From: Glandiceps talaboti
Taxonomy: Eukaryota; Hemichordata; Enteropneusta; Spengelidae
NCBI RefSeq assembly: GCF_964340395.1
Contig: NC_135549.1
Span: 22,811,342 to 22,875,341, forward strand
DNA length: 64,000 nucleotides
Reading direction: 5' to 3'
Below the pieces are notes generated by a model that saw nothing but the letters and a program-made list of their open reading frames with translations, was not told the origin of the DNA and searched no databases. Both the position numbers and the translations under genes were made by a program. Numbering within the stretch: the stretch's first letter is position 1; every line of letters starts with the position of its first letter. Of this stretch, positions 1-64,000 are shown one piece after another.

Positions 1-329
1 ACACCACATTGGCACTTGCTGGTGATGGAGTTGTGTAATATCTTACAACCTGTCAATGCAAGTGTCCTACATCATTTTACAAAACAATTGCAAACAGACC
101 AAGATATTTTATGAGTCAGCCACCCAGTTCAGTATGTATAGGAATTTGAGGAAAGTCAATCTGTATTTTTAAAGAACACACACTTCTTTTCATCATTGTT
201 TGGCATTCACATTTTTTTTGTTGAATAATATATTTTTATTGTATGCCTTGCCTTTCAGGTTGATGCTTTGACAATAAAAGTATTCAATTAATGGGAAATT
301 TTTTTTTTTTTCAATTTGTTGTCTTTTAG
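1..329 (+). other. ATRIP intron sequence left of the first visible exon
   Basis: There is no coding signal here. A poly-T tract at 300-311 leads into the acceptor gtcttttag that ends at 329, so this is the 3' end of an ATRIP intron. A tract at 210-260 is AT-rich. The upstream exon with the RPA-binding region is outside the window. Confidence 0.7.
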
Positions 330-3300
330 GTAGAGAATTTGAAAACACAACTACAATTTAAAGAAATGGAAATTGTGGAAATCCAGAACAGATATAAAAA
401 TCTAGAAAGGAGAGTGGAGACTTCATCTTCCACCTCTGTCACCACTACACCAAAGAACAGCCCGCAGCTGTTCAAAGGACTACCACCTCAAATACGAGCT
501 AACACCACCTCACCTGTCAAAATGAAGGATGGCTTTCCTACAAGACAGTCTTTCCTTGCAAACAATCAACAGGGAACACCAACCAAGTCACCCAGAGGAA
601 AGTCAAGACCGAAATATAGTCCGAGACAAAAGAGAGGTAACACTAACATTCCAGACTCCAAACAGGAAACAGCGCTCTCACTCAAATTGGGGGTATCATC
701 ACCTCATAGTACTGTTTCTTAAGAGTTTTGTCTCTTGGTGTTCTGTAGAAGTGTAAATCAGAGATGTTCAGACATTGAGGAAAGCAGCAGTGCTCTATGA
801 TTAACAAGGGAAACACTATAAAATCCATCCGATGTCAAAAAGTCATAGGTTGAACTTGAAGTTTATTTTATAAAGACAGGGGAGTGAAGATTGCATGAAA
901 TTATTTCTCTATCAAGTCACTGTACATAATATCAATTTTAGAAAAGTTCCCAGTCAGAAAGAGAATTATTTAGAGGTGTGGTCAATGACTGGATGGTACT
1001 GTCATTCAAATTATTGTGTATGTTATTTGAATGACAGTACCAACCAGTCATCGACCACACCTCTAAATAATTCTCTTTCTCACCTGAAACTTTTTCTACA
1101 AAATTGATAATACAGTGACTCAATAGAGAAATCATTTCATGCAATCATCGTTTGTTTGTATTTACTTTCATACCATAGGTCCAACCTCTCCTGGCCAAGC
1201 ATCAAGTCCCATGAGGAAAAGTAGCGGCTCATATTCTCTTGACAGTCGACAGCCAAAATTACAACCAGTTTGTAAACTTCAGTCAAGCACAAAGAAAGGT
1301 ATAAGATTGTTATCTAATAATGGGTGTGTTGTAGAATGGATATATATCTCATGTGGCAGTAGCTTTTCCTGGTTCTATAAATTGTAATCCAACATTTGAG
1401 TGTGATTATCACTGTGAATGCCACCAGCTTTAATGTATCACATCTGCATTATGCTATATGTATGTGCATGAAAGCATGCTTGCAACAAGTATTTATGTAT
1501 GTATACATATGTGTGTGTTATTGTACAGTATGACAGAGTGTATGTATGTACTTAATCCAAGGAAAGAGGAAGTCACAAGTTGTAACTCTTGAGTTTTACA
1601 TTTTTGCGATCTGCAATGCTCCCACTACTCTTGCATTGAGCACTGATCTTCCATGTGACATGCCTTTATTTAAAGGTACAATGTGTCTGTGTGTGTGTGT
1701 GTGTGTCATAAAATAACACACTGAAATGATAACATTTAAAACTTTTTCAGGAGTATGCAGTTCAGCTCAGCTGGTCAATAAGTTATTGAATATTACTGAG
1801 CACCAGGCATACAACACTGAATCGTCAACCAGGCAAGGTTTGATTACCCTGTTACAGGTTCCAACAATGCAGTCAGACCAGCATGCACAAGTGGACAAGG
1901 ATTATGGGACAACAGGTCTCAAAACAAACAGGTATGTGGTAAACATTATTTTCACACTCAAGAGTGATTTATGTTATTTCTAAATAATAATAATAATGAT
2001 GATAATAAGAATACTGTGGTCAAGCTTTCTTGTACGTAAAAAGTCAACTACTGTATTTATCTTTTGAGTGTACTGAAATGAATACCAATAATAGTCTTGT
2101 AGACTGTCTTGACATTTAGTCATATGGCAATCCAGTCCTTAAAATTAGTCCATAAATAAAACCAGCATGTACATGTACAGATGTGTGTACTTTCTATTGT
2201 CATTTTTACATCCTCTGTGTGTGTGTGTGTCTGTGTGTATGTATGCATGTGCATGCGTCTGTCTGTCTTTGTGTGTGTGCGCCTGTCTGTCTGTGTGTGT
2301 GTGTGTTTGTGTGTGTGCATCAATCATAACGTTGACAATGTAAGTAATGAAAGGAAAATTTCCATACCAGCTCTAAACTTGTAAATAATCAAAATCTCAT
2401 TATCAAAATACAATTTTATCCACCTATGCACATAATATAAATAGCAAACATTTGATTTGTTGGTCGACACCAGGACTTGCACTCCTCATGCTAAGTATTG
2501 TACACATTGCATACTCCATTCCTAAAGGTACACAAGAATGACTTGATCTTCTTGTTATATTTTGATCCTCTAACAGGAGGTAAAATGTTGTCGCAGACTT
2601 GAAGTCAACTGTCAGTTTTACTTGTGATATACTATATAATTATGTATTTGTACGTTCTTTATCATCAAACTTGTATTTCTTCCCACAGGAGCCCAAGTGT
2701 ACCATCTGGAGAGTGCTGGTCCCCGCTTAGGATAACAAGCGATGAAAATCATAGCAAGGCAATACAGACTTTATCACAGCTTCTTACAGTATTACCTACT
2801 ACTAGTACTAACTCTGCCAATGTGACATCTACTACAAGACATGCATCTTGTTGTAGCAATAATGCCTCTTCACTTGGTCTCCTACCAGTAATTCAAGACC
2901 ACCTAGTCAAATACATTGACATGTTACATACTGTTGCTGAGCCTAGCGTGCCTTCGACATTCTCTGGAAGCACTGCCAGTCGAAGTGTGGACAACAATTC
3001 CATGGAGTCCGCTACTTCTAGCAAATCTCAGGAATCAGAAATCTGGGCCTTTGTTCAGACTGAGAAGGCCACTCTGAACTCTTTAGTGATTTTACAGAGA
3101 TTGATATGTCATAGTTGTTGTGCAAGGACAGCGCTGCTTAAAGGCAGTCCGGACAATGTTGTAGAAAGTATGTCAATAACCAGTGGACAGCCGGGCAGAC
3201 ATCGTATCCATGGTGATGGAGATGCCAGTATGATGGAGATTGATCCATCAGCACCTCTAATTCCAGACACAGTAAGTTAGAATTAACGTCATGGCATTGA

Positions 3301-6300
3301 TGAATTGGTAGAATCACCTTCTAAATCTCTTTAGTTGCGTTTAGACTCGCCATCATATGCAAAATGGCCCCTTCTGTCACTTGGGCTTTCACCTCAATAC
3401 ATTCATTGTACATAGTTAAAATAAATGTTTATGGACTGTGGGTTCATAGTTACAAATGAAAATTTCTACTCGCAGAGTGAAAAAAACAAACGACAATCTG
3501 ACAATGCTGACTAGATATCATCAAAAGTTTGGGATTCTCTTTCAAAAAATCACTGCTGCCAGTAAAATCAGAGAGGTTAATGCTGGTGTGTTTCACACAG
3601 TCTAATACCCAGGTTGGAATACTTTTACAAGTTGTTGTGGTATATGTCATTTATACAGTTTTGTTATCACCTTTGTCATTACTGCAGGCACCAACACAGA
3701 GACAAGCAAAGCGTAGACACACCAGTACAAAGAAATCCAAGTCAGCTGTATCACATTGTCAACTACACAACATACCAGTCAATGGTATCCTAACTAAAGT
3801 ACTCAGGATTGCTTCTATACATAACATGTATGGTCAGAGCACCGCCATGGTACAAGCTACATTACAGGTTTTATTGTCTCTTGCTAAGAACTCTGAGCAG
3901 TCAATGCTAGACAGGTGAGAATCAGACTCGATCATTTGGACCCTGTATACTTTCACTGTACGGAGGAAGTACAGTGAGGCGTGTTAGTGCAGAGTTGCAT
4001 TTCCTACTAATACCATGGCTACCCTTGTGGTGATGGCTTGATGATATTCATGTAGTTCATCATCCCAACAAACTTATACATAGTCATTCAATATTGCACC
4101 AAAATGTCTCTAGCTTTAAGAAGATTATGAGAAAGTAAAACATCAAACTTTGACTTCAACTTTATCATTTCTTTGTTATTCATCTTTTGATAATAGATAG
4201 CTATGATTGAACACTGTTTACATTAGTGATGACATGATTCACTACCAATCATAATCTGTATTTGATCAGGTCACAGTGGTCAGAAAGTGATAGTCTAGAG
4301 ACTATACATTTGGGCTTGTTTAAAATGATCTCTCTCTCTCTCCACTGTATCATACTCTGTGTTCATTCGTTCCTAGGTTGCAGCCTCTTTTAACAGACGG
4401 TACCATTCAGAATTGCCTGTCTCCTGACAACCTCTACAGTACTGTGTCAACTGCCATAGACATCCTAAATTACATTGTGTGTAATAAAACAATAGTATTG
4501 TCTCTATGTAACCAGTCAGGTATGTATTTGTATCAATTGCCATAGACATCCTAAATTACATTGTGTGTAATAAAACAATAGTATTGTCTCTATGTAACCA
4601 GTCAGGTATGTATTGTGTCAACTGCCATAGACATCCTAAATTACATTGTGTGTAATAAAACAATAGTATTGTCTCTATGTAACCAGTCAGGTATGTATTG
4701 TATCAACTGCCATAGACATCCTAAATTACATTGTGTGTAATAAAACAATAGTATTGTCTCTATGTAACCAGTCAGGTATGTATTGTGTCAACTGCCATAG
4801 ACATCCTAAATTACATTGTGTGTAATAAAACAATAGTATTGTCTCTATGTAACCAGTCAGGTATGTATTGTGTCAACTGCCATAGACATCCTAAATTACA
4901 TTGTGTGTAATAAAACAATAGTATTGTCTCTATGTAACCAGTCAGGTATGTATTTGTATCAACTGCCATAGTCATTGATTTGGGGAAAGGAAGATCATAT
5001 CCACACTGTCTAAAATAGACGATATTTTGACAATTTAAAATATATTGTGTAGAAAGACTAGTTTGAAATTTATCAAACCCTTTTGATAAACTTGCTGAAC
5101 ATGCATTGACATTAAAGCTGCACTAGGTGCAACTTGAAATTTTTTTTGAAACCGTCTTGTTGATTATAATAATTTACTTGTCCTATTATATATACACCCT
5201 GCGTAATAATTAAATCAGCTTGGATAAACATATTTGTACAACAGTACATGTAGTATGGTGCAAAACATTCAATCAAATTGATTTTTGGGACTGCACCCAA
5301 AAATCAGTGCTCCCAGGAAATCATGATCTCAACTTATTTCTGTATTACTTATAGATGAAATAGACCCAATTAACATAGATAGTTTCTTTATTATTGGTAT
5401 TTGAACAATTTCAGTGAATATATTGTTGGTACAGCTTTTTTGTGTGGTTTGTTTGCTTGTTTGTATTTGACAGAATCATGTACATTATCAAGGCTATATC
5501 ATCTATGTGATAGCGGAGTGGATAATTTATCTGATAGTCAATGGACACAGTTACAGTTTAAAGTAAGTCATCTAGTAGAAAATACTTGTTGGATTCTAAT
5601 TGAGTAACTAGCTAACAGCAGTCTGGATGTATTTAGATATTGTTCCCCAATAGTTAACTTCGTTCAGCCCACAAGGAAAATATGAGTGACCTAAGGGGCC
5701 TTTGTCACTATGAGTCGCTAGACGAGTAGTGACAACCCTTAGGTCACAAGTTTTTTATGGCTGAAGAATGAAGAAAACTGTTGGAGAATAACGTCATTAT
5801 ACCAGTGCCAGTAATATCAAAGAAACATTGGGGGAAATAGCTGTAATTTTAAACATTTTGACTCATATTTTGAACATGGCAGAACCAGTGATGTAGACAC
5901 GCATTGCTGTGACACAGACGCACGTTGTTGTGACGTAGAACAACCAGAGTATAAATTCCATATATTTTGTTCAACTTTGCTTCAGCATGATGTTATGAGT
6001 ATTATCATAGCATCAAGCCAGCATGGATACACTTGTGAAGTGTTTTTGTTCCTCAAAGTTTGGTTTTCTTTCTTTAATTTTAGAGCTTCAGATTATATAG
6101 AGTAATGTATGTCAGGGATTCCATCTTTTTGTGAAAACTATGAAAGGGTCTGTGCTTTGGTTTTATTCTTGATATTGTTTACTTCTTGACCTAGATTCTC
6201 CAGTTTTTTGCTACGCTGTTTTCCTGCCACCATAGTACTGTAACTTTATTGGTTGAAAGTGACTGTGATTGTAGTGTTGAGGTAAGACATTATAGTATAA

Positions 6301-6728
6301 CATTAAACATACCGTCATACATACATACATACATACATACATACATACATACATACATACATACACACACACATACTGTCATACATACATACATACATAC
6401 ATACATACATACATACATACATACATACATACATACATACATACTGTCATACATACATACATACATACATACATACATACTGTCATACATACACACACAC
6501 ATACATACATGCATGCATGCATGCATGCATGCATACATACATACATACATGCATGCATGCATACATCTCGCGAGGTTGTCGTTTTATTTAATTCCATAAC
6601 ATTCAGATATAGTCAGGTGTTTACCTACTATGTCGTGCCTTGAATTCCTTGATAAAGAATTTTTTATTTGAAAGGTCGGATTGCATCTATTTATTCGAAC
6701 TGTCTCACTCGTACCTTATGCCATTTTT

Positions 6729-6788
<60 letters not shown>

Positions 6789-8374
6789 ATTCCTCCTCTC
6801 ATCAACACGACCTTTACTTACATTATGATTTATACCTATCTTCTTCCTCTAGGTAGTGAAAGCTCTGGTTTTAATGTTGTATAAAGAATACATAGTTTAT
6901 AGTCAGTTGAACCCAGAGAAACAAATAGATTCCCCAAGGTAAGTTGGCACCGTACGTGTCTGTATCTTTGCTGTGGGCCATTGCATGATGGAAGTCAGTA
7001 GAAATAATACATTTCATGGTCGTACAATGAATGTTAATTAATGAGAGATGTTTTACACTGAAGGGAATAAGCTTTCAGGAGTCATGAATATTCATTATGC
7101 AGTCATGAATATATTATTTCTGCTGACTCCCATGATGCATCAGCCCACAGCAAATATACCCTATAAAGGCACAAGATCAACTTGATGTTTTTCTGAAATG
7201 ACAAATAATTGTAGGTGATGTAAAATCATGAAATGACTCTCCAGAACCCACATAGTTTATGAAAATGTCTTTATTTCCTGGAGTGGTGTTCGCCTCGTTA
7301 AGCTTTCCAATGTATTAAATATCCAGCATTACTGAGCATCCTGTTATGCACAAAGTAGAGGACTCAATCAAATGAAGTAGTCAGATTCATTTAAAAGTAT
7401 GTCAGATGATATCCACCTACATGTACTGTGTAGCTATGTTGTCGACATGTTGCTATGACTACACTGAAATAAGATCACACTACACATATAGTACATTGAT
7501 TCAAGATGTAAAGATCAGTTGTTTGCCAAGACAGGGATGTTTTTATGCCCTCTTGTATTATCACAGCCATATGACAATCAATTTGATTGACTCTTCATAT
7601 CTCCTGATTGACAGTTTACAGTAAGAATGATGAACAGTTTGATTGGCTCATTGTTTCCTGATTGACAGTGTACAGTAATAATGCCCAACAATTTGATTGG
7701 CTCTTTGTTTCCTGATTGACAGTTTACAGTAAGAATGCCCAACAATTTGATTGTCTCTGTATTTTTTTTGATTGACAGTTTGAAGGTGCTGAGGCATGGT
7801 ATTTTATTACTGCACTACCTATGTGTGTATGATAGGTTATTTATATCACATCGTGTTGATGTAGAACACAGCTATGTTAAACTGATATCGGCCATGAGTG
7901 CACTTTACAAGGAACTCACAGACATCACTGACCATGAAGGTAATGTCATTGATTTCTGTGCCACTCGTTATTTTTACATATACTGTGTGTTTGCTAGTCC
8001 ACGTTACGTTACCGTCACTGAAATAACATTATAATGTCAGTGTTATCCAAAGACTACAGGTCAGCTATCATCATATAAACATGCAGTACATGTAGTAAAA
8101 GTATAACCTCCTGAATTTAAGTGTTTGCATCTTTGGATTGGGAAGTTACCCACCCTCCTCAACAAGCATATTATCACCTGATTCCCAGGTACAAATGTCC
8201 ATATTGGGGGAGTATTATGCAATTTGGTCGGATTTCACACAGTGCTGATGATGGTTTCTCTTGCATTCATTTACAGCTACTGTCATACAAGAGTTGTGGG
8301 ATTTTGACCAGCCTGATGAAATGTGGTCCCCAGATGGTGAAGAAGAAGATGATGCACCAATGGAAACAGAGTAA
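330..8374 (+). CDS. ATRIP: ATR-interacting protein (ATRIP), 3' eleven exons, 5' partial
   Basis: Exons: 330-636, 1179-1298, 1751-1931, 2689-3271, 3688-3914, 4377-4519, 5474-5562, 6195-6281, 6853-6938, 7779-7939, 8277-8374 (TAA 8372-8374). They total 2082 nt, and all phases join to 693 codons plus stop. The first visible exon opens in the coiled coil (VENLKTQLQFKEMEI), followed by a Ser/Pro/Thr linker with FPTRQSFLAN, which resembles the human ATRIP segment FPTKESFSAN. The C-terminal helical repeat region follows, ending in an acidic tail (EEEDDAPMETE). In the family, ATRIP binds RPA-coated single-stranded DNA through its N-terminus, dimerises by the coiled coil, and recruits ATR through its C-terminal part. 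It acts in the nucleus in the replication-stress checkpoint. The N-terminal RPA-binding exons lie left of the window; human ATRIP is about 790 aa. Recognition is by remembered similarity, not a search. Oddities: minisatellites lie on the donor of the sixth visible exon and the acceptor of the tenth. Confidence 0.9.
891..1143. repeat. Foldback (long inverted repeat) element in ATRIP intron
   Basis: The left arm, about 891-1012, is the reverse complement of the right arm, about 1023-1143, with a loop near 1013-1022. Matching landmarks are TGCATGAAATTATTTCTCTA at the left and the mirrored TAGAGAAATCATTTCATGCA at the right. No transposase ORF is present. It is best read as a hairpin-type non-autonomous element (MITE or foldback) inserted between the first two visible exons. 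Transcribed RNA could form a hairpin of about 115 bp. Confidence 0.85.
2212..2320. repeat. TG-rich microsatellite with TGTC/TGCG interruptions
   Basis: This is an interrupted (TG)n tract inside the ATRIP intron between exons ending at 1931 and starting at 2689. Apparent open frames here are repeat artefacts. A smaller (TG)n tract lies at 1686-1707. Confidence 0.85.
4440..4970. repeat. 85-86 bp minisatellite copying an ATRIP exon 3' end and its 5' splice site
   Basis: The landmark GCCATAG recurs at 4453, 4539, 4624, 4709, 4794, 4879 and, truncated, 4965, so the period is 85-86 bp. The first unit is genuine coding sequence: exon 4377-4519 ends CAGTCAG|GTATGT. Each later full unit repeats about 67 nt of exon plus about 18 nt of intron, with a near-identical donor at 4605, 4690, 4775, 4860 and 4945. 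The copies are nearly identical, which points to recent expansion. Reading past the true donor hits an in-frame TAG inside the first repeat. Confidence 0.93.
5113..5424. repeat. Dispersed repeat family D, copy 1
   Basis: It starts AAAGCTGCACTAGGTGCAA and contains AATTGATTTTTGGG followed by AAAAATCAG. It ends near GTCAGTGAATATA-type sequence. The same order of blocks is found at 43326-43629, with moderate overall identity. It lies in an ATRIP intron, directly before the exon at 5474. No ORF and no poly-A tail were seen. The class (SINE-like or MITE) is undecided. Confidence 0.65.
6316..6566. repeat. CATA/GCAT tetranucleotide microsatellite
   Basis: This is a long (CATA)n array with CTGT, CACA and GCAT interruptions, beginning about 35 bp after the ATRIP donor at 6281. 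Open frames of the YIHT or CMYV type here come from the repeat. A (CA)n tract follows at 6734-6787, in the same intron. Confidence 0.95.
6734..6787. repeat. (CA)n microsatellite
   Basis: A pure CA dinucleotide tract of about 27 units lies in the ATRIP intron, 65 bp upstream of the acceptor of the exon starting at 6853. Confidence 0.95.
6966..7156. repeat. MITE-like family C with inverted ends, copy 1
   Basis: The left end, tttgctgtgggccattgcat from 6966, is inverted at the right end, atgcatcagcccacagcaaa up to 7156. The arms are about 45 bp with some mismatches. The inside contains GTTTTACACTGAAGG and GGAGTCATGAATATTCAT. The same left half recurs at 62060-62180, and the inner segment seeds the large minisatellite at 27402-29017. 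It is inserted in an ATRIP intron and has no coding capacity. Confidence 0.75.
7575..7778. repeat. 54-bp repeats each carrying a 3' splice site, ending at an ATRIP exon
   Basis: GATTGACAG recurs at 7606, 7660, 7714 and 7770 (periods 54, 54, 56). The last is the true acceptor of the ATRIP exon starting at 7779. Each earlier copy has the same pyrimidine stretch, the same AG and then TTTACAGTAAG or a close variant, so every unit looks like an acceptor. The first three exon bases (TTT) are shared by most copies. The array therefore spans an intron-exon boundary. Confidence 0.85.
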
Positions 8375-8490
8375 ATACATGCGGTCCAAGGCGATGAGGA
8401 TACTGCTGACCATTAGAAACTGAATGAATATGGTCTCCAGATGGTCAGGAGAGAGTGACCAGCCAATGGAAACAAGAGTAAATGAATGTG
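8319..8490. repeat. Partial duplication of the ATRIP stop-codon region into the 3' UTR
   Basis: The coding end at 8319-8374 (gaaatgtggtccccagatgg ... ccaatggaaacagagtaaat) recurs, degenerate, at about 8426-8480 (gaatatggtctccagatggt ... ccaatggaaacaagagtaaa). A further partial copy is tggtcccccagatga near 8490. Indels in the copies show it is older than the other junction arrays. Confidence 0.8.
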
Positions 8491-8895
8491 GTCCCCCAGA
8501 TGATAGAATTTATGTTACATAAATTTGTTTGAACTTTGGACCTTAAATGTAGCAGTCAGCAATGTAACATCAAACAGCTTACTTAAAGATCACTGCCATA
8601 GTTATAGGAGTACTTACAATATACCCAATAGCGTTACAGGTTGATTCTATATAATCTATATATAGCCAAAATAACAGAAAATGCAAAGCATTTCTAAATA
8701 ATGTAGTGTACAAATATATAATAGTCTGAGCTCTGACTGTCAGGACTCACAAGAAAGTATCTTCATACACACCATCTTCAGGATCTGAGTAGAAACACAG
8801 CTTGAATCTGATACTAGTTTCCATGTCTGGGCTTTTACAAAGTTTTTTTTTCCAATAGCCATAAATAAGATATACTCATTTTATGGTACCAGTAC

Positions 8896-9340
8896 AAGGG
8901 TAACCCTATTTTTTTTCTGTTTCTCATTACCCAACTGACCCAGATTTCAACTCTGATGTCAAAATTTAAAAAAAAAAAATGTTTTATCCCGCCCTTAATA
9001 TTTTGTGGAACAGCACCGTCTCTGGCAAGAATAAGCAAGTGTCTGGACTGTCTACGTCATCTACAGTCATGGCGGTGGCAACAACACTTGTTCACACTCA
9101 GAGCATTTCTTTCATGACGGAAGTTATTCAAGGGGGGGGGGGGGGGGGGGCTGAGAACATGCCAATTGTGTAGAGAAGCTGGGAAAGGGCTTGTTACCAG
9201 GAATCCAATAAAAAGAAGATAGAGAGTAGGAAAAGGAGAGGCAGAGAAACTTGAAGATTTAAAAAAATATATATTTTAATTGGCCGACCCATAGCTGCTA
9301 TGAAAAAGAATGAGAAACATAAAAAAAATAGTCACCTTAA
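8896..9340. repeat. MITE-like family A, copy 1
   Basis: It starts AGGGTAACCCTATTTTTTTT, followed by GTTTCTCATTACCC. The right end read in reverse gives AAGGTGACTATTTTTTTTAT and again GTTTCTCATT, so the ends are inverted repeats of about 30 bp. The inside has AACAGCACCGTCTCTGGCAA and AAGTGTCTGGACTGTC. Copies are at 29512-29953 (opposite orientation) and 58161-58595, with a fragment at 33581-33647. No ORF is present, and the length is about 445 bp. Confidence 0.8.
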
Positions 9341-9639
9341 TGACAAGCTATAGAAATGATACTATATAGGACTGATCCAACAAAAAAAGATCTATTGTAT
9401 TAATTTTGTAATAACCACTCCGTAGTGAGGATGTATATACCAGTCCACAGAGTGTGATGGTGCTATTCTGCACATTCCAGTAAGAGATTTTCTACAGATC
9501 TATTTTCGAATAATGTTTATTGTTCAACCCATATAGCAACCAGTATTCCCAAAATTTTTCCAATGATAGTTGTTGAAATTCTTTATTTATCATGCCAGGA
9601 ATCAGGAGAACATTTGATGGTTTTTTTTTGTACACAGTA

Positions 9640-9645
9640 AATAAA
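9640..9645 (+). promoter_or_regulatory. Candidate ATRIP polyadenylation signal AATAAA
   Basis: A canonical hexamer follows the ATRIP stop by 1.27 kb. A GT- and T-rich stretch lies 20-60 nt further on, as expected downstream of a cleavage site. Other AATAAA-like strings occur nearby (for example at about 9209 inside the repeat), so this is a choice, not a proof. Confidence 0.4.
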
Positions 9646-9660
9646 GTTTGTGCTATTTGC

Positions 9661-12192
9661 TATAGTATCGTTGTTTTGGTCCCTTTCTCTTTTTTTTTTT
9701 TTTTGGACACTACAGCACACCCCGGTTTAACTGGTTTGTCATTGTATTTCCTGTGTTTTTAATGCTCTACAGTATTACACTCCTTTTAATGTATACCATT
9801 TGTCATTCCACATTTTTCCATCCACATATTTCAACAAAATCACAGACTTGACAAAAATAAATGAATCTTAAAGTGAAATGCGTTTCAGAAATAAATTGTT
9901 TTTAACTTTTGCTATTACTTTGTTTAAGAAAACTCCAATCCATTGTCAGTTAAAATCAAGAAGAAAAACCAGGGGTCACCACACAAACTTTCAAAATAGA
10001 GGTCAAAATGTGTCAAAATTTAGCCATTGTAGAATCCAATATGGCCGCCAAATACTGTCTTAACTCTATGGGAAAACAAAAGATTCACGATTTCCTTGAA
10101 AACAAGATGGTGGACCCCAAAATTTCTTGTATTACAAAATGTATTTCAAATGTACAAGAAGCAAACTTCCATATAGCAGAGTTTAGAGAGATTGAATTAT
10201 TGAGAGATTGATTTTGGTTTAAATTTGTCCCCAAGGTGTGCATTCTACCTGAACAGCATTTACAGTATGCATCCATTCTAATATAATTCAAGATAGTGGA
10301 CACCGACATTCTTGAGTTTTGAAAAGTGATTTATTTTTTATACCTGGATTAAGAAATATACAAGTACCCGAGTAGCATATTATCAAATGTAAAACTGATG
10401 TATAATTAATTGTACAGAAAGAGAGTATAACATGTAAGAAACCATTACACGATATGGTTTATATATAAGTTTACTACTTTACAATCAACAAGTGGCACTA
10501 AAATACATACTCGTGTTCACATTTTGACCGTTGGTGGCGCTGTTCACTACCATAGTAGAACTCCAATTTCTGATGCCAAGAACAGAACTATCTGTAGCAA
10601 CACATACAGATAGTGCAGAGTACTAAACCATTAAACCATCAGGACTAAGTATTGATTGATATATGTCTGTGAACTTTGCAATCAAATATTAAACTCTGCA
10701 TATAATCATAACAGTACAAATTTACATTATGATGTACATTTTTTTGTAAGTACTATTCAAAAAAACTGCATTGCAACATATACAATTCTAGATGTAAAAC
10801 ATATCACTTTGTATTTTATTTTATTTTAAATGCTTTCGACACCATTTCATTACTCAGCTATTATAAAAAAGGATACACAACATTGTTAAAATCATACAAA
10901 TGAAATTAGTACTGTCAGCTGTAAATTTTTTGCTAAAATAATTAAATTTGTTTTAATTCAAATTTTTTTCCCCTGCAACCAACACATTAAACATGATCAC
11001 ATGAAATAGATAAAATATTATTTGAAAAGACCATAATTTACCATAGGTACGTGTGATAAGCCTAATTTGTACTTGGTTGCATCAATATTTATTATTCCCC
11101 AAATAATACTATGAATAGTGTAATTTTTGGGGAGTGCTCAAAATTGGTGATTTTGATAGAAGTGCGCCCCCAACGTGGTGAACTTGACATTTTTGTTAGC
11201 CCTGTCATACTGATTTAGTCCCCCATCCATCGGTGTAGTCGCTATCAATCACAGTCAAATTTATAAATATAGATTATGTAAATAAACTACTTACACAGAT
11301 ATTAATCCAAAGATAATGTTGCTCATTGAATTGTTGAAAGTCAGATTGTACACACTAAAAATTGTATTCAGAAAAAATACTTAGTTAAAATTATCTTTGG
11401 TGAATAGACTATTTGACAATACTCATAATTTGACTTTATTAGTAGATTATTACCTCAATTAGAAAAATACATGTAAGATATTTATAACTTCATATTTTTA
11501 TATATTATTCAACCAGACACACCATTAATTAAACTCATAAATTATGTTTCATATATATTTTAAAATTCTGATAATTATTTTGGCCTAGGCAAGAGGCCAT
11601 CCGTTGGATTTGAATCTGAAGATGTCTTTTCCCAATATATACCTCAATAAGGAGCTGAGATTTACAAATTCAAATGAAGCCACCCACAATGTCCAAATAT
11701 GGTATATTTGTCAGCTTAGAATGCACCTTATACATGTTACTTATACATTGTTTACGTCATTCTAAAACTTGGGTGTTTACTCATTTGCATGCACAACTTT
11801 CGGTTCATGATTTCTCATTCAGCTATATGTTAGATATTTTATAAAAAGATCTTCAGAATCAAACCCAATGGATTAGTTAGCAATGTGGCCTAGTAGCCCA
11901 TATTGGCAGATTGTCACAGATTTAATTCAATTACGGTACTGGTGAGTAATGCTTGTTTTGGTTTCAATACAACAACAAAATACCTGATAATAAATCCCAG
12001 TAAGTCAAAACATTATAACATGTAAGTAACTAAATTATGAAAAATACTGAATTATGTAGTACACATGATTACAGTAACAAATTACTTTCACTTTCATCTT
12101 TGATTCATCAAGGCTGTCTTTGTCATGTACTCAATATATGCATGTATTAGTACTGGTCCTTCTAATCCAAGGTTCAAGTGTATTGTATTTGG
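9661..12192. other. Convergent spacer between ATRIP and MOV10 copy A
   Basis: The sequence is AT-rich with no credible coding region on either strand; the short open frames near 9878-10309 have no splice or family support. It should contain the 3' UTR of copy A, read leftward from 12192. I could not choose its poly(A) signal, because several AATAAA-type strings occur on the minus strand, for example near 11433 and 11086. Confidence 0.6.
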
Positions 12193-15100
12193 TTAGTCTT
12201 CCGCTCTCCATGCAGGATCATTGTACTGTGCTACTAGACTTCCATCGCCTACTTGCCATCTCTCATCTGTATGTAAAACACAGGTGATGAAATACACAAA
12301 AGAGGTGACATATGAATTATACAGGGTTAGCATGAATGGTTAATATCTCAATACAAACTGTTTTAATAAGCATGATACATTTATTGGCAACAATGTTGGA
12401 TGTGATATTGAAAAAAAAAATCACTAGTTAAAAGATGTTCATTAATTTTGTAGTCAATGAAATGGCACAAAGCATGCACAAAATATCCACTAAATGTAAT
12501 ACACATTGGCACTGATCTCTGACTGGTATAAAGTTTTATTTTCATTATTTATTATTATCTTTATTTCAGGCCATCAGCCCATACAATAAAAAAAAGAGAA
12601 AACACTAAAATGTAAAAGTGAAGAAAAAAAATTAAGTCATAAAAGTACAAAGAGTACACGCAAGTAAAGAACCGACCTAAAATGTTTCCAAAAGCTAGAA
12701 TGGAAATACGAATCGGAATGTAAACAACTGTAAATAACAGTATTCTTGCTGTCCATTAAATGTTTACAAAATTAAATAACATCTTATGTTGCAATGAAGG
12801 AAAATATTTCTAATTACAAAATTGTGGCTGATACTAACATCACGTTTAAGATCAAAAATCAAACGCGACGCATTGATTTTATATATAGTTGAAATCGATT
12901 GTCTATGACGATTAAAATTACCCTAAAAGCAACAGCCATATCGAAAATGCAGATTGGTATAAAAAGTGACCTAATTTGGGCAAAGTGTTCATGAGACATA
13001 AATTACACTGGATGAGTACAACTTGTGATTTCTCCATAGCTAGCAATTCATAGGCAGTGATTTAGATACTATTACGATAACTGACTATACATACCTCTTA
13101 CATCAGGACTTATATTAACAGCAGCAAATCTCTGTATAAGATCTTCAACTTCCTCTTCATCATCTTCCTTATATTCACATCCTCTGTAGGCTTTCTTGGA
13201 ATGACAATACTGTAGAAGTCTGATGGAAAACAAAACATTTGGGATTGTTACTTGTTGACATAAACATATATTAGGTTGACTGATAGAGGGCGCCCTGTCA
13301 ATTAATTCTACCAATTCATATAAGCATACCATTGACCACTTGATACTTGTTCATCAATGATCGATATTATGACTACTGCTAGTTGGTACCGGATCATGTA
13401 ATACCATATGCAAGGTTAGAATGTAATACCAATTTTATGTAAAGCAAATTTCTTAAAATATCTCCAAACATGTTACATATCCTTTTCAAATACACATACA
13501 AGAAAAATTGGGGGTTCATCATCCTTTATAATTCCGTAAAATCTTGAAACATTGCCAGAGAAAATGGTTTGTTAAAACATTTGTTCTATACACAACTTAC
13601 GTATTCCAGTGTAGATCTCTTTGTAGCATGAATGGGTTGCCAATGACGATGAGTAAAGCTTTGGCCCGGGTAATGGCAACGTTGAAACGCTGAAAGATAA
13701 TATATTAATTAATTATGTTTTCCTATAGGTTATTTGATTGGTGGTTTTTCTAGACTGAAGCAGAATACTATCGGGATATGGCCATGCACTTTACTGTGCA
13801 TTAACCAAAGTGTTATGTCTTATTATATTATACCACTACATTGATGGCGCAAATCGTGAGATCTGATTGGTCTAGACATTGAACTAACGCATCTAAAATG
13901 AGCGATAAATTGGGATAATGCACAGTTGGCACGCTTTCAACAGGGATGGGGGCACAAATGAGACCAGAACATGTTACTTCATATCTTGTTTCCAATATTT
14001 CAATTTACTGGTATAATATAATAGCAATAAACCACTCCCTGGGAATGGTATACCATTCGGTTTTGACCAGTGAACTCAATATACACACTTGCTATCGCTC
14101 GTTGACTCTGAAAACCTGGTATTTATACATTGACTCTGAAAACCTGGTATTGATACCACGAAAGAAAAATGTTTTTCCTTACTGGCATGCAAGAATGAAG
14201 TAGTCCAATACAAACTATCAGTTTTTGTTCATAAAGCTTTCAAAACTCGTACTAGTTTTGTTCAGCAAACATAGATGTATATGTTCTCCCCTGTCATATT
14301 TTTACCTTTAAGTATTTTTCCGTTAATTATTAGTAGAATGATATTCAGTTCTTTGTTCTTTTTCTTCTCTATTGTTATGTAAAATGTTTTGTGCGATGGG
14401 CCGAGGCCTTAGCATTTGAAATAAACTACTACATGTCCTAATTATACATTGACTCTGAAAACCTGGTATTTATACAATGACTCTGAAAACCTGGTATTTA
14501 TACAATGACTCTGAAAACCTGGTATTTATACAATGACTCTGAAAACCTGGTATTTATACAATGACTGAAAACCTAGTATTTATACAATGACTCTGAAAAC
14601 CTGGTAATTATACAATGACTCTGAAAACCTGGTATTTATACAATGACTGAAAACCTGGTATTTATACATTGACTCTGAAAACCTGGTATTTATACAATGA
14701 CTCTGAAAACCTGGTAATTATACATTGACTCTGAAAACCTGGTATTTATACATCAACTTTGAAAACCTGGTATTTATACAATGACATTGAAAACCTGGTA
14801 TTTATACAATGACATTGAAAACCTGGTATTTATACAATGGTATTTATAAACATTAACTTCTGTACATTCTTGACACACTGGCAGCAGAACTACAAACATG
14901 ACTACAAATTTACAAGTTAGTGAAAACCTTTACAACTTACCTTTGGGTTTTTGAGAAACCCTAGTTGGTAATCGATATCCAATCTTAGATTCTCTTCACT
15001 AGTACTGCGTACAGTTGAGATGATAAGTATTAACCTTTCCTCTCCTTGAAACTCTTCAACTGAACCAACTTTGATGTACGGGTAGTTCTTCTTTCTCAAC

Positions 15101-18100
15101 ACTTTCTTGATCTTTTGTACCTATTCAATTATAAAGTAGCATTTTGTCAAAAGTGTCAGCAACGAAAAATGTCTGCCCCATGGATGAAATTTGATTAAAA
15201 ATCAAAGTAACTTCAAGCATCTCCCAATTTGAAACCTAAGATATTAATTTAAAGCTTATTGCTGGTCCTTTGGAAATCATTACTAAAGATTAAACATAAA
15301 TTTGTTTGTTTTTTCACCATTCTGTTTTCAATGAAAATAGTCAATCTACAATACGTACACTCACTATCTCAGTTTTTGGACAAGGTCATGTTATTCAACA
15401 ATAATTCTGGATATTTTTAGACTATAACAGTACAGTCTGCATAACATATTCATCTACTTAACTTAACATTGTCTTCATTTACTTCTTTTACACCTCATCA
15501 ACCTCTCATGGAAGTATTGTGACCGACAAGCATCTCATCTTGAGGTTGAAGTAATTTTTTAAAAATTGAAGGTGAAATAAAATAAAATTCCGACCTACCC
15601 TGTTTTCTGAAGTAATGTTATCGAAAACAAACATTTTTTTTTTATTTTGAGTATAAAGCAGACTAATGATGGACCTTTCAGACTACTGTGCCTACTGAGA
15701 GTTTATATACACTAACCTGTCTTCTGTAAGGAGTTATGATACCAATGTTTTCCTCTTTAATATTAATTGTTCCTCTCATTTCAAACAAGTCTTTGACGTA
15801 GTCCCACACTACTTCAGCTTCCTCCATGTTGAAGAACGACGGACTTTGACCTTCTCTGCGGTCTAGACCTTCCACTCCATGGAAAATTATTGGGAATCCC
15901 TGAAAGAAGTGAAGTTAATACAGGTTGGTTCAATCAAAATGATGGATTTGATCACCCTTTCTGTAACTTAGATACACCAATATATTAACATTTCATGTAT
16001 TACAATAATAGCTCAATATTTCTCTTAAAAAGTAAACTAATCATTACAAAATCAACATCAAAGTATTTCGTATGTCATATTCTGGTTACCCACTTTGTAG
16101 CCATTATATTCAAAAGAAAAACATCACAGGAGGACATCCAATATTGAAGAAAATAAGAGTTAAACTATTCATGCCTAGCGCATGGCAGTACAAGAAGAAA
16201 ATCAACAAAATAGCTGAAAGCTGTTTGAACCTAAAATTCAGACAATTAAGGATTGAAATAGAATTCCTTGATATTTGCCATGAAACAGGGGAAAAGGTTA
16301 TTTTGAAAGTACTAGTATACCACAATGTCAGAGAGAATCTGCCACACTTGTGATCAAAATATACTGTGGAACAGCACCCCTAGTGGCCAAAACTAAACAA
16401 TCTTTTGTCTTTCCAAAATATTATATTGGCACAAAAAATCTTGCATGCGAATAAAAAACTCAAGTTTTGACATTGCCTAAAATCATTATCACATTGTAAG
16501 TACTGTCTATCTAAAGCACAGCAAAAGCTGGTTGTCGTGACATAGAACAACCCAGGTATCTAATCCATATTTTCTGTTCAAACACAATAAATTGGCTTGA
16601 GTAATGGTATAATACCTGTGTAGGTAGCCTACTCCATTGACATAAACTATTCCACAATAGTTGATCACCAGCATGTACTTGTAATTCACTGTCATAGAAC
16701 AGTTCATTTGGTATCTTCAAGATTTCTGGATGAGATCGATAGTTTCTGACTAACTTTGTCAAGATATTGGCATTGTAGGGTCGTTTATACACCTTACTGT
16801 CCTCCATAAGACGTTCAAGAAGTGATTTTGCTGTAAAATGAGAAGAAGAAGCAAAATTCTTGATTTTAAATGTGAAGATTCGTTTTCTTGATTAAGACAA
16901 TGTGGTCACACGGATGAGGATTGGGTATTTATTTTGGATTTTTAATTTATAAAACAACTTTATACTTTAACTTTCCTACTTGAAAAATCAATGTGAAACA
17001 ACATAGACAAAGTCTGTGTTTGTAACTGAATACAGAGCAAAATGCTAAAAATGTGTACAAAGTGTGTTATTGTACGTACAATTACAAACATTTTACACAT
17101 TTATCAGTCTTTTGCACTACATTGAGTTACAAACACAGACTTGGTTTTAACTTTGGCACACAGTAAGATCATATTAATTTCATACCAAGTCCATATTTGA
17201 TGGCGAGTGGAGATCTCAATACAGGACCAAGTTGTTTAGGATCTCCAGCCAGTACCAGTTGACCACCCTTAGCATTGTTACGATCTAATAGTCCTGCTAC
17301 AGATATGACACTTTCTGGCTCCATGGAATATCCGGACTCATCTATGAACAAATGGGTGAAGTGGTCCTTTGGCACACCAGCTGAAACGAGTCTGCAATAA
17401 ACAAATACATTTAGAAAAGAGTTGAAATAAAGGCCTAGTTTACAGTAGGATGGAAATTAGAAGATCAGTTGAAATGAGACTGAAAACACATCAAGTATCA
17501 TTTTTACATAATGTATGTGTGTGTCTGCGTGTGTGTGAGTGCATGCATATATGCGTGCGTGAATGTGCGTGTGTATATTACACATACATAACCATGCAGA
17601 TTTGGTTTTACCAGACTATTTGGATCGGACCAGCATTTACTATCTTTTCATTGTTTCTGTGAAGAAATGAACAGATAACACTGTTTATAATAATTATACC
17701 TTCCAGCTGTGACCAGTGTAGCCACTATTATCCTTTTCTTCATAATGTCTTCTTTGGATGGGAATACAACATCTTCATCCTCATTGTAATTGCATACCTT
17801 GGATTCCTATAATAATGCAATCAGAATAGTAGTAACTAATATGTTGTGACATTCATCCAAGATTCACGATATCAATTAATCATGATAACATGTCCCTTAC
17901 TGGCCATCAAGATGACAAAAGCAAGAAGTATTGTTCTACAAGTTGACTATAAACTTTGAGCTTTAGTAGAGGTCAGTTTTAGCCAACCTGCAGACTTGAA
18001 CCATGATCGCTACAACACTTATTCCGCTATCCTAAATTACATTTTGATTTTGTGAATGTTTGGCTATCGTTCCCAAGTCTACTCTGATGACCATTCAGAG

Positions 18101-21100
18101 CTAGTCTGAAATGGCATTCCTTAGTGTAAACAAACTTTTTGCACATTTTTTTTAGCTTTTTGCAAAGTATTGAGTTACAAAACAAAGTCTTAGCATATAT
18201 ATGTTGTTTCATGTTGTAGGAATTAAGCCATGATAAAATTGTTTTGTAAATTAAAAATCTCCCCAAACCTCATCCATATGGCCACTTTAAGAAACCGACC
18301 ACCACTACAAATAGTTGTTGAAGAAAACTGTATATACCTTTAGAAAGTGATCTACTAATATATACTGTCTTGATAGTCCACATAGTCTTAAAATAGTAGA
18401 TTTGGCAACGGGTGTGGCCTTGAGTAATCTGTGTGCTATCAAATCTGCTGCACTGTTAGATGGTGCACAGGCTAAGATAAAACTGTTTGGTAAACAGTCG
18501 TATACCTGCAGGTAAGGATGGAAAACAAACACAGAACATTGATTTGTTGCTAAAAAATCTTGAACAAAACAGCTGAAACTTTTGAAACTATACATATATA
18601 TAATATATATATATAACTAGTTTTGATAATTCTGGGACTCTTTCTTGGTTGTAACTCTGAGTTTTATGCACGCATAGTGCGATCATCAGACAACTATATA
18701 TATTTTCCTTTGGCCACAAACCCAACTAATTTGAACAAACTCCAACCAGGAGTTTAAAGTTATTTTTTATTTACCTTTCATTGCCAATGATATTTCCTTA
18801 ACTTAAATTCCTTTTCCTCACTTGATATGTTAATTTTCTTTTCTTTTCGACCTCTGGCAAATAAATATGTGTGTGTACAATGTTTGTACAATCCACACTA
18901 ATTTGAAACAGTGTTGCATCCAACAAGTCAAATATTAGCATACCTGTTTGATAGATTCTACCATTGTGACAGTTTTTCCTGTGCCAGGGGGTCCAAAGAG
19001 TAAATATGGTGCTGGCCTAGAGGTGCCTGCCAAGATGTGCTTCACTGCTGCCACTTGTTCAGTATTACTTTGTAACTTACGGTCATACATGCTATCATGC
19101 AGAAATGAAAAACAAATATAATGAAAGCTTCATTTTCTTTCTCAAGTCAGTGATAGTTGAACTTTTGAAAAAATTACCATTCTCAGTCTCTTTTTTAGGG
19201 TGTTGAAAAGATCCTTATATGGTGAATAAACATCTTGCATGACATATAGATTATTTGTGTGCTGCAATGTGCTAGAAATTTACGTTGAAGAATACCCCCC
19301 CCCCTCCCTCCCCTCACAATTTGAGGATTTCACTTTGGTTTTAAAATGAAGAAAAGCTGTGAAAGTGGACCATTTCAAACAACATGTGCACAGAATTAGA
19401 AAACTGTACAGTTCCTTTTTTTGGTCTTTTTTTATCAATTACTTTAAAAATAACAACTTAAACATCACTTCTATTATCTTGTTTCAGACATTAAAACTAT
19501 TTCACCTCAAGAAATGTCCATGGACCTTAGTTTTCATATTTTATAACACAAAATAAAATGTGAACAGTTGTACTTACCGGATGTTGTCTGACAGTGGTTT
19601 GAGCGGTGACATCTGACATATTGAGGACCGTATGGGGAATAATACAGGTTCTAAATTGGGATTCTGACCTGCACCACTTTTGACAGACTGAAGAGCTCTA
19701 TGCTGTACTCGTAATGGCAAACGATTGAAGGTGAACTGTACATCAAACTTCATTCCATTGATGAATCTATCCATCAACCTAATAGCACAATACAAAATGG
19801 TGGAAAGTTACAGTAAAACTAACTCTTTCATACTTTGGAGAAAAATTATCATAATAACCAAAAAAATTCAAAAGTACATAAAATGTTCATTTTAAATGTT
19901 AAATCATAAAATTAAATTAAATCAAATTGAAGTTAGAAAATTGACGTGATAGGAGTCACACCCCCTGAATCCTAATCAGAGTGCTCTAGTCAGCTGTCAA
20001 ATCTATCAACTGGTAGATTCCATCTGTTGTCCAGATATGTACTTTTCTATTCCTCACCGATGATAGTCACAGTGAAATTATGTAGAAATTTACATAAAAT
20101 TTACATAACATTTACATAAAATATTCATTTTTCAATTTCCCAAATACATGTGTATTAAATAAATCCATTTTTTGTGTACCCACACTTTTCCACAATCCAA
20201 TCACTATAGCAATAGAAATATCACTTATTTAAGCAGTAACTATAATAAAAAACTATTTTAGCCATTGGGTCATCAACAAATGATGACTTTAACCCCAATA
20301 TATAGAATTAAAAAAAAATATTTTTAAAAATCACTCACTGCATGCTAAATCCTACCAGCACATGTTCCATTTCAATATTATGTACATATCCTTTATAAAT
20401 TTTCTTATCCAAACCAGCTGGACCCTTAGCAGTTCTAACTTGTGCAAATATTATATCTCCTTTCAGCACTGATGGCCTGTTCTCTGCTAAACCTGGTACC
20501 TTTGAAGACAAAAGGGGAAAATTCAATATATATATATATACGGGTAATTACTTTGAGAGTGGAGGATGCAGACTTTGTATTTAACTGAATGAAGCAACCA
20601 TGCAATTACAAGTACAACTGTAATTTTTGTTCAAAGTGAGATAAAATGTAACCATTTGTGTAATTCGAATAAAAACACTGTGTGAGATGTAATAAAAAAA
20701 ACGACATTCACCTAATAAAAAATCTATAGGACTCACTCTGATTTGGTAGTAAAAGACCTCCCGCTTGCCTAATTGAAACTCTGTAGTCACTCTGATTTGG
20801 TAGTAAAAGACATCCTGTTTGCCTAATTGAAACTGTATAGTCACTCTGATTTGGTAGTAAAAGACATCCCGCTTCCCTAACTGAAACTCTATAGTCACTC
20901 TGATTTGGTAGTAAAAGACCTTCTGCTTGCCTAATTAAACTCTATAGTCACTCTGATTTGGTAGTAAAAGACCTCCTGCTTGCCTAATTGAAACTCTGTA
21001 GTCACTCTGATTTGGTAGTAAAAGACCTCCTGCTTGCCTAATTGAAACTCTATAGGGCTCACTCTGATTTGGTAGTACTAGTAAAGACATTCTGCTTGCC

Positions 21101-21614
21101 TAATTGAAACTCTGTAGTCATGCACTCTGATTTGGTAGTACTAGTAAAGACATTCTGCTTGCCTAATTGAAACTCTGTAGTCACTCTGATTTGGTAGTAA
21201 ATGACCTCCTGCTTGCCTAATTAAACTCTATAGTCACTCTGATTTGGTAGTAAACATGACTTCAAACCTGGAATTTAGGCATAAAATTGAATGGTATGAT
21301 ATCATAATTTAGTTATGTAAATAATCATATACTTAAATATCAAGAAAACAAGTTCTAGTGTGCTGTATCAATTGTGTGAACACCAGAAGACAATTTTTAA
21401 TAGCAGGCATGGATCAACATGAATGATTATTATGTCAGAAATAGTTTAAATGAGGGTTTGTGTCAAATTACTTTCACATGTGTTAAAAAGTGTATAAATT
21501 AACTCAATCGATCATAAAACAAAGTGACAGGTCTCACATGGTAATTGTTAACTTTGTGCCAGATTTTAATAGTTGAAATCAGTTGCTACATGCCAGAGAT
21601 ATGATCGGAGTATG

Positions 21615-21696
<82 letters not shown>

Positions 21697-23424
21697 TATA
21701 CAGATGTTGCCCAATATAATAGCCCCCCCCCCCCCCAGGGCAGTGCCTGATTTATGATTACCTCCAGTCTGAGCAGTCTTCCTCTTTTCTCCATTGTGAC
21801 ACCACACAAATCATAGCGTTTGATGTCTACTTCCATCTGGATTTCTTCAATATATAACAGTGATGAAAACCTTTCACCATAGTTCGCCATCAAAAGTGAT
21901 TCTTCTAGTCCTAGCTCAGCCCTATAGATGTTATAATAACACATTTATTAATGAACCCAAAAACTGTTACAAAAAACATAGTTTTCATTATCAAGTATTT
22001 TCAAGAAAAAAGAGTATAAATTTATTAACCCAGCTTTGTGTCACTTTGATCAGAAGGGTATATTGTATTTTAAGCCCTTTAATGGCTTGGTTTCTGTAAC
22101 TCTATGTAATCATATCCTATAATAGGATATCAGGCTTTAAAGGGATAACTTACAATTTTTCATTGATGTCTCCTTTGTTGCATATCTTTCTTATTCTACC
22201 GGGTACTTCATACTTTTTAAGGGGCATCTGTTCCCTTCGTTGGTCTTCATTTCTGAAAAAAAAACCAAAAAAAAAACCAACAGAAATCTGAGTTAAAAGA
22301 TATGTCTTCCGTACCTTATCTTTTCAGCATTGATCAAATCTGTTTGTTTAAAATCTTTATTTCAAATCAGATAAATCACTTTAATAATATTACACTGTAT
22401 TCACATCAGATAAATCACTTATTACACTGTATTCACATCAGGTAAATCACTTATTACACTGTATTCACATCAGATAAATCACTTTAATAATATTACACTG
22501 TATTCACATCAGGTAAATCAGTCATTACACTGCATTCACATCAGGTAAATAACTTATTACACTGTATTCACATCAGGTAAATCACTTATCACACTGTATT
22601 CACATCAGGTAAATCACTTATTACACTGTATTCTCATCAGGTAAATCACTTATTACACTGTATTCACATCAGGTAAATCACTTATTACACTGTATTCACA
22701 TCAGATAAATCACTTATTACACTGTATTCACATCAGGTATATCACTTATTACACTGTATTCACATCAGATAAATCACTTATTACGCTGTATTCACATCAG
22801 GTAAATCACTTATTACACTGTATTCACATCAGATAAATCACTTATTACACTGTATTCACATCAGATAAATCACTTATTACACTGTATTCACATCAGGTAA
22901 ATCACTTATTACACTGTATTCACATCAGATAAATCACTTATTACGCTGTATTCACATCAGGTAAATCACTTATTACGCTGTATTCACATCAGGTAAATAA
23001 CTTATTACGCTGTATTCACATCAGGTAAATCACTTATTACGCTGTATTCACATCAGGTAAATCACTTATTACACTGTATTCACATCAGATAAATCACTTA
23101 TTACGCTGTATTCACATCAGGTATTAAATCACTTATTACACTGTATTCACATCAGGTAAATCACTTATTACGCTGTATTCACATCAGGTAAATCACTTAT
23201 TACGCTGTATTCACATCAGGTAAATAACTTATTACGCTGTATTCACATCAGGTAAATAACTTATTACGCTGTATTCACATCAGATAAATCACTTATTACA
23301 CTGTAAATTGTAATCAGATAAATCACTTATTACACTGATACTTCACATCAGAAAAATAGCTTAGGATTATAGACATGTTAAAGTAAAATTTAAACTCCAT
23401 GAAAAGATGAAATGATTCAAAGTA

Positions 23425-23485
<61 letters not shown>

Positions 23486-26400
23486 CTTACCTTTCTAACG
23501 GATAGCCTTCTATCACATTACCAGAAGGCTGATATCCAGACACCCGTGGTGGTTTCTTGTATGGTGCAACTGGTTCTAACAAATTTGTGATGTCACTTCT
23601 CACAGTAACCAATAGAAACCGTACAATATGGAATGGCTGTCCATTATCACCACTTTTAAACTCAAAAGCGACTGGTATCCGATAGCGATTGAAATACTTA
23701 ACTTTACATGTCACTACCAAGGTGTAACTTTCTCCTGCCAAGGCAAGGAACAATGTCTGACACTTTACTACTTGTTTTTAGTTCCTAGGTGAAGGAATTG
23801 CTTACTTAGAAAGTACAAAAAGCCTGTTTTCATAATACAAATCTGATTTTTTTTTCAAGTTTACAATTTAATCTTTGGGAAACGATACCTAGATTTGAAA
23901 CCTTGAAAGTAAAAATTTACATTACTTAATTATTATTTTTTCAGTTTCATCAACTTTTCAATCAAAATCTGACCATAAAATTTCATAATGGCCATCATAG
24001 GGTAAGAATTGTTATATTTCAAATTGACATACTCATAATGAAACATTAAAATAACATTTGAAGAACTTTGTAATTAATTGTACACACAAACATATGAGTG
24101 AGCAAACTCTGATATTATTCGTTGGGACAACATTAATAATAAAACTAATTTCATTTGTCTTACCTGGTCTCAACTTTACGTGTTGCATAGTACGAGTTAT
24201 GTCATATCTATCGCTGAGTTTTAATACTTTGCATCGTTTCAGGAGCTCACGACGCATAATTTTAACTGTATTGGTGGCACTGTAAAAATAAGACAACAGA
24301 CAGAATGAAGTATGATATTGTGTGTGTAGTTTGGTAGACCCTCTCTATGTGGTGTTCAATACCAATCCAAATAATGTTGTTCTTATTATTTTATCACCAA
24401 AGTATCTGCAATCACCATATTTTGGTCATATGGTTTAATTTCAAACATGCACATGGTTGAGTTGTACATATAAACACATATTTGTCCCCACCCCCTTCTT
24501 AATCTGGACTCCTTTGATATGTTGTGCTTTCCTCAGTCAGGACCCCTTATGTTGTGCTTTCCTCAGTCAGGACCCCTTATGTTGTGCTTTCCTCAGTCAG
24601 GACCCCTTATGTTGTGCTTTCCTCAGTCAGGACCCCTTATGCTGTGCTAGTTGTGCTTCACTCAGTCAGGACCCCTTATGTTGTGCTTTCCTCAGTCAGG
24701 ACCCCTTATGTTGTGCTAGTTGTGCTTCACTCAGTCAGGACCCCTTATGCTGTGCTTAATTCCTCAGTTAGAAGCCTTTATGTTGTGTTTTACTCAGTCA
24801 GGACCCCTTATGATGTTCTTTTCTTTGTACTTTACATGGTTCGAGTCCCAGTTATATACTTGGCTGGACAACAAAACTATTCTAAATGCATACCTTTTAT
24901 TTTGTATCATAATATTGATTGATTTTTCTTCATTTTTTCTGACAACGATATTGATAACACCATTTTCAGAGTCATGTTGAGAGAATGTATGGACATCTTG
25001 TTTGTCTTCAATCAAATCAAGCCTAGAAAGTAATTATAAATATCTGTTTAATGGTTTTAAAAAAAAGATGTTTTGTCCCATGATGCATAGCAACATTGTT
25101 TGGTACCAATGAAACAGTAATACATTTTATAGTATATTTACCACCACTAAGTAAATTATTCCTTAGTACTCACAGCAACACAATGTGGCAAATGGCTTTA
25201 CCTGTCATCATTTCTACACAAAATTAGTTTTTCAAATACATGTACATACATGTATTAGTGTCAATACTTATACTATATGCTATATCATCGAATTGACATG
25301 CAATTTGTTCAAATACTGACGCTGTAATTTTACATTTGACAAAACCATTATGCAGTCATTGAATTCGAGATTTCAACAGTCATTGTGAGATGTATGAAAA
25401 GAATTATACAATTTCCTCATTTATGTTTATAATCCCTGAACACTACAAGCTAAATATGGTGCTCTCCACGTACATATGGGTATATCAAAACACCGTCTGC
25501 GAATTGAAAGTGCGAGTAGCAGTTTGTCAACAAAACACTTGCTTGTGACCAGTAGCACTTCTATTGTGCAACGGGTACAACTAGCAGCACATATATATTC
25601 TACTACAACAGTAGCACTTCTGAGGTACAAATGAATTGCTTCTAGTAGCACTTTCAACTCATAAACTGTGTTGTGATACACCTGTACATACCTCGAATAA
25701 GCATTCAGTTATCAACATACAATATATAAAAACTGTCTTTAATAAATTCAACCTGATTTCCTCCTCTCTAATATTTAGAGTCAAAGAAAATAAAATATTT
25801 ATGAACCACATGAAAATACAATCATGCATTTTATTTATATAGAAGATAACTATGCTAAAACTAATACTTGGTATACTAATATCTGATGAATATATGTTGA
25901 ACAACAGCTGGGCTTTGAGTTTTAACAAAAATATATCATACCTCAAGTTGATAACTAATATCTTTGGGAATATATAGCAGGTATAAATTTACCTTTTATC
26001 TTTTAGAATTCTGATTAATCTTTGCTGGCGATGTTTCTTACTTTCCATGTGTTCAGTAAAAGAGATATCTGAATTACATCTCACTCCACAGTTGCGACAG
26101 CGCCATTTGTCATCTCCTCGCTGTTCTTCAAGTTGTGCTCCATTTTGTACGTTTTGTTGCTGCCCCTGTTGCTGTCTCTGTTGCTGCTCTTGTTGTTGTC
26201 TCTGTTGCTGCCTGCCATGTACACGTAATGCTAAACGCTGGTCTACAGCTAAGCGTTGAACCCCACGGAATGCTCTGATTGACACAATGTCATTTCTTAC
26301 TCTGGCTTGTCCTTTGGACTTGAGAGTGTAGAACATGTTTGAAAAAGAACATCTCAATGCAGGACATCTAATTTCAGCATTGTATATTTCTTTAAGTCTC

Positions 26401-26486
26401 TCTTTCTCTCTGATGTGTGTTAAGTTTTCCCTACGCAGGTGGGCTATAAATTTTGTACATGCTTCGCTGCGCTCCGTTCGCGACAT
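12193..26486 (-). CDS. MOV10: MOV10-type SF1 RNA helicase, copy A, complete (18 coding exons, 1032 aa)
   Basis: Exons in transcript order: 26486-25993, 25022-24894, 24279-24164, 23734-23491, 22252-22154, 21921-21762, 20499-20339, 19778-19578, 19091-18944, 18505-18338, 17806-17700, 17391-17186, 16830-16616, 15899-15717, 15120-14941, 13689-13601, 13219-13095, 12266-12193. The sum is 3099 nt, in frame. An in-frame TGA just upstream supports this start. Domains: N-terminal helical segment, Gln-rich linker (aa 93-111), C2H2 finger (C130, C133, H146, H152), beta-rich middle region, then the helicase core. Core motifs: I GPPGTGKT 568-575, Ia [17 protein letters not shown] 693-696, III GDPKQL 725-730, [10 protein letters not shown] about 895-903, [12 protein letters not shown] 938-947. 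The family unwinds RNA 5' to 3', works in RNA granules and silencing complexes, and restricts retroelements and viruses. The end ...PAWRAED resembles the MOV10 C-terminus, and MOV10 fits better than MOV10L1. Motif II has Ser where the family has Ala. Confidence 0.92.
14101..14845. repeat. 28-bp minisatellite in copy A intron 15
   Basis: The unit, TGACTCTGAAAACCTGGTAT plus TTATACAA, is repeated about 14 times at 14445-14845 with small deletions. Two more units lie at 14101-14155, separated by unique DNA. It lies in the intron between exons 15 and 16 of copy A and does not touch an exon. Confidence 0.9.
20729..21265. repeat. 54-bp minisatellite in copy A intron 6
   Basis: About ten units carry ACTCTGATTTGGTAGTAAA followed by GACCTCCTGCTTGCCTAATT. 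They lie in the intron between exons 6 and 7. Some units have small insertions (ACTAG, ATGC). The 54-bp period keeps a frame open on the minus strand, which explains the spurious repetitive ORF there. Confidence 0.9.
21608..21736. repeat. (CA)n microsatellite followed by a C16 run
   Basis: CA units fill 21608-21690 and a run of C lies at 21721-21736. Both lie 25-150 bp downstream (in transcript sense) of the donor of copy A exon 6. The ORFs here are repeat artefacts. Confidence 0.95.
22350..23345. repeat. 32-bp minisatellite in copy A intron 4
   Basis: Around 30 units of ATCACTTATTACACTGTATT plus CACATCAGGTAA fill most of the intron between exons 4 and 5. A (CA)n tract at 23425-23479 follows, just before the donor of exon 4. 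The GATAAA/GGTAAA and ACACTG/ACGCTG variants alternate in higher-order patterns, which suggests unequal exchange of multi-unit blocks. Confidence 0.93.
23425..23479. repeat. (CA)n microsatellite next to copy A exon 4 donor
   Basis: About 27 CA units end 11 bp from the exon 4 boundary (23491). On the transcript it is a TG-repeat just inside the intron, a position where length changes can affect splicing in other genes. Confidence 0.9.
24520..24835. repeat. 30-bp minisatellite in copy A intron 2
   Basis: About ten units of TTATGTTGTGCTTTCCTCAG plus TCAGGACCCC lie in the intron between exons 2 and 3. The period is a multiple of three, so plus-strand frames stay open and give false repetitive proteins of 100 and 132 residues. 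Confidence 0.9.
26146..26211 (-). repeat. 12-nt coding repeat (QQQ-R/E/G) in copy A exon 1
   Basis: Residues 93-111 read as QQQ followed by R, E, R or G, a 12-nt tandem repeat inside the coding exon between the N-terminal helical segment and the zinc finger. Copy B has only a single QQQ at this position, so the tract probably expanded after the duplication. Length variation between individuals would be expected. Confidence 0.85.
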
Positions 26487-26559
26487 GATGCTTTGGTAGT
26501 TGTGGTTACTGCTTCAATGGTAGTACATGTGCTGCTGTCTTACTTGTAGTTACCACCTC
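26487..26559 (-). other. 5' UTR part of MOV10 copy A exon 1
   Basis: The minus strand has a strong acceptor (TCTTCTTTCTACCAG) that puts the exon boundary at 26559, so about 73 nt of this exon are untranslated. At least one more non-coding exon must lie upstream. An in-frame TGA in this segment confirms the ATG at 26486. Confidence 0.65.
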
Positions 26560-27401
26560 CTGGTAGAAAGAAGATTAAAAAGTGAGAATGCCACAGGTAT
26601 ATTTATATTTTATTTATAATGAATATAACAACTTTTCATTATTATGTTTTTGTACTTGAAAAAAAACGTCAAGAAAATAGACCAAGTGCAGATCAACTTA
26701 CAAAAACATAGAAATAAGGAAAATGTTTGTTATTGTGCCGCAGTGTATGCATATACAGGAAGTGATTTGTAGATAAACTAACCTATGTAGACCACAGGGA
26801 CTTGGAATTGGCCATAATTTGTTAACAATTTTTGTTTTTGTTTAATTCAATGTTTACTTCTTTTTTTCTTTACAAATATTTTTAGGGGCTTTTTAAAAAT
26901 ATCTTCTCCCTATAAGGTGCCATGTAATAAAGTAATGATTTGAAAAGCTAGTATTGTGGGGTTTTTTTCAAAATCACTTTTAACTTCTCTTTGCTGGTGT
27001 AATAAACAAGCTTTACTATGACAACATTATTAATTATTTATGAGTTAGTTCTACAGAGCGCCCTCAACTGTTGACCCTTCCAAACTGTGACCCTTCCTCG
27101 TCCCTCTCTCATGGTGAGTGGGATGAGGAAAGGTCACAGTTTGGAAGGGTCATCGGTAATTATCACATCATGTCCAGTCTATATTCCCCCTATATTAAAA
27201 CATCACCGTGCATAACTAGTTTATTACTGGTGTTTACTTGTGATTACAAGAGATTATTTTATCCAGTTTGTGATAAATCACTTCCTGTATGTAAAAATAA
27301 CAATGTTTCTACTTGCATATTTTACTCTTTTCAAAGTTATTGATTTACAATCATGAAATTATTGTATTTGACATGTTTATGTATTAGATGAACAATGAAT
27401 A
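26560..27401. other. Intron in the 5' region of copy A, with a short inverted repeat
   Basis: No coding sequence is seen. At 27074-27153 an inverted repeat pairs GACCCTTCCAAACTGTGACC with its reverse complement about 40 bp on. Otherwise it is AT-rich. Confidence 0.6.
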
Positions 27402-29017
27402 TTCATGACTCCTAAGTGCTTATTACCTTCATGACTCCCAAGTGCTTATTATCTTCATGACTCCTAAGTGCTTATTACCTTCATGACTCCCAAGTGCTTA
27501 TTACCTTCATGACTCCTAAGTGCTTATTACCTTCATGACTCCCAAGTGCTTATTACCTTCATGACTCCTAAGTGCTTATTACCTTCATGACTCCTAAGTG
27601 CTTATTACCTTCATGACTCCTAAGTGCTTATTACCTTCATGACTCCCAAGTGCTTATTACCTTCATGACTCCCAAGTGCTTATTACCTTCATGACTCCCA
27701 AGTGCTTATTACCTTCATGACTCCCAAGTGTTTATTACCTTCATGACTCCTAAGTGCTTATTACCTTCATGACTCCCAAGTGCTTATTACCTTCATGACT
27801 CCCAAGTGTTTATTACCTTCATGACTCCTAAGTGCTTATTACCTTCATGACTCCCAAGTGCTTATTACCTTCATGACTCCCAAGTGCTTATTACCTTCAT
27901 GACTCCTAAGTGCTTATTACCTTCATGACTCCTAAGTGCTTATTACCTTCATGACTCCCAAGTGTTTATTACCTTCATGACTCCTAAGTGCTTATTACCT
28001 TCATGACTCCCAAGTGCTTATTACCTTCATGACTCCCAAGTGCTTATTACCTTCATGACTCCCAAGTGCTTATTACCTTCATGACTCCCAAGTGCTTATT
28101 ACCTTCATGACTCCCAAGTGTTTATTACCTTCATGACTCCTAAGTGCTTATTACCTTCATGACTCCCAAGTGCTTATTACCTTCATGACTCCCAAGTGCT
28201 TATTACCTTCATGACTCCCAAGTGTTTATTATCTTCATGACTCCTAAGTGCTTATTACCTTCATGACTCCTAAGTGCTTATTACCTTCATGACTCCCAAG
28301 TGCTTATTACCTTCATGACTCCTAAGTGCTTATTATCTTCATGACTCCTAAGTGTTTATTACCTTCATGACTCCTAAGTGCTTATTACCTTCATGACTCC
28401 TAAGTGCTTATTATCTTCATGACTCCTAAGTGTTTATTACCTTCATGACTCCTAAGTGCTTATTACCTTCATGACTCCTAAGTGCTTATTATCTTCATGA
28501 CTCCTAAGTGTTTATTACCTTCATGACTCCCAAGTGCTTATTACCTTCATGACTCCCAAGTGCTTATTACCTTCATGACTCCCAAGTGTTTATTACCTTC
28601 ATGACTCCCAAGTGTTTATTACCTTCATGACTCCCAAGTGCTTATTATCTTCATGACTCCTAAGTGCTTATTATCTTCATGACTCCTAAGTGCTTATTAC
28701 CTTCATGACTCCCAAGTGCTTATTACCTTCATGACTCCCAAGTGCTTATTACCTTCATGACTCCTAAGTGTTTATTACCTTCATGACTCCCAAGTGTTTA
28801 TTACCTTCATGACTCCCAAGTGCTTATTACCTTCATGACTCCTAAGTGCTTATTACCCTCATGACTCCTAAGTGCTTATTACCTTCATGACTCCCAAGTG
28901 CTTATTACCTTCATGACTCCTAAGTGCTTATTACCTTCATGACTCCTAAGTGCTTATTACCTTCATGACTCCTAAGTGCTTATTACCTTCATGGCTCCTC
29001 AGTGCTTATTACCTTCA
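27402..29017. repeat. 26-bp minisatellite, about 62 units, grown inside a family C element
   Basis: CATGACTCC recurs every 26 bp from 27404 to the degenerate last copy at 28990, exactly 61 periods. The unit is TTCATGACTCCCAAGTGCTT plus ATTACC, with C/T and C/T variants. The flanks, aatgaatattcatgactcct at the left and ctgctgactcccat at 29041, match the inside and right end of the family C element at 6966-7156. The array is therefore an expansion of an internal piece of a MITE-like element. Confidence 0.93.
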
Positions 29018-29511
29018 GATAAAGTTATGAATATGCATACCTGCTGACTCCCATTCAAGGATGATTTGGAACTTTTGACATAGATGTGGTTGTCATGACA
29101 TAAAATTGACAGAATATAAAAATCCATATTTTCTGTTCAAAGAAAATACCTTGGCTTTACATTAAAATTATTTATTAATTATTATAAAGAAAATAATCTA
29201 TGACTACAAGATAATAAGTTTATTTCCACCTTTTAATTTATGAACTATGTATTGTAAACTTTGGATGAAAAATGGCATAATTTTAAAGAGAAGTGGTCAG
29301 TATTTTTTTTCACTGATATTCTTGTGAACTGATGGAAATACTTTCTTTTCTTATTTGAAAAATTGATCTTGGACTTACAAGAAAAACAATTTAAAAATAG
29401 AACAAAAACTAACTTGGTTGGTGCATGGTACATGTATGATAAATTTATTGATAACTGACACAAAATCAAACATTAGATGAATAAATAAACATAAAATTAT
29501 TTTTTATCATC

Positions 29512-29953
29512 ATATGGGTGATCCTATTATTTTATGTTTCTCATTACTTTTTCATATCAACTATGGGTGAGTCTGTCAATTTTTTTTTTTTAAAGTAAAA
29601 AAAAAAAAATTCATCTTCTTCATATTTCTCTGCTTCTCCTTTTCCTTCTCTCTATCTTCTTGTTATTGGATACCTGACAACAAACCCTTTCCTCGCTTCT
29701 CTACATAATTGACCTCCCCAAACCTGAATAACCTCTGTAAATGCTCTGTTCATGAACAAGTGTCGTCATTGCTGCCATGACTGTAGATGGCATTGACAGT
29801 CCACACACACTTACCTATTTTTGCTGGAGAGGACGCTGTTTCAAAAAAATATTAAGGGTGGGTGAAAGTAATAATGTCTTTTTATGTCAGAGCTGAAAAT
29901 TTGAGTAGGTCGGGTAATGAAAAACTGAAGAAAAAAATTAGGGTCACCCATAT
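29512..29953. repeat. MITE-like family A, copy 2 (opposite orientation)
   Basis: The ends ATATGGGTGATCCTA and TAGGGTCACCCATAT are inverted repeats. The inside carries the reverse complement of family A landmarks, such as GACAGTCCACACACACTT and GAGAGGACGCTGTTTC. The length is about 440 bp. Of the copies in the window, this one has the clearest terminal inverted repeats. Confidence 0.8.
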
Positions 29954-30199
29954 AGTGTATATTCAGTTTGAAGAAAATTAAGGAGTGCATTTTCAATGGA
30001 TAAAATATTTATGGTATTATTACAGTTTCATCACGAAAAAAATAAATTGAAATTGCAATTGCATGGTCGTAACAAAAACTACTGATGATCGATAGATGTA
30101 TTTAATACTTTCGCAGAAATGGTGATGACTTATATTACACTTTCATTTTACTTTCATTATCGTTTCGGTCACAATATTTGGGTCGAATGCATATGACTA

Positions 30200-31780
30200 G
30201 GTAGAACCCACAGAAAAGAAAGAAATTGTCTGTGGTAGAACGGTTCACAACCACTCATCTACTGCTACTGCAGGTACTAGTGTTGACTCATTCGGCTATT
30301 ACAGTATTTAGTGACTCACGGTCGATCGGGCTGAATCACACGGTCGATGGCGTTATTCTAAATTTGGACGTTACAAATTCTAGTCCTGCTAGCGCTTGTA
30401 GACAGCCCGGTAGACGGAGTAAGTCGGGACTCCATTCTAACAAAGTCCGCCCCTTTTGTCCGAATCATGTCCCGCTACTCGACTACGTCTAGTCTGCACT
30501 TGGGACTAAAATAGAGTCCCGACACGTCTTCGCCCCACTCCGTGGGAATATGGATGCACACATCCATGGTAGGACTCAAGGAGTGAAAGGAGCGCATATT
30601 TCTAGCGCTATACTTTAGACTAAATTCTGATTACCTTCATTGCATGTGAAGGTCTCTTTGACCCCAGTGTCGTTGTTTTACTAGTACTGCGACAGCAGGA
30701 CAGAACTTTGTCTAGGTTTATAATACATGTACTTATAGATTGTACTGCTAAGTACGTCGATGGGATAATGTATTGACAGAATCATGGAAATATTAGTACA
30801 CGTATCATCACCTACACTACAGGTGGGGTGATACTTCCAGTGGTTGATTGAATCATAAAATGTTACATACTTCTCACACTTCTTCCGTCTTTCTACTCAC
30901 CACCCCAGTACAACACCTCGTGGCTCAAGCAGTGTAAATTCATATGCCCACATGCATATACATACATGTACTTCGAACTGCTCGATCAAGCGATTGATCG
31001 TCCACTTCCTGGAAGTGGCATTGCGACAGTCTGGATCTTATCGACCTATCTACCTATTTCCTCGAAGAGGCAATAGGCGCCATCTACGCCCAAAATGAAT
31101 TTCATCGCGATTGCAAAATTGTGCACAATCGATTCCCAGAAACGGTTCAACGCTGACTATTATAAAAACGCGATTTTGTGTGGAAGTACAGTCTATAACC
31201 CGTAAAAAAAACACGAAAACGTTTAATTATATTCAGTCTCTGAATCACTGAGAACTTGATACGATAAAGATTTATTGATATTATTCGTGTCGCATAACAT
31301 AAACATGGGTCTACATTTTATGATTATGTTTTTAATTAATAAACAATTCATAACACTAGATTGTACATGTTGTAGGCTTTACAATGTTATAAGGACACGA
31401 CCCGAGTCCAGACCGCTTTTTTTTCAAGTTGAAAGATGATGCCTCCACAGCTTGCACCGTGAACATTGGTCTGGGGACTTCTTAGCACGCAAAAATCAAC
31501 AGGTGGTCATCATTGGTAAAGTACGCTGAAATGTATGTAGTGTACATAGCTATACCTAGCTAGCTAGCTGTACACTGTCAACATGAGTAAATCTGTAGGT
31601 TAGACTACGCGGTGATATAATTATCAATGTCACGTGTGTTAATTGCTAGTTGTGTCAAACCATGCACAAATTTCCACCTTAAGAATATTATTTACGTACA
31701 ATAATATGAAACACAAGCTTACCAATCTTACGTTTATAATTTGAAAGACATAGAAAAAAAATCTAGTAAGTCTAGACTTA
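30200..31780. other. CpG-richer upstream region of MOV10 copy A
   Basis: CpG dinucleotides and GC content rise clearly over 30200-31200 compared with the AT-rich surroundings. No convincing coding exon is present; the open frame at 30226-30492 lacks an ATG start and family similarity. Blocks at 30979-31013 and 31078-31096 match the upstream region of copy B in order and spacing. An E-box (CACGTG) lies at 31631-31636. Confidence 0.5.
31628..31642. promoter_or_regulatory. Shared E-box block CAATGTCACGTGTGT, copy A side
   Basis: The 15-mer is identical to 55731-55745, upstream of copy B. It contains the E-box CACGTG. Conservation between the two otherwise diverged flanks suggests a retained regulatory site (USF, MYC or MITF family type). 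Confidence 0.45.
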
Positions 31781-31781
31781 C

Positions 31782-31880
31782 CTCAGCCATCTGTTGCCTC
31801 CTACGGTACATTTACAACTGGTGGCAATTGTATGGTTGTTTCAATATTCATGATATTGAAGTGCATATATGGGCGTTCAT
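31782..31880 (-). other. Candidate first, mostly non-coding exon of MOV10 copy A
   Basis: On the minus strand CAACAGATGGCTGAG|GTAAGTCTAG is a strong donor, with the exon edge at 31782. A CRE palindrome lies about 100 bp upstream, which fits a promoter. If spliced to 26559 it would give a 20-codon upstream ORF that starts with the ATG at 31790 and ends with TAA at 26508-26506. The upstream end of the exon is a guess. Confidence 0.35.
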
Positions 31881-31884
31881 AATA

Positions 31885-31892
31885 TGACGTCA
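31885..31892. promoter_or_regulatory. CRE palindrome TGACGTCA upstream of MOV10 copy A
   Basis: This is a perfect 8-bp CREB/ATF-type site. An identical site lies upstream of copy B at 55801-55808, in the same order relative to the shared E-box block, so it is probably an inherited promoter element. Function is inferred from the motif alone. Confidence 0.5.
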
Positions 31893-32227
31893 CGGCCAGG
31901 GACCGTTCATTTTACACTATAATGGGGGTGCCGGTACGGTGTTTTTGGAGTTGAATATCTGCTTGTTCAATTAAATCACATATCCGATGCATGGCCAAAG
32001 CTGGAACCGTCCGAACAGATTTTTAATGACCGCATCCCACTCCATACAGATATTAATGATATTTCCTGTACAGTTTTTGTACTATAGTGTACAATTTAAT
32101 CTGAAATCTATAATGATGCATCTGTCTATAGTTGATTCACCGTCTCATGTGCAGAAGACCTTTTATATAACTTTAGCTCAACTTGTTCGTAGATACTAAA
32201 ACAAAATACTAATTGATCAAACTGCAC

Positions 32228-32237
32228 ACCCCCCCCC

Positions 32238-32268
<31 letters not shown>

Positions 32269-32276
32269 TCTGTCTC

Positions 32277-32363
<87 letters not shown>
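32228..32363. repeat. (CT)n microsatellite
   Basis: An interrupted then pure CT tract follows a C run at 32228-32237. It gives a false RERE-rich ORF on the minus strand. Confidence 0.95.
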
Positions 32364-32367
<4 letters not shown>

Positions 32368-33112
32368 TTGGATAATTTAAAACATAAGCAAGGCTTTAAT
32401 GTGCCCCCCCCCAAGTGGAACATGACCGGTCCCCTAGTATTATTCCCGATAATAAATTCACGAAGCTCTGCTTCCGAGAAATTAATCCGAAAACGCAAGA
32501 ATTATTGCTATCATTGATTCTGTGGAAGTCCATGGCCACGTATTTCCCCGTACTCAACTCGGACCACTATCACTCACCCGGAGAACCATTTACATTGTAT
32601 ATAAGTATCAAGTTAATACATAGTAAATTTAGTACTTGTTCAAAATAAACTAAACTGTGCCTCAATATTATTTATTAACGTGCCTTTCTTTTTATGGACT
32701 TCCTCATTTGTCCATTTGTGTCTATACATTTATTCACTTCTCCACGGGTTGTTTCAAGCACTGTACTCAATAAAGACTATATTGTGTTTGATAGCCTGTT
32801 CAATGTGGCAGTGCAGTCTCGGTCCCCGTGGAGTATCGCGTGGGTGGCGTGGGTAAGGGAGTTTCGCCATGACTGGGATTTGGTATATGGTAGCACGCTG
32901 TTGTGTCTTGCTTTGGGTGGATTGTCTTTTTAGATAAAGCGGCTATTTATGTCTAATACGTGGAATTAAAAATAGGTCATTTCGTGTAACATTGTGATTA
33001 CAGACCATTGCTAAACATGTGGAGGGCAAAGATAAGATAGCATCAATAATATATACGTATACACTCGCTCGCTGTTATAAATAACCCTGCAACCAGGTAT
33101 ATTCTAGCAATA

Positions 33113-33125
33113 ACCCCCCCCCCCA

Positions 33126-33196
<71 letters not shown>
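33113..33196. repeat. C run and (CA)n microsatellite
   Basis: A C10 run is followed by about 37 CA units. It is intergenic between the two MOV10 copies. A G run lies further on at 34073-34094 and a C run at 35851-35863. Confidence 0.95.
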
Positions 33197-33197
<1 letters not shown>

Positions 33198-33580
33198 CCG
33201 AAAGTTTAACGTTCGAGATGTAATCCATCACGAAAGCGGAAACATGCGAAGTTAAGGTCGAGGTGACAGATAGAGGTATACATACCATTGCGCATAACAG
33301 CGGCGTGAGTTAGTTACTAGTACATGAATTATAGACGACGTGATAGCCTACTATTAGTATTACATGCAAACTGCAGCTGATGTTTCCCTTTAACTTTATA
33401 AATGCAATTCATATTTTCAACGTATCACGTAGAATTTTTTACGTATTTCACATTAATACGGTATATATATTTTCATATTTTCATATATAATGACGACATC
33501 ATCTATTCAATCCTACGCACACGCTCATACTTTCATTGACCCTCCAAACTGAGCTCTTTCATGTTTTGATATTCTATTGT

Positions 33581-33647
33581 AAAGGTGGTCATATTTTTTT
33601 TTATGTTTCTCGCTACTGTTTAATGACAACTATGGGTAGGTCGGTAC
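33581..33647. repeat. Fragment of MITE-like family A
   Basis: Only one terminal part is left: poly-T, TTATGTTTCTCGCTACTGTT, then ACTATGGGTAGGTCGGT, as in the family A ends. It is probably a solo end or a deleted copy. Confidence 0.6.
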
Positions 33648-36483
33648 ATGCATGTACATTTGTAATAATGTATTCAAAGTAAAATCGGGGTACTGAAGAC
33701 AATTTTCAAGTAGTCTATGGCTTTCGATAATGTGTATGTTTGAAATTTTATGCCCCTATAAAATGGCCTCCTATACATGTTCTTATTTTCAAAAAAGTGC
33801 TCGCTGTGGGTGAAGGCTACCTCTCCCACACCCTCCCCACTAGCTATCATGGGAGATGCTGTTTCTGCTCAAAATCAAGATTGAAAGAGAAAACCATACG
33901 CAGGCAAAATATTTCCAAGTACAGTTACAGCCCAATGTGAGATCTTTTTCGCAAAGCCCACATCTATTTGTAAAGAGATTTCTTATTGCTGTGTGGATGA
34001 TGCTGAAGTCGATTGCCACAGTTATTTTAATGCAATGTACATACAATTGTACATCTCCAGAATGCTGGAAATGGGGGGGGGGGGGGGGGGGGGGTTGTAT
34101 AATTACAAATTAAAAATCTGTGTAGCTGGGGGTGGGGTGCTATGACAATTCTTGGGTACATTTTGGAGTGGGGGGCATGAATATTAGTGAGAGAATGAAT
34201 AGACACATGAATTCAGTTCTGAGCTAAAAAGTGTGTGTGTGTGTGTTAAATTTATATAACTTACACAAGTTTTTGAACAGGGCCTCTGAGCACTACCTGT
34301 TGGGGTCATTCTCACAAACCAGAGCTGTTATTTCTTCCACTACACTGCAAAATAACGCTGCAATGTTCATGTATCCTAGCATTTCCTATCATTTGAATTT
34401 GACTGTTGAAACTTTCTCGCAGTGTTCGCCATACTCTAATCTATGCAGTATTACCTAATCAAAGTTATGTACATACAATATCAATTCAAGACAGTCTCCA
34501 CCACCAAGGGTTTTCAAAATTGTTTTATTTATCTTTTTTTTTCTTTACAAAGAACTTTATCAGTAAATGTACTGGAGTTTGAATGTTATATAAAAGAGTA
34601 AAACCAGGATAAAAATATCATATGGTACTTTGTAAACGATGGCAGTTCAGTTAAAATGACACTAAAAATGTTCAATGTGTAACTCATGGCAATACTGTGA
34701 CTATCTGCAGTTAGTCCTACATCACATATAATATGGATGGTGTGCATGTAAGTATTGATTGATTGATTGGTGTCTTTGAACTTGACAATCACACAGCATT
34801 AAGTGAAGACAACCAAACTATTGCCATTGTAGTACATCTATACATCTATACTATACATCATGATAAATGTAAATACTATATTTTATTGTTCAATAAAAAC
34901 ACGACACAATGATAATAACGTAAGAGTTCTAGATGTAAAATATTGGAATAGTTATCATTTCATTATTAAAGCTATCAGAACAGTTCCACCAACTCAGTTG
35001 ATGTTAAAATTGTAAATAAAAATGACATCACAATGGAACAGATATGTGTTTCATTCCTGAATTTTTAGCATAACTCTGCCCTCACAACACACTCATGCAA
35101 CCTAAATATAAAATGCACTTTTACAGTTCATATGAAAAATTCAGATCAGACTTACACCTAATAGTCCTTAGGCTTGGACTGTACCACTACATCAAAGGGG
35201 TTGCCAACCACACATGGGATATGCTGGCAATCATTCCCAATCATTCCCTCAGTCTTGGATATAGACTGTACCAGGGGTTTCTAACCACATGGGATACAAT
35301 GGCAATCATTCCCAATCATCGAAAGGTGCTAATAGCTTGAACATTGCTACTGTGTCCCTCAGTAAGTGGTCAGCTACCCCTTCATACAATGGTACAGTCT
35401 AGGTCTCCACCTGTGGGCAGCGTAATATCTTTACACCTCATACCACTTTCAATATAACTTGAATCAGGTTGCAACATAGCCCAGGAACTTTGCTTGCAGA
35501 GTTTTATTATATCTCAAGTTACCTTCAAGCTCAAGCTATCAAACCAATACCATGGCTTTTGTCCTTATTGTTTTGTAATAAAATATATAAAACTCCTACT
35601 GTACAATTTGCAAACAGCACTAAGTATCAGATGAAGCACACATTAACCAGAAAATCTATATACGGTGTTTACTACAGTCTTTACATATAACTACATTTAT
35701 CACATCTTATGATATATCACACATTGACAGGCATTTGCAATTGGCTCTTCTGTTCAAATGTTTACTCATTAACATTGAATTATAATTCGAAACCAGATGA
35801 CCACTCCGCAACAACATGTCTAATATGTAAATTATGTTCACCATTCAATGCCCCCCCCCCCCCAATGCAATGTACGCAATGCAATGGGGATGCGATTACA
35901 TCATTGCTTTAAATATGATATCCAATCAGATTTAGCACAGCTGTTGGTGGTAATTTCAAATTAAGAACCAAGATTTCTGTGCTGAAAATGTTAATAGCCG
36001 TGTTATGGTTTGGAGATAGGGTTGAGATATCACAACCCATGGTATTAGTCTCTGGGTTAGTTGCAATAAAGAGGAATACACTTTAAAACTTATTCTACAT
36101 ACTGAAGGGACAACAACAAAATTGATCTCAATAAAAAAGTGTTTTTGAGTGAATTTGTGATGTAATGACAATCATTTCAGATAGTTCATTTATTTATTCA
36201 TACTATACAAATGGTGTTTCTCACACGATAACATTTAAAAATTGGGATAAAATTGGTAACATTGAAGGAAAAAAATTACTATTCTTTGTATGCTTGTGTT
36301 CATTTTCATGACATTAGCAATTTGAAACTGTAGACAGTGAGTAAGAGTGATATACAACTCTTGTAATTATTGGGATTTATAAACTTTGACTTGATAGAAA
36401 TGTTTACCCTTTCTGTTCACATGATGACAAGTTCAAGGGAAAAGATGTTTAATATGGGGAAACAACAAATATGAAATGACAGA

Positions 36484-36665
36484 CTTGGCTATCTGAGTTA
36501 GACCACAGACTTGGCTATCTCAGCCTTAGGTCACAGACTTGGCTATCTGAGTGAGACTACAGACTTGGCTATCTGGGTTAGCCCACAGACTTGGCTATCT
36601 GAGTGAGACTACAGACTTGGCTATCTGAGTGAGACTACAGACTTGGCTCTCTGAGTTAGCCGCTA
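36484..36665. repeat. 26-29 bp minisatellite
   Basis: Seven units of ACAGACTTGGCTATCTGAGT plus a variable GAGACT or TAGACC tail lie here. This is downstream of the MOV10 copy B stop codon and could fall in its 3' UTR. Confidence 0.8.
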
Positions 36666-37985
36666 TCTGATTTATAGAGGCCCAAACAATAGTGTCAAGT
36701 CAGATACGCGTGTATCTGGGCTAACATGGAGTTGGGCTGTGATGAATGTGAAACAGGTAACACAAAAAGTAGTTTTTCAGACATTTACATGAATTGAAAA
36801 TTTGTAAAAAATAACATCTCAGTAAAATATCTATGACACTGACTACCTGACAATAGAGTTGATTTAGACAATGGATACAAAACACAATAATGACTAAAAA
36901 TTGAATAGAAAAATACAATTAAAACTCCATATTTTCATATTTTTGATATTCAAGATTTTAAGACCATTTAAGAGATAGGTGTAATGTAGAAATGTATAAA
37001 CAACCATCTGAGACTGAGATATAATTCTAAAAGTATTCTATTCCCCTCCCCTTAATTTCCAGTTTGTCATTTACATATATTTGCATTTGGAATGTAATAT
37101 TGTTATTTATTATGTGCTTGACCTTTGACCTTACATGAGTAGTAAGTATGATGACCACTCTATGACAATACATTGATATAGGATCATTGGCTATGAATTG
37201 ATTATTTATTTGTCCCCTCCTCCTCCTAGGGCAAGCTCCCCCCCTCCCCACCCCCCCTATTCTAACCTCTAAATGTCTAACTTTCCTCTCTAAGTAAACA
37301 AACTACAAAGTATAAAACTCTACAAGTTTACTTCATTAACATGTTTATTTCTCTACTGCTATTAGTACTGGTGACTACTATCATCAGGTTTTAAAAGGGG
37401 CAATATTAGTAACAATTCTCACAATTTCCAATTAATTTTTATTCCAAAATATTTTTTAAAATCCATCAAGTCACTACAAATAATATTGAATGCAACACAA
37501 GATGAATTATGGATAAAACCATACCACTTTCATATTATTTCAAGTTCTTTAGAAATTGTGAGTTTTTAACCACATCATCTCACATCATTTGTATAGGTGT
37601 TATATGCACTGTCAGGCCATTCTTGTCAGCTATGGTAAATTTTTCTGTTCTCACAGAACAGCTCAGTTGACAAAGCTACAAAATGACTCCGAGAGATGTC
37701 CACCAATGATCAACCAGTCCTCCTTCAGAGCATTTCACATATAGTCCTGACGGAATTTGAAACAAAACTCGAGAAAATGTTCAGCCGAGTTAATCACATT
37801 GCCCCTTTTGAGATTCATACCACTATGAAATGAAGTACATGCAGTAAAGTGGTAATGTTACCATGGCAATATCATTACTGTGTATAATTGAAGTATTAAA
37901 AATTACTGTTTTGGTCCAAAATTGTGGCATTGTGCGTGACGTAAAAATTGTTTGCCATGTTTATGTCTGGGATTTTTTGGGGGGA

Positions 37986-40900
37986 TTAGTCTTCTCCTCT
38001 CCATTCTGGATCATTATACTGTGCCACCATACTTTCATCAACCACTTCCCATCCTTCATCTATAATACACAGATAAAAACAAAACACAAGAGGATTACTT
38101 CAAAAATACTTAAGCAAATTTTAGCCATGGCAACTACAGTTTTTATGTATTATTTTAAAATAATAAATATGGGTAAAATTTGATCAACGAAATCACCAGT
38201 TGGGAGATAATGCTTTGTATGATTTTAGTGGGTCCTCAGTTTCTGTAACTGTTATATAAAATGAGCACTTTGACCAAGGGCATGAGGCAACAATTCTGGT
38301 GTCTATTAACGATTGAATAACATGAATAAAGACAATATCAAAAAGATCCATCAAGTTCTTGTTTTAATTATTTCTTTAATTAATACCAAATATCTAATTA
38401 CAGAGAAATACATAGAGTTAAACTCAATCGAATCACTCCGGAATACAAATACGGAAGACTGAGACGCACTGTGGATAGTCTCAGTTACCCAGACTCTCAC
38501 TGCTGGGGGCTCTTCTATCAGACCACCCAGGCGAGAGTCTAGGGAGACGAGATTCCAACTATCCCGTGCAGGAAGTACCAATCAAAGCAGTGCAAGCTGG
38601 GAATACTTCACGTCCAACATTGTAGGCTAAATGATTTAGGTACTTTTGCAAGAAGTTATCACTTCTCAAACATCTAAATTACATCTAAATTACAACAAAC
38701 AGGTCTCGTAAGCCCATTTTTTAAGACTTGGAGGAAATTACTGTGTAACCACAGCACGGGGTAGTTGAAATGTGGTTCCCCAAGACTCTTGTCTGGGTGG
38801 TCTTGTAGAAGAGCCCCCAGTGGTGAGAGTCTGGGTAACTGAGACTAGACACTGTGGAGTACACTGATTGAACAGCGCCCCAAATGGTCATAGAATTTAC
38901 TTCTCACTCCTGTCACGTGATCGTGAGCTCAACTGATTCGAAACTTGGTAAACGTCCAGGAAAAAAACAGAATTTGAAAATTCCTCCTCCATGAGCGCAG
39001 AATTTGCTCAATTTGCTCATTTGACAAGGAATTTAATATTTCAAAAAAAACACCTTTCATAAGCAAAGATTTATTTCAAATATATGCCTTAGAAGGATAA
39101 TCCAACAAATTTACATCTCCATCAAAGACTCAAACTTCAAAAAATACTATACTTGTAGTTTTCAGACAAATATGGTTGTCTGTTGGTCATTGATCAAAGT
39201 ATCAATCATGACTATTCACATGTTTAATGTCATGTGTATATCACACTTGTATACATACCTTTTGCATCAGGACTTATATTAACAGCAGCAAATCTCTGTA
39301 TCAGATCTTCAACTTCGTCATCATCATCTTCTTTATAGTCACATCCTCTGTACGCATTCCTAGCATGACAATATTGTAGAAGGCTGATGGAAAAGAAGAC
39401 ATACACATTAATAATTATGGAGATAGGCCTCCAGAGTGCACCCTGCCACCAAAATATGGGCATGTTTTAGCAGACAAAATGGCTCACCAGCATGACGCTG
39501 GATGCCTGGGGTTATATCTTGAACTTTGACACCATGCAAAAATGCATTCAAATCAGAAATCTCTCATAATATGAGAATCATGGTCTGACACAGGCACATT
39601 CAACAAATTGAATTACAACATTTGTCAGGATGTAAACAAACCTTGACAAGCCATACACTCACCAAATAAGGAACTATTTGTGATCTTTGACCTATGACCT
39701 AGCTGTCAGATTTTGTGTCACATGATACAAAATAAAGTAATTATTCGTACCACTATGCCTATGGTGGTTTTGTACTTTCACATGACATAGTCAAATGTAA
39801 ATATATCCTTTGAATTCATTTGATGAAACAAGTTGAAAACGGAAGTATACTATCAAAACTATATACACATACAAAGTAAGTATGTCAATGGTATGACATG
39901 ACATGACTGCCATTATTTATGTCCTTTCGCAAGTCATGACCAACTTCTGCATGCAGTCATTCACCAGTGTCATGAGTTGACAGTTTACCTGTTTACCCCG
40001 TATGCCTGCCTGGGTAAGGTCACAACATGTTCACTCATGGTTAATTGTCTCCTGGACATGAAAATATGTGACTATTACAGACTATAGATGACCTAGAGAG
40101 GGCACCCCCTGTCAAATGTACTCCACTTCCTGACATTACTAACAACCATTACTTTAAGTATTTTATCAGATCTTGTAATGAAAGAATTGGGTTTTTTTCA
40201 GCGATCATTTTGTTAACTTACTGATTCCAGTGTGGATCCTTTTGTAACATGAATGGGTTGCCAATGACGATGAGTAAAGCTTTGGTCCGGGTAATGGCAA
40301 CGTTGAAACGCTGAAATTTAACAAGATAACTGATATAATTCTGATTCTTTCATATTGGGGTATAAACTATAATTATATCTCTGTTGGCAATTCTTTCTTG
40401 TAGCTGTTCAGAAGTTTGTCAAGGCTAATATCTAAATATCATTTCAACAGGACACTGTTGTAGACTGCAAACTGTAACTGCAAACTTGATACACTTCATT
40501 AATAAGACAGCAACACTGGTACAGACATGCATGCATATACACTGTACCAAAACCACTGCAATATACAAACACATAGTATACCAAACACGTACTGACACAT
40601 GCATGCATCCAATACTGCTCACATCAACACACACATATATATATGCATGCACATACATGTACTCACGCACATGTGCGCACACACACTCACACACCAATAT
40701 TACTGTATGTGTGATTTGAATTCAGTGAAACACAAGATGTTGTTGTATCAACATGGTCACTATATCACCTTTCAATCATCATGAAGTTATCACAAAAGGA
40801 TGTAAAAATTCCCACATTTGGACTAAGCTTCCCACATCTGGACTAACCTTAGGATTCTTAAGGAAACCCAGTTTGTAATCAATATCCATCCGTAGGTTCT

Positions 40901-43900
40901 CTTCACTAGTACTACGTACAGTAGAGATTATAATGATGAATCTTTCTTCTCCCTGGAATTCTTCAACTGACCCAACTTTGATATTTGTCAAGTTCTTTTT
41001 TCTCATCACATTCTTGATCTTTTGAACCTGTAGCATCAAATCGTACCAATAACTTAAAAAAATGATAAGATTGAAGATCAAAAATGTTCATCAACTTGGT
41101 AGATCAAGTGACTAGCTGCAACTACATGGAATTTGTCATTCTGATGAGGATCGTCTACCAAGACAGATTATACTGCCACCTAGTGGTCAGCTGTAACTAT
41201 GGAATTTGTCAATCTAATGAGGACCGTCGACCAAGACAGATTATACCACCACCTAGTGGTCAGCTGTAACTATGAAATTTGTCATTCTGATGAGGATCGT
41301 CAACCAAGACAGATCATACTGCCACCTAGTGGTCAGCTGTGACTATGGAATTTGTCAACCTTAAATGAGGATTGTCGACCAAGACAGATCATACTGCCAC
41401 CTAGTGGTCAGCTGTAATTATGGAATTTGTCATTCTGGTGAGGATAGTCAACCGAAAACAGATCAAAAATGCCACGTCAAAAAATAATGCTACATCTATA
41501 CAAACTCAAGTAGTTTATGTGATCTCAGATCATCTGCATTACACGTCTGGAGGATTGATTTGCTAAAATATGCCTTACTTACTATATTGTTATTAATATA
41601 AACTCTAGTTTACAACATTTTCTCTTCAATGTCTTGATATTCTGATATTCTAAACCTATTGCTTGAAATCATTCAGTAACTTAAAGGTGTCAAACTTGAA
41701 GACCCCTTAACTAGGTCATTGTTTTCATATAAACCTGAGGAGTGTTCGATTTGTCCAATCATAATTGTAATTAATTTGACGTCATTTATCGAAACAAGGT
41801 TGTAAACAGAACACTCAATCATGATCATCATGATTTCTTACATGTAAACATTTCAAAACGTTTCATGCAATTCCTATATATTAAATGATTTTACAATGAT
41901 TACAATGATAACAAATTACCAATCTCACCGAACACAATTTATTTACGTAATATTTTCCATCATTTCTAACTTGCCGTCAGCCAAGCACGCACGGTACGCT
42001 TATAATATTACACTGTCCGCTATCTTGGAATCATGTCAATCATGGTTTGGGGCATGATTACTATGATTACCAATCATAATTGTGATTGGTATTTATCAAA
42101 CATGATATCATGATTGTGATCGATAAATCATGATTATCATTGTGCAAATGGAATGCGCCCCTGATCTCAACTACTGGTGTAAATAAAGAATAAAGAATCT
42201 TACAATATGATTATACGCAATGATTTTTTGGTCCAAGTCAAGCACAGTTAAATTTCCCTTACTTCTTATGTGACTTTTTTTTTGGTTTCCTGTTAGGCCT
42301 AATAAAAAAATTGTGTGGTTCCAGTTACGCTCAATTTTAGAATATGTGGGGTAGGTAGTTTTTTAAATTTATTTTATTTCATTTCATTTTCATGTGTGAG
42401 TCTCTAGTTCAGGTTTTTCATTGTTTTCCAAATGGTCTCTGTGTTATTTATTTCTTCCTATCAGATGTACAGCCATTACAGATTGGAAGAACAGTTTTAT
42501 ATTGTCTTTTTAAGTTGATGCCAGTTTCCGCATCCACTATTTCTTGTGACAATTCCCAATTTTTGCGATTTTACTATTTTTTTTCTCGAATACTTAAAAA
42601 AAACTTTAGGGTCGGCAGTGAAAAGCTAGGTGGGGTCGGGTCACCGGAACCAAACTATTATTTTTTTAAGCCTAAGTTGGTTTATTGATTTGCTATCATA
42701 CTAAACAATAACAAACCTGTCTTCTGTAAGGTGAGATGATGCCGATATGGTCCTGAGTGATCTTCATACCTTCTCTCTTCTCCATCAATTCTTTGACATA
42801 TTCCCACACAATCTCAACTTCCTCAATGTTGAAGAACGACGGACTCTGACCTTCCCTACGATCCAAACCTTCCACACCATGGAAAATGATTGGGAAGTTC
42901 TGAAAGAAGAATGGTTTGAGTCTTAGTTTCTAAGTATCAAACACTGAATTATGGCATCAAAATTGACAAATATCATCTTCCTTTTTTTGTTGACAAAGAC
43001 TGAAATATGCAGTCAAAAATTTCAGGTAAAATTTTCAAGTTTGAGTTTGGAACAAAAAGTTTAATTCGATGCTATAAAGCACTTTGGGTAAACACTTGAT
43101 TAGCATGCATTGATCACTTCTGGGTATAACATAGGTCAGCCTATCTGGATCACAATGTCATAAAAAAACAGAATGAAATTATCTGTACTGCACTTTCCTG
43201 TAGTCTGCTGTATAAAATGTGTCAAAAGTTAAAGTAAGTGCTGTATGAATCCATCCAACAGTCAGTTTTATTGAAGTGGTAAGGTGAATAGTTTACTGAA
43301 CAATTTGGTGTTGTGGGTATTCTTTTAAAGCTGCACTAGGTGCAAGTTTTTTCAAAAATGTTTTGTTAGGTACAATAACTAACTTGTAATATCATACATC
43401 CAGAAAAGTATTGCATCATCTGTGGGTAAACTTATTTTTTGTAGCTGTGTACACGATAAATCAAGTCAAATTGATTTTTGGGTCTGCCCCTAAAAATCAG
43501 CGCCCTCAACGTGTTATAGTGATCATAATTTCAACCTGTTTCTGTACTGTTTACAGATAATATGAACACCTGATTAACATGTACAGTGTCTAATTATTGG
43601 TATTTTAACATTTGTCAGTGAATATATCCTGGTTGTCTGATCGAAAAATGATACTCCAGTTATAACTAGTTCAGTTTTAACGTTATGGCGACAGATTCAA
43701 AATCAAGCATTTGCTCAATATTTAAAACTTGTCACTATACACACCACCTCCGAATAATATTGACCACTAATTAACAGATAAAATGTCTTTAATTGGGACA
43801 GCATGAGAGACGTATAGTGCATGCTTGCTATCACATTGCTGTGGAACTATCAACATACCCCAGTCAGTCTAAAGTCTATCAGGAACACATAGTGTATGCA

Positions 43901-46900
43901 AGTGCCATTTTCCATAAAATCTGATGAAATCAAATTTGAAGTCATTCGTACTCGAGATGAAATTTTTCACACCTAATAACAAACTCATGATGAATATTGT
44001 TATCATAAAAGTTATTCCCATCAAAAAATCGTCTTACCTTCCTTGGTAGTAAACTCCACTGACAGAAACAATTTCGTAAGATTTCGTCAGCATGCACTTG
44101 TAACTCATTCTCGTAGAACATTTGATTCGGCAGCCTCAAGATTTCTGGATGAGATCGATAGTTTCTGACTAACTTTGTCAATATATTCACATTATAGGGT
44201 TTGTTTGGTTCTCGCTGATAAACACTACAGTCATCCATGAAACGTTCAAGAATTGACTTTTCTGTAAAACAAGGATGTGGTGTTATCTGTTTGTTTTCAA
44301 ACTGTGAGTTTAGGAGGTTTACAAAAAATGCGTTTTGGGAGATTTTTAACCATAATCTAGTTTTCACAATGTTCAAACTTTGACATAAAATGCTTGCCAT
44401 GCAGTTTCCACTAAGCAAGACAATGCTGTTTTGAAAATCTTAATCAAACAACTTTGGAACAACACCATTTTTGTATCAAACCAAAATTTTCCTAAGTTTA
44501 TGTAAATTCTTTCATATTGATAATGGCATTGAGAAAACAAACTTTAAAATTTGCTGGGTTTTTTTTTAAAAAAAATAGTCAATTCTGAAAGTAAACTCTT
44601 AGAAAATATATAGAAATGTAGGTGACACATTTGATATCTTTGGACAAACATGATTTTGAAACTGTTCAAACTAGTTCAAACTGGTTCAACCTGCTTTAAA
44701 GTTGTTCAGACCGGTTCATACTGGTTTAAACTGGTTCAGACAGATGACAAAATAATATATGGTATCATTTACCAAGTCCATATTTGATGGCAAGTGGAGA
44801 TCTCAAGACAGGACCAAGTTGTTTAGGATCTCCAGCCAGTACCAGTTGACCACCCTTAGCATTGTTAGGATCCAATAGTCCTGCTACCGATATGACACTC
44901 TCTGGTTCTACGGCATATCCAGCCTCATCTATGAATAAGTGGGTGAAATGGTCGCGTGGTAGATCAGCTGAAACAAGTCTGAAAGACACACATATAAAGA
45001 TTAATATCTAAAATAAAAAACTCAAGAAAGGATGGAGCAGCATGGATATTTGTTGTTTCCATACTTTTATTTTAGGTCCAAATGGACACGCTCCAGTGGA
45101 GGCTAGCAGAATGACCCGTGTCCACCTGTCTGTCCATCTGTAGACAGCCAAATCCTTTATGTCCCAATCATGATTTTGTAGACCCAAGGCATTTTTGATT
45201 AAATAGCGCCCTCAAGAGTTACATTTGCGCCTATGGATCTGACGGTAATCTGGTGAACATGAGCAGGGTGGGTGATGTCTAAATCCAAAATACAAATCCC
45301 AATACTAGGGTTGTGATATTTACATTACATGCTGAGTGAAAGAAAGGCATGATTGTACATATGTATATTGAGGCATGTATTAAAGTTTTCATTCCCTCCA
45401 AATGCTTCCACATGGTCGTGAATTGTAAACAGTTCTTACCTTCCACCTGTAACCAGTTTAGCTACTATAATTCTATCATTTCTTACCTTCCACCTGTAAC
45501 CAGTTTAACCACTATAATTCTATCAGTTCTTACCTTCCAGCTGTAACCAGTTTAACCACTATAATTCTATCATTTCTTACCTTCCAGCTGTAACCAGTTT
45601 AGTTACTATAATTCTATCATTTCTTACCTTCCAGCTGTAACCAGTGTAGCTACTATAATTCTATCATTTCTTACCTTCCAGCTGTAACCAGTGTAGCTAC
45701 TATAATTCTATCATTTCTTACCTTCCAGCTGTAACCAGTGTAGCTACTATAATTCTATCATTTCTTACCTTCCAGCTGTAACCAGTTTAGCTACTATAAT
45801 TCTATCATTTCTTACCTTCCAGCTGTAACCAGTTTAACCACTATAATTCTATCATTTCTTACCTTCCAGCTGTAACCAGTTTAGCTACTATAATTCTATC
45901 AGTTCTTACCTTCCAGCTGTAACCAGTTTAGCTACTATAATTCTATCATTTCTTACCTTCCAGCTGTAACCAGTTTAACCACTATAATTCTATCATTTCT
46001 TACCTTCCAGCTGTAACCAGTTTAGCTACTATAATTCTATCATTTCTTACCTTCCAGCTGTAACCAGTTTAGCTACTATAATTCTATCAGTTCTTACCTT
46101 CCAGCTGTAACCAGTTTAACCACTATAATTCTATCAGTTCTTACCTTCCAGCTGTAACCAGTTTAACCACTATAATTCTATCATTTCTTACCTTCCAGCT
46201 GTAACCAGTTTAGTTACTATAATTCTATCATTTCTTACCTTCCAGCTGTAACCAGTGTAGCTACTATAATTCTATCATTTCTTACCTTCCAGCTGTAACC
46301 AGTGTAGCTACTATAATTCTATCAGTTCTTACCTTCCAGCTGTAACCAGTTTAGCTACTATAATTCTATCATTTCTTACCTTCCAGGAGTAACCAGTGTA
46401 GCTACTATAATTCTATCAGTTCTTACCTTCCAGCTGTAACCAGTTTAGCTACTATAATTCTATCATTTCTTACCTTCCAGCTGTAACCAGTGTAGCTACT
46501 ATAATTCAATCAGTTCTTACCTTCCAGCTGTAACCAGTTTAGCTACTATAATTCTATCAGTTCTTACCTTCCAGCTGTAACCAGTGTAGCTACTACAATC
46601 CTTGTTTTCATAATTTCTTCTTTTGATGGTAATACAACCTCCTTGTCATCATTGTAATTGCATACTTTTTTCTCCTACAAAGCAAGACCACAAGAGTGTT
46701 TGGATATTGTGCAGTAACCATGACATCAAGACAATGGGTATACTTTACATGTCATATGGAACAAGCGAATGGATTTTTTCAGTGATATAAAATACAAATA
46801 GCTCTAGCTATGGTCTTTGAGTGAATTGATAATATAGAATCAGCAGTCACGATTTATTAGTTACGCCCACTTTTGATTACACCTGAAAAAGACATTTTTT

Positions 46901-49707
46901 GGTTCCTGTTACCCAACCCCACTATTTTTTCACTGTCGAACCTACAAACAATTTTTTTTACGTATTCGAGAAAAAAAATAATAAAACACAAAAATTGTGA
47001 TATCTCGCAAGAAACAGTGGATGCAGAAACTGACATCAACTTAAAAAGACAATATTAAACTGTTTTTCCAATCTGTAATGGCTGTACATCTGTCTTTATA
47101 AGTTGATGTCAGTTTCCACATCCACTATTTCTTGCGAGACTTCACAGAGACCATATGGAAAACAACAGAATACATAACTACCTGAATAAGACACACATAT
47201 GAAGAAAAAAAAAATATTTTTTTTTAAAAATCTACCTTAACCCACCTATTCTAAAATTGAGCATATTCGAAACAACACATTTTTTTTGTTAGGCGTTTAA
47301 CGATTAAGATTTAGGTGTGAAAAACAGATTTCTGGCAGAGCGACAGAAAAAGTTGATTCAGAACAAAAGAATGACCCCATGTAATGTATGTGGCTTCACT
47401 GATAAGATTAACGCTCAGATGAAAAAAAATTTGGGATTGAAACCATGGCAAAAGTGTCATAGAACTAAGATACAAACTTACCTTTAGATACGCGTCTACT
47501 GACGTATAGCTTCTAGACATTGCACATAGTCTTAAAATGGTAGAGTTGGCAATGGGTGAGTTCTTAAGTAGTCTGTGTGCTATCAAATCTGCTGCACTGT
47601 TAGATGGGGCACAGGCTAAGATAAAACTGCCAGGTAAATGCTTGTATACCTAGTAGAATTATGAATTAAAAGTTAAAAGAAAGAGATTGTTTGAAATTAT
47701 TAATATTTAAATAAGGTAGTGGGTCAGGTCAGATTGGGTCAGGTCAGGTCAGGTCAGGTTGGGTCATAATCTGCAAATTTCCAAGATGAAAATCCAAGAT
47801 GGCCACCAAATCATGTTAAACCATTGTCCACAAACTTGAAAGTACTCAACCATACACAAAATAATTCCTTCACAAAGTATAACCAACATTTGCAATGACT
47901 GAAAGGCTTAAGACATATTACAGTAATTGGTCAAATTGTGTCTCCAAAGAAGACTTTCATAGTTTGAATGTTAACGCTTAGCTCAGCTGACTCTGCTATA
48001 CTTATAGGGGGAATTATTTGTCACAAACCACCCAGTGTCAGAAGTTTCACATTGATCAGTGTTGAAGAATTGGATGACAAAAAAAAACACCAGCAAATAA
48101 AAGACATTGACATTATGGTGCCCAATCCCTTCTAGTTTGGACGTCTGTGTAAAAAAAATTGACAAAGTGACCTAATTTGCATAAGACACATACTGTATGA
48201 AGTATTCAGTAGACACTCACACTTAGTCCTGTGCATTACAGAGTCCTACACAGGATTACAGATTCTCAGTACCAGGTGAACCCTTATTAAACGGTTATTA
48301 CCAAATTCAAATATAAGCATACCTGTTTGATAGATTCTACCATTGTGACAGTTTTTCCTGTGCCAGGGGGTCCAAAGAGTAAATATGGTGCTGGCCTAGA
48401 GGTGCCTGCCAAGATGTGCTTCACTGCTGCCACTTGTTCAGTGTTACTTTGTAACTTACGGTCATGTATGCTGTTGAGTTAAGATTTGTAGAAAAAAACA
48501 TAAGAATGGGGGTTCATACTTATTTCTACTCACAGAATTCTTGGAAGCAAATCCCAAATCAACATCTCATCAGCATTGTCAGGGGTATACTCCGAGAAAT
48601 GTGACAATAACCCATTGTACTACACCCCTGGCAATGCTGACGAGACATTGGTGAAAATTTGAGATTTGCTTCCAGGAATTTTTTTGACTTTGTGAGCAGA
48701 AATTTTCATTACTAAACATAAGAATGGTTTGTACTGATTAACAAAATGATGTAGTAGTCATTTTAATATTCATTTCCTGACGACATGGATTGATGAAATA
48801 TGTCAAGCGTATTTTACTTCATTGAATGAATGACGGAAAATATCACTAGATGGTATTATCTAATCTAAACTGTACATTTTCTATGCATGGCATCAAATTA
48901 CTACTACTACTACTACTACTACGGAAAGTCAACTATTGATAAACTAAAATAAACACAAACTAAAACTATCATTGTTGCATGTGTGGATAATAGCAGTGTC
49001 TTGGTTATGTGGATAGAATCACTCTGTGATCATGTAAACACTGAATGAGGTTGAATGTGCAGACACTTGTGACTTGAACACTTACTATCAAATAAGCAAC
49101 CCTCATGTGAGCATAATTACATCAATGTGCATTTATAGCTTGTATCAACAACATGCAACAATAGTTTTGCTTCTGTTTATCTTAGTTGCTGGTTTGATTT
49201 CTATAGTAGTATCATTTTTATTGTTTCTGTCTATCGTAGTTGCCGATAGTTTGATTTCCATAGTAGTATCATTTTTATAGTTTCTGTCTATCTTACTTGC
49301 CGATAGTTTGATTTCCATAGTACTAAACTGTTGTTTCAACTCACATAATATCAGCTGAGAGTTGTCTGAGCAATGGTTTTGTGCAGATTGTATGTTGTTG
49401 GGGGAACAAGACATTCTGAAAATCAAGTTCCTCCTCTGCAACATCTTCCACGGCTCTGTGTTGTAATCGTAATGGTAACCGATTGAAGGTGAATTGAACA
49501 TCAAATTTCATACCCTTTATGAATGTATCCAACAATCTGTATTGCACAAGAAATGGAAAAAATGTTCTGGGATTAAAGTGTATATTTGTCATGATACCAC
49601 TTCCAAGAATTTGTAAGTATGAACAATGGATTTAAGAATTGTCTAAATCGCTTTAAAATTATAACAGACACAGACACAGACACAGACACACAGACAGACA
49701 GACAGAT

Positions 49708-49758
<51 letters not shown>

Positions 49759-50636
49759 CAGACACAGACACAGACACAGCCACACAAACAAATGGACAAA
49801 AAAAAACAACAACTCATTGACAAACATGTCAAATAGTCAAATATGCAGGCCCAAGCATAGACTGTAATGGGGGAGGGGGCTTATCATCTCTTCACCTTTG
49901 TGGAATAAGGGATAAGAAGAACACCCATAACTGTGGACTGTAAGATACAGTATGCTATTCAGTCCTATCAGGCTTCTAAGCCACTGTTGTTCAGCTCTAG
50001 CAAGCTTCCAAACTGTGAGTGATATAGCTGATAGCAAGCCATGAATGTCATATCTTACACTGTTACAGACCACCACCACCACCACCACAACAGCTGATCT
50101 TTCAGTCTGGCACAAACACTGAATACTCACAAACCAATTTGTATATTTCCTGTCAAAACTAACCATTACAATCAAATCTTATTGACAGTTTGAAGTGTTA
50201 GTCACAATAATCCTGCTTCCATTGGAGTTAGAGTGGTACATGTCCAATGTAGCTTTAGCAGATTAAGTGTCTGAACAGTAATTTATACATAACAACTATT
50301 TGGCAGTAGTGAAGTGACAATGGTAGACACACTTACTGGTTACTGAAACCTATAAGTACATGTTGCATTTCAATGAAATGAACATATCCTTTGTAAAGGT
50401 TATTTTCTACATCATTAGGACCATCTCCAGTTCTCACTTGTACAAATATTGTGTCTCCTTTCAGCACTGATGGCCTGTTCTCTGCTAAACCTGGTACCTT
50501 TAAAGACAAAAGAAAAAACAATTATGTTAATCATGTGCAGGCATTTACAAATCATATATAAGTATGTGCATACATACATACATACATACATACATACATA
50601 CATACATACATTCATACATACAGACAGACAGACAGA

Positions 50637-50684
<48 letters not shown>

Positions 50685-53600
50685 CATACATACATACATA
50701 CATACACACATACACACCAGACATACATGATCCATACATCCAATTTTTACCTGCACGCACGAATGCACACACACACACACACACACACACAGTACTTTGC
50801 CATTATTGTGCCTTCTATAATGCCTTACCTCGAGTTTAAGATGCCTTCCTACTTTCTCCATAGTAACACCATTCATATCATAACGTCTTATATCTACTTC
50901 CATTTGGATCTCTTCAATGTGTAGTAGCTTGGCAAACTTGTCCCGGTAATTCCGTACACACAAGGCTTTTTCAAGGTAAGGACTGTAAATGGAAGAAGAT
51001 TCTTTGTTTCAACTACTACCGGGTAATTGCATTGTTCCATCAGCAGGCATATCCATGGGTCTCCTCAGTACACATTACCATCCATAAATTTTCACATTTG
51101 ACTGCCATTATTTTAAAGTAGCCAGTGGCTTCTTTAGAATAAGCTACATCCCAAAATGGTCATAAGGGAAGCTACTAAGTCATTGATAGAGGAAAAAGGT
51201 CTGAAATGAATTTGTCAATTTTCAGCATTTTTCATAAGGTTTAGAAACTCCCATATTGGGAGATAGGGATGGGAATTACCAGTATAGGTAAAATTTTACA
51301 CTGATATCTGTACTCCTGGTGTGTACTTTCACTCAAACGAAGCAAGTAAGCAACTCAGGTACATGTTATCTGCTTACCACTCTTTAACAAACACAACGGT
51401 TTACCATTATCAGAGACAGTTATGTTTACTACTTACGTGAGTTCATCTATATTTCCTTTGTTACTTATTTTCCGTAAGTTAGGGGGTACTTTATAATGGT
51501 CCAGCGGCATCAGCTGCTTGAGCTGGTCTTTGTCACTAAATCACAAAAAACAAATGAAAAACAAATTCCATTATTAATACTTATTAATTTGTCAATGATT
51601 CCTACGTACAAATCCAGAAATTAGGAAACATAGTCAGTCACAGACTGATGAACATGTTGTACTTTTTTGCAGACTGTATATTTTGTCAAATATCTGTTCC
51701 ACTAGATATGTCTGTGCATAACTGTATAGTGCTATGGTAGGAACATTCAATTTGGAAGACAATTTACGAAATATGTACTACAGTATTATTAATACTTACA
51801 ATGGTAATGGCCAACCTTCGACCACATTCCCACGCGGCTTGTAACGAGACACTCGTGGCGGTTTCTTGTATGGAGTGACCGGTTGTAACAACTCTGTAAT
51901 GTCACTACTCATGATGACTGTTAAAAATCGTACAATGTGAAACGACTGCCCAGTTTCACTCCTTTCAAACTCAAAAGCAATCGGTACACGATATCGACTG
52001 AAGTAGCCAGCTTTACAAGTCACGTTTATTATGTAGCTGCTTCCTGGAATATCAACCAACGGTTTAACAAGTTCAGATTTTATATTTATTAATTTTCATT
52101 CTGTTCGAGTTTCATATGTTAAGTATATAGCTTCTCTAACTATCTATAAATGTGCCGGTGTGCGTATGTCATATAAAACACACAAGTTATGCAAATATTC
52201 AAGACATTTATTCGTTTGAGTTATTCTAGCATTTGCCATGGTGTACATCATTCGAAACTCCAAACAAACATTAACATTTTGATAGATTCCCACATACATG
52301 TAAGCTATTTTTTCTCAATTTTGCAAATTATTCAACAGTTGAAACTACGGTAATGTGTATTTTTGAGATAGATATAAAATGATCAATTTACAACATATTG
52401 CACTACGACATGAAACTAACTTCATAAATGTTTTCCAGATAATTGTAACAAAAGTAATGTTTACCTGGCTTTAACTGTACTTTTTGCATCATTTGTGTAA
52501 TTCTGTACTTATCGCTCAGTTGGAATACTTTGGAACGCTTCAGAAGCTCACAGCGAACAACATCAACTGCACTGGAAGCACTACAACAAATACAGATTTT
52601 ATGCAAAACAGCTCATTAATAATTCATAACTATCAAACTACTGGATGCACTGTTTAACACAAAAATGATGTAAAACAGCTTATCAATTCATGTGACTCAT
52701 ATTACTAGCGGCATTGTAAACTGCAAACATCTAACAATTCAAAACAACTGAAGATACTGTATAAAAACAAACACATTGATTATGCAAAATATCTCATTAA
52801 GTATTCATAACTATCAAATTACCTCACTGTAGAAAACAAATATAAACCTACACTGAGATACCTAAAGATACATACCTTTTTTTATTGTGTACAAGAATAT
52901 TGATTGATTTTTCTACATTTTTTCTGACATTAATGTAAATAGACCCATCTTTACTATCAGTGGGTATTATCTCAACCTCTTCCTTGTCTGCAATCAGAGT
53001 GGTCCTACAGAATAAAAGAAAACTTAGCAGTCAATCAAAAGACATTATCATGTATAACTTACTACTACGGTGTATATGCCTTATCTGATGTGATTTACTA
53101 CCATGACAAATTTTTTTGGCAGGTCAAAATCTTTCTGACCCCTATTCTATCTATTCTTCAGTCCCACAGTAGCGTTATTTGATCAGTAGAGCCTTAAAAG
53201 GATAACCATAGATGTGTTGAGAAAGAGGGACAAGATACTGAGAGGCATTTCCTTTGACACAGTGTGGGTTGGACTGCATGTTTTAATCCATAGGCATTGT
53301 CTATATAGTCTGGCCCATATCTGATCTGAATCCAATCTGATCCAGATCACTTTAATCTGCATCAAATCCACTTTCTGCCTGCACTAAAAAATTGAAAAGA
53401 TGGATTCGATTTGAATTGCATATAGCATACCTGTCCACACACATATCAGCCTTGATTCGGATTACGCAGGTTCACTGACATCACCTGTATCTTGATTAGG
53501 ATCAAACTATTTTACTTGAGTATGCGCCTGTCCACACCAGGCCTAACTGATCGTGATCGTGATCGTGATCGTGAAACCACAACCCAAAATAGGCTTTGAT

Positions 53601-54293
53601 CCAGATCCGATAATTCACATACAAGTATGGACGGGCAAATGGAATTGGATCCTCATCAGATTTTGTAGTATGGACACGTTTTATGATATACATTATAGGA
53701 TTATTTTTTTGTTCTGGACCAACTTTTCAATTTCTTCTGTCTGACAACAATGTATAGCTCAATGGGACAAGTTGAAAGAGCATTTCAAGCCCTCTCAAAT
53801 ATAATAGTAAAATAAAAACTTGTAAAACTTACCGATTTTCTTTCAGAATTTTGATCAGTGCTTGTTGTCGGTGTTTCTTACTTTCCATGTGTTGACTAAA
53901 TGATTTGTTAGAATTACACCGCACAGAACAAATTTTACAGCGCCATACATCTGTATCAAACGGTTTTCGCAATTGTGCTCCATTGCGAACATTTTGTTGC
54001 TGCCCGTGTTGCCACCTGTTATGTACACTCAACGCTAAACGTTGGTCCACTGCTAATGGATGGAACCCCTGGAATGCTGTGAATGTAACGCTACCTTTGT
54101 ATTCATCAGCTTTCTTTTGGAACTTTAGCGTACTCAGCATGGTTGAGAAGGAAACTTTCCATGTTGGGCATCTAACTTCATCATTGTATATTTCTCGTAG
54201 CGTATGTTTATCTCTGATATGCGTTAAGTTTTCTTTACGCAGGTGTTCTATAAACTTAGTGCACGCTTCTCTGCGCACAACTGGCGATGTCAT
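37986..54293 (-). CDS. MOV10: MOV10-type SF1 RNA helicase, copy B, complete (18 coding exons, 1019 aa)
   Basis: Exons in transcript order: 54293-53833, 53004-52876, 52580-52465, 52043-51800, 51535-51437, 50982-50829, 50497-50337, 49536-49345, 48470-48323, 47649-47482, 46674-46568, 44978-44773, 44261-44038, 42899-42717, 41027-40848, 40310-40222, 39383-39259, 38059-37986. The sum is 3060 nt, in frame. Fourteen of 18 exons match copy A in length exactly; the others (1, 6, 8, 13) differ by multiples of three. Motifs: C2H2 finger C119, C122, H135, H141; motif I GPPGTGKT 552-559; motif II the canonical DEAG 677-680; motif [12 protein letters not shown] 925-934, with Thr where copy A has Ala. It lacks copy A's long glutamine tract. 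Expected role is as for the family: 5'-3' RNA helicase in silencing and element restriction. Oddity: the donor of exon 11, between motifs Ia and II, is followed by 24 tandem copies of the same exon-intron junction. Whether both copies are expressed cannot be seen. Confidence 0.92.
38430..38868. repeat. Foldback element in copy B intron 17
   Basis: The left arm, about 38430-38545 (GTCTCAGTTACCCAGACTCT, CACTGCTGGGGGCTCTTCTA), is inverted at about 38780-38868 (TAGAAGAGCCCCCAGTGGTG, AGAGTCTGGGTAACTGAGAC). About 235 bp of unrelated loop lie between. No ORF was seen. It is a non-autonomous element or an inverted duplication. Confidence 0.8.
41110..41450. repeat. 73-74 bp minisatellite in copy B intron 14
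   Basis: The landmark TAGTGGTCAGCTG recurs at 41181, 41254, 41328 and 41402. Units also hold GGAATTTGTCATTCTGATGA and ACCAAGACAGAT. It lies between exons 14 and 15, 80 bp upstream of the exon 15 acceptor, and does not include it. Confidence 0.9.
42293..42680. repeat. MITE-like family B, copy 1
   Basis: The ends AGGCCTAATAAAAAAATTGT...TGGTTCC and, read in reverse, CTTAGGCTTAAAAAAATAAT...TTTGGTTCC are inverted repeats of about 30 bp. The inside includes CCATTACAGATTGGAAGAAC and AAGTTGATGCCAGTTTCCGC. Related copies are at 46866-47295 and 62405-62762. It ends about 40 bp upstream of copy B exon 14's donor side (42717). No ORF is present. Confidence 0.8.
43326..43629. repeat. Dispersed repeat family D, copy 2
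   Basis: It has the same opening AAAGCTGCACTAGGTGCAA as 5113, the same TTGATTTTTGGG...AAAAATCAG block and the same GTCAGTGAATATA end. It lies in copy B intron 13. Confidence 0.65.
45435..46610. repeat. 47-bp minisatellite: 25 copies of the copy B exon 11 splice donor junction
   Basis: CTTACC occurs at 45435 and at the genuine exon 11 donor at 46563. The interval of 1128 bp is exactly 24 periods of 47 bp. Each unit, read on the minus strand, is about 35 nt of exon 11 3' end (...CTGGTTACAGCTGGAAG) followed by GTAAGAA and a few intron bases. The last unit is the real coding exon (46568-46674). Units differ by a few substitutions, and the donor core is kept in every unit I read. The in-frame continuation past the true donor is AGG then TAA, an immediate stop. 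Confidence 0.95.
46866..47295. repeat. MITE-like family B, copy 2 (opposite orientation to copy 1)
   Basis: It shares TTTGGTTCCTGTTACCCAAC, a TATTCGAGAAAAAA block, GAAACTGACATCAACTTAA and CCAATCTGTAATGGCTGTAC with the other copies. Part of the centre is repeated in inverted form (GTTGATGTCAGTTTCCACAT at about 47101), so this copy has an internal rearrangement. It lies in copy B intron 10. Confidence 0.75.
48521..48709. repeat. Inverted-repeat (foldback) element in copy B intron 8
   Basis: The left side has TCTTGGAAGCAAATC and CATCTCATCAGCATTGTCAG, then AGGGGTATAC. The right side mirrors these with ACCCCTGGCAATGCTGACGA and GATTTGCTTCCAGGAAT. The arms are about 80 bp. It starts about 50 bp upstream of the exon 9 acceptor (48470). 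Confidence 0.75.
49160..49330. repeat. About 60-bp repeat, three units, next to copy B exon 8 donor
   Basis: GTTTGATTTCCATAGTAGTA with ATTTTTATTGTTTCTGTCTA recurs about three times, ending some 15 bp from the exon 8 donor at 49344. It does not include exon sequence. Confidence 0.75.
49663..49779. repeat. (CAGA)n and (CAGACA)n microsatellite
   Basis: Tetranucleotide and hexanucleotide tracts lie in copy B intron 7. They give false DTDTQTDRQ-type ORFs. Confidence 0.95.
50567..50790. repeat. Compound CATA/CAGA/CGCA/CA microsatellite
   Basis: Successive (CATA), (CAGA), (CGCA) and (CA) tracts lie in copy B intron 6, close to the exon 6 donor (50829). The ORFs here are artefacts. Confidence 0.95.
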
Positions 54294-54347
54294 GATGTTG
54301 GTGATGTGTTTAGGGAAGTGATGGAATTTGTGCTTTCCTGGTCAGCC
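54294..54347 (-). other. 5' UTR part of MOV10 copy B exon 1
   Basis: A pyrimidine-rich acceptor (TTTTACATCTAACAG) on the minus strand ends at 54348, giving a 54-nt untranslated lead before the ATG at 54293. As in copy A, a non-coding upstream exon is implied. Confidence 0.55.
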
Positions 54348-55800
54348 CTGTTAGATGTAAAATGTTCAAAAACATACACAGTTAGTCTTGTGTTATTCTT
54401 AAAGCGTACTAGAGAATGTTGAATATTTTGTTTAGTATTGGTTTTGAATTTATCAAATCTGATCTGTGGCATTAAATTTTAACCTTCCCTTAAGCGTACC
54501 TAAATTTTGACCTACCCTCAATTTCCATTCTCTAAAATATGACTCTCCCCCTGTTCAAATATTTTAATGAAAAACATTTTTAATAGTAATACTGCCTCCC
54601 TGTGGAATAAGCTGTTGTTGACCAAGGGCCAAGATCTCCAATCCACGACATCAACATTTAGATCCCCAATAGCCACGCTGTTCAACCTTTGCTAATGTGA
54701 AACCCACTCCTCTCCTCACCCCACAGCTAACAGTTAATTCACATCATTTCACTGATATGTTATGACATACTTTACAATGGTGGCAGTGGTGGGATGTAGT
54801 AGCAGTAAGATTTGGAACTGTGGTGGCAGCAGTGTGATCATGCCAAAATCACAAATGCTAGTTAGATTAAAAAATGAGTCAAAGTAAAATGTGACCGTCG
54901 CATAATTTCCATTCTCTAAAATATGGCCCTCCCCTAGGACAGATTTATTACAAGTAGCACCCCTCCCCCCTCCTTACAAGTTACAGTCAACGTCTATGAT
55001 TGGTCACAGTGGGCAAACTAGTCTTGCGAGCAGATGCAAAGGAAAACCTTGTAATGGACACACTAGCCCAATATAAAAATGTCCTGCGCTCCCTATCGCA
55101 ATGTATACGCGTTGGCAAAATACGGAAATGTGTGTATACCACATGTCAACGCTGTGTTGACATTTCACATGCACCGGTATCATTCATATGCTGATCATGA
55201 TCAAGTTGATGTTCCATTTGTTCGATTTGGGAACTCACCAAAATCAGATCGGCGTCAGTTCACCTCACTTTCCGACTTAGACACACGTCCCCCGTTGTTA
55301 TCTCTCCCTAGTTCATGTGACAGAGAACCATCAAAGCATGATATGAGTTGCTCAATCGATCAAAATATCACTTCCTGGACATCTGCGGCAGCCAGCCGAC
55401 CGAGAGCAGCCATGCTTTGTTGTCAAACCGTTAAACGCCATCTACGTCCAGAATGTGCAAATCGATCGAACCCGGCGCATGTTGAGTGAGCTCGAGACGC
55501 TTGACGTGCTACTGCTCGCTGCAACAGTCCTAGACAAGTATTGTTTCGATAAGTGCTTGAGATGGATGTCGCTACACACACGAATCAGAAACAATACCGT
55601 GAAACAACATAAACAAAGCTCACGTTTGTGACTCAATAAATTGCAAAAAATAACTCTGTAAAAAGTTGGTAACGTATAAGAATTAACCTTATCTGTATCT
55701 CCCACAAAAATATAATTTGTTGCCAAGTAACAATGTCACGTGTGTATCTGTGTCTGATTTACAACTGTTTACATATAAAAGTATACATACCAATGACGGA
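54348..55800. other. Upstream region of MOV10 copy B, CpG-richer at about 54990-55560
   Basis: CpG and GC content rise between about 54990 and 55560. Blocks CACTTCCTGGA (55369-55379), CGCCATCTACG (55436-55446) and CAATGTCACGTGTGT (55731-55745) match the copy A upstream region in the same order. A possible minus-strand donor (GTCATTG|GTATGTATAC) has its exon edge at 55791. No protein-coding exon is recognised; the open frames at 55000-55489 have no family similarity. Confidence 0.45.
55731..55745. promoter_or_regulatory. Shared E-box block CAATGTCACGTGTGT, copy B side
   Basis: Identical to the block at 31628-31642 upstream of copy A, with CACGTG in the middle. It is 56 bp from the CRE palindrome here. 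Confidence 0.45.
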
Positions 55801-55808
55801 TGACGTCA
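55801..55808. promoter_or_regulatory. CRE palindrome TGACGTCA upstream of MOV10 copy B
   Basis: A perfect CREB/ATF-type site about 1.5 kb upstream of the copy B ATG. It matches the one upstream of copy A (31885-31892). It is adjacent to the candidate exon edge at 55791. Confidence 0.5.
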
Positions 55809-58160
55809 GATGTAATTCACACTGTCTGTAATTCCATGACTTCACTTATATCACATTTTGAATTTTGGGTCGACAATGCTTCCCCTGTTGCTTCTTGATG
55901 TTTTTTGGGACAAGCTCTTATTTTGTGGTGTCCGTGGATTTAATATTATTGTTTCTTTATATTTCAGACGGTTATATTAAAGTTATTCTATTAATGATAA
56001 GACGACATGTTATTGACAATTTTGTTTAGTTCCTTCCAGCAAATTTAAATTCTTTGAATCGTTTTGATAATTCTGTCTATTAGATTTCTTTCCTTGCTGT
56101 ACTAAGTCTTTCTGAGATATTATAAATTATGTTTTTATCTATTTTTACCAATACTGGCTGATTAATTTGAACTCTCCAGTTATTGATAGTGATTTAAGGT
56201 TTGCGGTCCACTTTAAATTTTGAGGATGTGGTGCCGTGGCACAATGGTTTGTGAGCAATAAAAGTTACTTGGACTTATCTGTCGGTTTTTGCGCATATGG
56301 GCTAAATGAATATTATAAAGTTGGGCACTGCACTGACTTTAGCCGGCTTTATGCGTTCATTAATTTGGTCAGTAAAGCTTTTGCGGGATCTTTACCATCC
56401 GTTTTGTTTCAGTTTTATTTCTCAGTTTCTGACGGATATTTATTTAATTTGTCTATTTCCCTAGGAAACACCTGCATGTACTGTGGTGTGGTAGACATAC
56501 AAGTATTTCAACTAGTTCAAGAAATCGCCTGTGTTTATGAAGTCTGTTAATAGTTAAGTAGTCTTTCTCTAAAACTGGGTGCTGGGTGTGTGATTTTGTC
56601 CCTGGATGGACGTTTCCCGACTAAGAACCCTCAGAATTATATCCGATGATTTGTTGCCTAAATGTGTGTGGACCGACGGATAAAGTTGTCAATTTGACCC
56701 GATTTTCTTTTAACTTACGGAAGAGTGGTGCCGGGTCAAATGGGTGTGTTTTTCTCAACTATCAATCGATGCTGAGTACTCACTCTTATCTTCAGATTTA
56801 ATAATTTCGATGATTGGTACCAATATTTCTATCTTCTCAGCAATGCAAATCTCAGTTGTTTACGATGTGGTTGTTTCATTGTCCGTGTTCTTGTGATTCG
56901 TCATTGTGTCTGTAGCCCTTTATGCCACTACTAAATAAATATTTTCATATTACTGTATGATTCAACCCCAACCCCAACCCCCCGAAACGCCCGACCTCAG
57001 GTTTGACATTGACCTTATACAAAAAGGATCACGTAACAAACGTGTAGCCCGCCCGTCTCTCAAAACCAATTTAAGGACAACTGCATCATACCCATAGCTC
57101 TTCCACACACCAAGATATACAACATTACAATATTTCAGAATAATTAAAGATATCAAATCAGTTGATGAATTTCTTTCAAATTTTTGACCTGGTAATTTCA
57201 TTTGTGTGATTTCAAAGCAAATTCCAATATGTTTTTTGTCATAATTTTCTGAAAGACTATATGATCGTTACCTATATTGTGACCTCTTTGCAGAATATAA
57301 CGTTATCTTTAACGGCGACTATTGTGATGATTTGTTGATAAAAACTGAAGGAAAGAAATTGATCTTTCCTGACTGATTTTCATCTATAACAACCATGTCT
57401 GATGTTAGGTAATATGGAAACGTTTCTGACAATGTCTTCTAAAAATACAGACAAATTAAGATAACCTCAAATTTTGACTATGACTTTGACCTTTGATCGG
57501 AGTTGCCAGTCTCTCCAAACATCTATACATATACTTTTTTATTATTATTAAAGCACTTCTGGAGCCAGAGATATGACGGTTTTTTAAAAATGTTTTAGCA
57601 TCCTTCAGAATAATGTCACCGTTACCATGGAAACGGCCTCCGGTGAGTTTGCACAAGAGACTCCCGAGGGGCAACATCAGTTTTACTCTGGAAACATGGA
57701 AATTGGGAACAACAACACTAAAAAATTACGGAAATACGTGTAACTAATATGCAGGAATTTCGTTCAAAAACTAATCAGATCTAAACATAACGATACAGAA
57801 TTTTGAACTTTCGATATACTATATTTTAACATTACCATACTTCAGCTGTATTTTATGTGATTATTTTTTTTGTTAATGTCCTCAAAAAAAACGGAACGCC
57901 TTGAACCTTATCTATATTCCAAGGATAACGTCCAAGTGTATAAACCAAATAGGAGGTGCACATACATGATGCTGAGGTCTGATATTATACAATTTTTTCA
58001 TGGAAAGATTGTTTCACAATCGATGACACAACAGACTTAATAATGGCGCAGCCATGTTTTGATTTACATCATGAATGAAGTAAAGTTTTGTAAAGAGCAC
58101 ACTTGTTCAGGATTCAATTTTGGTTTGAAGATGTGTCCAGGATAGGGAGAATGTGAAACT

Positions 58161-58595
58161 CATAGGGTTAACCTATTTTTTTCCTTTTCCCTGAGTTCCT
58201 TACCCGACCGACCCAACATTTCAACTCAGACATCAAAATAAAAAAAAAACATTTCATTTTCGCCCACCCTTATTATTTTGTGAAACAACACCCTCTCTGG
58301 CAAGAATGAGGAAGTGTCTGGACTGTCGATGTCGTCTGTAGTCATGTAGTCGATGACAACATTTGTTCACGAACAAAGCATTTCTTTCATGACACAAGTT
58401 CAGGCTGAGAACATGCCAATTGTGGAGAGAAGGTGGTAAAGGTTTTGTTTCCAGGAATCCAATAAAAAGAAGATAGGAATCAAAAGGAGAGACAGTGAAA
58501 CATGAAGCTGATTTAAAAAAAAAAATTTACTCTTTTTTTTAAACCGACCGATCGACTTATAGTTGAAACGAAAAAGTAATGAGAAATATAAACAA
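58161..58595. repeat. MITE-like family A, copy 3
   Basis: It runs collinear with 8896-9340: AGGGTTAACCTATTTTTTTC, AACAACACCCTCTCTGGCAA, AAGTGTCTGGACTGTCGATG, CCAATAAAAAGAAGATAG and an inverted end near 58590. Identity is high in the inner block, lower at the ends. Confidence 0.8.
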
Positions 58596-60877
58596 GTCCA
58601 AGTTACTATTACACCATTATATTTAATGACTTCTGGGCTTTAACGGTATATTTATTTATTCACATTTTGTAATATGTAAATCAAGTATATGAGATCATAT
58701 ACCAGATATTGGTAGCCTCGTCTTGTCAATATTGATACCACTTTGCAACACCACCTGTCATCTTTACTATAGAAAATGTCGCATTAAAATGTTTTACATT
58801 TTTCGTGCATTTCTTTCATGGCTTCTCCTGTACTCAGTTTTGTTAACTATTTGATCAACAATTATCATGTTACAGTCATTTTTGTTTTAAATTAAATTCT
58901 TGCTTTGATCGAATTGACCAAGTGTGCTCATTGTATAACCTATGCCCCCCCCATCAATATGACGTTATACAACCCGAGTAGAAATGGAATTGATACCACT
59001 GATCACTTGTACTAGGGTGTGTGGAACATAGCAATACAACTGGTGAAAAACCCCAATCGTTTGCTTGAATGAAGTTACAGTACCATTTCGAGCAGTTATT
59101 TCCATTTTTACTGGCATTTTCCCCCATAGCTCTGTTCTGTAACCCTCATGCACACATGGGTTGTCCTGGGGGTTGTCATGTTAATGAACACATTCTATAT
59201 GTATATAAAAAAAATAACTTTCAGCAAAATTTGCAATAACCCTGCTCAACTGTATTATATAGATCTGGTTGTGCCCACCAAGTGTGGTTTAGAACTTGCA
59301 CTAGTTGGACAGATGTTACTTATCGAACTTGTTGTTCATGTTACTTGGATGTAAGCGGCTCTTATCAAACAAGTTTGATAATTGAAACTGAACACAATTA
59401 TGATTTCCACTGTATTTGTACTGCTGAAATCATTATTGCATACTTATATGCAAATGATTGTTCCATAATTTACATAAAATCATATACACTAATTTATATT
59501 TTTACAAAATTTGTTGTTTTTGGATATCATATAAAATAACAACAGAGCCCAGTGAAGCATTAGTACCCGAGTGGATACTCAGTGTTTTTCCACTCTTCAT
59601 TGCCGGACTTCGAGTAATCAATAATAGCACTTTTACACATGATGGTGTTCTACTTTACAATGTAATATCCATCACATTATAAGATATCAATATTGCATTT
59701 CTATGCCGAGGTTGAAATATACAATCTCTAAACTCTTGCACACTCGGGTGATTCACACAAAGTAAGTTTCCAAATGGTATTTGAAACTTCTTAGAAAGAG
59801 CATCTGATATCACAATCTCATTAAAATCTAATGAAAGAAGTCTTGATTTTCCTTTTCTGTACAATTTCCATGTGTGTGTGTGTGTCAAGTGCAGCTTCTA
59901 GTGAGTATGTACAATGATGTACAACATGGAAGGCAAAACAAGAAGTACCGGTGTTGGATTAACACACACACACACACACACACTATCAAATGAATCCTTT
60001 AAATGAATTATTATTTCTAATTTGTCAATATTTTTTTTCCAAGGTTTCTTCTTTTTATTTCAAACAAACAAGGTAAAAATAATGACCATATTCAAAGACA
60101 TAAACCATAGACACTGTTTCTTCTCAAACCGTCTATGCATAAACATACTCTCTCTATCTGGATTGTGTTTAATATGAATGGTACTGGTTGGCAGTATTCT
60201 GATGAAATAAACACAACTACTGCTCCCTGACAGTCCTCCCCAACCCCACCCCAAACAATTGCCACTGTGTTAAATGACATTTTCATTTCCAAACTCTTTA
60301 GTTACATTGCTCTCCATAATCAGAAATAGTCAGACACACGCAGTAGTGATCCTGCCACTTGACTGGGTATTCTATGACAAACCTGTATGAAGGTATGCAA
60401 AGAGAACCTGATACAGCAGAAACGGAGTTAGTGTGGTTTTTCAATGATTGGATATAACAGTTTCTTACATACAGATAAACACATTTGAATCCCAAACTAA
60501 CAGTAAATGAAGTACCACACATAATTAATGGCTTCTTTATTTCAGTCGTACAAAAGCTGTATTTATTTTTAGAAGGATCATGTACCTAATCACATTGACA
60601 AGTGATAAACATTTATTATTTTACAGTGGAAACAGTTTCTACCAAAATGATGACACATGGACTTGATGATTTGAATTCTTTACTTTTCTTTAATAAGTAG
60701 ACTGTAAGATATGCTGTGCCGTCCCCCCCCCCCCACCAGCCTCCTCTCACTGATTGGAGGGGTTGACTGATGTGTGATAGCACCCAGTCACGGTGTACCT
60801 TACAGACTAACATATAAGCAACGTGACAACTTGTCTGCTTCTACATACATACTGTGCAGGTCACCTTGGGTTATAAC

Positions 60878-60883
60878 TTTATT
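60878..60883 (-). promoter_or_regulatory. Candidate THOC7 polyadenylation signal AATAAA
   Basis: TTTATT on the plus strand reads AATAAA on the THOC7 strand, about 150 nt past the stop codon. It is the first good hexamer downstream. Further ones lie near 60560. Confidence 0.35.
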
Positions 60884-61033
60884 TTATGGTGTAAGTGAAA
60901 ACGGCACCTTACTTCAAGGTAGTGGTGGTGGGAGGGGTGGGATGGGGTGGGTGATTGTTCCACAGGGGTAGTTGTACAGGACAGTCAGTCGAAAATCACA
61001 TTATAGTCCCCCAAAAAATTACAATCCAAACAT

Positions 61034-62665
61034 CTAGTTTCCAATTTCCATTGAACTATCAAGTGTTGAATCCATTGTAGTATTGTCTAACTCTTCTTTT
61101 TCGTCTTCTACAGAAAAAAATTAAAGACATAAAAATTAGTGATATCAGGAGGTAGAAAAATAGTCTATTAGTAGCTACTAGACCCTCGGACAACTCTGCT
61201 AACTTTAAAAAGCGACCACAAGTTGCATAGTGCCAAGGTACTGTCATCCTTTGTTGGCAAACTTCCAAGAGCAGATATGAGGTCTTCCTGCAAAACTAGT
61301 ACAAGAACAGGTTTTACCACATTGTTTCACATTTCAAGTGGACACTAACCCCACTGTACGTCTTTCCAAAATTGGACAATAGAGATGTTATGTACCTGTA
61401 ATTCATTGCCCTATTTCGTCGCGTCAGTGCAATAAACATGTCATATGTGCTATTATATTGCATAGCAGATACAACCTTATATTACACTGATGTGACGATT
61501 TGTAGCTCATAGCCTTTCTGTTGTCAGACTTACAGTTTGCATGCTACCCCATGTATACATCACTATCCAGTGACATTAACACCATACTCCAGGAATTGAG
61601 AAGAATTTTATGAAAAATCATCTAGTGCCATTTTAACACATTTTAGTCCCTAACTATCAAAATGTAAACCTTGAGAAGGGTGAACTTCACTTCAAAGCCT
61701 TATATAAGTATCTGGGTTTAATGCATGGACTGTCAGTGAACAATATCTAGGGACTGGGAGAAGACCAAATTTTAAATTTAAATTTTAAAATTAAGTCCAA
61801 CTTACCTTCAAGTATTCTCTGTAGTTCATGTATTGAGCTTATCAAAACATGGAACTGTTTTCTTCTTATTTCAAGCTGAAAATAAGCAATAAAGGTGAAT
61901 TTGTCATTAATTTGTCATTAGGGTGTTTGAAGGGGAACACCACTCCTGGACATAGAAATATTTTATGGCTTCTTGAGACTCATTTCATGAATTTTACATC
62001 ACCTACAATTACTGGCAATTTCAGAGAAACATTACGTTTATCTTGAGCCTTTATATGATATCTTTCCCATGGGCCAATGCATAATGGGAGTCAGCCGAGA
62101 TATATCCATGGTTGAACAATGAATATTCATGAGAAATGTTTTACACTGAAGGAAATAGGCACTTAGGAGTCATGAAGTCTATTTCAGTATTAAACAAAAG
62201 AAACTGGAAAAGACCATGAAGCTACAGACTGTGTCCCTTTAATTTTGTTGTCTATACATACAAGTCAAAGGCATCTCACCCTTGTGTGAAGTTTGAATGC
62301 ATTGCTTAGAAATAGCTGTAGCCTGCATTCTTTCATTACGGTAAATAAATCAACCTTTTGTACTTATAATGCCAACACTTGTGTAAACATTATATTAAAT
62401 ACAAATGGGGCTAAGGGCTAAAAAAGAAAACTGTTTGGTTCCGGTTACCCAACCCCACCTAGTTTTTCACTGCCAACCCTAAACTTTTTTTTACATATTC
62501 GAGAAAAAATAAGATAAAATCACAAAATTTGTGAAGTCTCACGAGAAATAGTGGTTGCGGAAACTGACATCAACTTAACAATATAAAACAGTTCTTCCAA
62601 TCTGTAATGGGACCATATGAAAAACAATGGAAAACATAACTACCTGAACTAGACACTCACACATC

Positions 62666-62697
<32 letters not shown>

Positions 62698-63973
62698 ACC
62701 TACCCTACCTATTTTAAAATTGAGTGTAATCAGAACCACACAATATTTTTTAGGCCTAAACAAAGTACATGTAATACGTCTAAACTACAAAGATATATTT
62801 TTTTCCTCGCTTGACATCAAGTCACTTCCATTGTTACTTACTTTGTTTTCTAAGGCTTCTTTCTGTCCTGTCAATGAGTTTAATTCTCTGTCAAGTTCTT
62901 CAAGTTTTCTGAAAGATGAGTTTGAGACATTGGAGAATATATTGTTCATGGTTCCAAGAATCAATAGGACAGTACAATACAGTTACTTTGGAATAGTAAA
63001 TTAGAAATGAATGCGACATTTTGATCCATCTACTACAGATCTTGTGCATATATGATCAAGGTCCATAGACTTTGAAATGTCTAATTTACCGTTCCAAAGT
63101 ACCTATAGTGTACTGTCCAAGTTTCACACACAACACCTTTACATAGCACTTAACATGTCAGCATGAAAAAATCAATTCTACAAACAGTTTGGTGTAAGGC
63201 AATGCAATAAATCATACAGGCATTTCTTGTATCTTGTTTGATTTCAGGGTGCAGCTGATTAGTGTTTTTTTATTACAGTAACTGAAAATATGTATTTTAT
63301 AATATTAAAACAGAGTCTTATATGTGTTCCTTTATGTACTTACAAAATATCAAATATTGTGAAATTTGGGGAAATATCTCTTACTTTGTGAAAATAAAAT
63401 TCATTTCAGAATTACATCATGATATACTCCACTCTGCTCATGCATTTTCACTTGTGAAGAAAAAAATCCAAAGGGTCTAAGAAAGTGGGAATTCCCTACA
63501 TCCATATATCTATCGATGCTATAGTACCCTTAGGTATTTTATTTCATGAGTGAAAATGTGTGAAGGACGGAGTTTGAGAAGTATTGGATGTTGGGTATAT
63601 AATATGAATTACAAAAGTGAGTTTGCTTATAACTTTATAACATTGCACTTGGTAATCTGACTATGCATGCAATCTCATTATTACATAATTTGTAGGAGTC
63701 AATTAAGTCTTCAAAATTCAATATTCTTTGTTCTTTTTTGACACTTATCTCTATTAGCATCTGTGCTTTAAATATGGCAGTAAACTTTTGTTCAAAGTTA
63801 CCAGATTTCTCACTTCTGCATAACTTACTTTAGGGTATCCTGTCTGTCAGGGTGTTTCTGTATAACTTTAGCCAATGCATCATATTCCTGTCTGTTTTTC
63901 CTGATTCTTTTGGCTTCTTGTAGTTCTACTTTACTGGCTGCTATCTTGTCATGAGCTTCTGTGATTGCTTTTT
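61034..63973 (-). CDS. THOC7: THO complex subunit 7 (THOC7), last four exons, 5' partial
   Basis: Exons in transcript order: 63973-63829, 62908-62842, 61875-61806, 61107-61034 (stop TAG 61036-61034). Phases join cleanly. The visible protein is about 118 aa of the coiled-coil half: AHDKIAASKVELQEAKRIRK, then NRQEYDALAKVIQKHPDRQD, then KLEELDRELNSLTGQKEALE, then LEIRRKQFHVLISSIHELQR, ending in an acidic tail DSTLDSSMEIGN. The segments RIRKNRQEYDALAKVIQ and RRKQFHVL are nearly the same as I remember for human THOC7. In the family, THOC7 pairs with THOC5 in the THO/TREX complex, which loads on nascent transcripts and supports nuclear mRNA export. The N-terminal exons lie right of the window. All donors are GTAAGT-like and acceptors are pyrimidine-rich. 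Copy B of MOV10 lies downstream on the same strand, 6.7 kb away. Confidence 0.92.
62060..62180. repeat. MITE-like family C, partial copy
   Basis: CATGGGCCAATGCATAATGG, GAGTCAGCCGAGATAT, CAATGAATATTCATGAGAAA and TGTTTTACACTGAAGG run collinear with 6970-7090. The right half is missing. It lies in the intron of THOC7 between exons 62908-62842 and 61875-61806. Confidence 0.7.
62405..62762. repeat. MITE-like family B, copy 3, with internal poly-A
   Basis: TTTGGTTCCGGTTACCCAAC at the left and a TTTTTTAGGCCTAAAC end at the right are family B termini. The inside has GAAACTGACATCAACTTAAC and a poly-A run at 62666-62693. It is inserted in a THOC7 intron, 80 bp downstream of the donor at 62842. Confidence 0.8.
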
Positions 63974-64000
63974 CTGTTTAGAAACAAAATACACTTTGAG

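Follow-up and report, generated by a model that had tools for sequence, protein, structure and literature searches.

The stretch of DNA analysed here, referred to as the window, is 64 kb of an acorn worm genome and contains two close copies of a helicase gene, copy A at about 26.5-13 kb and copy B at about 54.3-39.2 kb. It is in copy B that the feature under study is found, a tandem array at the start of one intron in which the end of the preceding exon is repeated together with its 5' splice site (Table 1). The peptide encoded around this array, assembled from joined exon translations, is that of a superfamily 1 helicase, with matches to the Pfam families AAA_11 and AAA_12 and with UPF1 as its best solved relatives. 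The names MOV10 and MOV10L1 used for these genes are our assumption, based on the motifs of the family; the 24 solved sequences that were matched include no MOV10 entry. In the UPF1 alignment the array-bearing exon sits upstream of the IDE region, which we take to be helicase motif II. A search of the genome with this exon and the one that follows it gave, among the best-scored candidates, copies A and B together with three more distant matches. Between both helicase genes lies a 26-bp minisatellite of 62 copies (27402-29017).

Table 1. Positions in the window of the junction arrays and of the exons and intron that accompany them (a slash marks the splice junction)
Feature	Position	Strand	Description
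Array-bearing exon, copy B	46568..46674 (107 nt)	minus	true 5' splice site at 46567; last 35 nt are part of unit 0
Array unit 0	46556..46602	minus	genuine exon end plus GTAAGAACTGAT; 4/47 positions differ from the decoy majority
24 decoy units	45428..46555	minus	47 bp period, 35-nt exon copy plus GTAAGAA; last unit grades into unique intron
Array-containing intron	44979..46567 (1589 nt)	minus	decoy units occupy about 71%
Next exon, copy B	44773..44978	minus	acceptor at 44978
Same exon in copy A	17700..17806	minus	donor AAG/GTATAA, without array
Second junction array (donor type, another gene)	4439..4975	plus	exon 3' end plus CAG/GTATGTA, 6 donors
Third junction array (acceptor type)	7571..7781	plus	3' splice site TGATTGACAG/ four times, 54, 54 and 56 bp apart

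Anatomy of the array and its host gene

Tandem Repeats Finder describes the array in copy B as extending over 45433-46599 with a period of 47, 24.8 copies, 95% matches and 0% indels, and a script scan of the minus strand finds 25 donors of the form GGAAG/GTAAGAA, separated by 24 spacings that are each exactly 47 bp. The unit combines 35 nt from the 3' end of the exon with the 12 nt of intron that follow, in the register of the real junction. In the transcript the genuine exon end comes first, and 24 further donors lie downstream of it, inside the intron. The first-pass annotation had described 25 donors at 24 exact periods and a unit made of a 35-nt exon end and a GTAAGAA donor, and in these respects it is borne out. 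Of the extent that it gave, 45435..46610, the upper end is misplaced and really falls at about 46599-46602, and its exon number 11 is uncertain (tenth or eleventh in the gene model). Twenty-five in-register copies cannot be chance.

The donor itself, from position -4 to +7, is identical in 25/25 units. Among the 24 decoy units 10 of the 47 columns are variable and none of these falls within the donor, but because only ten variable columns could miss it by luck, the identity of the donors says little about selection. The 25 units fall into 11 types, with the block e-e-f-g present twice, and the mean pairwise difference is 5.0% among the 24 decoys and 9.0% between unit 0 and the decoys, a comparison that covers the boundary unit on the exon side only. 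When the first donor is used, the array-bearing exon and the exon from 44978 join in frame (GGA AG/A CTT) to give ..LVTAGRLVSAD.., whereas translation that continues beyond the first donor reads GGA AGG TAA, a stop that is the same for every decoy used, exactly as had been claimed.

Copy A, the closest paralogue, which lies 29 kb away, has the homologous exon and junction but no array. Between copies B and A the dN/dS ratio is 0.166 over 6 segments downstream of the array and 0.275 over 8 upstream, these being pairwise values in which constraint is not assignable to copy B alone, in which stop-containing frames were skipped during the choice of frame, and from which segments 26472-26190 (no open frame in the forced frame) and 24944-24894 were left out. 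In the six compared segments downstream of the array the frame is open in both copies. Because the downstream segments are open and constrained, they suggest that a protein with motifs II-VI is made from the gene. The exon with the Walker A motif is a case apart, in that copies A and B (18928-19093 and 48307-48472) are 97.6% identical over 166 bp where the other listed pairs are about 74-93% identical; to judge from this identity, it looks like the product of gene conversion.

Junction repeats elsewhere in the genome

The first-pass annotation implied that the array was unique, and this is wrong, since similar arrays are common in the same genome, both in the window and at myosin exons. The donor-type array at 4439-4975 has spacings of 86, 85, 85, 85 and 85, belongs to an exon at about 4377-4519 and, once more, has the real junction as its first unit, while at 7571-7781 the last acceptor copy precedes an exon that starts at 7779. 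Both lie in a plus-strand gene, for which neither peptide gave a Pfam match. At locus L035, the site of a MOV10L1-like and more distant paralogue, a donor array that by eye looks decayed and older comes after the exon whose peptide ends in ..SNSASDLL, and at L032 there is a donor array that is exon-like. The myosin exons carry donor arrays at L061, where by eye the decoy donors have decayed, and at L065, a two-copy duplication on the donor side at L047, and acceptor arrays at L044 and L056.

In a myosin sample made up of the best 30 of 78 matches by E-value, 5/59 predicted junctions (3/30 donors and 2/29 acceptors) are spanned by a local repeat, and the mean for flank positions is 12.8%; the junctions were predicted with a simple score based on splice-site frequencies, and a few with low scores (the donors of L038, L046 and L067 and the acceptor of L046) may be misplaced. 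In the window, 2/31 donors and 0/23 acceptors are spanned, against 11.5% of all positions, the junctions being picked by the same score, with no donor found for the B exon 49549-49453, several acceptors absent from the list and some positions slightly displaced (44994, for example, in place of the true 44978). The array at 7571-7781 escaped this count because only about 3 exon bases are shared, fewer than the 8-base rule demands. The first repeat scan covered 35 loci (30 myosin and 5 MOV10-type), with low-complexity matches and those of <22 nt dropped, and in none of the five MOV10-type matched segments was a repeat found, the array at L035 belonging to a different exon of the same locus. Candidates at L042, L058, L060 and L063 were inspected and are uncounted as junction arrays, and the match at L059 lies outside the inspected set. 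Several per cent of the sampled junctions in this genome thus carry such repeats. As junctions are spanned no oftener than neighbouring sequence, no special junction process is needed.

Two of the myosin loci deserve a word of their own. At L047 (about 1650-1900, minus sense) a second copy of the exon end and donor stands about 140 nt from the first. This second copy may serve as an exon, since a by-eye comparison of 45 nt of coding sequence shows 4/5 differences to be synonymous. At L065 (plus sense, 1660-1900) the boundary of the repeated stretch in the donor array falls at TAAGA, a word common to the exon interior and the donor, and this hints that a short shared word could have seeded the duplication. 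A 13-nt homology at the breakpoint was considered and rejected, the stretch shared before the repeat being TAAGA only.

Over the whole genome the donor word AGGTAAG occurs in threes at spacings of 20-50 on 7457 occasions against 2563 for the reversed 7-mer, and at spacings of 50-80, in part within the same arrays, on 6930 occasions against 2423, while single-word counts are 78022 and 84781, respectively. Two further control words in threes gave 5626 and 3146, although the first of these, GAGTAGA, turned out to be a microsatellite word, its listing dominated by GAGTA. In a set formed by the 64 kb window and 33 loci, AGGTAAG stands in threes in 24/78 cases, GAATGGA in 0/29 and 140 words of that composition in 192/3142 (154/1219 in the window and 38/1923 in the loci). 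In contrast to the junction frequencies, which call for no special process, these counts hint at an excess of donor motifs in arrays beyond what random seeding would give, with the proviso that they are counts of matches rather than of arrays and are not independent, because one array yields dozens.

Some other features of the genome were noted in passing. At G000:C1:5046389-5049378 there is an array of roughly 3 kb with a 27-bp unit, most listed copies of which contain AGGTAAGT. Many kinesin-like exons (profile 245-320) with identical or near-identical scores form local clusters on contigs C2, C5, C9, C11, C12, C15, C18, C22 and C23 of G000, which from their scores look like the work of a recently spreading gene or element. 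The mitochondrial contig (G000:C40, 51222 bp) has COX1 three times at 15435 bp intervals, from which it follows that the mitochondrial circle was assembled as a repeat. Naming by eye of the mitochondrial genes apart from COX1 places cytochrome b between ATP6 and COX3. For two acorn worms an nd5-cob neighbourhood is reported instead (PMC2697986), and this difference in gene order speaks somewhat against a close relationship with these. The tRNA scan places tRNA-Lys, with anticodon CTT, between COX2 and ATP8, and a second Lys candidate (TTT), the lowest listed and inside ND5 on the other strand, was taken as false. None of the seven protein genes with a clean count contains AAA, AGA or AGG; two AAA and two AGG occur in the ND5 stretch, which may extend beyond the gene itself, and the GC content is 53%. 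In codon use and in the anticodon of tRNA-Lys the contig resembles Balanoglossus, which lacks AAA and AGG and has the anticodon CUU, and differs from lancelets, where the anticodon is UUU and AAA encodes Lys (PMC3121625). The mitochondrial evidence thus fits an acorn worm best and makes a lancelet unlikely.

Origin of the array and choice of donor

The explanation that we favour, with a probability of about 0.83, is that the array is an ordinary minisatellite, of the same kind as the 'mirages' of amphioxus, which took its start across a 5' splice junction and from there expanded into the intron, and that the first donor is the one used. A short tandem duplication over the exon end and its donor would have arisen first and would then have been amplified by slippage and unequal exchange, the same turnover that operates on other intronic minisatellites, of which the twofold e-e-f-g block may be a trace. 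Such an array would be tolerable on the intron side only. The choice of the first donor would follow from exon definition, in which pairing across the exon tends to favour, among equal donors, the one closest to the acceptor; the exon is 107 nt long with the first donor and would be 154 to 1235 nt with the decoys. Exon definition should apply here since the introns that flank the exon are long (807 and 1589 nt from their coordinates). Use of a decoy would lead to an immediate stop and to degradation of the mRNA, so that rare mistakes would be cheap.

Experimental data on equal donors bear on this choice. Each of five minigenes that carried two identical donors under exon-definition conditions spliced exclusively from the upstream one (PMC9225289), with two donors to choose from where the present array has 25. 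The human data from the same source are more mixed. Pairs of equal strength favoured the upstream donor in only 60% of events, a preference found in the long-intron classes, and without the strength filter it was the downstream donor that was taken in about 60% (PMC9225289). That RNA folding hides the decoys was considered and rejected, as the predicted accessibilities of the first donor and the decoys overlap, with mean unpaired probabilities of 0.67 for the first donor, 0.39-0.85 for the decoys and 0.47 for the transcript overall.

U1 snRNP is known to raise the rate of splicing and to block premature polyadenylation, and the array could conceivably act as a platform that binds many U1 particles and so speeds splicing of the exon or protects the intron from premature polyadenylation. 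The 25 donor sites within 1.2 kb, most of them predicted to be more open than the transcript average, would suit such a function, yet copy A does without an array, evidence of conservation is lacking and other arrays decay, all of which makes this the least probable of the explanations weighed here. Only slightly more credence attaches to false expansion of a single junction during assembly. The array is known from one assembly, and misassembly in a draft genome has been reported for one of the amphioxus mirages (PMC3087553); against this stand the 11 types among the 25 units, the repeated block and the 5% mean divergence of the decoys, which are not what identical stutter would give, and the other arrays of this genome, with different units and apparent ages.

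The first-pass annotation had posed a choice between reliable use of the first donor and a poison switch of copy-number-dependent strength. The former gains indirect support, from the open and constrained downstream segments, the long flanking introns, the minigenes and the amphioxus cases, and for a switch driven by copy number nothing was found in support. In a broader form, in which copy number or the levels of U1 or SR proteins set decoy use and the stop-containing mRNA in turn sets the dose of helicase, the idea has in its favour the 25 donors that are equal from -4 to +7, the AGG-TAA at every decoy, and human IFI6, where donor function is provided by two downstream repeat units (PMC4526556). 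It is nevertheless unlikely, given that unrelated exons carry similar arrays, that in the older-looking arrays L035 and L061 decoy donors have by eye decayed, that there is no sign of selection keeping the donors (though ten random variable columns could miss the donor too), and that minigene data favour the first donor (PMC9225289). A generalised version, in which U1 or SR levels or the length of the array act as a rheostat for decoy use through a mechanism common to many genes of this genome, is more doubtful still, if not quite as improbable as an assembly fault; were it true, the amount of MOV10-type helicase would vary with repeat length between individuals and even between cells.

Relation to known junction minisatellites

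The closest parallels to a probably inert intronic minisatellite of this sort are the amphioxus mirages of Adh3, the globins BflGb6 and BflGb9, troponin C and PGBD5, which are minisatellite-like tandem duplications that span exon-intron boundaries (PMC3087553, PMC3902484). According to these reports, mirages occur at both 5' and 3' boundaries, many of their units carry AG/GT signals, they are homogenised inside with the boundary units left out, their length differs between haplotypes, and by RT-PCR splicing is undisturbed (PMC3087553, PMC3902484). The array in copy B is similar in that its unit spans the exon-intron boundary (35 nt of exon and 12 nt of intron), in that the splice signals are kept in the repeat units (25/25 donors) and in that the pattern is one of concerted evolution from which the boundary unit is excluded; moreover, as in amphioxus, the genome has both donor arrays (4439-4975, L061, L065) and acceptor arrays (7571-7781, L044, L056). 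It differs in size, with 25 copies against the 6 and 3 given for the BflGb6 haplotypes, and in that the cases in those reports come from lancelets. The mirage kind therefore seems to reach beyond lancelets, because the host of this array is an acorn worm, and the phylum is probably new for it; among the matches listed from the open-licence literature, no hemichordate report of such arrays was found.

Two sets of human repeats provide further points of comparison. Turri in 1995 is said to have described minisatellite units that provide splice donors in human IFI6 (also 6-16 or G1P3). The IFI6 unit is 12 nt long, and use of a downstream unit keeps the reading frame. The likeness to the present array is that minisatellite units carry splice donors; the differences are that the downstream donors of IFI6 are used, giving rise to different isoforms (PMC4526556), and that the array here has a 47-nt unit with an in-frame stop, such that decoy use would abolish the protein. 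Human segmentally duplicated genes likewise have variable tandem repeats located at exon-intron boundaries, but in those genes variation of the repeats has been associated with novel introns and with alternative splicing (PMC2812944).

Junction minisatellites have been proposed to seed new introns (PMC3087553), and the array in copy B, which suggests that such minisatellites are not specific to lancelets, bears on that proposal. It also offers a natural test bench for how the spliceosome chooses among dozens of identical donors, and the genome, with repeats of this sort at several per cent of the junctions sampled, provides natural replicates of it, at donors and at acceptors, young as well as decayed.
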